NCBI GenBank assembly: GCA_000472185.1
Contig: AVDB01000001.1
Coordinates: 372,001-436,000, forward strand
Source: Rhodobacteraceae bacterium HIMB11
Lineage (GTDB): Bacteria > Pseudomonadota > Alphaproteobacteria > Rhodobacterales > Rhodobacteraceae
Reading direction: 5' to 3'
Length of the DNA stretch: 64,000 nucleotides
Shown here: positions 1-64,000 of the stretch, in pieces
How positions within the stretch are numbered: position 1 is the first letter of the stretch
How the letters are laid out: every line of letters starts with the position of its first letter
Program-made: the position numbers and the translations under genes
The notes under the pieces: generated by a model
The model's database searches: none
Told to the model about the DNA's origin: nothing
Seen by the model: the letters and a program-made list of their open reading frames with translations, nothing else

Positions 1-17
1 TTCTGACGGGGAAACGC

Positions 18-1397
18 ATGGCTGATCTATTCGCGCCAACGGGTGCCGAGGCGATAAAAACATACATCTGCACAAAAGAAATAGCCAACGCCGTGTTAAC
101 CCAATTGTCGGATGCCCAACAAAAAGCTGCACAATTCCATGGTTTTGACGGCGGTTTGGGCCAAGCATTGGTTGTGCATGCAGCGGAACAACCCATCGCA
201 CTGTTGGGTATCGGAAATGATTCCGCGCGCAAACGCGGACGCTTTGCATTGGCAGCTGCGGCGGCAAAGCTGCCCGATGGCATCTATGAGCTCTGTAATG
301 ATGATGCATTGCAGGGGAATTCTGCGGAATTGGTTGGTTGGTTCATCGATCAATATCGTTTTGATCGATACAAAACGATCACGCGACCCACACGGCAATT
401 GGTCAAACCTGATTGGGCCGATGCAGATAAAATCGCTGCGATGGTCGAGGCCGAAATCCTGTGCCGAGACCTTATCAATACCCCCGCGGCCGATATGGGA
501 CCCGCCGAACTCGCCGACGCGGTTCGGGAATTGGCGGCACAACATAAGGCGGATTTTAGTGTCATTGTGGGTGATGAATTACTTGCCCAAAATTTCCCGA
601 TGATACACGCCGTAGGGCGCGCCGCAGAGCAAGAGCCGCGTTTGATTGACCTGAAATGGGGCAGCGCAGGGCCAAAGGTTACCTTGGTCGGCAAAGGCGT
701 TTGTTTCGATACAGGCGGGTTGGATTTGAAACCGGCCGCCAGCATGGCCCTGATGAAGAAAGATATGGGCGGGTCTGCCAATGTCATTGCACTGGCACAT
801 ATGATTATGCGCATGAAATTACCTGTTCAATTACGTGTACTTATCCCCGCGGTCGAAAATGCCGTATCTGGCAATGCGTTTCGCCCCAAAGACATCCTGA
901 ATTCACGCAAAGGATTAAGCGTCGAAATCAATAACACCGATGCAGAGGGTCGCCTAGTTCTGGCCGATGCGCTGGCCTTGGCGAGTGAGGATAATCCCGA
1001 TTTCATTCTGTCCATGGCCACATTAACGGGCGCGGCACGTGTTGCGGTTGGCCCCGATATCGCACCATTCTTTTCAGGATCCGCGGCACTTTCATCGGCT
1101 TTGTTGTCGGGTTGTCTCGACGCGCAGGACCCTGTTTGGGAATTGCCATTTTGGGATCCGTATGAGGTGATGATTGAACCCGATATTGCAGATTTGGACA
1201 ATGCTCCAGCGGGCGGATTGGGCGGCGCAATCACAGCGGCCTTGTTTTTACGTAGATTTGTGAATGATCCTGAAAAATACGCGCATTTCGATATCTTTGC
1301 GTGGAGTGCGCAAAACGCCCCTGGGCGGCCTAAGGGTGGAAATTCCACTGGTGCGCGTGCCGTTTTTGAGGCGTTGCCAAAGTTTCTGAAACTGTAA
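18..1397 (+). CDS. M17 family leucyl aminopeptidase
   Basis: Cytosolic metallo-aminopeptidase that removes N-terminal residues from peptides. The M17 signature NTDAEGRLVLADAL sits near residues 305-318 and holds two acidic metal ligands and the catalytic Arg. The other metal-site motifs are present: GKGVCFDTGG near residue 225 (Lys and Asp) and KKDMGG near 248 (Asp). The N-terminal ~150 residues are the variable M17 regulatory domain. At 459 aa it is slightly shorter than E. coli PepA (503 aa), typical of the second aminopeptidase of Rhodobacterales. The ATG follows a purine-rich GGGGAAA. Its stop overlaps the next start (TAATG), so the two are translationally coupled. I do not assign pepA or pepB because the subfamily cannot be settled by eye. 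Confidence 0.93.
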   Translation: MADLFAPTGAEAIKTYICTKEIANAVLTQLSDAQQKAAQFHGFDGGLGQALVVHAAEQPIALLGIGNDSARKRGRFALAAAAAKLPDGIYELCNDDALQGNSAELVGWFIDQYRFDRYKTITRPTRQLVKPDWADADKIAAMVEAEILCRDLINTPAADMGPAELADAVRELAAQHKADFSVIVGDELLAQNFPMIHAVGRAAEQEPRLIDLKWGSAGPKVTLVGKGVCFDTGGLDLKPAASMALMKKDMGGSANVIALAHMIMRMKLPVQLRVLIPAVENAVSGNAFRPKDILNSRKGLSVEINNTDAEGRLVLADALALASEDNPDFILSMATLTGAARVAVGPDIAPFFSGSAALSSALLSGCLDAQDPVWELPFWDPYEVMIEPDIADLDNAPAGGLGGAITAALFLRRFVNDPEKYAHFDIFAWSAQNAPGRPKGGNSTGARAVFEALPKFLKL

Positions 1398-2218
1398 TGG
1401 ATCGGCGATTTCAGGCATATAATGAACGTGTTGCTGCAATCGACCTGAAATCTGATATCGACCATCATAATTTTGTCCACCCCGAACGCTGCCAGATTGC
1501 TGTGCCTGTATGTGATTTGCTGGATCAGCCAAACGGAGATCGACAACGACAATTCCTTTATGGAGCCTCCGTTGATGTGTTGGAGGATGTCGCTGGCTGG
1601 GCCTTTGTGCGTCAACACTCAGATGGATATGTAGGGTATGTGAACTCTGCTGCATTGGGCAGCTATTCCGCCCCAACGCATTATGTCACAAACCCTTTGA
1701 CGCATTGCTATCGTGAGGCGGATTTCAAAAGCTGTGACATTGTGCAGCTACCCATGCAGTCCCAAATTAGGGTGCATGACCAAACGGAACGCTTTGGTAG
1801 AACTGACTTGGGCTGGATCCCTTTGACGCACTTGAAATCGCTTTCAGAAAAGGCCCAGGACATCGTGATAGAGGCGCAAAAGTTTCTAGGGGCGCCATAT
1901 CTGTGGGGTGGTAATACGGCATTGGGGATTGATTGTTCTGGTCTAGTTCAGGTTGCCTGCACAGCCTGCGGGATCGCCGCACCCGCCGATAGCGACTTAC
2001 AACGCGCAGCTTTGGGTGAACATGTCACAGGGGATGTAGAGCGTGGCGATTTATTGTTCTGGAAGGGACATGTTGCTTTGGTCCATGATGCGGCTCACAT
2101 TCTGCATGCAAACGCACGTGCAATGGCTGTCACATTGGAGCCCATCAAGGCTGCGATCGAAAGAATTGAAAAATCTGGGGATGGTCCCATCATTGCCCAC
2201 AAACGACTGAAAGGATAA
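1397..2218 (+). CDS. NlpC/P60 (C40) cell-wall peptidase with SH3-like N-terminus
   Basis: Probable gamma-D-glutamyl-diaminopimelate endopeptidase acting on peptidoglycan peptides. The NlpC/P60 core occupies about residues 155-270: catalytic Cys in GIDCSGLVQ (about residue 180), His in KGHVALV (about 224), and a third polar/His position in ILHANARA (about 236). Residues about 30-150 look like two SH3b-type segments (GASVDVLEDVAGWAFVRQ is the typical bacterial SH3 strand pattern). No signal peptide is visible, so it may act on imported muropeptides in the cytoplasm. Pairing with an M17 aminopeptidase fits a peptide or muropeptide recycling role (inference). Confidence 0.88.
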   Translation: MDRRFQAYNERVAAIDLKSDIDHHNFVHPERCQIAVPVCDLLDQPNGDRQRQFLYGASVDVLEDVAGWAFVRQHSDGYVGYVNSAALGSYSAPTHYVTNPLTHCYREADFKSCDIVQLPMQSQIRVHDQTERFGRTDLGWIPLTHLKSLSEKAQDIVIEAQKFLGAPYLWGGNTALGIDCSGLVQVACTACGIAAPADSDLQRAALGEHVTGDVERGDLLFWKGHVALVHDAAHILHANARAMAVTLEPIKAAIERIEKSGDGPIIAHKRLKG

Positions 2219-2221
2219 GTT

Positions 2222-3190
2222 GTGTCTGACCCATTTTTCCAACCTGTTTCTGGCTTTGAATTACCGCGGTTTGCGGGGGTTCCCACCTTTATGCGGCTGC
2301 CACACATAGCGCTGGATGATGCGCGGCTAAGCGATGTGGATATCGGAATTATTGGTGTTCCATGGGACAGCGGCACAACAAATCGCCCGGGTCCGCGTCA
2401 TGGACCACGTCAGTTACGAGATGCATCCACAATGATCCGTGCCGAACATCCAGTTAGCGGGATCAGGCCATTTGAGGTGATGAATATCGCAGACCTTGGG
2501 GATGTTGGGCCCAACCCCGCAGATATCATCGACAGCATGGATCGGATTACCGCATTTTATGATCAGGTGAAAAAGGCTGGGATCATTCCCATGACCGCGG
2601 GTGGCGATCATTTGACCTCATTGCCTGTTCTGCGCGCATTGGCCAAAGACGCACCTGTTGGGATGGTGCATTTTGACAGTCACACCGATCTGTTCCACAG
2701 CTATTTCGGTGGGACAATGTATACCCATGGCACCCCTTTCAGACGTGCGGTAGAAGAAGGATTATTGGATCCCAAACGGGTTGTCCAAATTGGCATTCGC
2801 GGCACACAGTATGATAGCGAAGATCTGGATTTCGCAAAGTCAGTTGGAATTCGTGTCATTAAGATTGAAGAGTTTCACGACCGCGGCGTGATAGATGTTA
2901 TGTCCGAGGCGCGTGACATTGTGGGTCAGGATCCCACCTATCTCTCATATGATATTGATTTTGTTGATCCCACATTCGCCCCGGGAACCGGCACGCCAGA
3001 GGTCGGTGGGCCCAATAGTTATCAGGCGTTGCATGTTGTTCGCGAGTTAAACGGGCTGAACTTAATTGGCGCTGATATGGTTGAGGTGTCGCCGCCTTTT
3101 GATCCAAGTGGTGGAACGGCATTCTTGGGCGTTTCGATCATGTTTGAAATTTTGTGCCAACTAAGTGCATCACGTGCGCGTAAAAAGTAA
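2222..3190 (+). CDS. speB: agmatinase / ureohydrolase family protein
   Basis: Binuclear Mn ureohydrolase; the closest textbook activity is agmatine to putrescine plus urea. All metal-binding motifs are visible: GGDH near residue 127, FDSHTD near 147, and DIDFVDPTFAPGTGTPE near 243 with the paired Asp ligands. Length (322 aa) is normal. It begins with GTG three bases after the preceding stop and so belongs to the same transcription unit. Several paralogues in this family hydrolyse guanidinobutyrate or other guanidino compounds, so the substrate is uncertain although the fold is not. Confidence 0.88.
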   Translation: MSDPFFQPVSGFELPRFAGVPTFMRLPHIALDDARLSDVDIGIIGVPWDSGTTNRPGPRHGPRQLRDASTMIRAEHPVSGIRPFEVMNIADLGDVGPNPADIIDSMDRITAFYDQVKKAGIIPMTAGGDHLTSLPVLRALAKDAPVGMVHFDSHTDLFHSYFGGTMYTHGTPFRRAVEEGLLDPKRVVQIGIRGTQYDSEDLDFAKSVGIRVIKIEEFHDRGVIDVMSEARDIVGQDPTYLSYDIDFVDPTFAPGTGTPEVGGPNSYQALHVVRELNGLNLIGADMVEVSPPFDPSGGTAFLGVSIMFEILCQLSASRARKK

Positions 3191-3210
3191 CTAGCAAAGT
3201 GACATTGGGG

Positions 3211-3239
3211 TTGACGATCTGGACGGATAATCCTAAACG
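3211..3239 (+). promoter_or_regulatory. candidate promoter of the tRNA gene
   Basis: TTGACG at 3211-3216, a 17-base spacer, then TAAACG at 3234-3239, ending 10 bases before the tRNA. The -35 is good and the -10 is weak. It is supported mainly by position. Confidence 0.35.
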
Positions 3240-3249
3240 GTCCTTCGTT

Positions 3250-3326
3250 GGCGGAGTAGCTCAGGTGGTTAGAGCAGCGGAATCATAATCCGCGTGTCGG
3301 GGGTTCAAGTCCCTCCTCCGCTACCA
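3250..3326 (+). tRNA. tRNA-Met (anticodon CAT)
   Basis: A 77-nt cloverleaf including encoded CCA. The acceptor stem is GGCGGAG paired with CTCCGCT, with a G-U at the first pair. The D arm contains AGCTCAGGTGGTTAGAGC, the anticodon loop ATCATAA gives CAT, and the T arm has GGTTCAAGTCC. The acceptor and variable regions match elongator tRNA-Met better than tRNA-Ile2. Its 3' half (3281-3326) is repeated imperfectly at 6506-6551, which marks it as an integration site. Confidence 0.93.
3281..3326 (+). repeat. attachment-site-like repeat, left copy (inside tRNA-Met)
   Basis: The 3' 46 bases of the tRNA, from the anticodon loop to CCA. They align without gaps to 6506-6551 with 43 of 46 identical. 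The tRNA is intact, as expected when an element integrates and restores the 3' end. Confidence 0.8.
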
Positions 3327-3398
3327 ACTCACTCCACGAACTTACTTGTTTTGATAAAAGGTGGTGCCAATATGGTAACTTTTTTGCCTAGTATAAAG

Positions 3399-4316
3399 CT
3401 ATTGTGCAGTCACCGTGAATTCGAAACCTTGCGGGATGACGATTAGTAGACAGGCATTTCCACCGCTGCTGTTCCTTGTACAGTCTGCTGGTGCATTGTT
3501 GAACGCAGTGTTCCGGTAATTTGATTGAATATGGAACATATCGGTCAGTTTGAAGCCAAGGCTAACGTTAGATGTATTTGCGTTGATCACAATCGGGTTA
3601 TTAAATTCTTGAATTCCAAATAGATAGTCTCCATCAAGATCACCACTTCCATTTGCAGGGAGTGATTTATTTGAATCCAATACATACATTGAATATGGGC
3701 CTGTGGGTGATGTGCGATTAGTAATCGCATACACGTCAAGTCCAGAAAATGAAAACGCGTTGTAATTTGCAGTAAAATACTCTGGATTAGGAGTGGAGCC
3801 ACAATCAAATGGTAAATCACTGATGGAATTGTAACCAGGAGTACTTGCGATAAATTCGTTCCAAGTTCCTGTGGTTGTCCAACAAGTAGTGCCGATATTA
3901 AGAGAGTTTCCTTTTAGAGGCTTATCAAAAGTATAACTGCCTTTAAGTGCTATCGTTTCATCGATCAATATCGCCGCGTGTGTATACGTTCCCTCCGATA
4001 TCGTTACAGGACTATCACCAGTCAATGAGGTTGATGCACCGCTGCTAGTCAGCTCCACTGAGAGCCCATTTGCATCATTTATGATCAAGTCACATTTTTG
4101 CTCGTAATTTAGGTAGGTAGGTTCAGACGTACACAACCCAATCTGCAGCATAGTATATTTTTGTGACCCCTCTGATGTGTAGCAGTCAGCATACCCGGAA
4201 GAGTCGGTTTGAATAGGTGTATCACACGCTGTGGTTGCTACCGCCTGTGCATTGTTGGGTAATAGGAATGTCACCAGAGATAAAACGGCCAAACTCAATA
4301 AAAATTGTTTTTTCAT
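3399..4316 (-). CDS. exported protein of unknown function, linked to inverse autotransporter
   Basis: I do not recognise the family. The N-terminus is a clear Sec signal peptide (MKKQFLLSLAVLSLVTFLLP, cleavage probably after NAQA near residue 25). The mature part is rich in Ser, Thr, Gly and Asn, has about ten cysteines, and alternates short hydrophobic strands (ITLKG-, YTFDKPL-like segments), so a secreted beta-rich, disulfide-bonded protein is likely. It starts two bases after the stop of the upstream beta-barrel gene and is presumably co-transcribed. The order barrel then exported protein suggests that this is the surface-exposed partner of the barrel (inference). It lies wholly inside the tRNA-bounded island. 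Confidence 0.75.
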   Translation of the reverse strand: MKKQFLLSLAVLSLVTFLLPNNAQAVATTACDTPIQTDSSGYADCYTSEGSQKYTMLQIGLCTSEPTYLNYEQKCDLIINDANGLSVELTSSGASTSLTGDSPVTISEGTYTHAAILIDETIALKGSYTFDKPLKGNSLNIGTTCWTTTGTWNEFIASTPGYNSISDLPFDCGSTPNPEYFTANYNAFSFSGLDVYAITNRTSPTGPYSMYVLDSNKSLPANGSGDLDGDYLFGIQEFNNPIVINANTSNVSLGFKLTDMFHIQSNYRNTAFNNAPADCTRNSSGGNACLLIVIPQGFEFTVTAQ

Positions 4317-4318
4317 AA

Positions 4319-5326
4319 TCAGTATCCACTCACTGTGACGCCAAGTTTGATGGCCTTTTTGATAATTCTGTTCTCACGCTGAACTGGCTTGTACAGCTTC
4401 TCACGTATGGGCTTCAGGCTTGTAGACCACTTGCCGTCTTGCTTCGCCTTGGTTGGCGCCGTGTTCGCACCTAGCGGGATGCTGTATCTGATCGAGGCAA
4501 CAGTGTCCTTGGTATTGTTGCCTTCCTTCTGCTGTGCAATGCCGATTGTGACGTTGGGCGCAATCTCTGCTTCAAAACCCCATTCGTCGTTTTCGGTTTT
4601 GTATCCAGCACCATCCTTAAATTCGCTTTGCTTGAAGTAGATGTTGGAAGAATAGAAGTATGGCAGGTTACCAGTGATCTTGATGTCATGACCATCAAGC
4701 GCCGTCTCATTGATCCCGTCATGTGTGATCGTACCGGATACTGCGTTGTATTTGTTCGCACGCATCTCAAGTAGTGAGGTGAGCAACTCAACACCAAAGC
4801 CAGTACGCTTGTGTTCACTATCTAGCTCATAGTCATAAAACGCGTTGACACCCATGATGACTGTCTCATCGTCATTGATGTGACGGACGCCAAAGCCAAG
4901 GTTGGCCGTGGTGCGACTATCAAAGGAGCTAATCGATGTCTGATTGAAGACAAAGGTATTCTTTGTTTCATGCAGGCGTAGAACACCAAGCAATTCAGTC
5001 TTAGTCGTCGTGCCTGTCGTATCTAAGCCAAAGGCGTCTGATCCGAGTGACAATTCAAGGTGTGTAAAAGGCGTCGTCGCGACGATATTGTCCTCAACAT
5101 CATCAAGCGCGGAGTTCGCTGCGTTCAGCGAATATGTCGCTGCCTCATTCTTTGCCGCCTCCTCTGCATTCCCATCCTCAAAACCCTGTACAATGTTCTT
5201 CACAATCGATGGAAGTTTATCTTTGAAGAAAGATTGTTCCGCATTTAGAGCAATTGGTGTAATTGCTGTTGATGCAATTAAAAACACACTTAAAGTTTTG
5301 TACATTTGTGAACTCATGAATTGCAA
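4319..5326 (-). CDS. inverse autotransporter beta-barrel protein (intimin/invasin type), no passenger
   Basis: Outer-membrane barrel of the intimin/invasin class. After a signal-like N-terminus (MYKTLSVFLIASTAITPIAL, starting from one of several nearby Mets) and a short acidic linker, about residues 85-300 show the family pattern. NLGFGVRHINDDETVIMGVN followed by AFYDYELDSEHKRTGFGVEL closely follows the intimin consensus, and the final strand RYSIPLG is present. In the known family the barrel secretes a C-terminal Ig-like passenger. Here the protein ends about 45 residues after the barrel, so no passenger is fused. The next gene encodes a separate exported protein. The start at 5326 could instead be the internal ATG giving MSSQMYK. 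Confidence 0.85.
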   Translation of the reverse strand: MQFMSSQMYKTLSVFLIASTAITPIALNAEQSFFKDKLPSIVKNIVQGFEDGNAEEAAKNEAATYSLNAANSALDDVEDNIVATTPFTHLELSLGSDAFGLDTTGTTTKTELLGVLRLHETKNTFVFNQTSISSFDSRTTANLGFGVRHINDDETVIMGVNAFYDYELDSEHKRTGFGVELLTSLLEMRANKYNAVSGTITHDGINETALDGHDIKITGNLPYFYSSNIYFKQSEFKDGAGYKTENDEWGFEAEIAPNVTIGIAQQKEGNNTKDTVASIRYSIPLGANTAPTKAKQDGKWSTSLKPIREKLYKPVQRENRIIKKAIKLGVTVSGY

Positions 5327-5335
5327 TTTGATATT

Positions 5336-5354
5336 ATCATAATGAGATTATGAT
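5336..5354. promoter_or_regulatory. candidate operator (8-3-8 inverted repeat)
   Basis: ATCATAAT-GAG-ATTATGAT is a perfect inverted repeat starting 10 bases upstream of the barrel gene start. It lies between that gene and the divergent winged-helix gene and could be the latter's binding site (inference). Confidence 0.45.
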
Positions 5355-5362
5355 CATATATT

Positions 5363-5377
5363 TTGCAATGATTGCAA
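5363..5377. promoter_or_regulatory. candidate operator (7-1-7 inverted repeat)
   Basis: TTGCAAT-G-ATTGCAA is a perfect palindrome in the divergent intergenic region, 63 bases upstream of the regulator start. A related ATTGCAAT lies next to the barrel gene start near 5320. Confidence 0.45.
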
Positions 5378-5410
5378 GAACTATTTTCGATGATTATACA
5401 TGTTGACTAA

Positions 5411-5446
5411 TAGGTCGTTAACATGAATTAGGTCGTTAACATGAAT
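5411..5446 (+). repeat. 18-bp tandem duplication spanning the regulator start
   Basis: taggtcgttaacatgaat occurs at 5411-5428 and again at 5429-5446. The second copy supplies the start codon of the winged-helix gene. The first copy gives a two-codon frame ATG AAT TAG ending immediately upstream. Confidence 0.85.
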
Positions 5447-5737
5447 GCAAAATTGCAAAGTTTTCTACAGCTTAAAAAGCTTCTGGTTCTGATGGAAGCT
5501 GACCTAGGTATCGATAATCTTGAGCAAAACGAGCGCGACCTTCTCGCTGCGATTGTGGATGTTCAAAAAGATGACGGATCATTCGATAGTGATGCTTTGA
5601 AATCACATAACTTGATATCAAAACAGTCTAACGCTACTTTTTTCCGTACTCTTCGCTCGCTTCAGGATAAAGGATACGTTGCAAAGAGTTCAGGACGAGG
5701 ACGCGGTTCTTATGTACTAATTAGCGAACCGACGTAA
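5441..5737 (+). CDS. small winged-helix DNA-binding protein
   Basis: A 98-aa protein with MarR/HTH-type topology. Residues about 22-45 (ERDLLAAIVDVQKDDGSF) form the first helices, 55-80 (SNATFFRTLRSLQDKGYVAK) the recognition helix region, and GRGRGSYVLI the wing. It is divergent from the barrel operon and is the only regulator in the island, so control of the barrel gene is likely (inference). Its last 21 bases overlap the convergent membrane-protein gene. The family is not identified beyond the winged helix. Confidence 0.75.
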   Translation: MNAKLQSFLQLKKLLVLMEADLGIDNLEQNERDLLAAIVDVQKDDGSFDSDALKSHNLISKQSNATFFRTLRSLQDKGYVAKSSGRGRGSYVLISEPT

Positions 5738-6370
5738 TAGCCTGAACACTAACATCAGAGCGAAAAAGCACACAAACGTTCCCAGAGTATCGCCTACCAT
5801 AAAGGCAAGCATTGTGGGCAGGCTGTTTTCAGGTAAGATATCGCCTGCAAAGATTATATTGTGACCTAGCGAGTTAATTATGGATGACACAAATGCAATG
5901 AGCATTAGATGGCGCCAGGTTGTCGTCGATATTGAGCGTGCTGACTGATAAAGATTTAAGCCGCTCATACGAAAGATTTCAAACGAAAACCAAGCAACGC
6001 TACTTACTAGGCACCACGCATAGAACGATTTGAGAGTAAATTCAGCGTCAGGCGTGAGTACTAAGTGCATTACACAATTGGCTATGAACAGGTACAAGAT
6101 GGACCAGCCTCCAAACAGCCATGCTGTAACTACGCGCACACCGTGTAGAGGGAAAATAAGTGCTGCAAAAGTCGTGATCATTGGTAAGTATGCTTGTTGT
6201 GCAGGCACAATCAGAGATTTCACCAAAATCATGGAAGCGATGTAGCCGACGGTTACGTACACAATATTCTTAAAATGATACTGGAAAGTTCCTGACATAT
6301 TCGTTCTCCGATTTTTGAAGATAAAAATCTCAGAACTTGGTGCAATGCAATAGTAAGTTGACATTTTCAT
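5717..6370 (-). CDS. integral membrane protein, MASE1-like sensor fold (tentative)
   Basis: About five or six hydrophobic segments: IVYVTVGYIASMILVKSLIV, LPMITTFAALIFPLHGVRVV, GWSILYLFIANCVMHLVL, WCLVSSVAWFSF, LMLIAFVSSIINSLGHN and GTFVCFFALMLVFRLL. A C-terminal GDTLGTF segment resembles the GD.LG motif of MASE1 membrane sensor domains, but no output domain is fused. Translation may start at the Met giving MSGTFQYHF (about 6298) rather than 6370. It overlaps convergently with the winged-helix gene. A role in signal sensing for the island is only a suggestion. Confidence 0.6.
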   Translation of the reverse strand: MKMSTYYCIAPSSEIFIFKNRRTNMSGTFQYHFKNIVYVTVGYIASMILVKSLIVPAQQAYLPMITTFAALIFPLHGVRVVTAWLFGGWSILYLFIANCVMHLVLTPDAEFTLKSFYAWCLVSSVAWFSFEIFRMSGLNLYQSARSISTTTWRHLMLIAFVSSIINSLGHNIIFAGDILPENSLPTMLAFMVGDTLGTFVCFFALMLVFRLLRRFAN

Positions 6371-6505
6371 GGCTTAAGGCATTCTTCTTCAAGAAATAAC
6401 TCTTAATTACCTATGATGTTCCCGCCAATTCTTTCGGAAAAGAGCAGTGTAGTTAGTTAAAAGGCACTGCGTTAGACACAATATTTTAACTAACTGTTTT
6501 ATTAT

Positions 6506-6551
6506 AATCATAATCCGCGTGTCGGGGGTTCAAATACCTCCGCCGCTACCA
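6506..6551 (+). repeat. partial tRNA-Met copy, right attachment-site remnant
   Basis: A 46-base copy of the tRNA-Met 3' half with three substitutions relative to 3281-3326 (two in the T arm/acceptor region). It lacks the acceptor 5' strand, D arm and half of the anticodon arm, so it is not a functional tRNA. It marks the right end of the 3.2-kb island. The rest of the 6371-6811 gap shows no gene on either strand. Confidence 0.8.
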
Positions 6552-6811
6552 AAAATCCTTGGTTTTTACTTAGCTTTTACAAACTCTTGTGAGTTTTAAT
6601 GTGCTTTTCGCTTTTTGATTAGTAAAACTATTTTCTGTTAATTTTTGTGACACGTTGTGAAAGGATTGTGACAGAAAAGCTTATACATCGCCGAATCTGT
6701 TCCGCTAGTAGCTAAAATCTGCATCTTGCTCACCCCACCCAGGTGTTACCACACAACCAATCCGATGGTTTGTGTGAATGAGTGACGATCAATCCAGGTA
6801 AATAAATTAAA

Positions 6812-7990
6812 TTACGTATAAATCGATAAAAGGTTTTCGTTCGAAAATTCGCTGAAACGATTTAGAGGAATCTTGAACCAATCAGAAAGTATCGATGCGT
6901 ATACTGATCGGTAGTCCATTGTAAATTTCATATCACCCTCAACTAAATCACCGAGATCAGGATGTACTCCCCAAATGCCTCCTTTTATCGCTCCTGATAA
7001 CATAAAGTGTGGAGCAGCAGTGCCATGATCAGTACCTTCAGATTCATTTTCAAGTGCTCGGCGGCCAAACTCCGAGTAGGTCATTATAAGCGTACTCTCC
7101 CAGTGCCCGCTTCTAATCAGTGATTTTCGCAAGCCAGCTAAACCGCGACCGAGGTCTCTAAGTAAATTTGGATGTCGCCAAATTTGATGTTCGTGAGTAT
7201 CAAAGCCATCTAACTTTATTTTAAACACTGGCGCGTCAATCCCAGCATCGATTAGTTGTGCAGCCATTGCTGCTTGCCTACCAAATTCCCCAGCATCATA
7301 TCGAATATCGCGATGTCGATTTAATCGTTTAATTTTACCGCTGATGCTTGCCATCGAATTGTTAAGTGCGTTCCCCCTATCCATGATCATTGAAAGAGCT
7401 GGGTTTGCAGAATTAGTTTGTGTGTTTGAAGCCAACTTTTCAGTAGTAGCACTTAAACTACTGAATTGGTTTAGTGAGGTCATCGAGAGCCATACTCCAG
7501 AACTTGATAGGAAGACGCCCATACCGCCGTCTAAACTTATGCCATGAGCGTCAAGCTTATCTGAACCTGTCATCCCCTCAATGTCTTCTGTCAACCAACC
7601 ATTTTTACCCGCTTGGCTTCCATCTCCTCCGGTCTCCCATAGGGCAATAGACTTAAAGTGGGACCGGTTTTGACCCGGGTAGCCGAGACCTTGAATAACC
7701 GCCATATCGCCCGATTGGAACGCAGGATCCAGGGGCCGCAGTTCACTATTTAGCGCCAAATCATTTCCGATATCGAATACTTTATCCTTAGACAAAGCAA
7801 TATTTGGCCTAATTTCAAAATAGCGATCATCGTTAATTGGGATCACGGTGTTAAGACCATCATTGGCGCCGGATAGTTCAACCAATATCAATCTTCGACC
7901 AGTTCGTTGTGCTGCAGAAGCAATTCCTAAAGGCGCTAGCGGTATCGCCATTCCCGCAACTAAGGATCTTATTAACTCTCGTCTATTCAA
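6812..7990 (-). CDS. DUF1501 family exported protein
   Basis: Member of DUF1501, a sulfatase/alkaline-phosphatase-like fold that usually follows a DUF1800 gene. The N-terminus MNRRELIRSLVAGMAIPLA with two Arg resembles a Tat/Sec signal. The family motif ILVELSGANDGLNTVIP is near residue 35, with NRSHFKSIALWETG near 108, DGFDTHEHQ near 262, and TYSEFGRRALENESEGTDHG near 305, all in the expected order. It starts 15 bases after the upstream DUF1800 stop, so the two are one operon. The biochemical function of the family is not established. Length (392 aa) is normal. Confidence 0.88.
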   Translation of the reverse strand: MNRRELIRSLVAGMAIPLAPLGIASAAQRTGRRLILVELSGANDGLNTVIPINDDRYFEIRPNIALSKDKVFDIGNDLALNSELRPLDPAFQSGDMAVIQGLGYPGQNRSHFKSIALWETGGDGSQAGKNGWLTEDIEGMTGSDKLDAHGISLDGGMGVFLSSSGVWLSMTSLNQFSSLSATTEKLASNTQTNSANPALSMIMDRGNALNNSMASISGKIKRLNRHRDIRYDAGEFGRQAAMAAQLIDAGIDAPVFKIKLDGFDTHEHQIWRHPNLLRDLGRGLAGLRKSLIRSGHWESTLIMTYSEFGRRALENESEGTDHGTAAPHFMLSGAIKGGIWGVHPDLGDLVEGDMKFTMDYRSVYASILSDWFKIPLNRFSEFSNENLLSIYT

Positions 7991-8005
7991 GTTGCACTCC
8001 GTTAA

Positions 8006-10846
8006 TCACTTTAGATTATACGCGGGATCTGTGAATAAATCACTCAAAGATGTTGCCTTGGGATCGTAAAGGTGTGCGTTCGTTGCAAGAACCAGCTTAT
8101 TTACGGGTAATACGCCTTCATTTTCAGTCCACAAACCCAAGTCAGCATCTTTCAACGGAATGCCGGCTATATGAGTAGGTGTTTGATCGAGTACAGCACT
8201 CATCATCGACATCATCATGTAACTGCCTTCAGAAGATTTAACAAAATTAATCGGTTGATCTGAGGCATATCTTGCATATCGTGATTTTGGTAATAATTTA
8301 TCTACCTTAGTAAATACCTTTGACCAATCATCCCATATCCGAGCGGCGTTGCGTTCTCGCCAGTTTCGACCTTCCATTGCCGCGTCGAGTAACTCAGGAA
8401 GCTTTAACCACAAGGTTGATATAAATTCTTTCTGAACCCTTGTAAGTTGGTTCCATTGGTTCTTTTCTTCACGCCATTCAGGTCCGGACAGAATAAAGTT
8501 CACATTTAAGGCACCATTATCTCTATTTTTATAAGCTGCTCTAGGCATGCTTCCTCCCAAGCATGATGGATAACAACTTCTATCTTCTATGTTCAGAAGT
8601 ATGCGTCTTCCTTCATCCGTGCGATTACTCACAATTCTGATCTGCATGGCATCTAAATCGATGTCTTTGAAACTCGGATTTAATAGACCGAGGGTAAAAT
8701 TGTTCCAATTATCTGCACGCGACAAGCTGTTTCCCCATTCAAATGCGACACGTTCAACTTGCAATGCGCTTTCATCAGATGTTTCAGAGACTAAGTGTAT
8801 TTCTGCTTCCTCTTTAATTTCTTCAAACTGAGTTAATTCAAGCCAACCAGAGCAATACATCCTGCCAGGGTTCTCGTCGCCATTCCCATCTCTACAAGTT
8901 TCCTGCGATCCTTGGGCTGCTTGAAAAAGCTTATTGTCCAGTACTACCCAGTCTATGAACAAATTTCGATCACCACCATCTGGCCCACCGGGTCCGCAAC
9001 AGTGATCATTGAAAAACGTAATCCTAAGGCGATCAAAGCTTAAATTGTCTGGAACCGTAAATTTGGCAATATTCCAATTTAGATCTTGTGTATCGACGCG
9101 CCCAAACCTCTCAGTGTCGATCCCACCTTCCGCATGAATTGTTTTGCTGCTCCAAGTAAAAGTTCGTTTCCCTTGTTTATCTTCAATTGCGCTGAGATCG
9201 AACGCAGGCGGCCCTTTGAAATTTTCAGCTGCGTATCTCACCATAGCCACTCTGGCGTCATGTTCTGAAGATGACATACTGGAGTCATTGCTCCCAGATG
9301 AAACACTGTTTTGAACATGCTCTGAGTTAGGTAAAACCGGATCTGCCTTTAGCAAATCGTTGATCATTTCATTGCGCAACAGTAAGCGCGATGGTGTCAT
9401 CCAATCTGCTCCGCCAGGCCATCCTGCTACATTCGGTGCTTCATACAAATTTTGTCCGATAGTAGCTAATCGATTTGGTAGCGTCGGCCACCACTCGGGG
9501 AGTGTCCCCGTTGTTCTTATTGTACCAATTAACAAATCAACAGGCGACTTCACTACCGTTGCCCGGTTCTCATTTGCCCAAAAATGTTCTGAGGTTAAAA
9601 TCGTTCGTAGTAAGACTGGAATATCATACTCACTGTCTCGAAAAACTGTTGCGATACGACTTACTTCTTCAGGTGCGTTATTGAATTCTGATATGTAAAC
9701 ATTCCAGAAACGTTTGGTGACGAATTCAGCAGCTTCAGGTTTAGACAGTAAGATATCAACGACTTGTTCACCTTTGAAGAGGCCGCGTTGCCCTAATATT
9801 GACTTGCGCCCTTTATCATGATCCCAGGGCTTAAACTCAAATTCTAAGTTACGTATTCGGTTGTACCCGTAACCAGTTAGTGCCCGGGCTACCTCTTTAA
9901 CATCTTTTTCTGTGTAATTACCCTCTCCCAGTACAAATAACTCCATAAGCTCGCGGGCAAGGTTTTCATTGGGTTGTTCTTTGCGGCTACGATCATTGTC
10001 TAAATAGTTTAACATTGCTGGATCACGGACCATCGCTTTAGCTAAACTTCTAAAATTAGTATGACCAAGTTCTCGCATCGTCCAATGTTGTTTTGCGACT
10101 GCATGGACTTCTTCCTGAACACCTGAATAAGCCGTCACAAAGTGATTATGCCATAAGAGTAGTAATCTTTCTGCCTGGGGGTTTGGTGTCGAAATTAATT
10201 CTCGGACCCACCATGTCCTAAAGTCTCCCATTTCTTGATCTCGTGAAATGCGAAAAGCCTGTCGTTGGGATTCTTCATAATCCCATCTTATCCAGTAATC
10301 TGGAAAGTGTTGTGCGCTGATAAATTCTGGAGGATCTACTGTGACTTTCGTACCGTCTAAATTTTCTAAAACATGAGATATTGCTTTGCTTCTAGTAAGA
10401 CCAATCAGCCTTTTAACTTCGCTGGGGTGTGCACCCAATCCTGTACGCTCAAGGAGGTGCCTCGCATCTGCTGCATCGACATACTGTTGAAGATGCATAA
10501 TCTCTAATTCGGATTTTTCGGAATATGAATGATATGATGAATTTAGTGCTGAAAGAGCTTCTTTTGAAATATCGCTCTTTGTTACAGACGTAATTTTGAT
10601 GCCGTTTTCATTCAGCATTTTAGTGAATGTGGATGCAGTACGGCTTCCCCAAAATCCATCAATTGGACCTGGATTGAAACCAGATAAGGTAAGTTTGCTT
10701 TGCAGATGTTTTACCTTGTAATCTTGACCCCATGCGATTTCGGTAGAAATACACGCCATAAGAAATGCTAATGACAGGATACAAATTGTAGCAACTTTAG
10801 AGTTTATGAAAGGCTGTAAACTTAAATATATCATCGGATTGACCAA
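8006..10846 (-). CDS. DUF1800 family protein with peptidoglycan-binding-like and CBM-like modules
   Basis: A large exported protein (946 aa; a start at the Met of MIYLSL is also possible). A hydrophobic signal (ATICILSLAFLMACIST) contains a borderline lipobox LMAC. Residues about 45-90 (VKHLQSKLTLSGFNPGPIDG) look like a PG_binding_1 repeat. The DUF1800 core starts near 128 (ARHLLERTGLGAHPSEVKRL) and includes LLLLWHNHFVTAYSGV and NENLARELMELFVLGEGNYT. Near residue 585-650, between parts of the core, lies a beta-rich segment with NDHCCGPGGPDGGDRNLFID, close to the calcium-type CBM60/xylan-binding pattern ND...DRNL..D. A second similar segment follows. The final ~190 residues resume the DUF1800 C-terminus. 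Only DUF1800 itself is a firm call. Confidence 0.85.
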   Translation of the reverse strand: MVNPMIYLSLQPFINSKVATICILSLAFLMACISTEIAWGQDYKVKHLQSKLTLSGFNPGPIDGFWGSRTASTFTKMLNENGIKITSVTKSDISKEALSALNSSYHSYSEKSELEIMHLQQYVDAADARHLLERTGLGAHPSEVKRLIGLTRSKAISHVLENLDGTKVTVDPPEFISAQHFPDYWIRWDYEESQRQAFRISRDQEMGDFRTWWVRELISTPNPQAERLLLLWHNHFVTAYSGVQEEVHAVAKQHWTMRELGHTNFRSLAKAMVRDPAMLNYLDNDRSRKEQPNENLARELMELFVLGEGNYTEKDVKEVARALTGYGYNRIRNLEFEFKPWDHDKGRKSILGQRGLFKGEQVVDILLSKPEAAEFVTKRFWNVYISEFNNAPEEVSRIATVFRDSEYDIPVLLRTILTSEHFWANENRATVVKSPVDLLIGTIRTTGTLPEWWPTLPNRLATIGQNLYEAPNVAGWPGGADWMTPSRLLLRNEMINDLLKADPVLPNSEHVQNSVSSGSNDSSMSSSEHDARVAMVRYAAENFKGPPAFDLSAIEDKQGKRTFTWSSKTIHAEGGIDTERFGRVDTQDLNWNIAKFTVPDNLSFDRLRITFFNDHCCGPGGPDGGDRNLFIDWVVLDNKLFQAAQGSQETCRDGNGDENPGRMYCSGWLELTQFEEIKEEAEIHLVSETSDESALQVERVAFEWGNSLSRADNWNNFTLGLLNPSFKDIDLDAMQIRIVSNRTDEGRRILLNIEDRSCYPSCLGGSMPRAAYKNRDNGALNVNFILSGPEWREEKNQWNQLTRVQKEFISTLWLKLPELLDAAMEGRNWRERNAARIWDDWSKVFTKVDKLLPKSRYARYASDQPINFVKSSEGSYMMMSMMSAVLDQTPTHIAGIPLKDADLGLWTENEGVLPVNKLVLATNAHLYDPKATSLSDLFTDPAYNLK

Positions 10847-11408
10847 TTATTCATTGAGTAAATGTTAACATCTGATTTGCAAAATTCAAAATAAGGGTGA
10901 AGTATCGGTGACATTTTTTAGCGTACCGGCGGAGAACTGCTTTCTGCTTAACCCACCCCAAGGGTATCATCCGACATTGGCTGCTCCTGCAGCGAAAACA
11001 TAGGATTGAATTTACACAGGCAATCTCTAACCAGGTTTGTTGGTTAGCTCAATCTCACTTCTGACACACGAATGCTCTCTCGAAGCATTTACTCATCCCA
11101 TGATTGGATAGTGCGTTTTTTCTGCCTGTAGGAACCGCTCCGTCATAAAATGTTTGTATTGTGAATTAAATTTATTCAGCGGTACGGCATTGTAATATTC
11201 AACACTGAACACAGCTTTCTTGAAATATGTCTGGATTTACGGTCCAAAGGCTAATTTACCAATTTATGATCTCGTGTTCACTATATCTTGTAGCTTAGAG
11301 ATAAACATTGGATGGGGTGCAGAAGATACGACACAGAATTGGATTTAGGCTGCAAAGGCTTCTTTATCTATCGACAATCATCAGATGGCTGCATATTCAG
11401 ATATGAGT
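10847..11408. other. intergenic region without recognisable gene
   Basis: 562 bases between the DUF1800 gene (leftward) and the tRNA. No convincing ORF is present on either strand. Two short hairpins are visible (TAACCA/TGGTTA near 11030; AATGCT/AGCATT near 11072), neither followed by a T run. Confidence 0.6.
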
Positions 11409-11485
11409 GGGTCTGTAGCTCAATTGGTTAGAGCAGAGCGCTCATAACGCTTTGGTTGGGGGTTCAAGTCCCTCCAGACCTACCA
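11409..11485 (+). tRNA. tRNA with CAT anticodon, probably tRNA-Ile2
   Basis: 77 nt with encoded CCA. The acceptor GGGTCTG pairs with CAGACCT. The anticodon stem-loop AGCGCTCATAACGCT gives CAT, and the T arm contains GGTTCAAGTCC. The segment after the anticodon (TTTGGTTGGGGG) resembles bacterial tRNA-Ile2, whose C34 is changed to lysidine by TilS so that it reads AUA. Elongator Met is already represented at 3250. The Ile2 versus Met choice rests on similarity only. Confidence 0.85.
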
Positions 11486-11502
11486 TGATGTGGCCACTAC
11501 AT

Positions 11503-11937
11503 TTATTTACAATAAGACGGCATCGTCCCTGCATAGGGTCCTGCCTTTGTTTGCGCTTGAACATACTCATTTCCAGAATCATATCTCTCGCAGCGTCCAC
11601 ACAGCTGTTGCGTTATCAGGTGCGCTCCGATATCACCGAGGTCCTCTGTCGCGCAGCGTCCAACAAGGCGGTCATAGGTACGCTCGCCATTTAATGAGCA
11701 GGTTGCTGTTTTCCCCAGTACTTGAGACCTGAGGTATGCTGTGGCGCGATCTCCTAAAGCTGTGCCGCGTTCGTCACATGTGAGCCCGTTGAGCCTAATT
11801 GCAATATTCCCAACTTCGATTGTATCGCCATCCCGTACATGGGTTATCTGCCCAGTTAATTCTGCTTGGGCAGAAACATTGATGGGCCAAAAGACCCCAA
11901 ATAGTAGGAGAACAGCGACCTTAATCTTAGCGCGCAT
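11503..11937 (-). CDS. exported staphylococcal-nuclease-like (SNase) domain protein
   Basis: 144 aa with a signal peptide (IKVAVLLLFGVFWPINVSAQA). The mature part carries the thermonuclease core: ITHVRDGDTIEVGNIAIRLN then GLTCDE and YLRSQVLGKTATC. The DGDT and the Arg of IRLNG match metal and phosphate-binding positions of the family. The expected Glu appears as GLTCDERG. The C-terminus is Cys-rich, suggesting periplasmic disulfides. This short form is common in Rhodobacterales. Nuclease activity is plausible but not certain. It overlaps the upstream DUF4389 gene by 11 bases and is probably coupled to it. Confidence 0.82.
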   Translation of the reverse strand: MRAKIKVAVLLLFGVFWPINVSAQAELTGQITHVRDGDTIEVGNIAIRLNGLTCDERGTALGDRATAYLRSQVLGKTATCSLNGERTYDRLVGRCATEDLGDIGAHLITQQLCGRCERYDSGNEYVQAQTKAGPYAGTMPSYCK

Positions 11938-12199
11938 AGTTTAAGGATGACCAAGGAAAGGGCTTTTCTTCGCTCTGTCCCAGAAGGAATTGAATGGTTG
12001 CAGACATCCAACGGGACAGATCAGAGCTGATATCAGCAATGAATTGGTTTCTGTCTGTTGTGACCAGCATCCAAAGGAATTGAATAAAGGCCAAGACCCC
12101 AACAAGGGTTATTGCGAGATTAAGCAAAAGACCAAAAATCAGCATGAGCGTGCCTCTGACCAAAACCTGTCCACGCGCACTTTTTCTAAACTCTTCCAT
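11927..12199 (-). CDS. DUF4389 domain membrane protein
   Basis: 90 aa with a long hydrophobic pair (VRGTLMLIFGLLLNLAITLVG and VLAFIQFLWMLVT) followed by an amphipathic stretch FIADISSDLSRWMSATIQFL and EKPFPW. This layout, in particular the F.W.L.T and LS.W....FL patterns, is typical of DUF4389. The function is unknown. Confidence 0.78.
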   Translation of the reverse strand: MEEFRKSARGQVLVRGTLMLIFGLLLNLAITLVGVLAFIQFLWMLVTTDRNQFIADISSDLSRWMSATIQFLLGQSEEKPFPWSSLNYAR

Positions 12200-12629
12200 A
12201 ATTCTTCTCTCACCGTGATTGATGAGACGTATATGGGAGCGTGTTACTGTTGTTTAAAGACCTAATACCTCTTGAGCCGTTGGATATCAGCAGACTTCGC
12301 TGCCCCAGCTCGATACTTCGGCTTTGGCTTTATGGCCTATGCACTGCTTGCATCCAAATCATCGGCCTGCGCTGCTGTTGACTTGTGAGATCGCCCCTTT
12401 GCGAAGAGATTGCTTACTGTCTTGCATGCGTTCCACAGCTTTGTCCATCCGGTCTGTTTCTGAACACATGCATTTCACCCGTGCGTTCTTAATTTGCTCT
12501 TACAAAATAAAATTCAATGACGTCATTGTTCATGTGATATCGAAAATGCCATGTCTAACTTGCTCACTGTTCGATCTTGGGCAGGCTCTTTAAAACAACA
12601 AAAAAAGCGTAGTAAAGAGGGGTTGCTCC
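12200..12629. other. intergenic region without recognisable gene
   Basis: 430 bases between the divergent DUF4389 and manB genes. An 89-codon plus-strand frame (12324-12593) has a composition unlike a real protein, and a short reverse frame near 12380-12480 has no recognisable homology. Promoters for both flanking genes must lie here, but none is clear. Confidence 0.5.
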
Positions 12630-14015
12630 ATGTCATCATCGAACGAAATGCTGAGTTGCTTTAAGGCTTATGACATACGAGGGCGACTTGGCGAGGAATT
12701 AAATGAGGACATCGCGTATCGCATTGGTCGCGCAACAGCACAGCATCTGAAAAGTAAAGATATTGTCATTGGCTACGATGCGCGTGAGACATCGAAATCA
12801 CTGGCAGAGGCCTGTGCGCGGGGTATAAACGATGGTAGGGCACATGTGTTGAACATTGGCCTTTGTGGGACGGAAGAGGTCTACTGGGCGGTCAATTCGC
12901 TGAAAGCCGAAGCAGGGATTGAGGTGACCGCGTCTCATAATCCGATTGAATATAATGGCATGAAAATCGTCAAAGCAGGCTCGAAGCCTTTAGATGATGA
13001 GCAGGATTTCCAAGTCATAAAAAAAATAGCCTCTGTTGGTGAATTTACACCAGAAATTCACAACACAACGCAGCATGATCGCGCGGAGATGGCGCGTGCT
13101 GCTTACGTTCAAAAATTGCTATCCTTTGTAAGCAGTGCAGCATTAAAACCCCTAAAAATCGTTGTGAATTCAGGAAATGGTGCCGCAGGACCCACGTTTG
13201 ACGCGCTTGAAAACGGGCTCAAAACTGCAGGTGTAAGCGCAGAGTTCATTCGTGTGCACCATAATCCTGATCCAATCTTTCCAAATGGTATTCCCAACCC
13301 CCTTCTGCCAGAAAATCACGCAGCAACTGCAGACGTTGTCTTACGCGAGGGTGCAGATTTCGGGGTGGCGTTTGATGGTGATTTTGATGGCTGTTTTCTG
13401 TTTGATGAAACAGGTGCATTTGTTCCTGGCGAATATATCATCGGTCTTCTTGCAAATGTTTTTTTGGAAAAAGAACAGGGTGCGAAAATCGTGCATGACC
13501 CACGCGTTGTTTGGAATACGCGTGAAACGGTCTCCGCAAAAGGGGGCGAGCCGATTGTGTCCAAAACCGGGCATGCCTTTATTAAGGCAACAATGCGCGC
13601 ATGCGATGCGAATTATGGCGGTGAAATGTCCGCACACCATTATTTCCGGGATTTTGCGTATTGTGATAGCGGAATGATCCCTTGGCTTTTGATTTGGGAA
13701 CTCATATCAAAAACTGGAAAGTCATTAGGGGCGCTTTTAACAGAGTGTCGGGAGAATTTCCCATCCAGTGGCGAGCAAAACTTTAAAGTATCTGATGCGA
13801 CGGGTTGCTTGAGTTCCATAAAGTTAAAGTATCAAAATGATGCAGACCGCGTTGATGAGCTCGATGGTGTTTCGATGGAATTCAAAGATTGGCGATTTAA
13901 TGTGCGAAAATCCAACACGGAGCCTCTTTTGCGCTTAAATGTTGAGACGCGCGGGGACAAAGAATTATTGAGTGAAAAAGCTCAAGAATTGATTGCTTTT
14001 ATTAAAGCTTCGTAA
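12630..14015 (+). CDS. manB: phosphomannomutase (phosphohexomutase family)
   Basis: Converts mannose-6-P to mannose-1-P for GDP-mannose synthesis, paired functionally with ManC at 52.1 kb. Motifs in order: FKAYDIRG near residue 11, the phosphoserine loop TASHNPIEYNGMK near residue 100, the Mg loop DGDFDGCF near 250, the sugar-specificity loop GGEMSAHHYF near 330, and the phosphate-binding RKSNTEPLLRLN near 428. GEMSAHH is the PMM/PGM-type sugar-binding motif. Length of 461 aa is normal. It could equally be called a phosphoglucomutase/phosphomannomutase. An A8 tract (13019-13026) is in frame. Confidence 0.92.
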   Translation: MSSSNEMLSCFKAYDIRGRLGEELNEDIAYRIGRATAQHLKSKDIVIGYDARETSKSLAEACARGINDGRAHVLNIGLCGTEEVYWAVNSLKAEAGIEVTASHNPIEYNGMKIVKAGSKPLDDEQDFQVIKKIASVGEFTPEIHNTTQHDRAEMARAAYVQKLLSFVSSAALKPLKIVVNSGNGAAGPTFDALENGLKTAGVSAEFIRVHHNPDPIFPNGIPNPLLPENHAATADVVLREGADFGVAFDGDFDGCFLFDETGAFVPGEYIIGLLANVFLEKEQGAKIVHDPRVVWNTRETVSAKGGEPIVSKTGHAFIKATMRACDANYGGEMSAHHYFRDFAYCDSGMIPWLLIWELISKTGKSLGALLTECRENFPSSGEQNFKVSDATGCLSSIKLKYQNDADRVDELDGVSMEFKDWRFNVRKSNTEPLLRLNVETRGDKELLSEKAQELIAFIKAS

Positions 14016-14035
14016 CGCGCCTTTGAAAATGAATC

Positions 14036-14066
14036 ATCTCGCCTTGTTTTTGTATCAAAGTGAGAT
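14036..14066 (+). terminator. weak hairpin downstream of manB
   Basis: TCTCGCCTTG (14037-14046) pairs with CAAAGTGAGA (14056-14065) with one mismatch and one G-U, and an outer A-T pair. The loop is 9 nt. There is no strong T run after the stem, so termination is doubtful. Confidence 0.3.
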
Positions 14067-14209
14067 AAAACTCTTGATCACGACTGTTTTGTAAACTATT
14101 GCTCATGTTTGAGCGATCATGGATACCCTCGATTTACACTTAACACTTTTATGCACCAGACTTCGCAGGCAAGCGAGCTCTGATGCGGTAGCCGTGGGTT
14201 TACACGTCA

Positions 14210-14563
14210 ATGGCTAGCCGGCGCGACGAAAAACAGTCTGAGACCCGCCTTCACGTGATGCGGTTGCTTGCAGAAAACCCAGAAATATCGACCCGCCAGA
14301 TCGCAGCTACTGTCGGCATATCTAATGGATCTGCTTACTATGTTTTGAAAGCTTTGGTGGATAAGGGATTTGTAAAGCTTGGTAACTTTAAGAAAAACCC
14401 CCGCAAGGGTCAGTATGTTTATCTGTTGACGCCAAAGGGCATGTTGGAAAAATCAAAACTTACACGGGGATTCATTGAACGAAAGCGCCAGGAATACGTG
14501 GCACTGAAGGCTGAAATTGAGGCTTTGGAGGAGGAGGCAGGCCTCTCCTCTGGTGCTCAATGA
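14210..14563 (+). CDS. MarR family EPS-associated transcriptional regulator
   Basis: 117 aa. A winged helix spans about residues 8-75 (MRLLAENPEISTRQIAATVG, then SNGSAYYVLKALVDKGFVKL). A wing with YVYLLTPKGM and a C-terminal coiled coil (RKRQEYVALKAEIEALEEEA) follow. This layout and length match the small MarR-like regulators found at the edge of exopolysaccharide loci. It stands just before galU and the glycan genes and is the natural candidate for locus control, though no operator is proven. The ATG at 14210 directly follows TTTACACGTCA. Confidence 0.85.
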   Translation: MASRRDEKQSETRLHVMRLLAENPEISTRQIAATVGISNGSAYYVLKALVDKGFVKLGNFKKNPRKGQYVYLLTPKGMLEKSKLTRGFIERKRQEYVALKAEIEALEEEAGLSSGAQ

Positions 14564-14631
14564 TATTCATTGTGATGCATAATGATCGGGCTAATGCGCG
14601 CAGATGGCGCGCTACGCCGCATGTATCAGCC

Positions 14632-14772
14632 TTAATTGAAAAGACTGCCGAGAGATCTTGCGTCCTTACCCATGCCATTCAGCACTTCGCCGGCGCCGTT
14701 AAATACTCCCTGCGCAGTCCCACAAGAGGTCAACACTGTCAGAAGCGTGAGTGCGTAAATTATCTTTTTCAT
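14632..14772 (-). CDS. entericidin A/B-like small lipoprotein
   Basis: A 46-aa reading frame not obvious in a long-ORF search. The N-terminus MKKIIYALTLLTVLTSCGTA is a lipoprotein signal with lipobox LTSC (Cys near residue 17). The short mature part GVFNGAGEVLNGMGKDARSL is amphipathic and Gly-rich, like entericidins, which are small envelope lipoproteins of the ecnAB family. An AGGA lies about a dozen bases before the ATG. It converges with the MarR-like gene. Confidence 0.75.
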   Translation of the reverse strand: MKKIIYALTLLTVLTSCGTAQGVFNGAGEVLNGMGKDARSLGSLFN

Positions 14773-14954
14773 GCTGCTCTGTCCTGCTTTTTGTTTGTCC
14801 GTGTTAAATCATGTGCCTTTCTTTGCCAAGGGATTTTAGGCTTTTCGGCTGGGAATACGGCCGAGTGGCGCGACGGGTTTCGATATTGGGGTGTTATGGG
14901 TAGGTTGAGTGGGACTTTTTCGACGCCATAAAAAAGAGAATTGTAGAAATACTT

Positions 14955-15785
14955 TTGAACAGAAAAATTAGAAAAGCCGTCTTTCCCGTTGCTGGTTTTG
15001 GTACCCGCTTTCTACCTGCGACTAAGGCGATGCCGAAAGAGTTGCTGCCAATCGTAGATAAACCTTTGATCCAATACGCTGCTGAAGAGGCGATTGCCGC
15101 AGGTATCGACACCCTGATTTTTGTAACTGGCCGAAATAAGCGCGCCATTGAAGATCACTTTGATGCGAATAATGAATTGGAAAACATGCTGCGCGCCAAG
15201 GGCAAAGATGCGCAGGCCGACATGGTGCGCAATATCATCCCAGAGGGAGTGGAATGCATATTTGTGCGTCAGGCCGAACAGTTGGGGTTAGGTCATGCAG
15301 TATTGTGCGCGGAGCGTGCTGTTGGCGGTGATCCCTTTGCAGTACTTCTGGCGGACGATTTCCTTACGGATTGCGAACCCGGTGTGACGGCAGATCTGGC
15401 GCAAGCTTTTGCAAGTACTGGCAAATCACAGCTTTCGGTGATGGAGGTTGATGGGCCTGATATCTCAAAATACGGGGTTGTTGTGCCAAATGGGGCCGGT
15501 GCGGGTATTGCAGGCTTGGTTGAAAAACCCGATGCGGATGATACGCCCTCAAACCTGGCCTCCATCGGTCGATATGTTCTAACGCCTGATATCTTTGACA
15601 CTTTGCGCGGGCTCAAGGCGGGATCCGGCGGAGAAATTCAATTGGCCGATGCGATCAATATCCATGCACAGCAGGGCTCGGTCGAAACCGTGCGTCTGAA
15701 TGGACGACGGTTTGATTGTGGGTCAGTGGATGGGTTTTTGGATGCGATCATACATATATCATCAAGATTAGGTTCCAGGCGTTAG
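14955..15785 (+). CDS. galU: UTP-glucose-1-phosphate uridylyltransferase, copy 1 (3'-truncated)
   Basis: Makes UDP-glucose from UTP and glucose-1-P. The nucleotidyltransferase signature FPVAGFGTRFLPATKAMPKE (near residue 10) with the catalytic Arg and Lys, KPLIQYAAEEA, VTGRNKRAIEDHFD, LADDFL (metal Asp), GLVEKP and FDCGSVDGF are all present. Normal GalU proteins continue for roughly 25-30 residues of helix after the GSVDGF region. Here only LDAIIHISSRLGSRR follows, so the C-terminus is lost or replaced. It starts with TTG. Bases 14972-15737 are a near-identical direct repeat of 54791-55556. The catalytic core is complete, so activity is possible, but oligomerisation may be affected. Confidence 0.85.
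   Translation: MNRKIRKAVFPVAGFGTRFLPATKAMPKELLPIVDKPLIQYAAEEAIAAGIDTLIFVTGRNKRAIEDHFDANNELENMLRAKGKDAQADMVRNIIPEGVECIFVRQAEQLGLGHAVLCAERAVGGDPFAVLLADDFLTDCEPGVTADLAQAFASTGKSQLSVMEVDGPDISKYGVVVPNGAGAGIAGLVEKPDADDTPSNLASIGRYVLTPDIFDTLRGLKAGSGGEIQLADAINIHAQQGSVETVRLNGRRFDCGSVDGFLDAIIHISSRLGSRR
14972..15737 (+). repeat. 766-bp galU direct repeat, left copy
   Basis: Aligns without gaps to 54791-55556. The encoded stretch differs by six residues in about 255, and long nucleotide runs are identical. Both copies stop at the same codon region (GSVDGF). The 39.8-kb spacing encloses most of the glycan locus. Confidence 0.95.
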
Positions 15786-15913
15786 TATATTACTCCAAAA
15801 TTTCTCCAGCCAGTGCAGTATAAACTTGCAAGTTCACGAGGTATAATTCCTGCTTTAAATTTAGTAGAATTTATGTAAGTCAGCGTAGCATATGTATATG
15901 GACACAAAATCAT

Positions 15914-17542
15914 ATGAAAATTGATAAAATTAACAGAATTTTTGAGGGTCGTACAGTTGACTTGTTCGACGGTGAATTGATTACAATTGAAACGGTCGCA
16001 CGTTACAAGCCAATTAAAAGTAACTTATTTTCGAGTAGATCGATTAATAAATTTGATAATAAAGCTTTATCAGTGAAACACCTTACCATGGCATCGTCAG
16101 CTGCAATGAGCAACGCGGATGTTTGCATGCTCGACGGGGCGGCAATCAAAACACTTGCCGTTAGATATCCGAGTGATGCGCAGTATGTAGTGGCTCGACT
16201 GGCCCTTCGTTCAAGCTGGTTTTTAGGCTTACCAGGGTTATTGCGCAGATTAGCTCTTGGGCGTGTAAAATTGGGCGGTCTGCTGGTTCTGAAAGAGACG
16301 CAGCGAAAACGTAGTTTTTGGCTAATAATTAAGCGTACGAAAACAACTACCCCAAGTAATCGTCTGTTACTTCCTAAAAGTATTGGGGTTGAGGCGTTCC
16401 TTTCATGGTTGAGGGCTGAACAAATTAATTATGTTGTACCGCGTTTTTTTGAACAACTACCAAAGTTGCATCGTGACGGGGGAGACCTTGATCTTTTAGT
16501 TGCGGATGAACACGCTGACAAAGTCATAGCTAGAATAAAATCATACGAAAGTGTTTTAACCGATCGTTTGTCGGACTCCATTCCGATTGGCATGCACAGT
16601 ATTTCCTTGGCGGCAGGAATCCCATATTATCCGCCGCAATTGGCTATTGGAGTGCTAGAACGTTCCGTCGAGGGGCCTGCAGGCTCTCGTGTGCCAATGC
16701 CAATTGATGAGCTGCATATGCTTATCTACCATGCACTTTATCACAGTAAAAGCTATTCGTCTGGCATACCCAGTGCTCATAACGGTAAAATGGAAAATCC
16801 ACCAGAAAATGACTATTTTGGAATTATCACAAAGAAAGCGGAAAAACTTTGTCTCAATGTGGGTGGGACTATGGAGGAATTAGACCATTATATGGCGCAA
16901 GCCGGATGGCAACCTAAGCGTGATACTCTTCAAAAAATAAGTGAAAGAAATGCTTGGGTTCGCGATCACTTCTTCGGTGATCAACCGCCAAAATTTACTG
17001 GTTTGACGGTGTTTATTTTAAAGGAAGAAGCAGTCTCTAATGGACTTACAGAAAAAGTGGTGGAAACAATGTCGCTCAGTGGTGTCAAAATCATTGATGT
17101 TTTGCAGCTTACAGTCGAGCAAAAAGAGCGGGCTATTCGGGAAATTCGAGGAGGTAATTGGACTGGTCCTGGGCGAAAAACAGAAGGCCTGTTTCCTGCA
17201 GCATTTATAATCGGCGTAGATCCGAATTGCGTTGGCCTAAAGTCGAAGTACGCCTATGAGTATGAGCGCTTCTGGTCTAAAAGGCATAAAAGTAAAGTTC
17301 GTGAGAAATTTGATGTTGACGGTGCTGCGAGTATTGTTCATGCCGCTGACAATACGTTTGAAGCAATTGAATATCTTGAGGCATGCATTGAGAAAAGTCT
17401 AAAAGAAAAGCTTTTCGTTAAGATAGATCAAGCGGTGTCAAGTGTTCGTTTCGCCCAAGCAAAACGCGCCGTTTCGTATAATTATTTGTCACATCTGGTG
17501 AAATTCAGATTGCGAGATTACGCAACGAAGGTTTTATCATGA
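15914..17542 (+). CDS. nucleotidyltransferase-like / NDK-like fusion protein, paralogue 1
   Basis: 542 aa of three parts. Residues 1-150 are of unknown type. Residues about 155-270 hold a nucleotidyltransferase-fold signature, LHRDGGDLDLLVADE near 188, with a DxD metal pair, then YHALYHSKSYSSGIP. Residues about 365-490 look like nucleoside diphosphate kinase: TVFILKEEAVSNGL matches the NDK start (ALIKPDAV..GL) with the ATP-site Lys near 372. VREKFD plus IVHAADNTFEAIEYLE match the NDK tail (IRGDFG...HGSDS.ESA..EI) with the catalytic His near 475. This fusion is my reading and not a named family. It is followed with a 4-base overlap by a full-length paralogue. Confidence 0.7.
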   Translation: MKIDKINRIFEGRTVDLFDGELITIETVARYKPIKSNLFSSRSINKFDNKALSVKHLTMASSAAMSNADVCMLDGAAIKTLAVRYPSDAQYVVARLALRSSWFLGLPGLLRRLALGRVKLGGLLVLKETQRKRSFWLIIKRTKTTTPSNRLLLPKSIGVEAFLSWLRAEQINYVVPRFFEQLPKLHRDGGDLDLLVADEHADKVIARIKSYESVLTDRLSDSIPIGMHSISLAAGIPYYPPQLAIGVLERSVEGPAGSRVPMPIDELHMLIYHALYHSKSYSSGIPSAHNGKMENPPENDYFGIITKKAEKLCLNVGGTMEELDHYMAQAGWQPKRDTLQKISERNAWVRDHFFGDQPPKFTGLTVFILKEEAVSNGLTEKVVETMSLSGVKIIDVLQLTVEQKERAIREIRGGNWTGPGRKTEGLFPAAFIIGVDPNCVGLKSKYAYEYERFWSKRHKSKVREKFDVDGAASIVHAADNTFEAIEYLEACIEKSLKEKLFVKIDQAVSSVRFAQAKRAVSYNYLSHLVKFRLRDYATKVLS

Positions 17543-19158
17543 TTAAAATTGACAAATTATTAAAAGACCAAACGATAGAATTATTTGATGGTTCTGAGGA
17601 CCTAGCAACTGATTTGGTGCCGTTCGCCACAAATAAAGCCACAGCATTTTTCCGCCAACGGCCTGCGATCGCAATCTCAGGTATTAAGTTTGCTGAGTAT
17701 TCAGCAATTCTCGAAGCGGCTGATTGCATGGCAAGCGTCTGCATGCTGAACGATCGTGCCATAAAAGTACTGGTGGCAATGTATCCCAGTGCTCCAAAGT
17801 ATGTCTTGGTTCGCTTGGCGCCAAGGCTTGCTTGGTTATTGGGCTGTTTTGGTTTATTGCGGCGGATTATCCAAGGACTAGTGAAAGTTGAAGGTATTGC
17901 AGCTTTACCCAAATGTGGTGGAAGAGGTAAAACATTATGGCTGGTATTGGAGCAGTCCGGAACAGATGTGCATCAAATCCCGGTCATTCCAAAGTCTTTA
18001 GGTATCCAATCATTTCTGTCGTGGCTAAAGCTTGAAAAGATTAATTATATTGTATTGCGTTTCTTTGAAGTACTTCCCGATTTACACCGTCAGGCAGGGG
18101 ATTTGGACTTGTTAATTTCAGACCAGGATCGACCTCGCGTTTTAAAATACTTAAGATCAGTTAGTAGTCAAATGGGCGAGGATGCAGGCGATATCCGGGT
18201 TGGTCTCCATTCAGTTTCAGGTGAGCCAGGCATGATACCCTACTATCCGCCACCGCTAGCGCGGGAAATGTTGTCACGAGCCGTAACGGGTCCAGCAAAT
18301 GCATCAATTCCTGCTCCAAAAGACGCCCTGCTTGCAATGATGTACCATGTTTTATATCACAGCAAGAAGGGCTATTCATCAGGAATCCCCAGTAATCTTT
18401 CGAAACATACAGATCGGCATCCCGAAAATGACTACGCCGAATTAATAAACAGCATGGCCTCCAAATTAGACCTGGATGTTGGACGCACTATGGAAGACAT
18501 GGACAACTTTTTAGCAAGTGAGGGCTGGCGTCCTAAAATTGATACGCTAGCAAAAATAGCAGAGACGAATGCATGGGTACGTGACAGATTTTTTTCTAGT
18601 ACAAAAAGTCATGCGGAAGGCTTAGCGGTATTCGTTTTGCGAGAGTGGGTCGTTCGCGCTAATTTAGTGGATAACTTCATCTCTGAAATTACTGCTTCAG
18701 GCTTTGTCGTAATACGGCGCAAAACTCTAAACAATATCGAGAAAAAGTATGTGAGTGATCACCTGAGAGGCGGAACGTGGGGCGCTGATGATGATGGAAA
18801 TACTGAACTTTGGCAGCCTTCTGAAGTGTTAGTACTGATAGATCCAGAATGTGCAAGTTTGCCATCAACCTACGCTGCTGGCTTTGAACATTTTCGAATT
18901 CGCAAGTTGAAAGAGCGTCTACGTGAAAAGTTCGATAATTTACGCAGTTCAGTACATTCAACCGATAATTCCATTGAGTCATGGGAATATATTGAAACTT
19001 GTTATCCTGATGACATTAAAATTATCAAACATGAAATTGCAACTTATTCAAAACGATCGATTGTTTCCCTCTTAAAGCAGCTGCTCAACCCAAATTACGT
19101 AAAACACTCTCTGAAGCATTCACTTAGAAGTTTTTTAATTCGGAATTTTTTAACATAG
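17539..19158 (+). CDS. nucleotidyltransferase-like / NDK-like fusion protein, paralogue 2
   Basis: 539 aa, clearly homologous over its whole length to the preceding gene and overlapping it by ATGA, so the pair is a tandem duplication under joint translation. The nucleotidyltransferase motif is LHRQAGDLDLLISD (near 187). The NDK-like part begins LAVFVLREWVVRANL (near 360), where the NDK ATP-site Lys is replaced by Arg, and ends VREKF-like LREKFD then SVHSTDNSIESWEYIE, keeping the candidate phospho-His. Loss of the Lys in one copy suggests that the two paralogues have diverged in role, perhaps as a heterodimer with one altered kinase site (inference). Confidence 0.68.
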   Translation: MIKIDKLLKDQTIELFDGSEDLATDLVPFATNKATAFFRQRPAIAISGIKFAEYSAILEAADCMASVCMLNDRAIKVLVAMYPSAPKYVLVRLAPRLAWLLGCFGLLRRIIQGLVKVEGIAALPKCGGRGKTLWLVLEQSGTDVHQIPVIPKSLGIQSFLSWLKLEKINYIVLRFFEVLPDLHRQAGDLDLLISDQDRPRVLKYLRSVSSQMGEDAGDIRVGLHSVSGEPGMIPYYPPPLAREMLSRAVTGPANASIPAPKDALLAMMYHVLYHSKKGYSSGIPSNLSKHTDRHPENDYAELINSMASKLDLDVGRTMEDMDNFLASEGWRPKIDTLAKIAETNAWVRDRFFSSTKSHAEGLAVFVLREWVVRANLVDNFISEITASGFVVIRRKTLNNIEKKYVSDHLRGGTWGADDDGNTELWQPSEVLVLIDPECASLPSTYAAGFEHFRIRKLKERLREKFDNLRSSVHSTDNSIESWEYIETCYPDDIKIIKHEIATYSKRSIVSLLKQLLNPNYVKHSLKHSLRSFLIRNFLT

Positions 19159-19169
19159 TTAAAGTAAAC

Positions 19170-19862
19170 ATGCGAGGATCACCGTATATCGAAATTATTG
19201 GGTTAGCTGGTTCAGGTAAAACTACACTTCGATATCAACTAATAAACGAGGCGAGTAAAGTAGGCCATAGTTATAGATATAGACAGCCGCTCGGATCCAA
19301 TTTTTTAAAGCGTATTCAGATTATTATAAAGTCTCTCAGAATTCTGTTTTCAGACCTAAGCATTCTAAAGTGGATCACCGCGCGGCCATCAGGTCCTTAC
19401 TCGAAAACTCCATACGCCAAAAAGATTACCAAAAGTCTGAAGTTTCGTGTCATCATAGAGAGCGTTATCGTTCGCAATATGCTATCTGAAGATCCAATAA
19501 CGCTTGTAAATGACGAAGGTATAATTGGTAAAGCTGTGGTTTTATCTCTGCTTCTTGAGAAAGACCTGAGAGATCTCTGCACTTTTTTAAATATTTTACT
19601 TCCAACCGACATGCAGATTTTCTTTGTGGAAATTGAGGTGGAAAAAGCGATCAGCCAGATGAATAATCGTGAGGTATCACTTCCTTTTTGGGACGAAATG
19701 GATGAGCAGCTTAAAGAAAAATTATTTGATAGCTGTAATGCTCGGTACCTTGATTTAATCCAATCTTTATCAAGTCAAAACGGATTGTCATATTTTGTAA
19801 TAACTAATAATGGTTCAGTAAAAGAACTTTCTGCAAGCATTATTGAGCATATAAGTAATTAG
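19170..19862 (+). CDS. P-loop kinase-like protein 1
   Basis: 230 aa. Walker A IIGLAGSGKTTLRYQL is at residues 9-24. A conserved acidic segment LVNDEGIIGKA is near 112, in the place of the DR/DE motif of thymidylate-kinase-like enzymes. A lid-like ISQMNNREVSLPFWDEM is near 166. The substrate is unknown; small-molecule or lipid-linked sugar kinases of this build are common in glycan loci. It begins 12 bases after the fusion-protein gene and ends before a convergent methyltransferase gene. Confidence 0.72.
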   Translation: MRGSPYIEIIGLAGSGKTTLRYQLINEASKVGHSYRYRQPLGSNFLKRIQIIIKSLRILFSDLSILKWITARPSGPYSKTPYAKKITKSLKFRVIIESVIVRNMLSEDPITLVNDEGIIGKAVVLSLLLEKDLRDLCTFLNILLPTDMQIFFVEIEVEKAISQMNNREVSLPFWDEMDEQLKEKLFDSCNARYLDLIQSLSSQNGLSYFVITNNGSVKELSASIIEHISN

Positions 19863-19944
19863 AAACTAAATTAGAAGTCATATAACTTATAGAAAATATA
19901 TAATGTGTTTAACGCCCGAAACTGAGAGCAGATCACGGCCACAT

Positions 19945-20685
19945 TTATTTCGTAGCAATTAACATGATGAATGGTGACGAAAGACGACATTTGATTGGTA
20001 TTCGTCTACCTAAAAATGCGAGGGGACGTAGCATATTAAATATAATTTTCTGAAAGGTGGACGGTTTATCGTTTTCCCACCAAAAATCAAATACACCTCC
20101 GGTATACTCCAGACAACTTATGCTCAACTTATGTCGTTGCGCAGTGTCATAAAAATACTTTAGGTTCATAATTTTGGTATTATGCCGCTCCAAATTTTGT
20201 CTATCTAAAAGATAGTGTAGCCAGAATTGTAGTCCCGAAAAATTTGGTATTTCTAGGATAAGTGTTCCTCCGGGTCTTAGCGCTTCAATGTGTTTATCAA
20301 CAATAGGACCTACATCTAGAAAATGTTCAATAAAACCAAAAGAGCAAGTTAAGTCATAGAGCCTAGGTGGTGTCCATCGTAGGAAATCTTCTTCGTAAAT
20401 AGTTGCATTCTCGATTCCAAATTTTCGTAAGGTGTTGGTGGTTGTGTGCGTTGCCCCTTCCACATAGTCTATACCTTCTACATTGAAACCAAAATCTTTT
20501 CCTAGGTGTCCGAGAAAAATACCTGGCACGCATCCTATTTCTAAAGCATATTTTTCATCATTACCTGGCATAATATGTTCGTTAAATTGCCTTCTGAATG
20601 GGTTATTGTCGTAGGTCATATCCAATTTATTGGATTTTTTCCAACTTTGCTCCCAATACTCTTTATTAGCTAATTCATTATTCAT
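19945..20685 (-). CDS. class I SAM-dependent methyltransferase
   Basis: 246 aa from the ATG at 20685, which overlaps the upstream glycosyltransferase stop as ATGA; an upstream in-frame Met would add 15 residues but sits inside that gene. SAM motif I is YALEIGCVPGIFLGHLGKDF near residue 48, followed by acidic VEGIDYVEGA (motif II) and the motif IV region LTCSFGFIEHFLD, as in methyltransferase type 11/23. LRPGGTLILEIPNF is the usual post-III strand. Probably methylates a sugar or terminal group of the glycan (inference from context). Confidence 0.85.
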   Translation of the reverse strand: MNNELANKEYWEQSWKKSNKLDMTYDNNPFRRQFNEHIMPGNDEKYALEIGCVPGIFLGHLGKDFGFNVEGIDYVEGATHTTTNTLRKFGIENATIYEEDFLRWTPPRLYDLTCSFGFIEHFLDVGPIVDKHIEALRPGGTLILEIPNFSGLQFWLHYLLDRQNLERHNTKIMNLKYFYDTAQRHKLSISCLEYTGGVFDFWWENDKPSTFQKIIFNMLRPLAFLGRRIPIKCRLSSPFIMLIATK

Positions 20686-21824
20686 TGTACTGACTTCAGC
20701 TCTGTTATTTTTTTGTTCAGCTTTAGGCATGTTATATATTGATCAGTCGCATAAGACACATAATACTTTAGGAGAAATACATTTGGATTATTCAATTTAT
20801 TATCATTTAAATTTAGGCTCTTTAACATAGCAGATGCGAGTGCCTTGGCATTTGATGGTGGCACTAGAAACCCGAGGCGACCGTCTTCAAGAATTTCCCT
20901 CGGGCCGCTTCGGACATCAGTGCTGACGGTGCGACAGCCCAGCGCCAGCGCTTCTACTAGGACTGTTGGCAGACCTTCACGGGTAGATGAAAGTACGAGT
21001 ACATTCGCTTCGCGGAAAAGTGGATAAGGGTTTGTAACATGGCCTAATAGTGCAATTCGTTCAGTTAATCCTAAGAGTTTAATTAATTTCAATATATTTG
21101 CTCGCTCGGGCCCATCTCCAACTATAAGTAGACGTGAAGGTTTAAGTTTTAAACTTTCTGCAAAAGCCTTAATGAGCGTTGGTATGTCTTTCTCTTTAGA
21201 CAGACGTCCTACTGACAAAAAAATTTTTTCATCAATTTTACTGAAAGGATGGGGGCACTCTTTTTTACTGGCCTTAAAAAGGCTGTCGTCAATTATAGGA
21301 TTATAAATTGTTTTTACACTATTTTCAGCCAACAAAGCATATTTTTCCACCTGTCGTGCGGCATCATTTGAAACGGCAATCACTATATCAGAAAAGCGAT
21401 ATAAGATTGCGATGCAATAGCGTGCGATTATCTTTTTTTTCCAGGTCAACGTCTCCAACCCATTTTCTAGGGAGGTATGTTCGGCAATTATCACCCGCGA
21501 ACTCACGCGACTAATGACTTTAGCGAGTATGGTGACGCAATTTAAATGGAAGGATGCAGATATAATGTTGGCAGGTTTTCGACTTTTAAGCATTTTTGAA
21601 AGTTTGAAAAGGGCTGAACTTGCGCTGGTACCGGGAACGGAACGTATTAATATCTCTGTGCTTACAGTTGTTTGATCGCTATCATCGAGTACCCATAGCT
21701 CTACTGAAAGACCGCGATCAAACATCGTTTCCGCAAGTTTTATAGTCACTTTACCTAGCCCACCTGAAAGGGTAGGGCTCAAAAACACGACGTCTGCAGG
21801 GTATTGTGTGAAAGTGTTCGACAT
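20682..21824 (-). CDS. GT4 family glycosyltransferase
   Basis: 380 aa GT-B enzyme. The N-terminal acceptor domain begins ADVVFLSPTLSGGLGKVTIK, with the Gly-rich loop of GT4. The donor domain has EKIFLSVGRLSKEKDIPTLI near residue 205 and the EX7E-type stretch SSTREGLPTVLVEALALGCR near 293 with both Glu. Nucleotide-sugar donor unknown. Coupled by ATGA to the downstream methyltransferase. Confidence 0.92.
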   Translation of the reverse strand: MSNTFTQYPADVVFLSPTLSGGLGKVTIKLAETMFDRGLSVELWVLDDSDQTTVSTEILIRSVPGTSASSALFKLSKMLKSRKPANIISASFHLNCVTILAKVISRVSSRVIIAEHTSLENGLETLTWKKKIIARYCIAILYRFSDIVIAVSNDAARQVEKYALLAENSVKTIYNPIIDDSLFKASKKECPHPFSKIDEKIFLSVGRLSKEKDIPTLIKAFAESLKLKPSRLLIVGDGPERANILKLIKLLGLTERIALLGHVTNPYPLFREANVLVLSSTREGLPTVLVEALALGCRTVSTDVRSGPREILEDGRLGFLVPPSNAKALASAMLKSLNLNDNKLNNPNVFLLKYYVSYATDQYITCLKLNKKITELKSVQ

Positions 21825-21851
21825 TGACTTCTACAGTATGGAATATAAGGT

Positions 21852-22550
21852 ATGCCACTCATGAAATCCAATAGCAAGCTGTACATAGAGTTTGTTGGTC
21901 AGCATACTGCCGGTAAAACCACGGTTATCCATGATATTGTGGATCGTGACCTATTAGAACCAATAAAAGCAATTTATCCACAGAAAATCAAACGCTCACG
22001 CTATGACTTAGTATTCAGTATGCCACGTTTATTTTTCTTCCACATTTTTGATCTTTTATTCCTTTTTCAGTTTTTCAAACGAAACGTGAAATGTAATTGG
22101 ATAAATTATCATTCGGCCGGAAGGCACATGTGGAAAATGATATTTTTACACCCTTACTTTTCAAAGTTCGATTTTGACGTTTGGATGAAGGATGACTTAT
22201 TACACCTGTTACCGCGGCTGGAGTTGAAGCATGGCGTTGATACTTATGATGTATTTAACGAATTTTTTAATCGTTTTTCACATTGGTACAGCGGGCTAGT
22301 GTTCATAGACCTACCTTATGAAGACATGAACGCGCGTTTTAATGAGCGCTTCAAAAACCGTCCGCATCAAAGGCGTAAAAATAGGTCCAGAGTGTATGAG
22401 CGTGCGTATGTTCAAAATAAAGTTCTTAAGCATGTTTTGCTCCAACAAAATAAAGTACGCGTTCTTGTTTTGGATGGAAAATCAGAAGTTGCAATAAAAT
22501 CGGTACAAGTTGTCAAATTCATTGAGGAGTTATTGTATGAAAAAAAGTAA
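21852..22550 (+). CDS. P-loop kinase-like protein 2
   Basis: 232 aa. Walker A is FVGQHTAGKTTVIHDI near residue 14-30. A hydrophobic, aromatic segment (FFFHIFDLLFLFQFFKR) follows, which may contact a membrane or lipid. VWMKDDLLHLLPRLE near 115 occupies the DE/DR position, and a very Arg-rich lid (RFNERFKNRPHQRRKNRSRV) lies near 160. Such a basic lid suits phosphoryl-donor binding. It overlaps the next kinase gene by 14 bases. Substrate unknown. Confidence 0.68.
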   Translation: MPLMKSNSKLYIEFVGQHTAGKTTVIHDIVDRDLLEPIKAIYPQKIKRSRYDLVFSMPRLFFFHIFDLLFLFQFFKRNVKCNWINYHSAGRHMWKMIFLHPYFSKFDFDVWMKDDLLHLLPRLELKHGVDTYDVFNEFFNRFSHWYSGLVFIDLPYEDMNARFNERFKNRPHQRRKNRSRVYERAYVQNKVLKHVLLQQNKVRVLVLDGKSEVAIKSVQVVKFIEELLYEKK

Positions 22551-23214
22551 TACTTTTGTTACATTTATAGGATCCCGCGGCTCCGGAAAGACAACAGTAG
22601 CAGATGAGTTAGCAAAAAATTTATCTAATTTAGGCTCAAATGTGTTGCGGCAGCATCAGGGCCTTTCCGATGGAAAAAGTTTTAGAGGCATTTCGAAGGC
22701 GATTATGCTTTGGCGATACTTTGATTTGGAGATCATCAAAAAAATAGGTTTTTGTGGCCGCGCACGTCGCACAATACCGAGCCTGTATCGATTATATCTG
22801 CCATTAGCATTCTCAAAAGATCTTACGGACTTAAATTTACATGGAGATGTTCTTATCTACGACTCAAATTTTTTACGTGGTATGATTCAAGCTTTTGTGA
22901 GCCAAGAAATACAACTAGCGGAAATTAGAAATTTTTATGAAGAGAAAATTTTATCAAAGATCGACCAGTTGATTATTGTTGTGATAGCTACCGACCCTAA
23001 GATAGCTGTGGAAAGATGGCTGGCTCGTGACTCAGTTAAAATTTGTGATCAGAAATTCGACGAAGAGATCTCTGTTAGAGAGCAGCTCCAAGGTAATATT
23101 CAAGTTGTAGTGCAAGATTTATCGCAGTGTTTAAAGGTGGAAGTAATTGAGCTAAGGGGTGAAAATTCGCCTAGTGATAATGCAAAGCAAATAGTCAATC
23201 ATTTAACAAATTAG
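22537..23214 (+). CDS. P-loop kinase-like protein 3 (thymidylate-kinase-like)
   Basis: 225 aa from the ATG at 22537, chosen because GAGGAG precedes it by a normal distance; an upstream in-frame start at 22510 would lie deeper inside the previous gene. Walker A is FIGSRGSGKTTVADELAKNL. VLIYDSNFLRGM near 105 is in the DR-motif position, and the lid segment is ERWLARDSVKICDQ near 160. It is closest in build to dTMP-kinase-like proteins, but with no evident thymidine site, so the substrate is unknown. Confidence 0.72.
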   Translation: MKKSNTFVTFIGSRGSGKTTVADELAKNLSNLGSNVLRQHQGLSDGKSFRGISKAIMLWRYFDLEIIKKIGFCGRARRTIPSLYRLYLPLAFSKDLTDLNLHGDVLIYDSNFLRGMIQAFVSQEIQLAEIRNFYEEKILSKIDQLIIVVIATDPKIAVERWLARDSVKICDQKFDEEISVREQLQGNIQVVVQDLSQCLKVEVIELRGENSPSDNAKQIVNHLTN

Positions 23215-23232
23215 ATTTGCTGTATTAGTCAT

Positions 23233-24483
23233 CTACGATCTTAAGAAGTAATATAAAAGTAATATAGATCGTATCAGGGCTTCAGAAATCATAGACAATA
23301 CAACGCCCCACAGCCCAAAGGATGGTATTAATAATAATGCGACACCTATTCTAGTAGCGGGTGGTATAATAGAAATCACGTAAAGAGCCTGGGTTGCCTT
23401 AATGGTTGTTAAATACGTCTTAATTGGTAGAAGTGCTCCGAATAAAGGAATGCAAGCAAACGCAATAGAGTATGGTATCGCGTCTAGATATGTAGGAAAA
23501 AACCAGCTGAAGATTATCGGGGCGATCAGAATATAGCCAAAACATATGAAGGCAATAACACCAAAATACTTCATCAATTTTGGTAATAGCGTTGCCTTGA
23601 TAACCTTTGGATCTTTTGTGCCAAATTTTGCAAAGGCTAGCGTTGGGATCGTATTTAAATTTGAAGTAATATTTTGAGGTACTGTTTGGGCAATATAGAA
23701 TAGTGCTAAAGCCTCGGCACCTATAACATTCCAAATTAATATTTTATCCAATTGCCCAGCAAATAAACCTAAGGCTGTCATAATACTGAGGTGTTTAGCA
23801 TAAGTCTTCAGCTTTGGGTCTTTGGGGTTACCTTTTGAAGAATGCTCTTTCAAGACTTTAACATGAAAAATGAGGTTTGGCATCACTGTCCCCAGAAGAG
23901 TTGCGGCTAGAATGACCCAAGCAAATTTTGGGGCAAGTAGTACAACACCTATCGTAACAAGTAGTCCAATTAAACGCGTCGTTACTGCATAAATCGTGTT
24001 TTGCCTTAGTGATTTTATTGCTATGAGGAATTCCCCATATCCGGTCGCAGCATTGTATATGGGAACGATTAGTGCAATAATCACAAATCCAAGAGAGAGT
24101 TCATATTTCCCTGTGAAAAAATAGTAACTGGCAACTAATATTGATATCGCCGCACTAAGCAGTCCCCACCGAAACATTGACCAAAACGCAATGTGAAGAT
24201 TACCAGTGTAACCCTTCGGGACGGACTCTCTCAACGCAGTTCGCATGCCTGGTAAAGCAATAACACACACCAATGTAAAGCCTGTCATAAGAAAACGATA
24301 TTCGCCTAATGTTTCTGGTGTCAGCTTGTTTGCAAGAATATAGAGCAAGACAAAACCAGACAACGACGCAATAATTTGGGTCAGGGTTAGCCATGAGGCC
24401 CCTTGAACTAGGTACACCATATCAGTTTTTGTGTAACGTTCAGACCAGCGAAGGAAAGATATAAAATTTTTATATAACTTCAT
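23233..24483 (-). CDS. polysaccharide flippase (Wzx/MVF superfamily)
   Basis: 416 aa with about 12 transmembrane segments. The N-terminal GASWLTLTQIIASLSGFVLL followed by LANKLTPETLGEYRFL is the typical Wzx/PST start (helix 1, then the (L/P)xxFGxY-like turn). It should flip undecaprenyl-linked repeat units across the inner membrane. It is convergent with the kinase gene (18-base gap). Its presence alongside an ABC exporter at 42-43.7 kb is noted separately. Confidence 0.88.
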   Translation of the reverse strand: MKLYKNFISFLRWSERYTKTDMVYLVQGASWLTLTQIIASLSGFVLLYILANKLTPETLGEYRFLMTGFTLVCVIALPGMRTALRESVPKGYTGNLHIAFWSMFRWGLLSAAISILVASYYFFTGKYELSLGFVIIALIVPIYNAATGYGEFLIAIKSLRQNTIYAVTTRLIGLLVTIGVVLLAPKFAWVILAATLLGTVMPNLIFHVKVLKEHSSKGNPKDPKLKTYAKHLSIMTALGLFAGQLDKILIWNVIGAEALALFYIAQTVPQNITSNLNTIPTLAFAKFGTKDPKVIKATLLPKLMKYFGVIAFICFGYILIAPIIFSWFFPTYLDAIPYSIAFACIPLFGALLPIKTYLTTIKATQALYVISIIPPATRIGVALLLIPSFGLWGVVLSMISEALIRSILLLYYFLRS

Positions 24484-24584
24484 GGCTTACTGACATTTCT
24501 TATTCCATAATTTTTGCATACAGTGTAGGAACGCCGCTTAAAACGGTTTATGTACAAACAAACCAAGATTAGTCGCAAATTAAC

Positions 24585-25709
24585 ATGAATGATAACAAAG
24601 CCAAGATACTGTTTGTACCTTACAAATTACATTTCCGGTATTTTTTGTTCTCCCTTGCCAAGAGAAACCAAGTTACTGTGTTGCTGCCACCGGAAAAACA
24701 CCTGCCAAAAAACACTGAACTTAAGGGTGTACGTATAAGCTATAAGCAATTTTTAATCGATAAAGTTAAATTTTTCTTTGGAAGGGAACTTCGCACGCAG
24801 AAGTATATTAAGAATTTTGGAAATATAGTTAATGCTCAAAATCCTAATGTTTTGATCTCTTGCGAGTTCTATCATTGGTATACTTTACAAGGTTTGTTTT
24901 ATAAAAAACACAGACCGAACGTGAAATTTTTAGTTGTGTCTGAGACTAAAGAGTGGCCAATAAATTTTGTTGCGCGCCAAATAAAAAAGTTAATGTTTCT
25001 TTACTTTAAATTGAACAGTAAGCATGTCGACGCAATGTTAGTTTACACTGAGCAGGCATATAATTTTTTGGCTAAACATATGCCAAGTAAAACTATTATT
25101 TTGGTTCCCGCACCGATTGATACTACATTGTTTACTGATGAAAGTGAGCATGAATTTTATCAGAATAAAACTTTGAAAATTTTATTCAACGCAAGGTATT
25201 CCCCCTACAAACGTCACAAAGACGTGTTCATTGCGGTCTCTAATTTGTTGAAGGCAGGATATAAGATTAAGGTCACGTGTATAAGCCGTGACAACAAAAA
25301 CCTTGATGAAATTGTTCAGCTGTCTCACAAGACTGGTATACACGAAAGTGTGGAGTTTCAAAATGCTAGAGACTTGGAAGAAATACCAGCCCTTTACCGA
25401 GCACACGATCTTCTAATCTTGCCGAGTTATAATGAAGCAATTGGAATGGTTGTTCCAGAGGCTATGTCTTGCGGAAGAGCAACTATAACAAGCGATACGG
25501 TAGGAGCAAATGTCTACGTCAAAGAAGGTGTGACCGGTCTGATTTATAAAACTTTTGACATAACTGCATTGACTGAAACGATAGAAAAATGTTGCGATGC
25601 AAATTTACTTGCACAAATGGGAAGTATGGCTCGACAACATATACTTGAGGATTTTTCGGCTGATCGTGTCGTATTAGCACTAGAAAATTTCATTGGAGAC
25701 GAAAATTAA
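24585..25709 (+). CDS. GT4 family glycosyltransferase
   Basis: 374 aa GT-B protein. The N-terminus lacks the usual GG loop but has the alternating acceptor-domain fold. The donor domain has KTLKILFNARYSPYKRHKDV near residue 200 and the EX7E motif LPSYNEAIGMVVPEAMSCGR near 280, then SDTVGANVYVKEGVTGLI. Highly AT-rich. The donor is not predictable. Confidence 0.9.
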   Translation: MNDNKAKILFVPYKLHFRYFLFSLAKRNQVTVLLPPEKHLPKNTELKGVRISYKQFLIDKVKFFFGRELRTQKYIKNFGNIVNAQNPNVLISCEFYHWYTLQGLFYKKHRPNVKFLVVSETKEWPINFVARQIKKLMFLYFKLNSKHVDAMLVYTEQAYNFLAKHMPSKTIILVPAPIDTTLFTDESEHEFYQNKTLKILFNARYSPYKRHKDVFIAVSNLLKAGYKIKVTCISRDNKNLDEIVQLSHKTGIHESVEFQNARDLEEIPALYRAHDLLILPSYNEAIGMVVPEAMSCGRATITSDTVGANVYVKEGVTGLIYKTFDITALTETIEKCCDANLLAQMGSMARQHILEDFSADRVVLALENFIGDEN

Positions 25710-25844
25710 TAAAATGCGGTAAACCCGCGGTCTAATGAAAATCACAATCACAAGAACTGCTTCGTTTGAATTGACGACTTTGACGAAGACCTGAAATCAT
25801 ATAAGTCTGGGCCTTGGATATAAATTTGGGATAATTAAAAAAGT

Positions 25845-26678
25845 ATGGATGATCTAATCTCTGTCATCATGTCTGTTTACAATGAGCCGATTGAAGCAGT
25901 GCAGCCCTCAATTGAGAGTATTTTATCTCAGACTTACGAAAACTGGGAACTGATTGTTGTGTTAGATTGTCCTGATAACGTACCTGTGAAGGAGTATTTA
26001 AGGCGAACAGCAGAGCAGTTCAAAAAAGTCAGTTTCATTGTAAACGAAGCTAATATTGGGTTGGGCGCATCCTTAAACAAAGCAGTTTCAGTTGCCAATG
26101 GTACATTCTGCGCGCGCATGGACGCCGAAGATTTTTCATTTAAAGATCGAATTCAACGGCAAGTAAATTATGTCTTGAGAAAGCCTGAAATTGATCTTCT
26201 TTTTACACAATGGCAAGAAATTTACTCGGATGGACAGATCAAGAAACGCCAGCCTTTATCCCGCGATGTGAGGCATATAAAAAAAAATTTCTTTATCAAA
26301 AGTCTACTCTTGCATCCTACTTTACTCATCCGCACCGACATATTAAAAAATCATCCCTATCCTGAAATGGATCGCCCAGAGGATTGGGTTCTTTTCTTAG
26401 ATCTAATTCGATTTGATTATAAATTCGATTTAATAGAAGATATTTTATATACTTACGTCGTTGATGAGCACCAAAAATATCATAAAGTGAGGACGTATTC
26501 AGAAAACTTACTACCACATCTCCTACGTAATTCGCTTAATTATTCGACGAATATCTATTACTGGCTTTACTTCGCCCGAATTTTTGGAGAATTCATAATT
26601 TCTCGAAATGAATATGTATATCGCAAGACCTCAAAACTGGCATCGAGTTACTGGAAGAAAATATTCGGTTCAGCCTAA
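25845..26678 (+). CDS. GT2 family glycosyltransferase
   Basis: 277 aa. GT-A start LISVIMSVYNEPIEAVQPSI, LDCPDNV in the first acidic site, and FCARMDAEDFSFKDRIQRQV near 85 as the DxD-type metal site. VDEHQKYHK lies towards the C-terminus. It contains an A9 tract (26279-26287) within the intact frame, so it is open to slippage. It converges with the next GT4 gene with a 4-base overlap. Confidence 0.9.
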   Translation: MDDLISVIMSVYNEPIEAVQPSIESILSQTYENWELIVVLDCPDNVPVKEYLRRTAEQFKKVSFIVNEANIGLGASLNKAVSVANGTFCARMDAEDFSFKDRIQRQVNYVLRKPEIDLLFTQWQEIYSDGQIKKRQPLSRDVRHIKKNFFIKSLLLHPTLLIRTDILKNHPYPEMDRPEDWVLFLDLIRFDYKFDLIEDILYTYVVDEHQKYHKVRTYSENLLPHLLRNSLNYSTNIYYWLYFARIFGEFIISRNEYVYRKTSKLASSYWKKIFGSA

Positions 26679-27816
26679 TTTAAATAGATTTTAGAAGTTG
26701 CAGCAACCATTTCAGAAATAGAAAATAAGCGATGAGCCTCAATTTGAATTTCTTTCCTCTTGTTATCGTTTTTTATGTCGAAATTTAATAGATGTTTTGT
26801 AAGTGTTTTAACGTCTTTGGCGTCATGGAGCCGCCCGTTGACGCCATCTGAAATTAACTCTGGAATTCCTCCAACACGCGACGCAAAGGTTTGTATTCCA
26901 GCAAAGCCCCCCTCTACGACAACATATGGCAGCCCTTCTTTAATGGAAGGGAAAACGAGTGCGTCAAAGTGTGAAAGATAGGCCGACGCATTTTCTTTAA
27001 ACCCGAAAAAGTATACATGGTCGCCTAATCCCAGTCGAGTTACTTTGTCCTCTAGTATCTCCTTTAATTCGCCTTCGCCAAAGTGAACATAAATGAAATC
27101 GGTTTTCGATTCCAAAATGTTGCGAAATGCACTCAATGCAAATTCCACCCCCTTATTTCTATGTAATTCTCCAATACCTACGAATTTTTTGACAGTTTTT
27201 GAGCCGAATTTTGCTTTGATGGACTCGGGAAGTGCGTTAACGATGTCGCTTAGCGGTAACTCGTGAATTGGCTCTATGCCATTATACACTAAGCTGTGTT
27301 TTGAACTCTGATACCATTTTTTTGTGTATTCTAATTCCATTTTCGAAATGAGGATTACTCTATCCACTAATGCAAATATTGCGCGGTTTCCGACTGAAAT
27401 TAATTGTTTTTGCCAACCGGGTCGATCTTCAAAATTCGCAAGGCCGTGCGCTGTAAAAATAATTTTATTTACTTTATTCGCTTTGCCTATAATTGAGCCT
27501 AAGATGCCAACTTTGGTGCTATTGAGATGCAAAATTTCTGGCTTATGGGTTTTAATCATCTGATTTAAGCTAAGCCAGACGCGGATCTCATCGAAAAATC
27601 GGATATCACGGCCTAGCCCCTCGATCCGTCTCACACAAATTCCTGCAGCTGATGCCTTATCAATTAATGTGATTGATGTTCCTAGCTCATTATCTCCACA
27701 CCATATTTCGACGTCAAAGTCATTCTTGAACGATATAGCAAGGTCGTAAACGTACCGCTGGGCACCTCCCCAGGAAGATTTAGTGACAATGTATACAAGT
27801 TTTTTTTATATGACAT
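26675..27816 (-). CDS. GT4 family glycosyltransferase with frame break at an A8 tract
   Basis: The long open frame has no ATG/GTG/TTG until 27634 (GTG), which would delete the first ~60 residues. Yet the upstream sequence in the same frame codes for a perfect GT4 N-terminus, LVYIVTKSSWGGAQRYVYDL. A proper ATG at 27816-27814 gives M-S-Y-K-K and then enters an A8 run (complement of 27800-27807) in the wrong phase. One extra A, or a -1 slip, would join them as MSYKKKLVYIVTK. The donor domain is normal: KFVGIGELHRNKGVEFALSA, then FPSIKEGLPYVVVEGGFAGI. Either a single-base deletion, a phase-variable gene, or a slippage-dependent gene. Confidence 0.8.
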
Positions 27817-28771
27817 TGTGCGCTTCGATTGTTGATTTGATCATTTCGTCGATACCGGCTTTGGCAACCCAATTAAACACATGTTCAGCCTTCGATGGAT
27901 CTGCAATAGCCTTGGCTGCGTCACCTGGTCGCCGACCGACCACATGCACCTTGAGTGGCTGCTCTAAATGCTGGTTAAATTTTTCGATCAGTTCTTTCAC
28001 GGAAGTTCCACGCTGTGTTCCCAAGTTAAAGATACCGCTCACATTTTTCTTTATACTAAGGACATGAGCTTCAATTAGGTCATTAAGGTGGATATAGTCG
28101 CGGATACCGGTCCCGTCTGGCGTGGGATAGTCGTCTCCGAAGACAGAAAAATCTCCGCCAGCTAAATATGTACGCGCAATTACTGGAAAGATGTTTTGAG
28201 CATATGCATCAAAAAACTTCAGCCCGCTGTCCCCAGCCAGATTGAAATATCGAAATATTACCGATTGACCAATGTGCCCTAGCCTTTGGTACTGTCTAAT
28301 TAATTCTTCGCACATAAGTTTGGTTGAACCGTAGACCGAGAGTGGCAAGAGGGAACATTTTTCGTCGTAAATGCCTGATAGGTTTTCTTCATAAACCGCG
28401 GCAGTTGAGGAAAAAACCAAATTAGAAATATGTTTTTTTCTCATTACCTCAAGGACATTTAAAGTGCCTGAAACGTTAACATTTATGAAGTTTGCAGGTG
28501 CTTTTTCACCCTCGCCAACAGATTTGAGGGCGGCTAAGTGTATGACTGTGTCGAAATTATTACTGGAACAGATATATTCCAGATCTTCACGATTACGGAC
28601 ATCTCCTTTGAAAAAATGGGCGCGTGGATCAACGAGCCTTCTTTGACCAGTTTCCAGACTGTCAAAAATAGTTACCTGAGCACCTTCGCTTATGAGGCGT
28701 TTAGTTAGTGCTGTGCCAATGTAACCTGCACCACCGGTAACTAAAAAACTTTTATCCATATAAGGTCTCAC
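27806..28771 (-). CDS. galE: UDP-glucose 4-epimerase
   Basis: 321 aa extended SDR. NAD-binding VTGGAGYIGTALTKRL near residue 11, catalytic Ser/Thr in VFSSTAAVYEE, and YGSTKLMCEE for YxxxK. Late motif TRDYIHL appears as GIRDYIHLNDLIEAH. The Met giving MDKSFLV (about 28759) is an equally good start. Interconverts UDP-Glc and UDP-Gal (or GlcNAc/GalNAc). It precedes the frame-broken GT4 gene and its stop overlaps that gene's ATG region. A second, different galE lies at 53.7 kb. Confidence 0.9.
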   Translation of the reverse strand: MRPYMDKSFLVTGGAGYIGTALTKRLISEGAQVTIFDSLETGQRRLVDPRAHFFKGDVRNREDLEYICSSNNFDTVIHLAALKSVGEGEKAPANFINVNVSGTLNVLEVMRKKHISNLVFSSTAAVYEENLSGIYDEKCSLLPLSVYGSTKLMCEELIRQYQRLGHIGQSVIFRYFNLAGDSGLKFFDAYAQNIFPVIARTYLAGGDFSVFGDDYPTPDGTGIRDYIHLNDLIEAHVLSIKKNVSGIFNLGTQRGTSVKELIEKFNQHLEQPLKVHVVGRRPGDAAKAIADPSKAEHVFNWVAKAGIDEMIKSTIEAHNVI

Positions 28772-28838
28772 TTTGTCGACATCATAATTAATATTTTTTA
28801 TCGCCCTTAATATGAGCTAATCAATGCAAATAAATTTT

Positions 28839-29828
28839 TTATTCAGTGAAAAACACTTCTCTGTCGGGGTTTGACGATGTGAATTCACTGTCGATTGTCC
28901 TATTTAGGCCTTCTATCAAAGTGTATGGTGGGCTAAAGCCGGCTAACTCCGATTTTGAGCTTACAAAGTGACTTGAAGATGTGAACTTTTTGATGCGTAT
29001 AGCGCTTATCGTGAGTTTTTTGAATAAAAGATTTGATAAGGCATCTGCTATGTGACCTATAAGCATTCCTAGCCATCTCGGGATCCTCACGCCAACAGTC
29101 GAGGTTCTAAAAAGTTTCAGGCGAGTGTACTTTACTAATTCATCCATCGTCATATCAGGACCATCGACGTAATTATAAAGTGCGTAAGTTTGATCTGACT
29201 GGATGCAGGCCTGTAAGAACGCGACGACGTTGTCAATATATGCCAGTGACTTATGATTTTTACCGTGTCCAATCATCAAAAATTTGCGAGAGGCAATTTG
29301 GTTTAGTAAATTGTATACATTTCCCCGATTACCCTCTCCAAAAATTACCGTGGGCCTTATTATAAATAATTGTCTGCCAGCCTTTTGACCCCAAGACCTT
29401 AAAACTTCTTCGGCCGCAAATTTTGATCTTCCATATTCATTAAACGGATTTATTTGCCCATCTTCTCCCGTTGGCTTCGTGGTAAAGCCGTAAACTGCCA
29501 CTGAGCTGGTGAAAATTATTTTACAAATTCCTTTTTCACTACAAATTTTTGCTAAATTGGCTGCGCCGTCTATATTTGTGCGCGTGTATTCACTTAAGTC
29601 TTCGATATCATCCCTGTGAACTGCCGCTAAGTTTATAACGATGTCGCCAGTAACATTCTCACGAAGGCTACCTATATTTCTAATATCAGAAATTTTTGTT
29701 TTATTCGAAAATTTTTTGCTTTTTTTTAAATCAAGAATTTCGAAATCTACCCGCGATTTCTCCAGCGCAGAACATAAGTTTGTGCCGACGAAGCCGGATC
29801 CACCAATAACTGTAATTTTTTTTTGCAT
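28839..29828 (-). CDS. NAD-dependent sugar epimerase/dehydratase (extended SDR)
   Basis: 329 aa from the Met of MQKKITVIGG; a longer frame to 29864 adds 12 residues without signal character. Rossmann motif VIGGSGFVGTNLC, INLAAVHRD, active-site SSVAVYG and YGRSKFAAEE. WbpV/Gne/FnlA-like proteins have this build, acting as UDP-sugar 4-epimerases or 4-reductases; the exact reaction is not visible. The first codons ATGC are followed by an A9 tract, similar to the A8 tract at the next GT4 gene's start. Confidence 0.82.
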   Translation of the reverse strand: MQKKITVIGGSGFVGTNLCSALEKSRVDFEILDLKKSKKFSNKTKISDIRNIGSLRENVTGDIVINLAAVHRDDIEDLSEYTRTNIDGAANLAKICSEKGICKIIFTSSVAVYGFTTKPTGEDGQINPFNEYGRSKFAAEEVLRSWGQKAGRQLFIIRPTVIFGEGNRGNVYNLLNQIASRKFLMIGHGKNHKSLAYIDNVVAFLQACIQSDQTYALYNYVDGPDMTMDELVKYTRLKLFRTSTVGVRIPRWLGMLIGHIADALSNLLFKKLTISAIRIKKFTSSSHFVSSKSELAGFSPPYTLIEGLNRTIDSEFTSSNPDREVFFTE

Positions 29829-29967
29829 GTGAAGAGCGGTACCACCATTTGATCCCGATAACAATATCCCAGCCTAGAGCACCTTTACAGCCATATTTTA
29901 TGTTTTATAGTACAAACAATAGTATACTTACCTTCAAAAATAAGTTCCAAGGATAACGGCACTTACT

Positions 29968-30657
29968 TGTTGGCGCCATTCAAGCACTTGGTTATTGGTA
30001 ACTTTTTGATCCTAGGCGTCGCAAATGAATTGTTTAATGCATACTTGAAGGGATGCTGGCAGTAGTCAAGTTACGTGGGTAATGGAACCAAGGCCCGCAC
30101 TGACTGGTAGTCAGAATTTGACATTCCCAATGGCTAGGCCTTAGTGGTTAGGGTCTTTATTTCTGCTCCATTCCAGTGTGCCATGGCCGAAGTCTTATCG
30201 GTGCCGACACTTATGAGTGACCCCATATTAAAGTGGTATCGGCTTCAATATATGTGCGCGGAGTGGTTTCCTCGACATTCACTTCGACGGAAATTACCAC
30301 GACGCGAGTGGCATGAAGCGTCGAGTAAATTTGCTATATTATTTAAACCCAAATTGGGAGCCCACATGGGGTGACGAGTTTGGGATCTACGACGACAATG
30401 GCGAGACGCTCATAAAGGCAGCGGCCCGGACATTCAATCGATGCGTAATTTTTGATACACACGATAAGAGTTACCACGGCCTCCCAAATCCAATTAATTT
30501 CCCGTCAGATGATCCGCGGCGCTCAATGCTGCTGTATTATTACACGGTGGCCCAGCGCCCGACGTTTCAGATTATGGAGGATGCACTCTACAGCGCACTT
30601 TGGAAATCCATGGGATTTACTGACAAGCGTGGCAATAAGACCAGGGATTATACTTGA
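29968..30657 (+). pseudogene. decayed 2OG-Fe(II) oxygenase gene
   Basis: Pieces of one prolyl-hydroxylase-like dioxygenase are readable in different frames. APFKHLVIGNFL starts near 29973. Stop codons then interrupt GNGTKARTDW and SEFDIPNG. LSVPTLMSDPILK is near 30195, and after a frame change near 30230 comes SGFLDIHFDGNYHD (the HxD iron motif), followed by NLLYYLNPNWEPTWGDEFGI, FNRCVIFDTHDKSYHGLPNP (second iron His) and DDPRRSMLLYYYT. Several stops and at least one shift mean that the gene is dead. Base composition is richer in GC than the neighbours. Confidence 0.75.
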
Positions 30658-30714
30658 AGCTGAGCGCACTATTTAAAGGTGGCCATAGCTCAATTTCTCA
30701 AATCGAGGTGATAG

Positions 30715-31439
30715 ATGACAGGGAATAACATCACCTACTCAGTGATACTGCCCGCCTACAACGGCCGAAAATACCTTGGCGCAGCCCTACAGTCGGCTTT
30801 GGTGGCTCTGGTAGAGGAAGACGAAATAGCCGTCATTGAGGACGGATCTAATGATGGTGGCGTAGAAGATATTATTCACGCGGTTGAAGATCATCGCACT
30901 CGATATCAATATCAAGAGAATTGCGGTGTGGCCTCGGCTCTCAATCATGGGCTTAAAATAGCACGCAACCCTTATTTCGCATGGCTGAGGCACGATGATT
31001 TATTTTTGCCGGACCGACTGAGTGAAGACCGACAACTCAGTCAGCTCTGCCCGGACATAGTCACCTTCACAGCGTTTTATTTATTTAGCGATGACGCCAA
31101 CGACCTAAATCTCGTGAATAAGTTAAAGCTCGCGACGTCCCACGACTTCGCAACACGCCTTCTACCCCGTCGCTTCCTCAATGGCTGCACTGTTTCAGCG
31201 CCTTCATTCAGCGCGGCCTATTTGACGAAAGCTTACGCCAAACACAGGACTACGAAATGTGGCGCAAGATACCGGAGACGGAGACGTTTAAATACATCCA
31301 GTGGCCGACTGTGTTGTCGCGTCGGCACCCAGAGCAAGACTCCGAGAAGCTGCCCGACGCGGCTAGAGCGGAGTTTAGCGACATATTGCGCGGGCATTGG
31401 GGGAAGGCGAGGTGCAAGGTTACAGTACTTGCGGGTTGA
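30715..31439 (+). pseudogene. frameshifted GT2 glycosyltransferase gene
   Basis: The first ~160 codons form a good GT-A domain: SVILPAYNGRKYLGAALQSA, VIEDGSND, and FAWLRHDDLFLPDRL (metal site), to FLNGCTV. The frame then breaks near 31195. The continuation lies in another phase as FSAFIQRGLFDESLRQTQDY followed by EMWRKIPETETFKYIQWP and LSRRHPEQ, ending at 31439. The in-phase continuation (to 31479) is Arg-rich nonsense. It sits directly after the dead oxygenase gene; both belong to one foreign patch. Confidence 0.75.
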
Positions 31440-31532
31440 ATACTACTCGAGAGATTATTCTAACTGTGTTAAAAATTAGAAAGTTTTATTTTGATTTTTC
31501 TAAAAGATCTCAAGAAATCTATAATTATGAAT

Positions 31533-33509
31533 TCAATTTGGTAATATCTCTTTCAATAAAGCGGAAACTAAAATTTGCGCACCATATGGTGACAGATGGT
31601 CGTCATCTCGATATAGCAGATTATTGTCAAATTGCACCCTACAGTGAGTATCGCAAAACAAATTCTTTGTCTCAAAGACATGGAACCCTGAATGGGTAAT
31701 TGACAGGTTTTGCACAAAATCCATAATTTTTGAATTTCTCCGTAAGTACTCAGTTATTGGCAACCCACGATAATATTCTGACGTTAATTCGTCGATTATG
31801 TCACCACCTTGGAATAATAGTTTTCGAGCAAACATATTATTTATATTTATGCCGTGTTCGGGTACTGTGTTCAAAAAATATACTTTGTTGTTGTTTTCCA
31901 ATATCATTTCAATTTGTAGTCTGAAATTATCTAATATGCCATCGCGACTTCCCAGTCTTAAGCGTTCGATTTCAGGGTATTCTTTATTTTCTTTACCCGC
32001 AAATGGGTTATTGTAAGGACTTGAGTCAATAAGCTTGGGCCATCTTACTGCAAATACCACAATCGAGTTTTCAATATTTTTTAAATATTTGTTTTGTTCA
32101 TATCCAAAATTAGAGCATCTGTTCAACTTTGTTCCAGATTTTGTAAATAATTCATAGCCGTCTGGCAAAAAGCAAGTCGATATAATAGTGGTAATGTTAT
32201 ACATATTTGTTGCTCTGTCTACAAATGCCTTTGAAATCATTTGTGCATGGCTGTCCCCAATAAGCACCAATTTATCTTTTTGATTGTTTGAGATTTTTGA
32301 TTCAAAATTACAAATCCGAAATAGGCACTCCTCGCCGTTGTGATCAAAAAGCATTTGTCGATCGGGCGATGTTAGAAATTGCTTCGCTGATAACGAGAGC
32401 CTATGTGCATGTCCGTCTAAACTACCAAAATATAAGACAATGAATAATGTAGTAAGGATTGCAGTGTGCGTTTTGAGATTATTTTCAATTCGGTTTTTAT
32501 TTTTTTCAATGATGATGAAAGATGTGCATGACAGAATGACAGTAATTGTTAGGCCTAATAAAAACGATAGAACAGGATTTAAAGAATACAATGTCAAAAA
32601 TATAAAAATAGGGTAATGGTAAAGATAAATGGAATATGACATTGCCCCGATCTGTGTAAATACATTGTCCTCACAAAACTGTAATAGAATATTTGACCTT
32701 GATATTAATAAAAGTAGAAATGATGTCCCAATCGCCGAAAAAAAGTTAAGAGAGTTCACACCCATGAAGTTTGTAGAGACATTAAAATCTAATTTAAAAG
32801 ATAGCCATAGGATTATAAAAAGAAATACTAAAAATAATAGAGTAAAGTTAAAATCAGACTTTTTGACTACAAAACATGTCAATACACCGAGAAGAGGTTG
32901 CCAAATCCTATTTTCTGTTTGGTAGTAATTGTCCTCAATACCTATCTCATACAATGATAATACTGTACTCAAGGTAAATAGCGTGAACGCTATTAATTCG
33001 GGTAAAATAAGATCCTTGGATTTATTTTTCAAAAATACAATTGCACCTATAAGTAAATAGCACTGTAATTCTATAGAAATGGACCACAAATGTGCTAAAG
33101 GTCGTAACTCCTGATTAATTTGCCAATAAGGCTCTGCATTTGGCGCTAGGTTTGCCAAACCAATAACCGCGTAAATAGCATATGTATTTATTGGCTGAGC
33201 CTCAATCGGGGTGAGGACTAAATAAGTAAATATAGTCGTTAAAATAATTAAAACTACCAGGGCAGGATAAATCCTGTTTAGTCTATTCCAAACGTAACTA
33301 TTAAATGTACTTTTATTATTACAATAAATGTAGTTCTCCGCTAGCAGATAACCTGATAAGACCAAAAATATATCGACGCCTAAGTAACCATATTTGACAA
33401 ATTTGCTCAATTCAAATATATATGGAGCATGGTATATTACGACCATCAGAGCAGCAACACCGCGTAACATAGTAATTCGAGGGTCGTATGTGCTTGACAT
33501 AAGTGACAT
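31533..33509 (-). CDS. membrane acyltransferase (OafA/YrhL type) with SGNH domain
   Basis: 658 aa. Residues 1-360 are the multi-pass acyltransferase-3 domain (ITMLRGVAALMVVIYHAPYI with the catalytic His, then LGVDIFLVLSGYLLAENYIY). Residues ~390-658 are a periplasmic SGNH hydrolase-like domain with LVLIGDSHAQMISKAF (Ser nucleophile) and the DxxH block DDDHLSPYGA. This fusion transfers acyl (usually acetyl) groups onto glycans. It ends the leftward unit and is divergent from the amino-sugar genes. Confidence 0.92.
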   Translation of the reverse strand: MSLMSSTYDPRITMLRGVAALMVVIYHAPYIFELSKFVKYGYLGVDIFLVLSGYLLAENYIYCNNKSTFNSYVWNRLNRIYPALVVLIILTTIFTYLVLTPIEAQPINTYAIYAVIGLANLAPNAEPYWQINQELRPLAHLWSISIELQCYLLIGAIVFLKNKSKDLILPELIAFTLFTLSTVLSLYEIGIEDNYYQTENRIWQPLLGVLTCFVVKKSDFNFTLLFLVFLFIILWLSFKLDFNVSTNFMGVNSLNFFSAIGTSFLLLLISRSNILLQFCEDNVFTQIGAMSYSIYLYHYPIFIFLTLYSLNPVLSFLLGLTITVILSCTSFIIIEKNKNRIENNLKTHTAILTTLFIVLYFGSLDGHAHRLSLSAKQFLTSPDRQMLFDHNGEECLFRICNFESKISNNQKDKLVLIGDSHAQMISKAFVDRATNMYNITTIISTCFLPDGYELFTKSGTKLNRCSNFGYEQNKYLKNIENSIVVFAVRWPKLIDSSPYNNPFAGKENKEYPEIERLRLGSRDGILDNFRLQIEMILENNNKVYFLNTVPEHGININNMFARKLLFQGGDIIDELTSEYYRGLPITEYLRRNSKIMDFVQNLSITHSGFHVFETKNLFCDTHCRVQFDNNLLYRDDDHLSPYGAQILVSALLKEILPN

Positions 33510-33541
33510 TTTCGGCCTGATTAGAGTTAAGTTTAGATTGA

Positions 33542-33955
33542 ATGAAGAAAAGTATTGTGTCCAATTATGATTTGCCTGAAATAGTTAAACTCCATAAGCC
33601 TAAAAATGAAAAGGGTGAAATAATTGTGTTAGAAAATTTACATGAGAGCCTAAGCTTGTTTAGGCGGGCATATTTTCTGAAATCAGATGCGAAACCGCAG
33701 TCACATGGCCAACACGGACACAAAGCTCTAAAACAATTTTTTGTCTGTTTGACTGGTAGTGCTTCAGTATATGTGACAAATAAACATTTCAATAAAACTT
33801 ATGAGCTTTCTGACTGCGCTTATGGTTTATTTTTACCCTCTGGATTTTGGCGCGAAATTACTTTGAAGCCGAATACAATACTCGCTGTTATTGCTAGTGA
33901 GCTCTATGATCCAGAAGATTACGTTTTTGATAAGGGCGAATATATCAGATGCTGA
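33542..33955 (+). CDS. dTDP-4-keto-6-deoxyhexose 3,4-ketoisomerase (FdtA/QdtA-like cupin)
   Basis: 137 aa cupin of the WxcM-like/FdtA family. Core features are [20 protein letters not shown] and [20 protein letters not shown] (the His-rich loop of these isomerases), then [11 protein letters not shown]. It converts the RmlB product to the 3-keto isomer, the substrate for a 3-aminotransferase. The next gene overlaps by 7 bases and is that aminotransferase. Whether the product is the Fuc3N or Qui3N series cannot be told. Confidence 0.88.
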
Positions 33956-35040
33956 AAGTAGGCTTCTCAAATCTCTTTGCAATTAATCAGTTGTACGAAA
34001 AACAGTATACAGAAGCACTAAAGCGTGTTCTTGGTTCTGGAATGGTGATAAACAGTCGAGAAGTGGAAGTCTTCGAAGAGAGGTTTGCAGAATATTGTGA
34101 TGTTAACTTTTGTGTTGGTGTAAGTAATGGGTTGGATGCTCTTTTTTTGATCCTAGAAGCTTATGGAATAGGACCCGGCGACGAGGTCCTTTGCCCCAGT
34201 GGTTCTTTCATCGCCACAGCCCTATCAATCAGTAGGCTAGGTGCTACACCAATATTTGTCGATTTCAATGAGACTGATTTTAAGATGTCACTCATTGATT
34301 TGAAATCAAAAATAACGACACGAACAAAGGCTATTATTGCTGTACATCTATATGGTATCTGCGAAAACATTGTGGAGTTAAGGAATATTGCGTCAGATCA
34401 CAATCTGCGATTGATTGAAGATGCAGCACAAGCTCACGGCACATCATCTACCATGGGGAGAGCTGGTTCGTTAGCAGACGCTGCATCATTCAGTTTCTAT
34501 CCGACAAAAAACCTAGGTGCATTAGGAGATGCCGGTTGTGTGACTACCAATTGCAAATGGTTAGCACAGAAAATAAAGCAAAACCGCAACTACGGATCTA
34601 GAAAAAAATATGATTTTGTAAATAAAGGCCACAATATGAGGCTTGACGAAATACAAGCCGCTTTTTTATCTGTAAAACTTAATGATCTTGATACTCATAT
34701 TGCTAAAAGGCAAGCATTAGCGCGCATTTACCTTGATCAAATAAATGGGTCAAGATACGGTTTGCCGCCAGTAAATGATGAGAAAGAAAGTTCCTGGCAC
34801 TTGTTTCCAATTCGTGTTTACGGTGGCGCTCGAGATAATGTAAAGCAAAGATTAAGTGACTTTGGAATAGAAACTATGATACATTATCCTGCCCCTATAC
34901 ACAAAACATTACCTTACGATACTGGCTACAAACTACCAAATGCCGAGTTAGCGTCAGAACAGCAGCTTTCGCTTCCTTTGGATGTTTTGCATAGCAAAGA
35001 TCAGATAGAATTTGTCGCGAACACATTGAATCAACTGTAG
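33949..35040 (+). CDS. DegT/DnrJ/EryC1 sugar 3-aminotransferase (FdtB/QdtB-like)
   Basis: 363 aa PLP enzyme. Motifs: [14 protein letters not shown] near residue 55, [11 protein letters not shown] near 155 (Asp for the PLP pyridine nitrogen), [16 protein letters not shown] near 180 with the Schiff-base Lys, and [20 protein letters not shown]. Linked to the ketoisomerase, it should form dTDP-3-amino-3,6-dideoxyhexose. Length normal. Confidence 0.9.
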
Positions 35041-35049
35041 GGTTTAAAA

Positions 35050-35709
35050 ATGACTGATATTGTTATTATAGGGGCGGGTGAGACCGCTAGAATGGCGAAA
35101 CATTACTTTGAGCAAAATAAGGAACAGAATATTATATATTATGTCGATGAAAATATCGAAGAGGATAGCGAATTTCTCGGTCGACCGCTTCTCACTGAAA
35201 ATAGTTTTCAAAATCTCTGCAAGCCGCATGAAGTCAAGTTGTTTATCGCAATCGGGAGCGAAAAGCTAAATACTTCCAGAGAGCGTCTTTTTGTAAAGTA
35301 TAGTGAACTTGGGTTCGATTTTGCGAACTGTCTGAGTAAAGATTGCATCATTCCAGATGATGTAATATTGGGGAGCAATGTTTTTATTCAAGAATTGAAC
35401 AATATACAATCAGGATGCTCGATTGGAGACAATACCATTATCTGGGCGAAAAACCACATTGGGCATAATTCTCAAATTGGTCGCAATTGCTTCATAACAA
35501 GTGGTGTAACAATATCTGGAAACGTTACAATTGGTGATAATTGTTTTCTCGGTGTTAATTGTGCGGTTGCTGATGAAATAGTTGTTGATAGTCATTGTTT
35601 CATAGGCATGGGCGCAATGATTATGAAAGATGTCCCACACAACACTCTGATTTCATCAAATAAACCGGTGACGGCACAAATTAGCGCTAAAAGATTTTGT
35701 AGGTGTTGA
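35050..35709 (+). CDS. PglD-like hexapeptide-repeat acyltransferase
   Basis: 219 aa. The N-terminal ~85 residues form a Rossmann-like PglD domain (IVIIGAGETARMAKHYF, then YYVDEN). The rest is a left-handed beta-helix of hexapeptide repeats (NTIIWAKNHIGHNSQIGRNC, then VTISGNVTIGDNCFLGVNCA) with catalytic His in HIGHN. In this setting it probably N-acylates the 3-amino group made by the two genes before it (inference). Start 9 bases after the aminotransferase stop. Confidence 0.87.
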   Translation: MTDIVIIGAGETARMAKHYFEQNKEQNIIYYVDENIEEDSEFLGRPLLTENSFQNLCKPHEVKLFIAIGSEKLNTSRERLFVKYSELGFDFANCLSKDCIIPDDVILGSNVFIQELNNIQSGCSIGDNTIIWAKNHIGHNSQIGRNCFITSGVTISGNVTIGDNCFLGVNCAVADEIVVDSHCFIGMGAMIMKDVPHNTLISSNKPVTAQISAKRFCRC

Positions 35710-36666
35710 TTGTATAAAATTGAAAGATACAAGCCTAAGCAAAAGGCTTTATGGGACCAATTGTTACGTGAAAGCAATGCTGGGAATTTAATTATACATC
35801 GAGATTTTTTGGAATATCACTCCGATCGTTTTGAAGATTTTTCCATTATGGTTTTTGCGGATCAGAAGTTGATAGGCATAATGCCTGCAAACATCGTCGG
35901 GGATACTTGGTATTCTCATCAAGGATTGACATTTGGAGGACTATATACACTACCAAAATATGACAATTTAAATGCTTTACTGAAAATATTTGAGTGTTTA
36001 AATTCTTTCTTGAGGTCAAACAATATCAAAAAAACGGTTATTAAGCCGGCACCTGATTTCTATTGCGCCAAAAATAATAATCCGCTGAATTACATTCTAC
36101 GAAACCATTTTGGCACTTTCATTGACGTTAATATCATTGCTAATTCAACCATACTTCCCAAAAACGGTATCAACCTAAGTACCTTACGTAAACGAAAATA
36201 TAAGCAGGGCAAAAAGAATTACTGCGTAATAAAAGACACTTTCGAAATTGAAGCATTTTACCATAATTTGAAAATAAACCTCAATACACGACACGGAGTC
36301 GATCCGGTACACACGCTCAGCGAGTTGTTACAACTCAAAAATAAGTTCCCCGATGACATTGAGCTGCGTTGGATAGAAGGTAATGATGACGCTATCGATG
36401 CCGGCTTGCTATTATTTAAAAATTCTACAAACGTGCACGCTCAGTATATTACTTCATCGCCACAAGGCAGGCAAAAAGGTGCTTTAGATTATTTGATTGT
36501 TTCGTATTTGAATGAGTTACTTGAAGTGGCACCCAATAAATTTTTTGACTTTGGTTCTTCATGTACTGAGATGGGAACAAAAATTAATGAGGACCTATTT
36601 TTTTTCAAGAATGGGTTTGGATGCTTTACTTCTCTTCAATTTTGTTTCACTTCTTTACTAGAATGA
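35710..36666 (+). CDS. GNAT/FemAB-like acyltransferase superfamily protein
   Basis: 318 aa, beginning with TTG directly after the previous stop. The two-domain layout (first GNAT-like fold with LIIHRDFLEYHSDRFEDFS, second with DDAIDAGLLLFKNSTNVHAQ and YITSSPQGRQKGALDYLIVS) resembles FemAB-type proteins in exopolysaccharide loci. Acyl-donor and target are unknown. It may modify the amino-sugar residue or a lipid-linked intermediate. Confidence 0.65.
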   Translation: MYKIERYKPKQKALWDQLLRESNAGNLIIHRDFLEYHSDRFEDFSIMVFADQKLIGIMPANIVGDTWYSHQGLTFGGLYTLPKYDNLNALLKIFECLNSFLRSNNIKKTVIKPAPDFYCAKNNNPLNYILRNHFGTFIDVNIIANSTILPKNGINLSTLRKRKYKQGKKNYCVIKDTFEIEAFYHNLKINLNTRHGVDPVHTLSELLQLKNKFPDDIELRWIEGNDDAIDAGLLLFKNSTNVHAQYITSSPQGRQKGALDYLIVSYLNELLEVAPNKFFDFGSSCTEMGTKINEDLFFFKNGFGCFTSLQFCFTSLLE

Positions 36667-36697
36667 GTGATGATTTACGCAGTATTTGGAGGTATTT

Positions 36698-37345
36698 ATG
36701 TTTGAAGGTTCTATTGAGAGTTTGTTAGCGGCCCAATCAGCGGCATCTTATAATTTTCTGAATGTCGCAATAGCCTTCTTATTGACATTTTTTCAGGGTT
36801 TAATTTTGGTATACGTCTATCAGCGGCTTTTCTCTGGACCATTACTTCAGAGAAATTTTTCAGCAACAATTCTGTTGGTGGGTTTGATAACAACAGGATT
36901 AATCACAGCTATTAACGGCAATCTATCTTTATCTTTAGGCATGGTTGGTGCTCTTTCCATCGTTCGGTTTAGAACTCCAGTAAAGGACCCGATCGATCTA
37001 ATTTTTATTTTTGGATCGATTGCGAATGGCGTGACAAATGCTGTGAGTTTATTTCTGTTATCGTCAATAACCACAGTGACTATTTCTATTGTGGCACTTT
37101 ATTTAGTTTCTTCGCTCAATAAGCGTTTCAAGGCAGTTCTTGTTATCCGAGGGGATATCGACATCGAAGCATATAATCCGTTTGATCAACACAGAAATAT
37201 TAATGGGCAGTTAAAAAGTGCTCAAAAATATGGTGACATCGTCGAGCAAGTTTATGAGCTCGAAACTGACCAAAAAAATCTTGAGTTGCTTAAAGATAAC
37301 CTAAAAAAGCTTGGATACGATTTTGATTTAGCTTCGATAAAATGA
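36698..37345 (+). CDS. DUF4956 membrane protein
   Basis: 215 aa from the ATG at 36698, selected because GGAGGT lies at 36688-36693; an upstream TTG would include that site in the coding sequence. Four hydrophobic segments are followed by a cytoplasmic C-terminal domain. The motif SLSLGMVGALSIVRFRTPVK followed by DPIDLIFIFGSIANG is diagnostic of DUF4956. Genes of this family are known to sit beside VTC-domain and CotH-like genes, as here. Function unknown. Confidence 0.88.
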   Translation: MFEGSIESLLAAQSAASYNFLNVAIAFLLTFFQGLILVYVYQRLFSGPLLQRNFSATILLVGLITTGLITAINGNLSLSLGMVGALSIVRFRTPVKDPIDLIFIFGSIANGVTNAVSLFLLSSITTVTISIVALYLVSSLNKRFKAVLVIRGDIDIEAYNPFDQHRNINGQLKSAQKYGDIVEQVYELETDQKNLELLKDNLKKLGYDFDLASIK

Positions 37346-40014
37346 TGCATAAATTTTGGCAACGGACGTTAACAACATTCTTGATGGCTCTGTCATTACT
37401 GACATTTACGCTTTTATATTATAGCCACAAGGCTAATATTTTTTGCGAAAAACTTTTAACAATTCAAAGTAACGTAAATCTTTCTGGTGAGTGCTCTAAT
37501 GAGTACAAGCACTTGATCGTGCGCGATACCTTAATGCAGGATTTTAGAAAATTAAAACACACAGTGATCAATCAGTTAGATCCAGTTTATGAAAAGCTTA
37601 CTCTGCCAAAAGTTGAAATTTTTATTGCTAAAAATGAATTGTTAAACTTAAATTCTGATCTTCCAGTTTCAGGAAGAACTTATGTTAATGCACACCTAAA
37701 AATTTCTAACTTTTTACCTGATGACAATTTTTCTCCGGAATTAACGAATGCCACGCCTATTAAACTGAGATATCGTGGAGATTCTCCTTGGCATTGGTTT
37801 GGTACTGTTAAATCGTTAAGAGTAAAACTTCCTAAAGGCTTCACATTGCTTGGGCAAAGGACGTTCAACTTGATCAACGCACCACGTGGATTGTACTTGG
37901 CGACAGATCAGCTTTTCGAAAGTATGTCGACAAGTTTGGGCCTAATCACGCCACATGTTCGCCCAGTCTCGTTGATCGTAAACGGTGAATTCATGGGTGT
38001 GTTAGTTTATCTTGATCAACCCAATGAGGGCATGCTACGTAAATCCAATATAATGCCCGGTGATCTGTACAAGGGTGACAACATTTTTGGCACTTCAACT
38101 GGCGCAGTTGATAAAGACGGAGCGAGTGAACTTTGGGGCACTCCCTCTCAGTGGCGAAAAATGGCAAGTAGGAACGCAGAGAAAAAAACTAATCGTGACA
38201 ATATCGATCATTTAATATCTCAAATCCAGAAATTAGAAGGTAAAAAATTCTATCAATTTTTTGAGCAAAATTTTAATGTTGATGCTTTCCTAAAATTCTA
38301 TGCATTGGATATTGTCACAGGCAGTAGACACCACGATTTCGCGCACAATCACTATTTGTATTTCGACCCTTACAAAGGCAAAGCTGCCCCAGTCCAATGG
38401 GACATTCGCTATATAACGGATTTAGAATTAAAATATACGGGTGTAAATCCTCTGTTTAATAAGGTTATTCAAAACCCGAAATACCGACATAAAATTGATC
38501 TTTTTGTTGTCGAGTTGCTAACCGAATATACCCCAGTAAAAATCAGTAAGGCTTTAGATGAATATTATAAGGTTTTTCAAAATGATCTAAGTTACGATAT
38601 TTTTAGAGATACGTTAGAAACTTATGCTCATCCAAAATTAGATTTTTACCTCCAGTATTTTAAACTTAAACGTTTGGATTCTGACATAAAGAATTTTATA
38701 AATACCTATGAAAAACGCCATGATTATCTTAGGGAAATTTATCGCATTAAAGATCTGAAATTATTTCTACAACAATCTAAGGTAAATGGGCGCATCAAGG
38801 CGCGTATTGAGTTCGAAACATTTGGAAGTTTAGTCGTAAATTCAGAGGGTTATTCACTTTATGATGAAAATGCATTAAATTTTATTGACAGTTCAAGCGA
38901 ACAACTTGTGGGAGAAATATCGCTAGAAAAAAGAGATGATAAGTTCGGATATAATCGTGCATTCAATTACTACTATGGCTCAAACCGAGTAATAGCGGCA
39001 GAAACTTCTTATATTTTGGACTTTGAAAATGAAAATGACTTGAATATTTTTGTGGCGTCGCTTGAAGATATGTTGGGTAATAAACCAGCAATTGAGATAA
39101 ATCGACTGCCAAATTCTACCATGATTTTGGAGCCGGTAGAGTATACATTTCAAAATAAAATACAAACAGTCCCGATGGAGCATGTTTGGTATGGTGAAAA
39201 GGTCATAGAGCAAGATGTGATTGTGCCCACTAACGAGGCACTTAAAATAATGCCGGGGACGGATATAAAGTTAGCGCCAGGCGTAAATTTGTTAATTTAT
39301 GGAAAGCTGACTATTGCGGGTAATAAAGAACAGCCTGTCACAATCGATAGACTCATTGCAGATAAAGCATGGGGTGTAATTGCGATAAATGGAAGTGGGG
39401 CAAATGGCAGCGAAGTAAACCATGTAAAAATACATGGTGGTTCGTCTCTTATGCAGCCGATGATAGAATACCCAGGCCAATTTAATATTCATAACGCTCA
39501 AGATATTCGCATTCATGAACTAGATCTATCAGGGAACACTGTTGGAGATGACAACATGCACATAGCGTATTCAACTGTAAATCTGACGGACGTTTTCATT
39601 CATGAGTCTAACAGTGATGGTCTTGATGCAGATATCTCAAAAGTCTTGGCGAAAAGATTGAAAATACATGATGCGGGAAATGATGGCTTAGATTTGATGA
39701 ATTCTTCTTTCGTGGGATCTTATTTAAGTATATCAGAAACAGGCGACAAGTGTATATCCAATGGCGAAGGCTCAACTACTAGAATTTCAAGCTCTTTATT
39801 GCAGCAATGCGAAATAGGAATTGAAAATAAAGACATGAGCATCATCGAGATTGAAACAACCGAAATTGCAAACACAAGCAACTTAGATATTAATCTATAT
39901 CGTAAAAACTTATATTACACTAACTCAGGTACGGTATATTTAAAAGGGTATGTTGATGAGACGTTCATCAAGGTAAAAGTAGAAGATGGCGGGCAAATCG
40001 TATATGAAAATTAA
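37342..40014 (+). CDS. CotH kinase family protein with C-terminal beta-helix
   Basis: 890 aa, anchored by one N-terminal membrane segment (ALSLLTFTLLYYSH), so mainly periplasmic or exported. Residues ~140-450 carry the CotH kinase-like fold: LRYRGDSPWHWFGTVKSLRV, TFNLINAPRGLYLATDQLFE, GVLVYLDQPNEGMLRKSNIM and VQWDIRYITDLELKY (the DxR-type active-site region). Residues ~640-880 form a right-handed beta-helix (VNHVKIHGGSSLMQP, SNSDGLDADISKVLAKRLKI, DAGNDGLDLMNSSFVGSYLS). CotH-type proteins can phosphorylate protein substrates; here a glycan or protein target is unknown. Overlaps DUF4956 by 4 bases. Confidence 0.85.
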   Translation: MMHKFWQRTLTTFLMALSLLTFTLLYYSHKANIFCEKLLTIQSNVNLSGECSNEYKHLIVRDTLMQDFRKLKHTVINQLDPVYEKLTLPKVEIFIAKNELLNLNSDLPVSGRTYVNAHLKISNFLPDDNFSPELTNATPIKLRYRGDSPWHWFGTVKSLRVKLPKGFTLLGQRTFNLINAPRGLYLATDQLFESMSTSLGLITPHVRPVSLIVNGEFMGVLVYLDQPNEGMLRKSNIMPGDLYKGDNIFGTSTGAVDKDGASELWGTPSQWRKMASRNAEKKTNRDNIDHLISQIQKLEGKKFYQFFEQNFNVDAFLKFYALDIVTGSRHHDFAHNHYLYFDPYKGKAAPVQWDIRYITDLELKYTGVNPLFNKVIQNPKYRHKIDLFVVELLTEYTPVKISKALDEYYKVFQNDLSYDIFRDTLETYAHPKLDFYLQYFKLKRLDSDIKNFINTYEKRHDYLREIYRIKDLKLFLQQSKVNGRIKARIEFETFGSLVVNSEGYSLYDENALNFIDSSSEQLVGEISLEKRDDKFGYNRAFNYYYGSNRVIAAETSYILDFENENDLNIFVASLEDMLGNKPAIEINRLPNSTMILEPVEYTFQNKIQTVPMEHVWYGEKVIEQDVIVPTNEALKIMPGTDIKLAPGVNLLIYGKLTIAGNKEQPVTIDRLIADKAWGVIAINGSGANGSEVNHVKIHGGSSLMQPMIEYPGQFNIHNAQDIRIHELDLSGNTVGDDNMHIAYSTVNLTDVFIHESNSDGLDADISKVLAKRLKIHDAGNDGLDLMNSSFVGSYLSISETGDKCISNGEGSTTRISSSLLQQCEIGIENKDMSIIEIETTEIANTSNLDINLYRKNLYYTNSGTVYLKGYVDETFIKVKVEDGGQIVYEN

Positions 40015-40621
40015 GCCATTGTTTTTTACTATTTTGATACTTCTTGCTCTCTCCTATTCGGCGATGCAAGCCTATAATTTATTTCACTTTACCTCATATA
40101 AATCTGAAATAGAATATGTTAAGAAAGAAAAAGTCCATGAATTCTCTCTAAGACTTACAAACGCACAAATATTTGAAAAATTACAAGAAATAGAGAAAGC
40201 GTACGTCAATAATAGAGAATTAATAGGTTTAATTTTACCTAAATTAAATAAAGAGCTGCGGCCAAGAAGCGTCGTAAATAGAGAACAAATTTTGTCAGCT
40301 GTTAACGCGGCTGGCGACGGCTGGCCTCTTGTTGGTAGATCTTATTTTTTGATTTTTGTAGCTGATATTGAAAAAAAAGTATCTTTGTCAGTGATTGGTA
40401 CCGGAAGTAAATATCTAAAAAGATTAAAAAATCTAAAGGTATTCGGAGACGAAGTAATTTCTCAAAAATGGATGTACGATCGTCTAGAAGTTGAGTTTGG
40501 TCGTGTCGGTTTTCATATCATTGATTTAGTTCCTGACATCCCTTTTAAGCCATCGGAGTTTATCACCGGGAATAATGATACAAGACTGTTGCTGCCGAAA
40601 TTGGAGTTAGTAAATGAATGA
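40004..40621 (+). CDS. membrane-anchored protein of unknown function in CotH/VTC set
   Basis: 205 aa from the ATG at 40004, which overlaps the CotH stop by 11 bases; a start 18 bases upstream is possible. One N-terminal transmembrane helix (PLFFTILILLALSYSAMQAY) precedes a soluble domain with EKLQEIEKAYVNNRELI and SYFLIFVADIEKKVSLSVIG. I do not recognise a family. The tight packing between CotH and VTC genes implies a shared complex. Confidence 0.7.
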   Translation: MKIKPLFFTILILLALSYSAMQAYNLFHFTSYKSEIEYVKKEKVHEFSLRLTNAQIFEKLQEIEKAYVNNRELIGLILPKLNKELRPRSVVNREQILSAVNAAGDGWPLVGRSYFLIFVADIEKKVSLSVIGTGSKYLKRLKNLKVFGDEVISQKWMYDRLEVEFGRVGFHIIDLVPDIPFKPSEFITGNNDTRLLLPKLELVNE

Positions 40622-41318
40622 ATACCGTGAGGAATATAAGTATAAGCTAGACTTGCTCGGTTTACACACCTTGAAGCACGAGCTAGTGAAATTCATGCGT
40701 CTCGATCCACATTGTGACGCTGTTTCAGGCTATTTAATAAATTCAATTTATTTTGATGATTTAGACAACAATTCTTACTATGAAAAGCTTGCGGGTGCGC
40801 CCGATAGAAATAAGTTCCGAGTAAGGTATTACGGCGCAAAACCTGATTTTGTGAAATTCGAAATAAAGTCTAAGAATAATCATTTAAGTCGCAAAAGTGC
40901 ATTTCGACTCAGTATGGAAGAGTTTAATCACTTGAAATCAGGGAATAAAGAAATTTTGAATCGGCATATCAAAACTGATGCTGATTTCCGGGCGATAAGA
41001 TTATTCCAATCATATGATTACCATCCACAAATTATAATTTCGTATAAAAGATACCCATTTGTTAAAGAAATTGGTAATGTCAGAGCTACGTTGGACTATG
41101 ATATCAGGTGCCAGAGATACAGTATAGGGGCCTCGAAAACGCCTATGAGGCCCGTTTCCCTGGACTTCGCTATTTTAGAAATAAAGTATTCACGTTATTT
41201 TCCCGATTTCATTTCTTCATTATTGTCAAAGAATAAAAGTCTCATAAGGCTTGCTGCTGGGAAATATACACTTGCTCAATCAGTTCTTGATGAATTGTTA
41301 GACAGGGATTTCATTTAA
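40614..41318 (+). CDS. VTC-domain protein (polyphosphate polymerase-like)
   Basis: 234 aa matching the VTC catalytic tunnel fold: YREEYKYKLDLLGLHTLKHE at the start, INSIYFDDLDNNSYYEKLAG, RVRYYGAKPDFVKFEIKSKN and ISYKRYPF, with final YTLAQSVLDEL. Many Arg/Lys and Glu residues alternate along strands, as in tunnels that bind triphosphate. In eukaryotes VTC4 makes polyphosphate from ATP; bacterial homologues beside DUF4956 and CotH are of unproven function. Overlaps the preceding gene by 8 bases. Confidence 0.87.
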   Translation: MNEYREEYKYKLDLLGLHTLKHELVKFMRLDPHCDAVSGYLINSIYFDDLDNNSYYEKLAGAPDRNKFRVRYYGAKPDFVKFEIKSKNNHLSRKSAFRLSMEEFNHLKSGNKEILNRHIKTDADFRAIRLFQSYDYHPQIIISYKRYPFVKEIGNVRATLDYDIRCQRYSIGASKTPMRPVSLDFAILEIKYSRYFPDFISSLLSKNKSLIRLAAGKYTLAQSVLDELLDRDFI

Positions 41319-42241
41319 CGGCTCCAGCGTTTGAATATGAGTCGAAACAGAACTCTCTGAGAAATCAACCATATAGCGTACATGCAAAAACCAAATGAAA
41401 AGTATTTCGCTGTCTTTCTCATTAACATTATGGATTTTTTCGAAAGCAAAACCTTTTCACGGATGATAATATAGCATAATTTAAAGAAGTAAATTCGACA
41501 CAATGCAAACTTTCTCACGGAATTGGGAACTTGATAGTTTTCATAGTTATAGTTTACAATACTTATATCCGAAAATGCATGGGTATAATCGCTTGTATAA
41601 TTTGACTCATGACGTCTATATGTTGCCAGCTCTTTATCCAAGTGGATTCCATTCAAATCTCGGCAGAGGTCTAGCAAGTAAGCGAAGTCCGATGATGACG
41701 AGAAACGCACCGGATGTTGATACCTGTCTAAGGTGTCTCTTTTCACCATCAAAGAAATGGTTGGGATGAAGCACCCAAACTTTATTAAGTTAAGATACGT
41801 GTTTTTTCTGAAATAACGTCGTCCAAAAAGCCAACTGTTATAATTATATGATATTGAGGCGTCGGATACCGTAACAGAGTGCGTACAAAAGTCTGCATTA
41901 CTTTGTCTGAGCGCAGCAATTTGTTTAGAAATTTTATCCTGGCTAGGTACGTCGTCGTGTGAAAACCAGGCAATGTACTCAATATCTTGCGGAATTATAT
42001 GTGCAGCAAATTGCATTATCTTTGCTATACCTAAGCGTTTGTCCGATCGATAAATGTTTACATTATCCAAATGATCATATTGTCTTTTTAACAGATCGGC
42101 GGTCCCATCGTCACTACAATCGTCGCAGATGTATAATGATACATTGTTGGCGTCTTGATTAAGGAAAGCTTCAACAGTATCAACTATAAATCGTGAACCA
42201 TTGTAAGTAGGAATTATTACTGCAGTCTTAGAACTTTTCAT
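41315..42241 (-). CDS. GT2 family glycosyltransferase
   Basis: 308 aa from the Met of MKSSKTAVII, a better start than the one at 42256. GT-A features: AVIIPTYNGSRFIVDTVEAF, YICDDCSDDGTADLL, and EYIAWFSHDDVPSQDKISKQ with the DD metal site near residue 93. The C-terminus has a hydrophobic stretch (ALCRIYFFKLCYIIIREKVL) that may touch the membrane. It overlaps the upstream ABC ATPase gene by 14 bases. Confidence 0.88.
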   Translation of the reverse strand: MKSSKTAVIIPTYNGSRFIVDTVEAFLNQDANNVSLYICDDCSDDGTADLLKRQYDHLDNVNIYRSDKRLGIAKIMQFAAHIIPQDIEYIAWFSHDDVPSQDKISKQIAALRQSNADFCTHSVTVSDASISYNYNSWLFGRRYFRKNTYLNLIKFGCFIPTISLMVKRDTLDRYQHPVRFSSSSDFAYLLDLCRDLNGIHLDKELATYRRHESNYTSDYTHAFSDISIVNYNYENYQVPNSVRKFALCRIYFFKLCYIIIREKVLLSKKSIMLMRKTAKYFSFGFCMYAIWLISQRVLFRLIFKRWSR

Positions 42242-42935
42242 ATTGCGCCAGAACACTTTCCGTTAGGTCGAACGCTTTTAATTTTCCGTTATCCAACCAG
42301 ATTACTTTGGAGCAATTTTTGCGAATGAACTCTAAGTTATGAGACGCAAAAATAACTGTGCCATAATTTTTTATAAATAGCTGGAATGCTTCCGTTGCTT
42401 TTTGGATAAACTCGTGGTCGCCTACGCTAAATATTGCCTCGTCTACAATAAGAATGTCTGACTTTGATGAGGTAAGAACACACGGAAATAATAGTCTAGC
42501 GAGCATACCATCAGAGTATGTCGAAACTAAATCAAAAAAGCGTTCATTGAGACCGGTGAATTCATGAACCCATTTCAGCTGTTTTTCCAATGTCTGATGG
42601 TCCACATTGTTAAACGCTAAAAGAGTTAACTTCACCAATTCATACCCGGAAAACCCTGGAATTATTTCTGGGAAATTCAATATGCTTTTCACTGAGCCAT
42701 TTACCTTAAGAATTCCATCATGGCTAGTGTACATGCCGGCAAGAAATTTTAATAATGTAGATTTACCAGCACCATTCGCGCCAACCAACCCGATACATTG
42801 GTTAGGTGAAATTTTAAGACAGCTAATATCTAGCGCATGTCGCTGTGACTTGTTGTATTTGTACTTAAACTGATCAAATGAGATTATCGAGTTAAAAGTT
42901 TTAGCTGTCTGAATACTCATGATATCTCTTCTCAA
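42228..42935 (-). CDS. ABC exporter ATP-binding protein (Wzt/KpsT type)
   Basis: 235 aa. Walker A LVGANGAGKSTLLKFLAG, signature TYSDGMLARL (the YSxGM variant of polysaccharide exporters), Walker B DILIVDEAIFSVGD and switch FASHNLEF. There is no C-terminal carbohydrate-binding domain of the long Wzt type, so the system is more like KpsT/TagH-short. MSIQTAK (about 42920) is the alternative start. It pairs with the permease immediately upstream (overlap about 20-35 bases). Confidence 0.92.
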   Translation of the reverse strand: MRRDIMSIQTAKTFNSIISFDQFKYKYNKSQRHALDISCLKISPNQCIGLVGANGAGKSTLLKFLAGMYTSHDGILKVNGSVKSILNFPEIIPGFSGYELVKLTLLAFNNVDHQTLEKQLKWVHEFTGLNERFFDLVSTYSDGMLARLLFPCVLTSSKSDILIVDEAIFSVGDHEFIQKATEAFQLFIKNYGTVIFASHNLEFIRKNCSKVIWLDNGKLKAFDLTESVLAQYEKF

Positions 42936-43659
42936 CAGGTTGCAGTAATATAATTAGAAAGATTAAGAGCAACTCCCAAATTATTATATAGTAAATATAA
43001 CTGTCTAAGTTCTGAGCCAATAAAGGTTCTCTGATTGTTCCAAGATATAAATAAAGAGGATTAAGACTAAGTAAGTATTCGTACTCACCGAGTATTCTTG
43101 ATGGCCAAAAGATCGGTGTTGCAAAAAATAGTAGTTGTAAGATGGTGAGAATAACTTTCTCAAGTATCGCGGATGACAGCGAAAGGAGTGACAGGACGTA
43201 TACAAGTAAAAAAACTAAAAATACACCGTTACACAGGGCTAAAAAGACAATGTGAAATTGGACTATGGAAGCACCCAAAAAATAGACGATTGGTATTGAA
43301 CATACGAAAGTCAAAATATGTTCAGGTAAATGTTTTGCTGTGAAATATAGAGGAAATGTTGCAAACTTTGTTGGCCCTATGCTCCTTTGCGATCTAATTG
43401 TACTTTTTACCTGACTAACCTCACTTATGACATTGGCAGGATATTGCCACAAAATAAGGCCCCAAAATATATATAAGGCTAGATCTTGTGTAATTGAGCC
43501 AGTAAATAGAATAGGATAAAATGCGCTTACAATCAAAGCGATTAAAATGGAAGGAAAAATCTTCCAAAATAAACCAAGTTTGGTAATTCTAAATTGGACT
43601 TTCATCTCAGTCAAAATTCTATAAGTTATATATTTAATAGGAAGTGTTTTTGGTAGCAT
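42901..43659 (-). CDS. ABC-2 type polysaccharide export permease (Wzm/KpsM type)
   Basis: 252 aa with about six transmembrane segments. Start IKYITYRILTEMKVQFRITK has the amphipathic interface helix and R..LG-like turn of this family (TKLGLFWKIFPSILIALIVS). SQVKSTIRSQRSIGPTKFA is the coupling region, and LLFFATPIFWPSRILGEYEY is typical of Wzm/TagG. Exports lipid-linked polysaccharide with the partner ATPase. Confidence 0.9.
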   Translation of the reverse strand: MLPKTLPIKYITYRILTEMKVQFRITKLGLFWKIFPSILIALIVSAFYPILFTGSITQDLALYIFWGLILWQYPANVISEVSQVKSTIRSQRSIGPTKFATFPLYFTAKHLPEHILTFVCSIPIVYFLGASIVQFHIVFLALCNGVFLVFLLVYVLSLLSLSSAILEKVILTILQLLFFATPIFWPSRILGEYEYLLSLNPLYLYLGTIREPLLAQNLDSYIYYIIIWELLLIFLIILLQPVEKRYHEYSDS

Positions 43660-44551
43660 ATATTATCCCTCTTTTTCCAAAGTCAGAACCATTAAAAATA
43701 ATCCGATTACTGTCTTGACCAATAAAGGCTGCAAAACTTGTTTCGATAAGTGAATTTTTAAAAGCTGAACTATTTGAAAACTCAATTTTATTTGGTTTAG
43801 ACCATCTCAAACCATCAACGCTAGTTATAACCTCTAATTGGTAACCGGTGGAATATCTTGTGGATATTATAGCTTGCAACGACTTATTTCCACTTTTGTG
43901 GATTGCCGCCCTACCGTACCCGACAATCTCTTTGTTAGTTTTAAATATTATTTGGCCCCGAGAAGGCCATTCGACGCCGTTAGCACTTTCCATGTAGGAC
44001 CAGTTATATGTTGGCGTGATTAGGCCATTTTTATTTATGTATTGCCCAGATTGTTCCGCATACCAACATTTGAATTTATTTTCGTCAAAAAGAATGGAGG
44101 CACCAGTCCGAACTTGAAAAAAGTTCTCTGATCTATCAATTACTGGTGTCGATTTTAATCGTTTAAAAGTTTTACCTCCATCTTCACTGATGGCTAATCC
44201 GACAAACAAATAGTACCTGAGAGATTTATGTCGTTGCCAGCCGGCATAATAAAGATAAATTAGTCCGTTTAGACTAACGACGGAGAGCGGAGACACTCCG
44301 TGTTCATCAAATGTGCCGGGTTGCCCAACATCTAACACGATTTCTGTTGAGTAATCAGTGATGAAATTCCCGCTGTCATAGAATGCATTGAATTTATAGA
44401 TGCGACCAATGTTTTGTGAATCGATGGCGGCAAAATAGACTTGATCGACGCCATTAATATTAATCGTAGTCGGCAAATAAACCGACGACAAACCAATATC
44501 TTTTAATTTTTTGTTCAAATCATGTTGTGATTTAATTTGCCAAGTTTCCAT
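43634..44551 (-). CDS. five-bladed beta-propeller, glycosyl-hydrolase-like protein
   Basis: 305 aa without signal peptide. Repeating blade-like strands with YLPTTININGVDQVYFAAID, DEHGVSPLSVVSLNGLIYLY, FKCWYAEQSG and the asp-box-like AISEDGGKTFKRL and TSVDGLRWSKP segments resemble GH43/GH32/GH68-fold propeller proteins found in glycan loci. Catalytic acids cannot be assigned. Such proteins beside ABC exporters may be cytoplasmic transferases or processing enzymes (inference). Overlaps the permease gene by 26 bases. Confidence 0.65.
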   Translation of the reverse strand: METWQIKSQHDLNKKLKDIGLSSVYLPTTININGVDQVYFAAIDSQNIGRIYKFNAFYDSGNFITDYSTEIVLDVGQPGTFDEHGVSPLSVVSLNGLIYLYYAGWQRHKSLRYYLFVGLAISEDGGKTFKRLKSTPVIDRSENFFQVRTGASILFDENKFKCWYAEQSGQYINKNGLITPTYNWSYMESANGVEWPSRGQIIFKTNKEIVGYGRAAIHKSGNKSLQAIISTRYSTGYQLEVITSVDGLRWSKPNKIEFSNSSAFKNSLIETSFAAFIGQDSNRIIFNGSDFGKRGIIYATKNTSY

Positions 44552-44558
44552 TTTACGC

Positions 44559-46400
44559 TCATTCTTTGATTATACTTTTTATTTGCCGTTCAAAGTTTTT
44601 AACATTAATTTTCATCATATAATTTACCCAGATTGGATTGGCATTTTTTAAGATCCGTACCTCATCAACTAAGATCAAATAGAATTTCAGGTTGAGCAAT
44701 TGGACCAATGAAGAAAAGGAGTGTCGAAAATGTGAGGCTGTTGCAATCTTTATGACTTTTGCGTTTTTGTGCACGAATGCTGCGTTGGCAAAGCTTGCTC
44801 CTGCAAACGAACAGAATATCTCTGCATCTCTAACTAACGCGATTTGCTCTGTTACAGTGTGGTTGGCTCCGTCAATTAACAAAAAATCAGCCTTTAACAA
44901 TATTTCTTTAATTTTCTTTTCAGTTGATTTTTCTACTCCTCTGTTACCATTTCTGAAAAAGGCTACCCGCTTTCCTTTTACTATTGGTACATTGTTAGAA
45001 ATGGTACATTCACGTATTGCAGAAAAAATAGAAGGATGAACTATATTTTTAGGATTCGGATAGCTTGTAAAAGATGAATTAACATATTGTGTATTTGCCA
45101 TACCCAAATGAAATTCGCTGTTCACAGGTAATATTTCGTGCTTATCGCGTTTAAGAACGTAACTAAAAAGTTCTGATTGCCAAGGTTTTAAGTGTTCAGA
45201 ATTGGATGCAAAAGTTAACTTTTTATTCAACAAAGATTTTTTGTTCTGAAGTATAACACTACCTATCACTTCAAATAAAAAATGGTGATAGTTTTCGCCA
45301 TGTCCACTGAGCACAGTCCATTTCTTTTTTCTGACTTGTTCGTTAGCGGGTAAATCGATAACCCAACGATCGTCAAAATTAGATGTTATCAGTGAATTAA
45401 AAAATAAAGAGGAACGTATGTCATTTGGAAATTGCAGACTACTTGACGAAAATTGTTGCAAAAAGGGTTTACGATTTGCGATTACATCTTGTGCATGCAA
45501 AACAGCGGTAAAATTGCTTGCAAGGCATCTGAAATCTATATTTGGATGCAGTAAAATTTCATCGCAAAGGAAGTTGAAGGAAACTCTTCTTGCGGTGTCG
45601 ATATTTGCTTCATCAAACACGTGAATGTGTCCAGATACTTGTGTTTTAGGAGCGAGCACAACTTTTTTCTTTGGTTCTTTATTTTGCAAATATAATAGAG
45701 GGATTGTGTGCTTTTTTTTGCTCACTAAACTTTTTTGATTTTCGAGAATTATACGGTCATTTAAATTAGAAATACGAAAGTGCTCTGACGAGCAAATAGT
45801 GGTTTCTACAGAATTAGGTTTGCTGTGATCTATCAGGGAGATACCGTTTTGAAAATCGTGAAAATCACATATTAAATTTTGTTTCTCTCTGATCTCTATT
45901 GAAGTGGAGAAGCACTGCTTCCATTCAGATAAGTTTCTATTTTTAATTCGTCCCAATAAATATCGGGCCTCAGGATACATTTCTCTCAAACATAAATAGT
46001 TAAGTACTGCACCATACAACGTGCATATCATCCTGCTCATGGTACTATGAATTGCAAAATCCACGGAGAATAATCTAGTTGCTTTTTCAAAGTTAACAAA
46101 TCTTACGGAGGAATGAGAATGAGGTAAGACGCGATGTAGGCGACTAGGAGACGATGAGAAAGCTAATATTTCTCGCAAATAGATGTTTCGGTACCTTTTA
46201 AATATTGCTAATGTGATAACAATTATTGTTGATATAAACAGCCCCTTTACTAGAAGAATAAATTTTATAAAACAATGTTGAAATAGCGCCACGAATAAAT
46301 TAAATAATCGAAAGCTTCTCGATATAAATTTGACGTGGTCTAAACGTGATTTTGTATCGTTTCTTACTTTACTGATATTATTTTTTGACCAACTTTTCAA
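44559..46400 (-). CDS. GT61 (DUF563) family glycosyltransferase with long N-terminal region
   Basis: 613 aa, longer than ordinary GT61 proteins (~400 aa). The C-terminal half carries the DUF563 core: TVLSGHGENYHHFLFEVIGS near residue 365, RVAFFRNGNRGVEKSTEKK near 480 and LVRDAEIFCSFAGASFANAA near 540. The first ~90 residues include a hydrophobic helix (FILLVKGLFISTIIVITLAI), and the middle ~250 residues are unassigned. Transfers a sugar of unknown type, probably on the exported glycan given the exporter beside it. Confidence 0.82.
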   Translation of the reverse strand: MKSWSKNNISKVRNDTKSRLDHVKFISRSFRLFNLFVALFQHCFIKFILLVKGLFISTIIVITLAIFKRYRNIYLREILAFSSSPSRLHRVLPHSHSSVRFVNFEKATRLFSVDFAIHSTMSRMICTLYGAVLNYLCLREMYPEARYLLGRIKNRNLSEWKQCFSTSIEIREKQNLICDFHDFQNGISLIDHSKPNSVETTICSSEHFRISNLNDRIILENQKSLVSKKKHTIPLLYLQNKEPKKKVVLAPKTQVSGHIHVFDEANIDTARRVSFNFLCDEILLHPNIDFRCLASNFTAVLHAQDVIANRKPFLQQFSSSSLQFPNDIRSSLFFNSLITSNFDDRWVIDLPANEQVRKKKWTVLSGHGENYHHFLFEVIGSVILQNKKSLLNKKLTFASNSEHLKPWQSELFSYVLKRDKHEILPVNSEFHLGMANTQYVNSSFTSYPNPKNIVHPSIFSAIRECTISNNVPIVKGKRVAFFRNGNRGVEKSTEKKIKEILLKADFLLIDGANHTVTEQIALVRDAEIFCSFAGASFANAAFVHKNAKVIKIATASHFRHSFSSLVQLLNLKFYLILVDEVRILKNANPIWVNYMMKINVKNFERQIKSIIKE

Positions 46401-46443
46401 TCGTGTATCCTAAGTTTAACTTAAAGCAATATGACTATGCGAT

Positions 46444-47265
46444 TTATTTCAAGCGCGCTTCAACCCAATTTTCGTAACTAGGAGATGGGCGCCACCGATA
46501 ACCTAAATAATCGAAAGCTCCCGGATCTAAATCTAACTCAGAGTGCAGGTGATTTTGTATCATTGTCGGAATATCTAGCTGCTGAGCAAAAAATGGTTTC
46601 CCGACTACGTGATTGATCCCGCGGCGTTTTTGATTATGAGTTGAGTTTTTACCCGAGGCGTGAAACAACATTGCATCGAGAATAATCACGTCTCCTGCTT
46701 TGCATTCAATGTCAATTGCATATTTATCGATAAATTTCTCTGATGGAAATTCTTCGATCAAATGTGTACCAGGTAAAACACGAGTCGCTCCATTCGATCG
46801 TGTAAAATCATCCAAGCAAAACAGAAAATTTAAAGCTAAGGGTATACTGGACGTAAAATGTTGATAATTCAAATCCCTGTGCCAATTTGATTGGAATTGA
46901 GGGGTGTCAGGCGCATTAATCACACCATTCTGCATTAACAATACTATGTTTTTCCCAAGCACTTCTCTGCAAAAAGAAACTACGGTATCGTTCAAGGCTA
47001 GCTGTATGAAGCTTTCATCATAGGCAAGTGGACAACGTACGTTATTAGCGTCCTTATCAAAACAAATACCTTTTTGAGCAAGTTTATGGTCTATTTTCAG
47101 TTTCACATCATCAAGATTTTCCGACAACCGCGCGCAGTCACCTCGATTGAGTACATCTTTTAAAACGGTATAGCCATTGCGTTTGATTTCTTCTATTTCG
47201 AGTGCAAAAGGTGATACCAAATTAGTAGTTTTATCTACGCCATAGTTTGTCATGCTGCTCTCCAT
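46444..47265 (-). CDS. phytanoyl-CoA dioxygenase (PhyH) family 2OG-Fe(II) enzyme
   Basis: 273 aa. The iron triad is visible: SNWHRDLNYQHF (HxD) near residue 133 and DAMLFHASGKNSTHNQKRRG (distal His, then Arg for 2-oxoglutarate) near 205. INRVLPGTHLIEEFPS-like RVLPGTHLI is typical of PhyH. Members in glycan and secondary-metabolite loci hydroxylate or oxidise small substrates; the substrate here is unknown. The upstream start has MESSMTN; initiation at the second Met is possible. Confidence 0.88.
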   Translation of the reverse strand: MESSMTNYGVDKTTNLVSPFALEIEEIKRNGYTVLKDVLNRGDCARLSENLDDVKLKIDHKLAQKGICFDKDANNVRCPLAYDESFIQLALNDTVVSFCREVLGKNIVLLMQNGVINAPDTPQFQSNWHRDLNYQHFTSSIPLALNFLFCLDDFTRSNGATRVLPGTHLIEEFPSEKFIDKYAIDIECKAGDVIILDAMLFHASGKNSTHNQKRRGINHVVGKPFFAQQLDIPTMIQNHLHSELDLDPGAFDYLGYRWRPSPSYENWVEARLK

Positions 47266-47403
47266 CTGCCGTGTTTAATAATGTTCGTATTGAATATTTA
47301 TTTTATTGTCCACTGTTAGATCTCATATAGAGACTTTACAGACCATCTAAATTATCGTAGGTGAGAACTCTACTCCTTCAAGTATGGACTAAATTTTTCA
47401 ACA

Positions 47404-48453
47404 ATGCGACTTTTGATTACTGGTGGTGCGGGTTTCATAGGCTCTGCAGTCGTACGTCTAGCAGTGACTAGGGGGTTTGAGGTAATCAATGTAGATGCAC
47501 TCACTTACGCAGGCTCGTTGAGCAATATCGAGACAGTTTCAGAACATAGAAATTATAGTTTTGTTCAGGCCGACATTCGTGACCGTAAATACCTCGATGA
47601 AATCTTATCTAAATTCAAACCTGACGCAATCTTACATCTCGCAGCCGAGACGCATGTAGACCGATCAATCGACGACCCCAGTGCTTTTGTTGAGACAAAT
47701 ATTGGGGGTACTTTTAACCTGCTCGATGCGGCGCTCTCCAATTGGATTAGCAGGGGACGACCTGAAAATTTTCGCTTCCACCATATAAGCACAGACGAAG
47801 TATTTGGAAGTCTGCCCGCTGATCGTGAAATAAAATTCACTGAGGAAACGCCTTATGGCCCTCGGAGCCCATATGCGGCCTCCAAGGCAAGCTCGGACCA
47901 TTTGGTTCGAGCCTGGCATGAGACCTACGGCCTGCCGGTCCTCCTCTCAAACTGTTCAAACAACTATGGACCATATCAATTTCCAGAAAAACTCATTCCA
48001 CTTATGCTTCTGAGTGCATTGTCTTGGAAGCCGCTGACCATTTATGGAGATGGAGGTAACGTCCGGGATTGGTTGCATGTCGAGGATCATGCAAGTGCGC
48101 TGCTGCACATCCTGCGGAAAGGTCAGATTGGCCGCAGTTACAACGTGGGAGGAGGAAACGAGCAAACTAACTTGGAGATTGTCTCAAAATTATGTTTGAT
48201 TTTAGATCGCCTTAAGCCGAGCGAGCGCGGGCCCTATTCAGACTTAATCACCTTTGTCAAAGATCGACCTGGGCACGATCAGCGATATGCAATCGACCCG
48301 TCGCGATTGGAGAACGAGTTGTCTTGGCGACCCACATTTACAATTGACGCGGGCCTAGAACACACTAGCAGATGGTACCTGGAGAACGGGGATTGGTGGC
48401 GACCGCTCGTCGCGCGCCCAGATTTTGGGGAGCGGCTGGGAATTTACCTGTGA
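47404..48453 (+). CDS. rmlB: dTDP-glucose 4,6-dehydratase
   Basis: 349 aa extended SDR. NAD site LLITGGAGFIGSAVVRLA, LHLAAETHVDRSI, active-site STDEVFGSL (Thr-Asp-Glu) near residue 135, YAASKASSDHLV, and NNYGPYQFPEKLIPL. It makes dTDP-4-keto-6-deoxyglucose. No rmlC or rmlD is present in the window, so the product most likely feeds the ketoisomerase/aminotransferase pair at 33.5-35.0 kb and not rhamnose. Higher GC than the AT-rich genes to the left. Confidence 0.94.
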   Translation: MRLLITGGAGFIGSAVVRLAVTRGFEVINVDALTYAGSLSNIETVSEHRNYSFVQADIRDRKYLDEILSKFKPDAILHLAAETHVDRSIDDPSAFVETNIGGTFNLLDAALSNWISRGRPENFRFHHISTDEVFGSLPADREIKFTEETPYGPRSPYAASKASSDHLVRAWHETYGLPVLLSNCSNNYGPYQFPEKLIPLMLLSALSWKPLTIYGDGGNVRDWLHVEDHASALLHILRKGQIGRSYNVGGGNEQTNLEIVSKLCLILDRLKPSERGPYSDLITFVKDRPGHDQRYAIDPSRLENELSWRPTFTIDAGLEHTSRWYLENGDWWRPLVARPDFGERLGIYL

Positions 48454-48544
48454 TAGTCGAGTTCTTGAATAAATTTAGAATTTGAATAATTCGTAGCAGC
48501 CTCTGCAAGATCATGAACTACTTGAAATATGAATTGAGATCCAG

Positions 48545-49423
48545 ATGACCAAACAACGTAAAGGCATTATTCTAGCGGGCGGTACGGGGACACGTCTCTT
48601 CCCAGTTACGTTGGGGATCTCAAAACAACTCGTCCCAGTCTATGACAAGCCGATGATTTATTATCCGCTCTCAGTGCTTATGTTGTCTGGCATTAAAGAG
48701 ATTTTGATAATCACAACGCCGGTTGATCACGCGCAGTTTGTTCGTGTGCTAGGCGACGGCAGTCAATGGGGAATTTCCCTGCAATTTGCAATCCAAGAAA
48801 CGCCCGATGGCTTGCCTCAGGCGTATCTTATCGGAGAGCAATTCCTAGATGGCGCGCCGTCGGCTCTCATTTTGGGTGACAATATATTCTATGGCAATGG
48901 GCTTGTAGAACTCCTCAAGAATGCCGACGGGCATGCACTTGGGGTAACCGTTTTTGGTTATCGTGTCCGCGACCCGGAGCGATATGGCGTATTTGGATTT
49001 GACGACCATGGTAAAGTCGTATCGATCGTGGAAAAGCCAAGTAAACCCGGTTCAAACTATGCCATTACTGGGCTTTATTTTGCTGATGAAACTGCGCCTG
49101 ACCGATCCCGCGACATACGTCCCTCGGCGCGCGGTGAACTGGAAATCACTAGCCTCCTTAATAGCTACTTGGAGGAGGGAGTGCTAAATGTCGAGCTTAT
49201 GGGGCGGGGCTTCAGTTGGCTTGATACTGGCACTCACGCGTCTTTACTGAATGCGTCTAACTTTGTGAAGACGATGACTGAGCGCCAAGGCTTACAGGTG
49301 GGTTCCCCAGACGAAGTCGCTTTTCATCAGAATTGGATATCGCGCGAGGACCTCCTCCGGCGCGCAAAAAAGTTTGATAAGAACTACTATGGAAAATATC
49401 TCAAGCAGATTGCGCAAGGATAA
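48545..49423 (+). CDS. rmlA: glucose-1-phosphate thymidylyltransferase
   Basis: 292 aa. GIILAGGTGTRLFPVTLGIS then KQLVPVYDKPMIYYPLSVLM is the full RmlA signature, with LGDNIFYGNGL (metal Asp), VEKPSKPGSNYAITGLYFAD, and RGFSWLDTGTHASLL at the end. Catalyses the first step of the dTDP-sugar branch. Follows rmlB after 91 bases on the same strand. Confidence 0.95.
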   Translation: MTKQRKGIILAGGTGTRLFPVTLGISKQLVPVYDKPMIYYPLSVLMLSGIKEILIITTPVDHAQFVRVLGDGSQWGISLQFAIQETPDGLPQAYLIGEQFLDGAPSALILGDNIFYGNGLVELLKNADGHALGVTVFGYRVRDPERYGVFGFDDHGKVVSIVEKPSKPGSNYAITGLYFADETAPDRSRDIRPSARGELEITSLLNSYLEEGVLNVELMGRGFSWLDTGTHASLLNASNFVKTMTERQGLQVGSPDEVAFHQNWISREDLLRRAKKFDKNYYGKYLKQIAQG

Positions 49424-49450
49424 TGATGCCTCTTTTTGGCGATAGGGTAT

Positions 49451-49575
49451 TTATTCTCGTGAGTAGCCTGAGAGGGCAAATACGCTCAAGGCGATAAAAA
49501 TATAATTGAATGCCTCGTAGCCGATAAAACTGTCGAATGCCATCGCCGCAGTCCACAGAATCGACAGGCTCAAAG
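49451..49575 (-). pseudogene. C-terminal fragment of an O-antigen ligase/polymerase-like membrane protein
   Basis: About 40 codons reading SLSILWTAAMAFDSFIGYEA then FNYIFIALSVFALSGYSRE and stop. The hydrophobic pattern and the FDSFIGYE turn are like the last helices of polysaccharide ligases/polymerases in this order. Nothing recognisable precedes it, so it is a stub left by rearrangement. Short, so the identification is tentative. Confidence 0.4.
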
Positions 49576-49645
49576 TGGATAATTTATGAGTTAATAAAAT
49601 TTATTGTACCTCATATCATGTAAAACAATTGATGCTTTATGAGTG

Positions 49646-50170
49646 TTATTTCCAAATATTATGCTGTGAAAACCGCAAATACCTCGAAACAGTACTCGGA
49701 TTTGACCACCCGCCTGCGCGCATGATCGCCGCTAAGTCATAACCTTTGATCAATAAATCTTGCGCGGCTCCGACCCTGAGGGAATGCCCAGAAACATCCA
49801 CATCACTCGGCTTCGTCGTTTTTTTAACTCTGATTAAACCCTTTTTGATTATTTCATTTACGCTGCGACCACATATTGCACGATTTAGGCATTTCTCGTG
49901 ATTTATAGCGCAAAATAAAGGCTCTATGCTTTGTGGCTTTTTGTTTAGCCATTTGCGCACTAACTTGGCGCTTCGCAACGACCCAAATACAAGCCGACCA
50001 TCTCCATACTGATCAGTCTTACTCCGCTTGATTATTCCACGCAGTGAGCCATCGGAGTTAAATGTGAGGTCACTGGCTTGCAGTGCTATTAGTTCAGAAC
50101 GCCTCGCCAGAAAATCATAGCCTAGTGACAGTAGGGCACGATTGCGAATGCCCGTAATACTATCCGGCTG
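49646..50170 (-). pseudogene. tyrosine recombinase (phage-type integrase), catalytic domain only
   Basis: The open frame covers the whole catalytic domain but has no core-binding domain and no good start codon. Visible: GIRNRALLSLGYDFLARRSE (first Arg), IKRSKTDQYGDGRL (Lys), SGHSLRVGAAQDLLIKGY (HxxR), GGWSNPSTVSRYLRF (Trp in the H/W position, then the Tyr nucleophile). All catalytic residues survive, but the N-terminal half is cut off at about 50160, where an unrelated GC-rich gene begins. Probably inactive on its own. Confidence 0.8.
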
Positions 50171-50659
50171 CTACTCGCAGATGAGTGCCCCGAATATTAC
50201 GACGCGTTGCTGTCTGAGTATTATGAGGACCTGAAGCCGGTAGGCGTCTTGGAGAGGCGTCAAATTGAACTCATCGTCCGGTGCGACCTAGATATAGACC
50301 GCCAGCTGCGCATAATTGCCCAGCACCTAAACCCTCTCGACGAGGAGGAGACGCGGGGGTCACGACTGGTGGCGGAGTGGTATAAGCGGGCGCTTATGCA
50401 CCCAAACGCCTACGATCAGGAAGAGGACGAATTCATCACGCCCACGACCCAGCACCTCCCAGTGGGTGACCCGCGGCTGACGCCGCTAATTGCAGTCCGC
50501 TATGCAAAGCGGAGTGAATTGATGTCCATCCACCAACGGGAGCTTGCAAGCGCGGAGCGGCGCCGGCGCCAAGCAGTGGAATTGCTGTTTAGAATGCAGG
50601 ACCGAAGACGCGCGCGTGCGGTACTGGAGGCGCAGGTATTGGATCCTGTAGATGACTGA
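50162..50659 (+). pseudogene. N-terminally truncated gene of unknown function
   Basis: The frame is open from the junction and reads IRLLLADECPEYYDALLSEY before the first usable start (TTG at 50207). It then gives a charged helical protein (GVLERRQIELIVRCDLDIDR, later RELASAERRRRQAVELLFRM). The ADE.P..YDALL...Y.DLKPVG.LE pattern resembles a family of short proteins often found near mobile elements in Alphaproteobacteria, which normally has an N-terminal part. So it is probably a 5'-truncated remnant; function unknown. GC-rich compared with flanks. Confidence 0.5.
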
Positions 50660-51092
50660 TCGGCCGGCCAATGCCCACCGGCACGGGGCGCAGGCAAAAC
50701 CCCCTCAAAGTCACATTTACCTCCACTTGGAGTGTATCTTAGGCCGCAGCCCCACGCACTTTGACCTACTGGATCCGCCCCCCGAGCTCGCCGCAGCGCT
50801 ATACCTCGCCGATTGCGAGGCGCGGCTTGACCGCGCGCACGCACACTACGTCGCAGTTCAGGAGGTGCACAGGTGTGATGACCTCGATCACCTGCAGGAC
50901 CAATTGGATGACATGGTTCACTTCACTTGGATAGATGATCCCCTAAAGCGCGAGGCGGCGCAGCGTATCATGCGCCTCGAGCGTTACTTAAAATACTACG
51001 CCAATCAAAAAAAGCGTCTGGCGGGGCGCTACCTCCGCGACGCACAGTCGAAGCGCGACCGCGCACTTACTGAGTACATGAGGTATGTATAA
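50652..51092 (+). CDS. small helical protein of unknown function
   Basis: 146 aa, overlapping the previous frame by 8 bases. Highly charged, Ala/Arg/Asp-rich and predicted helical (ELAAALYLADCEARLDRAHA, then RIMRLERYLKYYANQKKRLA). No signal peptide or membrane segment. I do not recognise it. It shares GC-rich composition with the preceding remnant and was probably carried in with it. Confidence 0.5.
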   Translation: MTDRPANAHRHGAQAKPPQSHIYLHLECILGRSPTHFDLLDPPPELAAALYLADCEARLDRAHAHYVAVQEVHRCDDLDHLQDQLDDMVHFTWIDDPLKREAAQRIMRLERYLKYYANQKKRLAGRYLRDAQSKRDRALTEYMRYV

Positions 51093-51190
51093 AATACGTT
51101 TTACCGAAATAGATTAAAATTCAACTATAGGTTGTGAGGTGCGTTTGGTTGAGTTTTATGCCATTCACCTCAGGGGGGAAACCTAAAGAA

Positions 51191-51234
51191 TTTCTGGGGC
51201 TTGTGTGTTCCCATAAGGGCTAGGATTCTGGCAG
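51191..51234 (+). repeat. recurrent upstream element, copy 1
   Basis: Contains gttcccataagggc then taggattctggcag, preceded by tttctggggcttg. It aligns with copies at 51963, 53594 and 55629. It lies about 90 bases before the antitoxin gene. Confidence 0.55.
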
Positions 51235-51278
51235 GTAAGCTACAGATACTGGCATTTGATTTTCCCACTCAAGCGCGT

Positions 51279-51294
51279 TATAACAATTGTTATA
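51279..51294. promoter_or_regulatory. palindromic operator candidate of the AbrB/Doc operon
   Basis: TATAACAATTGTTATA is a perfect 16-bp palindrome 28 bases upstream of the antitoxin ATG, overlapping a TATACA -10-like sequence. AbrB-type antitoxins commonly autorepress through such sites; binding here is inferred. Confidence 0.6.
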
Positions 51295-51322
51295 CAATTT
51301 GACGACATTCGGATGAAACTTA

Positions 51323-51547
51323 ATGACTGCGCTTAAAATCACATCTGTTGGTAATTCCGCCGGCGTCCTTCTGCCCAAAGAACTTTTGACCAAACTCCGG
51401 GTCGATAAAGGGGACGTCTTGCATGTTATTGAAACCGAGAACGGAATAGAGCTTACCCCCTATGACCCTGAATTTGATGCGCAGCTGGCGGTTGCGGAAG
51501 ACATCATGCGCGAAGATCGAGACATCTTGCGAAAACTGGCGAAATGA
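51323..51547 (+). CDS. AbrB/MazE-family antitoxin
   Basis: 74 aa. The N-terminal swapped-hairpin DNA-binding domain reads LKITSVGNSAGVLLPKELLT then LRVDKGDVLHV, the standard SpoVT/AbrB pattern. The C-terminus AVAEDIMREDRDILRKLAK is an acidic/basic helix that would bind and neutralise the toxin. Its stop overlaps the toxin start by ATGA. Confidence 0.9.
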   Translation: MTALKITSVGNSAGVLLPKELLTKLRVDKGDVLHVIETENGIELTPYDPEFDAQLAVAEDIMREDRDILRKLAK

Positions 51548-51942
51548 CAGAGCCAATTTGGATCAATTTACGCGTCATTAAGGCCTTTCACGACCGACAA
51601 ATTAATGAGCATGGCGGCCTACCGGGGTTTCGTGATGAGGGATTACTTTTATCTGCCTTATCTAGACCCGAGAATGCCTTTCATTACTCTGACCCAAAAC
51701 CAAATGTGGCCGAACTCGCCGCTGCATACGGGTTTGGGCTTGCAAAAAATCATCCGTTCAATGACGCGAATAAGCGCACTGCACTCATCGCAATACGCCT
51801 GTTTCTAAAGCTAAATGGATATGATTTAGCGGTCTCACCTGAAGACAAGTATACGACGATCATACGCTTAGCTGCGAGCGAAATCAGCGAAGATGAACTC
51901 GCGCAGTGGATTAGGAAAAACCTGGAAGAGATTAAAAGTTAA
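51544..51942 (+). CDS. doc: Doc-type toxin (Fic fold)
   Basis: 132 aa. The Fic core motif reads HPFNDANKRTA near residue 74, with Lys in the position where AMP-transferring Fic proteins have Gly. This is the Doc form, known to phosphorylate EF-Tu. The flap-like GLPGFRDEGLLLSALSRPEN is also typical of Doc. With the antitoxin it forms a complete type II toxin-antitoxin pair within the glycan locus. Confidence 0.92.
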   Translation: MTEPIWINLRVIKAFHDRQINEHGGLPGFRDEGLLLSALSRPENAFHYSDPKPNVAELAAAYGFGLAKNHPFNDANKRTALIAIRLFLKLNGYDLAVSPEDKYTTIIRLAASEISEDELAQWIRKNLEEIKS

Positions 51943-51962
51943 TCTCAAGTAATAGTTATTAT

Positions 51963-52000
51963 TTCTGAGGCTTGGGGCTTCCGATAAGCCGTGTATTCAA
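51963..52000 (+). repeat. recurrent upstream element, copy 2
   Basis: tttctgaggcttggggcttc followed by cgataagccgtgtattc; aligns with copy 1 over about 35 bases. It lies about 125 bases before manC. Confidence 0.55.
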
Positions 52001-52123
52001 TGATCAATATCTCATTAGAACATTTTTGAATTATTGACGATATAGTGTAAACTGGTTGCTATTCTGGAAGCTTTGTTTCATTCGGGTAAAAGCTTCTGAA
52101 ATCAAGATAGTTTGAAGGTGAGT

Positions 52124-53557
52124 ATGGCAAAAGTTTACCCAGTTCTTTTGGCTGGAGGGTCTGGTACGCGGCTTTGGCCTTTATCGCGTAAATCCTACCC
52201 AAAGCAGTTCAGTAAGCTTGTTGGTGAGACAACTTTGTTTCAAGAGTGCGCACGACGTCTCACGACATCTAATGACGTTGAATTTGCGCAGCACATTACT
52301 TTAACGAACGCTGATTTTCGCTTCATCATAGGCGAGCAGTTGCAGGAAGTTGGAATTGACCCGGGTCCCATCTTAATCGAACCTGAAGCAAAAAATACAG
52401 CCGCTGCAATTCTTGCAGCTAGCATCTTTGCTCGATCCAAGGATGAAGATGCTATTTTACTCGTCGCACCTTCGGATCATCTTATTCCTGACAAAGCAGA
52501 ATTTCATCGAGCCATCGTGTTCGGATTGCCTCACGTTCTAAATGGGCAACTGGTGACTTTTGGAATTAAGCCAACGCACCCCGAAACTGGGTATGGTTAC
52601 CTTAAGATGGGTTGCGATGCTCTTGACTGGTTTGGAACAGCGCGCGTTGAGAAGTTTATTGAGAAACCAAATTTTGAAAATGCTCAGCAAATGCTCGATG
52701 CTGGTGTCTACCTATGGAACGCGGGAATATTCTTATTTCGTGCGAGCGATATAATCGACGCATTTAAAAATTATGCGCCAAAGACACTTGAGTTGGTCGA
52801 GCGGGCAGTTACTGAAGCCACCATAGATCTGGGATTTCTGCGCCTCTCATCGGAGCCGTGGTCAGATATTGACGATATCAGTATAGATTATGCGATCATG
52901 GAAAAGGCAGCAAACTTAGTGGCAGTCCCATATAATTCTAAATGGTCTGACCTTGGGGGTTGGGATGCTGTGTGGCAGGATGCCATTAAAGACCAATCAG
53001 GCAACGTTACGACACAGACCGCGCACGCGGTAGACTGCAGTAATAGTCTCCTCCGCGCAGAGAGTAGCAGCCAGCAGCTTGTTGGCATTGGTCTTGATGA
53101 CATAATTGCGGTTGCGATGCCTGATGCGGTCCTTGTTGCTCACAAAGAGCGGGCGCAAGACGTGAAGCGGGCCGTTTCACTCCTAAAATCACAAGGTGTA
53201 AGTCAAGCTGAAGAATTGCCTAGAGACCATCGTCCCTGGGGCTGGTTTGAGAGTTTAACTGTCGGAGAGGGTTTTCAAGTGAAGCGTATTCATGTGAAGC
53301 CAGGTGCTGCATTAAGTTTGCAGAGCCATAATCATCGATCTGAGCATTGGGTCGTCGTTGAGGGTGCTGCAAAGGTTACGATTGACGACAAAGTCCAGAC
53401 CGTGACCGAAGGTCAGTCGGTTTATGTACCGTTGGGTTCCAGGCACCGATTGGAAAACCCTGGTAAGTATCCAATGGTATTGATTGAAGTGCAGATTGGG
53501 AATTATTTAGGTGAGGATGACATCGTCCGATTTGAAGATCTTTACGCCCGACCCTGA
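52124..53557 (+). CDS. manC: mannose-1-phosphate guanylyltransferase / mannose-6-phosphate isomerase
   Basis: 477 aa bifunctional enzyme from the ATG at 52124; GAAGGTGAG is the ribosome site and an upstream in-frame TTG would contain it. N-terminal domain: VLLAGGSGTRLWPLSRKSYP KQF signature, EPEAKNTAAAI, APSDHLIPD, GYGYLK and EKPNFENA. C-terminal cupin (isomerase) begins at HRPWGWFESLTVGEGFQVKR, with LSLQSHNHRSEHWVVVEGAA. With ManB (12.6 kb) it completes GDP-mannose synthesis from fructose-6-P. Confidence 0.95.
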   Translation: MAKVYPVLLAGGSGTRLWPLSRKSYPKQFSKLVGETTLFQECARRLTTSNDVEFAQHITLTNADFRFIIGEQLQEVGIDPGPILIEPEAKNTAAAILAASIFARSKDEDAILLVAPSDHLIPDKAEFHRAIVFGLPHVLNGQLVTFGIKPTHPETGYGYLKMGCDALDWFGTARVEKFIEKPNFENAQQMLDAGVYLWNAGIFLFRASDIIDAFKNYAPKTLELVERAVTEATIDLGFLRLSSEPWSDIDDISIDYAIMEKAANLVAVPYNSKWSDLGGWDAVWQDAIKDQSGNVTTQTAHAVDCSNSLLRAESSSQQLVGIGLDDIIAVAMPDAVLVAHKERAQDVKRAVSLLKSQGVSQAEELPRDHRPWGWFESLTVGEGFQVKRIHVKPGAALSLQSHNHRSEHWVVVEGAAKVTIDDKVQTVTEGQSVYVPLGSRHRLENPGKYPMVLIEVQIGNYLGEDDIVRFEDLYARP

Positions 53558-53593
53558 CATCAAGTTTATATATTTAATATCAGTTTACTATGG

Positions 53594-53620
53594 GTTCCGA
53601 TAAGGGCCTGGGTTCAGGCA
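53594..53620 (+). repeat. recurrent upstream element, copy 3
   Basis: gttccgataagggc then ctgggttcaggca, about 110 bases before galE. This copy is part of a longer homology with 55629 onward. Confidence 0.6.
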
Positions 53621-53729
53621 TTAATGTTAGACTTTATCATTCCGCTATGGCCCTGTATGCGTTATACTAATTTTGCAATGTGCGGTATAGGACGACAGCT
53701 GATCTTTCGAATGTGGTCTTTTTCAATTT

Positions 53730-54740
53730 GTGAGGAATGCGCCGATTAGTACCATAAGTCAAAATGTGATCGTAACTGGTGGAGCAGGCTACATCGGGTC
53801 TCACGCGTGCAAGGCTTTGTTCAACGCAGGTTATATGCCCATTACTGTAGATAATCTTTCAACGGGTTGGTCGGAAGCAGTTAAGTTTGGGCCGCTTGAG
53901 AAAGTTGATTTGCTAGATCAGCCAGCTCTTGAAAGAGTATTTGGTATGTATCGCCCCTGCGCTGTGATGCACTTTGCGGCATTTAGCCAAGTTGGTGAAA
54001 GTGTGGACGATCCAGCCAAGTATTGGCGCAATAATGTAATCGGTTCTTTGAATTTGTTTGAAACTTGTGCGGCTTATAATTGTGAGAAAGTCATTTTCTC
54101 GTCGACTTGCGCCACATACGGCGATCATGATAACGCAGTTTTGGCAGAAACTTCTGAGCAGCGACCGGTTAACGCTTATGGGACTTCTAAGCGTGCAGTT
54201 GAAGAAATACTCCAACAAATGAGTAAGTCGGCTGGGTTAAAACACGTAATCTTCAGGTATTTCAACGTGGCGGGGGCTGATCCCGATGGCGAAATTGGAG
54301 AATTCCATAAACCAGAAACTCATCTAATCCCATTGATATTAGATGCAATTGATGGAAAGCGAGATGCAATAACAATTTTTGGTACCGATTATGAGACCCA
54401 TGATGGTACCTGCATTCGAGATTACGTTCACGTTTGTGATCTTGTTGATGCCCACGTTTCAGGATTGAGATGGTTAGAAAATCGCGGTTCAGACAGGATT
54501 TATAATATTGGAAGTGGGACTGGCTTTTCTGTTCGTGAGGTGATCGAGCAAGCTTCTTTAGTCACTGACCGTGATGTCCCATTTATTGAAGGTGCGCGGC
54601 GGCCAGGGGATTGCAGCAAGTTGGTATCGGGCTCCGAATTGGCTCATGTTGAATTAGGGTGGGAACCAAAAAGATCTTCACTTGATCATATGATAACGGA
54701 TGCTTGGCGTTGGCACCAAACAGTTGGTTACCAAGGGTAA
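53730..54740 (+). CDS. galE: UDP-glucose 4-epimerase
   Basis: 336 aa, starting with GTG (a second GTG 39 bases on would start nearer the Rossmann motif). VIVTGGAGYIGSHACKALFN, VMHFAAFSQVGESV, FSSTCATYGDHD and YGTSKRAVEEIL for YxxxK, and TCIRDYVHVCDLVDAHVSGL. It resembles ExoB-type epimerases of EPS loci. Its 5' region and promoter are duplicated in decayed form at 55.6-56.0 kb. Followed after 39 bases by galU copy 2. Confidence 0.93.
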   Translation: MRNAPISTISQNVIVTGGAGYIGSHACKALFNAGYMPITVDNLSTGWSEAVKFGPLEKVDLLDQPALERVFGMYRPCAVMHFAAFSQVGESVDDPAKYWRNNVIGSLNLFETCAAYNCEKVIFSSTCATYGDHDNAVLAETSEQRPVNAYGTSKRAVEEILQQMSKSAGLKHVIFRYFNVAGADPDGEIGEFHKPETHLIPLILDAIDGKRDAITIFGTDYETHDGTCIRDYVHVCDLVDAHVSGLRWLENRGSDRIYNIGSGTGFSVREVIEQASLVTDRDVPFIEGARRPGDCSKLVSGSELAHVELGWEPKRSSLDHMITDAWRWHQTVGYQG

Positions 54741-54779
54741 TGCAAGAATAAATTTTTTTCTGGTAGAGGTAATTTGAAA

Positions 54780-55592
54780 ATGGATTTACGAAAAGCTGTC
54801 TTTCCCGTTGCTGGTTTTGGCACGCGCTTTCTGCCTGCAACCAAGGCGATGCCAAAAGAGTTGTTGCCAATCGTTGATAAGCCTTTGATCCAATACGCAG
54901 CGGAAGAGGCGATTGCCGCGGGTATCGACACCCTGATTTTTGTGACGGGCCGAAATAAGCGCGCGATCGAAGATCACTTTGATGCGAATAATGAATTGGA
55001 AACCATGCTGCGCGCCAAGGGCAAAAATGCGCAAGCCGACATGGTGCGCAATATCATCCCAGAGGGAGTGGAATGCATATTTGTGCGTCAGGCCGAACAG
55101 TTGGGGTTAGGTCATGCAGTATTGTGCGCGGAGCGTGCTGTTGGCGGTGATACCTTTGCAGTACTTCTGGCGGACGATTTCCTTACGGATTGCGAACCCG
55201 GTGTGACGGCAGATCTGGCGCAAGCTTTTGCAAGTACTGGCAAATCACAGCTTTCGGTGATGGAGGTTGATGGGCCTGATATCTCAAAATACGGGGTGGT
55301 TGTGCCGAATGGGTCAGGTGCGGGAATTGCGGGCTTGGTTGAAAAACCCGATGCGGATGATACGCCCTCAAACCTGGCCTCCATCGGTCGATATGTCCTG
55401 ACCCCTGATATCTTTGACACTTTGCGAGGGCTCAGGGCGGGATCAGGCGGGGAAATACAATTGGCCGATGCAATTAATATCCACGCACAGCAGGGCTCGG
55501 TCGAAACCGTGCGTCTGAGCGGTCGACGGTTTGATTGTGGGTCGGTGGATGGGTTTATTAGGGCCACTAATCACGAATATGTACACAGATAA
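54780..55592 (+). CDS. galU: UTP-glucose-1-phosphate uridylyltransferase, copy 2 (3'-truncated)
   Basis: 270 aa from the ATG at 54780 (AGAGGT at a normal distance; a TTG six bases upstream is too close to it). Catalytic motifs are as in copy 1, with six residue changes in the shared ~255 residues. After GSVDGF it continues only IRATNHEYVHR, different from copy 1, so both lack the usual C-terminal helix. GalE and GalU together supply UDP-Gal for Glf. Confidence 0.85.
   Translation: MDLRKAVFPVAGFGTRFLPATKAMPKELLPIVDKPLIQYAAEEAIAAGIDTLIFVTGRNKRAIEDHFDANNELETMLRAKGKNAQADMVRNIIPEGVECIFVRQAEQLGLGHAVLCAERAVGGDTFAVLLADDFLTDCEPGVTADLAQAFASTGKSQLSVMEVDGPDISKYGVVVPNGSGAGIAGLVEKPDADDTPSNLASIGRYVLTPDIFDTLRGLRAGSGGEIQLADAINIHAQQGSVETVRLSGRRFDCGSVDGFIRATNHEYVHR
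54791..55556 (+). repeat. 766-bp galU direct repeat, right copy
   Basis: Same orientation as 14972-15737 and gap-free. Homology ends at the same base position of the gene in both copies. Confidence 0.95.
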
Positions 55593-55628
55593 TTTGATAA
55601 ATTTGCTCAGCAAATCTTGGACTTGTAG

Positions 55629-55652
55629 TTTTCGATAAGGGCCAGGGTTCGG
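55629..55652 (+). repeat. recurrent upstream element, copy 4
   Basis: ttttcgataagggc then cagggttcgg, in front of the decayed galE fragment, in the same relation to it as copy 3 to galE. Confidence 0.55.
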
Positions 55653-55797
55653 ATGCTATTGTTATATTTATGGTTCAGATTTGGTCCAGCTTAAATTATA
55701 GTATGCCTGAAATGTCAGGTAGAAAACGAAAGTACTTCTTTTGTATGTGGTCTTTTTCGAATTATGAGAAATGCATAGATTAATATCTTAAATTAGA

Positions 55798-56012
55798 ATG
55801 TGATTGTAACAGGCGAAGCAGGCTACATCAGATCTCACGCTTGCAAGGCTTTCTTTAACGCAGCATACACGCCCATTACGGTTGATAATCTAGCGACAGG
55901 TTGCTCGGAAGCGGCCAAATTTGGACCGCTTCAGCAAGGATTTGCTAGATCAGTCTGGTTGGAAAGAGGAATTGGTACGTACGAGCCTTGCACAGAGGGA
56001 TCCGGTCGCTAA
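55798..56012 (+). pseudogene. decayed 5' fragment of galE
   Basis: Encodes VIVTGEAGYIRSHACKAFFN then TPITVDNLATGCSEAAKFGP, clearly derived from galE at 53.7 kb, but with the NAD motif damaged (GGAGYIG to GEAGYIR). Homology fades after about 65 codons, and the frame ends at 56012. Upstream homology with the galE promoter region reaches back to about 55629. The rest of the gap up to 56363 shows no gene. Confidence 0.8.
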
Positions 56013-56363
56013 AACAGACTGATCTTTGGGTTTGCACCAGTGGATGGCTTTATGGCTTTGTCTAAGTGTAAATGCGGAGAGATATGCTGCTTTTTTGAGC
56101 AAAATATATTACTAGTTTTGAAACTCTGTCAAAGCGAAGGTATTCCACAGAATAAAGAAGGTGAAAGCGTTTAATTTTATATCCGATGTCCAAAGCGGAG
56201 AATGCAACCGCTCTATGATGTAAAATTTCATTGTAAGCTGATCAGTAATAATAATGACTACTTATTGCATTTACTGTGTCGCCTAATATTCATATGTGGC
56301 AGCCTGTTGCGGTTGGACATCCCGCGTTAGTTTTGACAAGTTGATTGTGTTGGAGTTTGATAA

Positions 56364-57197
56364 ATGGATCTTGATCTTTTCACAGTACACCATAAAGAAG
56401 ATCGTAATCTTGCGGTGATGAGAAAACATTTTACACCGATACAAGTGGGTTGTGCCACATCTGCAATCGATCTGGGTGTTAAGCGAGATGATGAACTTGG
56501 CACAATATCACACAAAAATCCAAACTATTGCGAATTAACAGCTTTTGATGAAATCGTTCGGTCTTCGAAAGCTGAGCATATCGGCGTTATGCATTACCGC
56601 CGTATTTTTACAGAACCAAAACCATTTCGCGAAACACTGGCAAACTTCAGATATAAAAGTAGAGTGATGAAGCGTCGAATTGGTCTGACTGACAGACCTG
56701 TTGAAAAACATTTTACGCTGAAATTGAAGTCACTTTCGGCTTTGGACACCGAGGCCAGAAAATTGAATGATTTTTTAGGAAGGAATATAGCGTTTACTGA
56801 TATTTTCACTCCAGTTGGAGTAAATTATTACAATAAAACATTGAGAGAATATTATCAAAGTGCTCATATCGTTGAGCATTTTGATAAGTTTATAGATTGT
56901 TTGATTAAAGTTCGACCGGAGATTAAGCAATTTATTTCATCACAAGATCAATATCCAGCAGCTTACTACTTAGGCAATATGTTCATTATGAGAAGGCATA
57001 TATTCCTAGAATATTGGGCAATTCTTTACGACGCACTATCCCTTCTTGAAAAGCAAATAGACCTCACCGACTTAAATCCGTATCAGGCGCGAGTGTTCGG
57101 ATTTTTAGCGGAGCGTTTCATGGGTATATTTTGCAGATTTTATTCATCGCAACGTCCAATAGTCTGGAGAGAATTACCTACGGCCTTTTGTGATTAA
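56364..57197 (+). CDS. DUF4422 family glycosyltransferase-like protein
   Basis: 277 aa. Family hallmarks in order: TVHHKEDRN near the start, FTPIQVG, DDELGTISHKNPNYCELTAF near residue 50, and IGVMHYRRIF near 73. The central part has SSQDQYPAAYYLGNMFIMRR. DUF4422 proteins act as capsule/LPS glycosyltransferases, often galactofuranosyl- or glucosyl-transferases; the neighbour glf makes a galactofuranose link attractive but unproven. Confidence 0.85.
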   Translation: MDLDLFTVHHKEDRNLAVMRKHFTPIQVGCATSAIDLGVKRDDELGTISHKNPNYCELTAFDEIVRSSKAEHIGVMHYRRIFTEPKPFRETLANFRYKSRVMKRRIGLTDRPVEKHFTLKLKSLSALDTEARKLNDFLGRNIAFTDIFTPVGVNYYNKTLREYYQSAHIVEHFDKFIDCLIKVRPEIKQFISSQDQYPAAYYLGNMFIMRRHIFLEYWAILYDALSLLEKQIDLTDLNPYQARVFGFLAERFMGIFCRFYSSQRPIVWRELPTAFCD

Positions 57198-57257
57198 ACT
57201 ATCAAATGCGTTTCTCACTAGTTGCATACAATATTATTCAACCAATCTTTCACAAAT

Positions 57258-58277
57258 TCACGTATTAACTTTGTTGTTCACCAAGAAATTTCTGGCAATG
57301 GCCAAGGCAGAATTTACTGCTTGATGCATATCTAAATAGGCGTACAGGCCACATCGGCCGATAAAAGTCATGTTTTCTGGTGTTTCGTGCTTATACTTTA
57401 GATAAACATCGCGATTTTTACCCTCAGCGTCTTTGACGGGATAATAGCGTTCAAAATTATTTTCCGTATAACAGCAAGGGGTCTCGAACGTGAGTGTTGT
57501 TAGATATTTATTTTCGCCATGAAATGGGATCTGCTTCCATTCGGTCACGCGAGTCTGCGGACCATCGTGCGTGAAGTTTATTGTGGTGCTAGGTAAGGCA
57601 ACTGGTAAAGGCAGCGAGCACGTTTCGAAACGTATGGATCGATAAGGTAAGTAGCCATATTTAAAATCAAAATATTGATCGATTGGCATAGAATTGAATA
57701 CGTGATCATACGCTAAACTTTTTCGTTTATCGTAAGGTGTGTTTAAATATACTTGTATGCCCCGATGGTCTAATATGTTTTGAACCATTGTGGTATAGCC
57801 ATCTCTAGGCACAGCTTGATACAGGTCATCAGGAAAATACAATTCATTATCATCATCTCGAATTGGTACACGATTTATGACCTCGGGATTCAACGCCTCT
57901 AATTCCATACCCCACATTTTCTTGCTATAAGGCCGAAAAAATATATCGATCACATTGTCTTCACCTACTATTTCTTTTGTTTTCCGATTTACTGGAAGTG
58001 TTACGAAGCGGCCATCTGTAAGCATTGCTTTCACTCTGTGCTGGTAAGGCACCCATTCAGTGAATTTCCCGAGATACTCATATACCACTTTATTGTTTGT
58101 GTGGAATAAATGGGGGCCATACTTGTGGATGCGTATCCCATGTTCGTTGGTGTAGTCATACGCATTACCAGCAACATGGTCGCGTGTATCGATGACTGTA
58201 ACAATATGACCAGCCTCAGCTAGCTCGCGTGCAATTACAGCGCCAGAAAACCCCGCACCTACAACTAAATATCGCAT
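57258..58277 (-). CDS. glf: UDP-galactopyranose mutase
   Basis: 339 aa flavoprotein; UDP-Galp to UDP-Galf. FAD-binding YLVVGAGFSGAVIARELAEA at the N-terminus with IDTRDHVAGNAYDY, then GIRIHKYGPHLFHTNNKVVY, PVNRKT, RPYSKKMWGMELEALNPEVI, and the C-terminal FIGRCGLYAYLDMHQAVNSA. Conserved active-site Arg and Tyr residues are in place. AGGAG precedes the ATG. A little shorter than the E. coli enzyme (367 aa). Confidence 0.94.
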   Translation of the reverse strand: MRYLVVGAGFSGAVIARELAEAGHIVTVIDTRDHVAGNAYDYTNEHGIRIHKYGPHLFHTNNKVVYEYLGKFTEWVPYQHRVKAMLTDGRFVTLPVNRKTKEIVGEDNVIDIFFRPYSKKMWGMELEALNPEVINRVPIRDDDNELYFPDDLYQAVPRDGYTTMVQNILDHRGIQVYLNTPYDKRKSLAYDHVFNSMPIDQYFDFKYGYLPYRSIRFETCSLPLPVALPSTTINFTHDGPQTRVTEWKQIPFHGENKYLTTLTFETPCCYTENNFERYYPVKDAEGKNRDVYLKYKHETPENMTFIGRCGLYAYLDMHQAVNSALAIARNFLVNNKVNT

Positions 58278-58628
58278 TCATCTATTCTCCTAGATTTCAC
58301 TTACCAAGTTGACCGTGTATTGCAAGTGTATAGCTGCGGGGATTGTAAGCGCCACGCTTTGAAGAGTATGTTTAAAACCAGTATGTTGAGAGCGCCGATA
58401 AGTGAATAATATGGCTGAGCACATACAGTGTGTTAGGGGTTAGTTAGTGCACGTTGGGATCAAAGTATATTCAATTTTGTAGCTCAGGTTCATTCAAGTG
58501 AGGTACTTTAGTACTTCATCGTTTGGCCGTGAATGTAATCTATTAGTAAAGAATTCCTTGCCTGTTATCATTCATACTGATAAGTATCAATTGGATGCCG
58601 ATAGCTTGAATTATTGTGAATTTGTTAA
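58278..58628. other. divergent intergenic region
   Basis: 351 bases between glf (leftward) and the WecA-type gene. No ORF of note. It contains CCGATAAG at about 58395, the core of the recurrent element but without the flanking match, and a short GAGGTAC/GTACTTC hairpin near 58500. Confidence 0.4.
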
Positions 58629-59717
58629 ATGTCTGGCATTATTAGCGATATGCAAATCGACGGATTAATTGGAACGGTCGTGGCATTCGTGCTCGCGCTT
58701 ACGTTTATGGGTGTATACCGCCTAAACGCCTTGACGGATCCTAACCTTGCAGAGCATCGTGCGTCCCACGTGCGTCCTACGTCGAGATTGGGTGGGGTAG
58801 CAGTGTCTGCTGCCGTTCTGATATCGCTGACATATGCAAAGGTACCCGTCAAACTCGACATTCTTCTGTGCGCACTCCCAGTCTTTCTTATGGGGTTGTC
58901 GGAAGACTTACACTACACGATCAAACCAAAAATACGCTTGGGCATAGCATCAGTGTCGGCAAGTACATTTATCTGGGTACAGGGAAGTCTGATCCAGAGC
59001 GTGGGACTACCAATCTTTGATGACGCACTATCGCTTGCAATTGTAAGCGCTCTATTTACCACATTTTGCCTCGTCGCGCTTACCAACGCTTTGAACTTCA
59101 TCGACGGCATTAATGGTCTTGCCTCGGGTAAAACAATGATTGTGTCGGGTGCAATTTGGATGTTCTCGATGTCCTACAATGAGCCGGGCCTAGCAGTTTT
59201 GTCGTTGGCCATATTCACTTCAACTCTTGGCCTTTTCATGCTGAATTACCCGCAGGGGCGAATTTTCATGGGGGATGCAGGCGCCTACACTCTGGGCTTT
59301 CTACTCGCCGGTTGCCTCATCACACTTCATCACCGACACCCAGAGATTTCGCCCTGGGCCATATTGCTCGTAATTTTCTGGCCAATTGCAGATATGGCGC
59401 ACAGCATCGTAAGGCGCCGGTTAGGCGGGAAGAGGCCTGATCGACCCGACATGATGCACATGCATCACGTTGTGATGCGCACACTGTCTGTGTATTCTAA
59501 TAATCGTATCAAACGTCAAATAGCAAACCCAATAGCGACTGCACTTATCCTACCGCTCGCAGCTGTACCAGTAATCTGCGGATACGTTTTCCGTGAAAAT
59601 AACATGCTTTGCATGTCGCTCACACTTGCTTTCTTTGTTGGTTTCTTCGCTCTGCATGCGTCCTTGGTCAGGTTATCAAAGAGCCGCACGCGTAGCTTTA
59701 AATCAATTGAGGCCTGA
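58629..59717 (+). CDS. WecA-type undecaprenyl-phosphate glycosyl-1-phosphate transferase
   Basis: 362 aa polytopic MraY/WecA family enzyme that loads the first sugar-1-phosphate (usually GlcNAc-1-P) on undecaprenyl phosphate. Motifs: RPTSRLGGVAV near residue 48, NALNFIDGINGLASGK near 157 (catalytic DG/DxxN), GRIFMGDAGAYTLGFLLAG near 208, and the HxHH-like MMHMHHVVMR near 275. About 10-11 membrane segments. It starts glycan assembly for a Wzx/Wzy-type route. Confidence 0.9.
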   Translation: MSGIISDMQIDGLIGTVVAFVLALTFMGVYRLNALTDPNLAEHRASHVRPTSRLGGVAVSAAVLISLTYAKVPVKLDILLCALPVFLMGLSEDLHYTIKPKIRLGIASVSASTFIWVQGSLIQSVGLPIFDDALSLAIVSALFTTFCLVALTNALNFIDGINGLASGKTMIVSGAIWMFSMSYNEPGLAVLSLAIFTSTLGLFMLNYPQGRIFMGDAGAYTLGFLLAGCLITLHHRHPEISPWAILLVIFWPIADMAHSIVRRRLGGKRPDRPDMMHMHHVVMRTLSVYSNNRIKRQIANPIATALILPLAAVPVICGYVFRENNMLCMSLTLAFFVGFFALHASLVRLSKSRTRSFKSIEA

Positions 59718-59722
59718 ATTGA

Positions 59723-60304
59723 CTAGTTAAAGTCCATGTCTCGATACGTGTAGTACAGACCTTCTACACTTGCGCCAAAAACCGTACCAGTTTCATTGAA
59801 GACGAGTGTGCGCAGACTTTCGCCGAGATTTTCTGTAGTAATTGCGGTGTTCTCAATTCGGCCCTGACGACCGTAACTTAAAGTCCCACTCAGGCTCAGG
59901 TTTCCGTTATTAACCAGGTTACTATAGGCGCCCTCGCTAAAAATATAGGTCACTTGAGAGTAATTCTGTATGCCAGCTTGGAACCCAACGTTTGCACCTG
60001 CAACATCCACGAGACCGACAATTCTGTTATTTCTGATAAGATATCCCTCACCATAATTTCCACCAATAATGATCCCGGCCTTGGCAATGCGCGGGAAGAC
60101 GACTTGGGCTATCGATCTATCGCGCCAATATTTTGCGGCAGGTGTATCGAGGCTCGCCTTTTCCAGGGCTGTGAAGGCTTCGTCGACAGTAACTGTATTT
60201 GTCGCTCGGATATCTTCCTTGAGGGCTGTCATATTGTTCTGCACGGAGCTCGTGGGAGCGCATGCACTTATGGCGAGTATTGAAACAAGAGCGACGAGCC
60301 TCAT
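59723..60304 (-). CDS. SYLF/YSC84-domain lipoprotein
   Basis: 193 aa. Lipoprotein signal LVALVSILAISACAPTSS (lipobox ISAC). The SYLF core includes QVVFPRIAKAGIIIGGNYGE, GLVDVAGANVGFQAGIQNYS, and FGASVEGLYYT. These are lipid-binding domains common as periplasmic lipoproteins in proteobacteria. No obvious tie to glycan synthesis. Convergent with the WecA-type gene. Confidence 0.85.
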   Translation of the reverse strand: MRLVALVSILAISACAPTSSVQNNMTALKEDIRATNTVTVDEAFTALEKASLDTPAAKYWRDRSIAQVVFPRIAKAGIIIGGNYGEGYLIRNNRIVGLVDVAGANVGFQAGIQNYSQVTYIFSEGAYSNLVNNGNLSLSGTLSYGRQGRIENTAITTENLGESLRTLVFNETGTVFGASVEGLYYTYRDMDFN

Positions 60305-60479
60305 GGGTTTAGCCTTTCAAGAAATCGACGAATAATAACGCTTTGCTAATTGGGAAAATACTGACCTGCAAGGAGAAAATTTACTTCGAGATTGCGTAAA
60401 AAGTCTCATATTGGGATGGTAAGTCTTCGATTATATTGCTGATCTGCGCATAGATACTCAGATTTAAAATGAAAATAAA

Positions 60480-61124
60480 ATGGCTGAAATGAAGCGAAAA
60501 ACTGATGACGAAATTGATCTAATAGAATTGTTTGAAATTCTTTGAAACGGCAAGTTGTTCATACTGACTGTAACCATTCTCGCAACCATCGTCGGTTTCG
60601 CCTACGCGCAATTCACCAAGCCGATTTACGTCCCGAATTATAAGATTACCGTGCCCTATGTATATACTTTGGTGCCGATTGGATCTTCAAATAAGGCCAA
60701 GATGAACTTCATAATCGATCCGACTTGGGCAATGACGGATACTCAGTTTGAGCAGAGTGCTCACAAGCCAAAGGATCCAGTGACCTACACGAGTGCGTTG
60801 AATAAAGTGAATGATGTTCTCACAAATGAAGTATTGACAGAGGCTCAAGTCGAACTGGAATTCATGAAAACTGCGATGAACGAAATGGTCCAGCTTGCTT
60901 CGTCGGAAACATTCATGTCGAATTTCCTCAATGTGAGAAGACTTATTTTTAATATAGAAAATGGCACAAAGGTTATACGTTGTGGCGATTTGTCAATTAA
61001 TGAGATCAAGCTGTAACCAAGCAAAGATAACTTAAAAATCGCGCTCGCATTTGTCTTGGGCTTATTCGCAAGCATGGGTTGGGTCTTACTAAGACATGCA
61101 TTAGTTCAACGTAGGAAAGTATAA
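60480..61124 (+). pseudogene. broken Wzz-type chain-length determinant gene
   Basis: Reads MAEMKRKTDDEIDLIELFEI-L-stop-NGKLFILTVTILATIVG, the Wzz N-terminus with TGA at 60543 where the family has Trp (TGG). The frame goes on through AYAQFTKPIYVPNYKI to a TAA at 61014, and continues PSKDNLKIALAFVLGLFASM with the second membrane helix, ending at 61124. So two in-frame stops interrupt a 213-codon gene that is also shorter than usual Wzz (~300 or more), implying loss of part of the periplasmic coil. TGA is used as a normal stop elsewhere in the window. Confidence 0.82.
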
Positions 61125-61302
61125 GAATTTCCTGTAAAGATAAGTTTCTGTCCCGGAATACTAATTGATGGCCAGACTTAGGCGTCAGGGAAACACTGTG
61201 TAAGACTACAGAAAATTACTTGCAAGATATGTCGGATGGTGTAACGACAGTTCTCGATGTGGATGTGCGGAAGCGGATCTGAATATTAGGAGACAAGCCA
61301 TC

Positions 61303-62217
61303 TTGAAGCAGGTATCGTCCAATAATTGTATCCTGCTTGCGTCTAACGCGGCATATCTTGAATACGCTGAGTACGTGGCGTGGCAAATTCGGGATGCTGG
61401 CCTACACGATGTAACAATATTAATTGCCTCTGCTGATGCTACTCATGCAAACTTAAGAGGCGATTTCGCCGAAATACTTCCGATCGATGTTTCGGGCTTT
61501 ATAGATAAACTCCCGCAGAACAAGCGGCTCAAGCAATACACATACTGGCGCCTGCCGGCATTTGCCGAAGCCGCCAAAAAATTCGTTAAAATATTATATC
61601 TCGATACAGACTTTCATGTTTTTGGCACTGACTTGATGAAATTATTTGATCTAGACATGAAGGGCGCACCCCTGGCAGCGGTGCGCGATGTTCATCAGAG
61701 TGTCCGACCAGACAGGTTGCCAAATGAATTCAAAATACTCGGTTGGGATAATGCACCCTACTTTAATGCCGGTATGTTGCTCATCGATGGGGCGCAGTTT
61801 CGAGAGCAGAATATGCTCTCTGTGTTGGAAACATTTGCACGGGATTACCCACACGCTTTGACGGCCCATGACCAGAGTTTGTTAAATCTAGCATACTATA
61901 AGAATTGGTTGGAGCTTTCGCCTGTATGGAATTGGCAGCTATCCCCCCGTAATTGCCGAATTTACTCATCGTTTGACGTTGAATTGGTACACTTGGCCGG
62001 TGAAATCAAACCATGGTCAGAGACGCCGGGATATATTGATGAAGAATTTATTTTGAAATATCGGTCATTTTCCAAAATCCAACTGGACGAACATGATGCA
62101 AAGACATCTATTGGGTCTACGTTGAAAAATATTTTGAAAAACAAATGGTATTTGAAAAAATACAAAAATTGGGTTGATCGTTTTGCAAGTAAATTAGATG
62201 GAATTCTTGTTGAGTAA
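61303..62217 (+). CDS. GT8 family glycosyltransferase
   Basis: 304 aa, TTG start. The GT8 pattern is clear: CILLASNAAYLEYAEYVAWQ, ILYLDTDFHVFGTDLMKLFD (DxD) near residue 107, APYFNAGMLLIDGAQFR, HALTAHDQSLLN, WNWQLSPR and VELVHLAGEIKPWSE (final metal-site His). Retaining galactosyl- or glucosyl-transferase; sugar not assignable. The preceding 178 bases hold no gene. Confidence 0.9.
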   Translation: MKQVSSNNCILLASNAAYLEYAEYVAWQIRDAGLHDVTILIASADATHANLRGDFAEILPIDVSGFIDKLPQNKRLKQYTYWRLPAFAEAAKKFVKILYLDTDFHVFGTDLMKLFDLDMKGAPLAAVRDVHQSVRPDRLPNEFKILGWDNAPYFNAGMLLIDGAQFREQNMLSVLETFARDYPHALTAHDQSLLNLAYYKNWLELSPVWNWQLSPRNCRIYSSFDVELVHLAGEIKPWSETPGYIDEEFILKYRSFSKIQLDEHDAKTSIGSTLKNILKNKWYLKKYKNWVDRFASKLDGILVE

Positions 62218-62222
62218 ATCGT

Positions 62223-63593
62223 CTAACTACGGGGCCTTTGCCCTAACAACGATTGAACGAACAAAAGCATAATCAAAAATTGCGCAGTCGTGTCTTTTCG
62301 AAACATTGAGCTGTCCGTCAAATACCCAATCGCGCAAGCTGATAAGAAAATAAAGACTGCAGGATTGACGAACATCTGTCGCAATGCTGGCGTGAACATC
62401 AAAAACGCAACAATAAACCCAACGACACCAGTCGACACGAGCCAACTCAAATATTGATTGTGAACATCTGGATGCTGAAAGCTGAGTTGTCCTTCAACAA
62501 GCCTGCCAGACCCAAATAATATCTGGTTAAAATCATGAAGTGCAAATAGATGTGCAATCGCGTTGCTCCACATCTCAGCTCTTAAGCCGTCATCTGCAGC
62601 CTGCGCTCTTTCAAAAGTAGTTCTCGAAAGGTTTTCGTATTCTAGTGATGTTTTTATTGGCTGTATCCCAAAACTTTCCGTTGAAGGGAAGGGATATTGC
62701 GCTGGTAACACTACGATTTGTTTGCTTGTGAGTATTTGGTTTAATTCGGATTCTATGAGAAAAGCTTTATTGTGAAGAGATGGAGCGGTGCTATTTTCTA
62801 TGTTACTGACATGCATAGTCTGTAATTGGTTAAACGAAGATGTAAAAAAGTTTAAATGCTCTGACATCCGATTAAAGCTGCCACATTTGTCTATTGAAAA
62901 GGCCCCCCAAATACCCAAACCTAGACAAGCGAACACGAACAATCCCTGCCGGATTTTCATGTTGAAGAACAAAAAAGTTGCCAAGATGATGGACAACAAT
63001 GTTACCGAATAAAACGACGCACGAGCTCCGGCAAAGGACCCGAGTGCTGTGAACAGGGAAACCAGTACAAGTCCGTCCAAAAAGTTAAAGCGCTTCGCTA
63101 AAGCACGTACTGAAATAATATATATTCCAAATGGCAGAAAGGTAATTGGCGGTCCCAATGGGTTGACGCTAAAAGCTTTTACTCGGCAACCATTTAAAAT
63201 CAAATATTGGTACGCCATGATCGTGAAGATAGTGAGCAAACCGACTAGTGCGGCGGTTTCTATCCGCTCCACACTGCCTACATATATTTTGAACATTGCG
63301 ACCATTGGGACAGCCGCAAGTGCGATAGTAGCCAATATCGTTGCTAGCGTATGATCATACTCTAACCAGCCAGGGTGATAGATCATAAAGCCGATCATGC
63401 TCACGCAGTACAGAATAATTGGAAAGGCAGCTTTGGCTGCCTGCCTATCTACATGCTTGATGCCGAACACAACAGACATCAATATGATAAGCACAGGCAC
63501 ATTATATTCGGCCACTGGCATCACACCAACCAAGAAACCAATAGATAAGCCAATTGCTTTGTCCAAACTAAAGCTTCGGGATGCGCCAATCAT
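62223..63593 (-). CDS. O-antigen ligase/polymerase family membrane protein
   Basis: 456 aa with about 11-12 membrane segments and one large periplasmic loop (~230-380). The loop and following helix hold HPDVHNQYLSWLVSTGVVGF, the His-containing motif of the Wzy_C/WaaL family, and the Arg of GGARASFYS (written SFAGARASFYS here) lies in an earlier loop. It either polymerises repeat units (Wzy) or ligates the glycan; sequence alone does not decide. With a WecA-type initiator and Wzx it fits a Wzy pathway. Confidence 0.87.
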   Translation of the reverse strand: MIGASRSFSLDKAIGLSIGFLVGVMPVAEYNVPVLIILMSVVFGIKHVDRQAAKAAFPIILYCVSMIGFMIYHPGWLEYDHTLATILATIALAAVPMVAMFKIYVGSVERIETAALVGLLTIFTIMAYQYLILNGCRVKAFSVNPLGPPITFLPFGIYIISVRALAKRFNFLDGLVLVSLFTALGSFAGARASFYSVTLLSIILATFLFFNMKIRQGLFVFACLGLGIWGAFSIDKCGSFNRMSEHLNFFTSSFNQLQTMHVSNIENSTAPSLHNKAFLIESELNQILTSKQIVVLPAQYPFPSTESFGIQPIKTSLEYENLSRTTFERAQAADDGLRAEMWSNAIAHLFALHDFNQILFGSGRLVEGQLSFQHPDVHNQYLSWLVSTGVVGFIVAFLMFTPALRQMFVNPAVFIFLSACAIGYLTDSSMFRKDTTAQFLIMLLFVQSLLGQRPRS

Positions 63594-63838
63594 TTCTCTT
63601 CTGCCCCATACTTTGGTTTTCTATCCTCGGAACAATATCGCGTGTACAAGCATTATTCAGATGTATTGCCGCACTACCGGTAAGTTGCATTCAGATCAAG
63701 TTTTTGCTTATTGCATACGCAAAATTAATGTGCATCAGGTGATTGAGCTGGATTCAAAGGACGATAAGGTGGTACGCAATGTCGATGAATAAGTTCTATT
63801 CATTTCGTAAAAGCAAAAAACAAATGTGACGAATAGCA

Positions 63839-64000
63839 ATGAATGAAAAAATATTAGCCTCTAGCGCGTCAAAATTTTTTCTATTTGCGTTGATATTGTT
63901 GTTTTCCTTAGCTCATCCCCTAAAGGCGTCCAATGCCAATGACCGCCTACTAATCATTTCGGACACTGCCTTAATAAGCCCTGAGACAGAATTATTCACA
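63839..64000 (+). CDS. exported protein, 5' end only
   Basis: 54 codons open to the window edge. Starts MNEKILASSASKFFLFALIL then LFSLAHPLKASNAND: a Sec signal peptide with likely cleavage after SNA. Too little remains to name it. The 245 bases before it hold no supported gene. Confidence 0.6.
   Translation, partial: MNEKILASSASKFFLFALILLFSLAHPLKASNANDRLLIISDTALISPETELFT

Follow-up and report, generated by a model that had tools for sequence, protein, structure and literature searches.

The locus raises the question of what a tandem pair of two-domain proteins does in the midst of glycan genes. The pair lies in a 64,000-nucleotide stretch of DNA from Rhodobacteraceae bacterium HIMB11, hereafter the window, and glycan genes surround it. 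P0001 (15914..17542, forward strand) encodes 542 aa and P0002 (17539..19158, forward strand) 539 aa, with a 4-base overlap between the end of the first and the start codon of the second. The two are tandem paralogues with 40% identity (E 7e-126) and an identical layout, which in P0001 consists of an N-terminal part (residues 1-145), a predicted nucleotidyltransferase (NTase)-fold domain (about 146-354), a predicted nucleoside diphosphate kinase (NDK)-fold domain (about 361-500) and a helical tail. The original prediction gave correct coordinates and open reading frames and rightly described two paralogues of about 540 aa; the GDLDLL motif that it placed near residue 190 occupies residues 190-195 of P0001. 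In P0001, P0002 and the nearby P-loop proteins P0003-P0005, all matches to Pfam and NCBIfam models stayed below the model cut-offs, and promoter and terminator scans at the locus showed no enrichment over shuffles. A methyltransferase-like N-terminus (residues 1-145 of P0001 and some relatives) was a by-eye impression, with no Pfam match and a poor model in that region, and is not claimed.

The family to which the pair belongs is rare and apparently undescribed. It was found in 7 of 384 genomes of the window's taxonomic family and also in Planctomycetes and one spirochaete. Two members adjoin each other in 6 of the 15 genomes with type I proteins, i.e., those carrying the NDK-fold domain. When the phylum was scanned with a three-row profile of the type II proteins, the single match in 398 was the window's own NTase domain. 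No relative of P0001 was found on viral contigs, and the 16-row alignment contained no block conserved well enough for use in scanning them. A tblastn search against plasmids gave no match for P0001 or the type II protein of genome G464, and tblastn against plasmids and phages gave none for the type II protein of G1143. A sequence search of the PDB with P0001 returned a single, unrelated match (E 0.96). In the available text of the open-licence literature searched, neither a fusion of NTase with NDK nor a glycan locus that includes an NDK domain was recognised. The neighbours of part of the relatives were surveyed and judged by eye from the starts of open reading frames, and by this survey the neighbourhood of one relative, L050, contained no recognised glycan gene.

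The C-terminal region had been predicted to follow the NDK plan. It corresponds to 16994..17413 in P0001 and to 18610..19026 (residues about 358-496) in P0002, both on the forward strand. The direct match of P0001 to the NDK model PF00334 was weak (E 0.0065, 16.8 bits against a cut-off of 27), P0002 had none in the Pfam scan, and hhalign found no match between the two window domains by themselves and the NDK profile (E 0.69). A family profile built from 16 type I members, both window copies among its rows, aligned with nine housekeeping NDKs across 130-140 columns at E 6e-8 to 9e-8; against these enzymes, 0 of 200 column-shuffled decoys reached that score. Since the two window domains alone fail, the match to the NDK profile needs the whole family. 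In a Pfam scan of 11 type I proteins, one (L047) exceeded the PF00334 cut-off with 28.2 bits over profile positions 4-132 of 135, two (P0001 and L011) matched below the cut-off and eight had no match. When the AlphaFold model of P0001 was searched with Foldseek, 50 of the 50 matches listed were NDKs, aligned at residues about 361-517, with a best E of 3.1e-4 and TM scores by target of about 0.5-0.6; VIA aligned 135 residues of the model with NDK at Z 10.1 and an rmsd of 3.4. Hence, family profile, decoys, L047 and the AlphaFold model bear out the NDK plan, and the assignment of a C-terminal NDK-fold domain to both proteins holds at the level of profile and model. The original prediction had staked the fusion beforehand on the presence of an NDK fold and its His; both were looked for and found, and the predicted fusion of NTase and NDK folds, which the alignments and the model support, survived.

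The residues of the NDK active site were retained selectively. The phospho-His position is His in 16/16 type I sequences, including His476 of P0001 (codon 17339..17341, forward strand) and His473 of P0002 (codon 18955-18957). An RGGxW motif in the middle region of the domain, starting at Arg412 in P0001, is also invariant (16/16), as is Asp479; Arg463, at the position of NDK Arg105, is kept in 15/16. The predicted Lys in the first copy (Lys370, at the position of NDK Lys12) and Arg in the second were confirmed, but Arg proved to be the family norm (15/16), with Lys in P0001 alone. NDK Asn115 is retained in 8/16 sequences. With these changes at Lys12 and Asn115, the domain may no longer have NDP-kinase chemistry. 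NDKs are classical housekeeping enzymes, and a separate housekeeping NDK gene is present in the window's genome. The existence of this gene implies a separate role for the NDK-fold copy, which, together with the retained fold and His, would fit a local nucleotide recycler that maintains the NTP pool, or an NTP/NDP ratio sensor acting through His phosphorylation, that serves the NTase-fold domain or neighbouring sugar-activating enzymes and leaves the glycan untouched. We consider this unlikely, as the residues of the nucleotide site are not conserved together and RGGxW is invariant, a pattern indicative of a different substrate.

The NTase-fold domain of P0001 (16349..16975, forward strand) was modelled by AF2 with a pLDDT of 82.5 and a pTM of 0.81; its counterpart in P0002 spans 17980..18594 on the same strand (residues about 148-352). 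The top 22 among the 50 rows listed by VIA were NTase-superfamily chains, among them FKRP, which we take to be kin to LicD, and the best Z was 7.5, below 8. The best Foldseek E was 5.5e-3, with no match at 1e-3. The model thus supports a Pol-beta-type NTase fold, at fold level only. The type II and window NTase domains are akin (E 2.9e-6 with a profile lacking the window rows). NTP_transf_5 (PF14907) matched P0002 far below its curated cut-off (E 0.016, 15.3 bits against 31.2) and had no match in the window's genome; LicD-type Pfam models matched neither P0001 nor P0002. The DxD pair (Asp191/Asp193 in P0001) is present in both window copies and in 12/16 type I sequences. The third metal-binding acid, D/E in 9/16, is replaced by Gly in both window copies (Gly226 in P0001). 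The hG[GS] motif, as defined in the available text of PMC6965139, has no counterpart in the window copies, where the place reads YVVPRFFEQLP or YIVLRFFEVLP. As the NDK nucleotide site is remodelled and the window NTase domain lacks the third acid, 'NDK' and 'nucleotidyltransferase' denote folds here, not activities.

The missing acid in both copies raises the possibility that the NTase part in the window is a dead scaffold, P0001 and P0002 being acceptor-binding subunits whose sole active centre is the NDK-fold His, or which have none. Degenerate domains are indeed common in the family, and three paralogues described below have lost DxD. However, both window copies and most type I sequences retain DxD, a YHxxYHK helix motif is present in both P0001 and P0002, and one missing acid need not be fatal, as the RelA synthetase site lacks one of its three acids according to the accessible part of PMC11646218. 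We therefore regard a dead scaffold as improbable. The best structural matches of the domain were MenT1 and antibiotic nucleotidyltransferases; MenT proteins are toxins, and along with the sporadic distribution of the family this could suggest that the glycan locus houses an anti-phage or toxin-antitoxin module with the P-loop proteins as partners. Such a module is very improbable, since the MenT1 match (Z 7.5) is at fold level only and, at E up to 1, PADLOC models gave 0 matches to P0001, P0002 and P0003; the single match to P0004 was weak (E 0.011), and the matches to P0005 cover its P-loop region.

Three small P-loop genes on the forward strand follow the pair. P0003 (19170..19862) starts 11 bases after P0002, probably in one operon with it, and is weakly thymidylate-kinase-like. 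P0004 (21852..22550) had no family match of note, and P0005 (22537..23214, from an ATG, with a TTG at 22510 also possible) overlaps the end of P0004 and is a remote relative of P0003 and of a Marispirochaeta P-loop gene. As had been predicted, the three Walker A motifs differ within about 4 kb (GLAGSGKTT, GQHTAGKTT in P0004, and GSRGSGKTT), and family matches were weak: the thymidylate kinase cut-off (PF02223, 27 bits) was not reached by P0003 (20.3 bits) or P0005 (16.4 bits), and P0004 gave no match. Co-occurrence was surveyed in 14 type I genomes (G1548 left out) and 30 without type I proteins, with P0004 outside the profile. P-loop kinases of the P0003-P0005 type were linked in 2/14 type I genomes, those of the window and Marispirochaeta only; full-length profile matches came only from the window's genome and G1024, both of which had supplied profile rows, and in 3/30 genomes without type I proteins the matches were short and lay at the Walker A end. 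In two genomes (G1235 and G279), an NTase-like domain is fused to a thymidylate-kinase-like P-loop domain.

A different kinase partner recurs among the relatives. In 10/15 type I genomes, a protein-kinase-like domain is either fused to the family protein or encoded next to it, and this linkage also speaks against an anti-phage or toxin role. The adjacent gene in G282 exceeded the Pfam Kdo/WaaP cut-off, and in G663 a protein beside a type II gene exceeded those of Pkinase and APH. The fused domains, called by motif and mutual similarity, stayed below the Pfam cut-offs, the highest score being 21.2 bits for ABC1, whose cut-off is 22.9. Pfam found no kinase match in P0001 or P0002, and the fused-kinase profile, in a search run without a positive control, found no such partner in the window's genome. 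Hence, of the system that the original prediction envisaged, neighbouring pairs and a linked kinase stood, but the linked kinase is protein-kinase-like, the P-loop type being confined to two genomes.

Three relatives (G065, G099 and G126) carry A/B pairs that divide the motifs between them. The A paralogues keep the NTase and kinase motifs and have Arg at the NDK His position, and the B paralogues keep the NDK His and have lost the remaining motifs, DxD included. In the A paralogues, what remains of the NDK domain matched the family profile (E 0.002, with 0/60 decoys reaching the score), whereas against the NDK profile 51/60 decoys were equally good. A different His, some 13-18 residues before the Arg at the phospho-His place, is conserved in 3/3 A remnants. 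Because of this nearby second His, functional loss of the His in A is likely, not certain. As the three genera belong to one family, the division may represent a single event. It suggests a substrate flow shared with the kinase-like domain, which argues further against a recycler or sensor.

We tentatively propose, at slightly less than even confidence, that P0001 and P0002 are a two-domain phosphoryl-transfer pair working together to build or decorate the surface polysaccharide of the locus, probably as a hetero-oligomer. The chemistry, step order and substrate that we infer are as follows. A kinase would phosphorylate a sugar, polyol or lipid-linked acceptor, each compatible with the data as a substrate; this would be the protein-kinase-like domain in many relatives and here perhaps P0003, with or without P0004 and P0005, as a stand-in. 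The invariant NDK-fold His would then take a phosphoryl group from a nucleotide and pass it to the phosphorylated intermediate, and the NTase-fold domain would complete a phosphodiester or diphosphate link, by analogy with FKRP-type or PsmN-type NTase-fold proteins. The arrangement may reflect a so far unknown route by which phosphate is added to surface sugars. A bolder version, which we hold to be doubtful, is a new enzyme system in which kinase, NDK-fold phospho-His carrier and NTase-fold transferase form one phosphorelay that adds decorations to bacterial surface glycans through phosphodiester or diphosphate links, the active sites being split between two paralogous subunits. If true, the NDK fold would have been put to a new use in sugar loci, its phospho-His kept, its nucleotide site remodelled, and the whole combined with an NTase fold and, in many cases, a kinase-like domain. 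Because intact and decayed motifs are split between paired paralogues in the three relatives, the idea can be tested: all three activities should be jointly needed.

Parts of this proposal resemble known systems. FKRP moves ribitol-phosphate from CDP-ribitol onto a glycan, as given in the accessible portion of PMC6965139. It shares the NTase fold and was among the VIA matches listed (Z 5.1), but has a stem domain and no NDK fold, and the window copies lack its third acid and hG[GS]. In WbdD, an O-antigen kinase-methyltransferase, the glycan end is phosphorylated by a eukaryotic-type kinase that forms part of a multidomain protein of the glycan locus (PMC3482155, available text); a kinase-like domain also occurs on relatives of the window proteins, whereas the window proteins themselves have none, and that text names no NTase or NDK fold. 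In the tailoring of lasso peptides, the kinase PsmK phosphorylates a Ser and the nucleotidyltransferase-like PsmN is required for placing a hexose on the phosphate; the review, in its available part (PMC9266682), does not decide whether the hexose is added by PsmN itself. The setting there is a peptide and no NDK-fold domain is reported in that part, but the combination of a kinase with a nucleotidyltransferase-like protein is the same at the level of description. Compared with NDK itself (PF00334), the window family differs in the change of Lys12 to Arg (15/16), in Asn115 being kept in half of the sequences, in RGGxW and in the fused NTase-fold domain, and it shares the fold over about 135 residues, the invariant phospho-His and the Arg at the Arg105 position.

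The tandem paralogues P0001 (15914-17542) and P0002 (17539-19158) are 40% identical (215 of 544 columns). The end of the first gene overlaps the start of the second by four bases, and the gene of the P-loop protein P0003 (19170-19862) starts 11 bases past the end of P0002; because of this spacing, the three genes are probably a single operon. On the opposite strand, a methyltransferase gene (19945-20730) and a glycosyltransferase gene (20682-21824) separate them from the mutually overlapping genes of two further P-loop proteins, P0004 and P0005. Since GalU, a flippase-like protein, several glycosyltransferases, epimerases, an aminotransferase and an acetyltransferase-like protein are encoded around these five genes, the region is read as a surface-polysaccharide locus. 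The GalU ORF (14955-15785) matched above the model cut-off and GalU may be duplicated in the locus; a 20-residue peptide is identical in this ORF and in the ORF at 54774-55592. DUF4956, CotH kinase and VTC-domain proteins were found near one another on the + strand at 36686-41318. Within positions 1-46000 of the window, GC content was 0.52 at first and lay at about 0.34-0.40 in the stretch from 32 to 46 kb; the drop may mark acquired segments.

Both paralogues had been proposed to join a nucleotidyltransferase (NTase) domain to a C-terminal region resembling nucleoside diphosphate kinase (NDK). Eleven NDK-carrying proteins of this domain order (type I, NTase then NDK) were scanned with Pfam: P0001, P0002 and those of loci L006, L008, L010, L011, L012, L015, L043, L044 and L047. 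The L047 protein (749 aa, genome G1204) was the sole one above the NDK cut-off of 27 (28.2 bits, profile positions 4-132 of 135), P0001 (16.8 bits) and the L011 protein (13 bits) were under it, and eight of the 11, P0002 among them, gave no NDK match. A profile of 16 family domains matched a profile of nine housekeeping NDKs with an E of 6.4e-8 over 140 columns, and its score of 49.3 (44.7 without L047) exceeded the best of 200 column-shuffled decoys, 21.2; the window pair alone did not match the housekeeping profile (E 0.69). The AlphaFold model of P0001, built from a four-sequence alignment, was modest (mean pLDDT 66, pTM 0.45), with ten-residue block means of 52-88 in the NDK region. All 50 Foldseek matches listed for this model were NDKs (best E 3.1e-4), and VIA structure comparison aligned residues 361-517 with an NDK at Z 10.1 (135 residues, rmsd 3.4).

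The model of P0001 residues 146-358 alone was good (pLDDT 82.5, pTM 0.81). Foldseek found nothing at 1e-3 with it, the best match being MenT1 at 5.5e-3, and the first 22 of the 50 VIA matches listed were NTase-superfamily chains, led by MenT1 (Z 7.5), ANT(2'') (6.7), TM1012 (6.2) and LnuA (5.7), then MenT3 and FKRP (5.1). These Z values, below 8, support a predicted NTase fold and not a function. The fusion is supported, its NTase part by model comparison and its NDK part by profiles and model. The DxD motif is whole in both window proteins and in 12 of 16 type I sequences. The third-acid position is Gly in both paralogues and D or E in 9 of the 16 (D in seven, E in two), and no hG[GS] motif was recognisable in the window NTase domains. 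The example of RelA shows that an enzyme can lack one of these acids without necessarily losing activity (PMC11646218).

Residues of the NDK site were counted over the same 16 sequences. His at the phosphoryl-transfer position, on which the fusion proposal depended, and the RGGxW motif are invariant, as is Asp479; Arg463 (the NDK Arg105 position), Lys459 and Glu483 are each kept in 15, and NDK Asn115 in eight. The original prediction had treated the Arg of P0002 at the NDK Lys12 position as the departure. The reverse was found: since 15 of the 16 sequences have Arg there and Lys occurs solely in P0001, P0001 is the exception. In the NDK-fold domain, the nucleotide site is remodelled around a retained His centre.

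Type I proteins were found in 15 genomes: seven of 384 in the window's family (G000, the window's genome, and G065, G099, G126, G163, G282 and G1548), G312, G556 and G580 besides G000 among 385 at class level, G1023, G1076, G1178 and G1204 among 246 of the planctomycete phylum, and G1024 among 198 spirochaetes. Each of the first three sets held two further matches: a type II gene (NDK then NTase; G271) and an NTase-P-loop fusion (G279) in the family, type II genes in G464 (a short ORF) and G663 in the class, and a type II gene (G1143) and an NTase-P-loop fusion (G1235) in the planctomycete phylum. The five type II proteins (L043 10380-11573, L051 7926-9320, L054 8028-9353, L055 7960-8658 and L081 3722-4954) were above no Pfam cut-off. 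Matched with type I, their NDK part gave an E of 1.2e-11, and with NDK one of 7.9e-5 (66 columns); none of 60 decoys reached either score, and the NDK His was seen by eye in all five. A profile built from type II proteins, with no window sequence among its rows, matched the window NTase domain (E 2.9e-6).

Neighbouring pairs recur in six of the 15 type I genomes (G000, G065, G099, G126, G1548 and G556); two of the other genomes, G312 and G1204, offered short contigs (3 kb and 8 kb). The G556 pair is a type I gene convergent with a type II gene. In G065, G099 and G126 the motifs are divided. The A members retain DxD and the kinase D/N/D residues, and their NDK remnants have no His at the aligned phospho-His place, with another His, common to all three, slightly before it. 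The B members retain the NDK His and have lost DxD and the D/N/D residues. These genomes represent three genera of one family, and the division may be one shared event. G1548 (L080 4587-8046) looks like a fourth such pair, and was omitted from the count because its NDK regions are broken across reading frames, in an assembly of 340 contigs. P0001 and P0002 each carry both DxD and the NDK His and lack a kinase domain.

Ten of the 15 type I genomes have a protein-kinase-like domain linked to a type I protein or its paired A member. Fusions occur in G1023, G1024 and G1204, and the A members of G065, G099, G126 and G1548 carry the domain too; a neighbouring gene encodes it in G163, G282 and, weakly, G580 (E 0.0022, no Pfam match). 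The G282 gene was above the Pfam Kdo/WaaP cut-off and its G163 counterpart under Pfam cut-offs. The fused domains, all under Pfam cut-offs (best ABC1, 21.2 vs 22.9 bits, in L047), were assigned by motif and mutual similarity; that of G1548 matched the fused-kinase profile, of which it is not a row, at E 5.7e-89. Divergent from the type II gene of G663, a kinase protein (L054 7080-8174) was above the Pkinase and APH cut-offs, its N-terminal part Rossmann-like by eye. The fused-kinase profile found no such partner in the whole of G000, and none was seen in the loci of G556, G1076 and G1178 or on the 3-kb contig of G312.

The three P-loop genes had also been expected to co-occur with the paralogues. 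Pairing of the paralogues did recur, but P-loop genes were linked to type I genes in two of 14 genomes examined. Remote kinship joins P0003 and P0005 to each other and to a gene that lies 2.6 kb away from the Marispirochaeta three-domain protein; P0004 matched none of the three at the sensitivity used. A functional link between NTase-fold proteins and P-loop genes is plausible from sequence because NTase-like domains are fused to thymidylate-kinase-like P-loop domains in G1235 (L052 8843-10411) and G279 (L082 3702-5915), the P-loop domains scoring 24.0 and 23.7 bits against PF02223 (cut-off 27).

Neighbourhoods of part of the relatives' loci were read by eye from ORF starts. Type I genes adjoin flippase, glycosyltransferase or sugar-transferase-like ORFs in G065, G099 and G126 and a glycosyltransferase-like ORF in G163; L048 has an MBOAT-like neighbour, and L050 showed no recognisable glycan gene. 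In the Marispirochaeta glycan locus (L012 1-15000), the three-domain protein is accompanied by ORFs that by eye resemble NeuB synthases (several) and CMP-sugar synthetases.

P0001 and P0002 are best read as a pair that transfers phosphoryl groups during glycan assembly, for which we infer the step order, donor and acceptor. A kinase would act first, the NDK-fold His would then serve as carrier, and the NTase-fold transferase would act last. Both folds are already known; among the open-licence papers searched we recognised no account of the NTase-NDK combination, its invariant RGGxW or the division of motifs. We give a new phosphorelay a minority chance and rate the family as akin to kinase-linked glycan-tailoring proteins, with precedents for the proposed mechanism in PsmK/PsmN (PMC9266682), FKRP (PMC6965139) and WbdD (PMC3482155).
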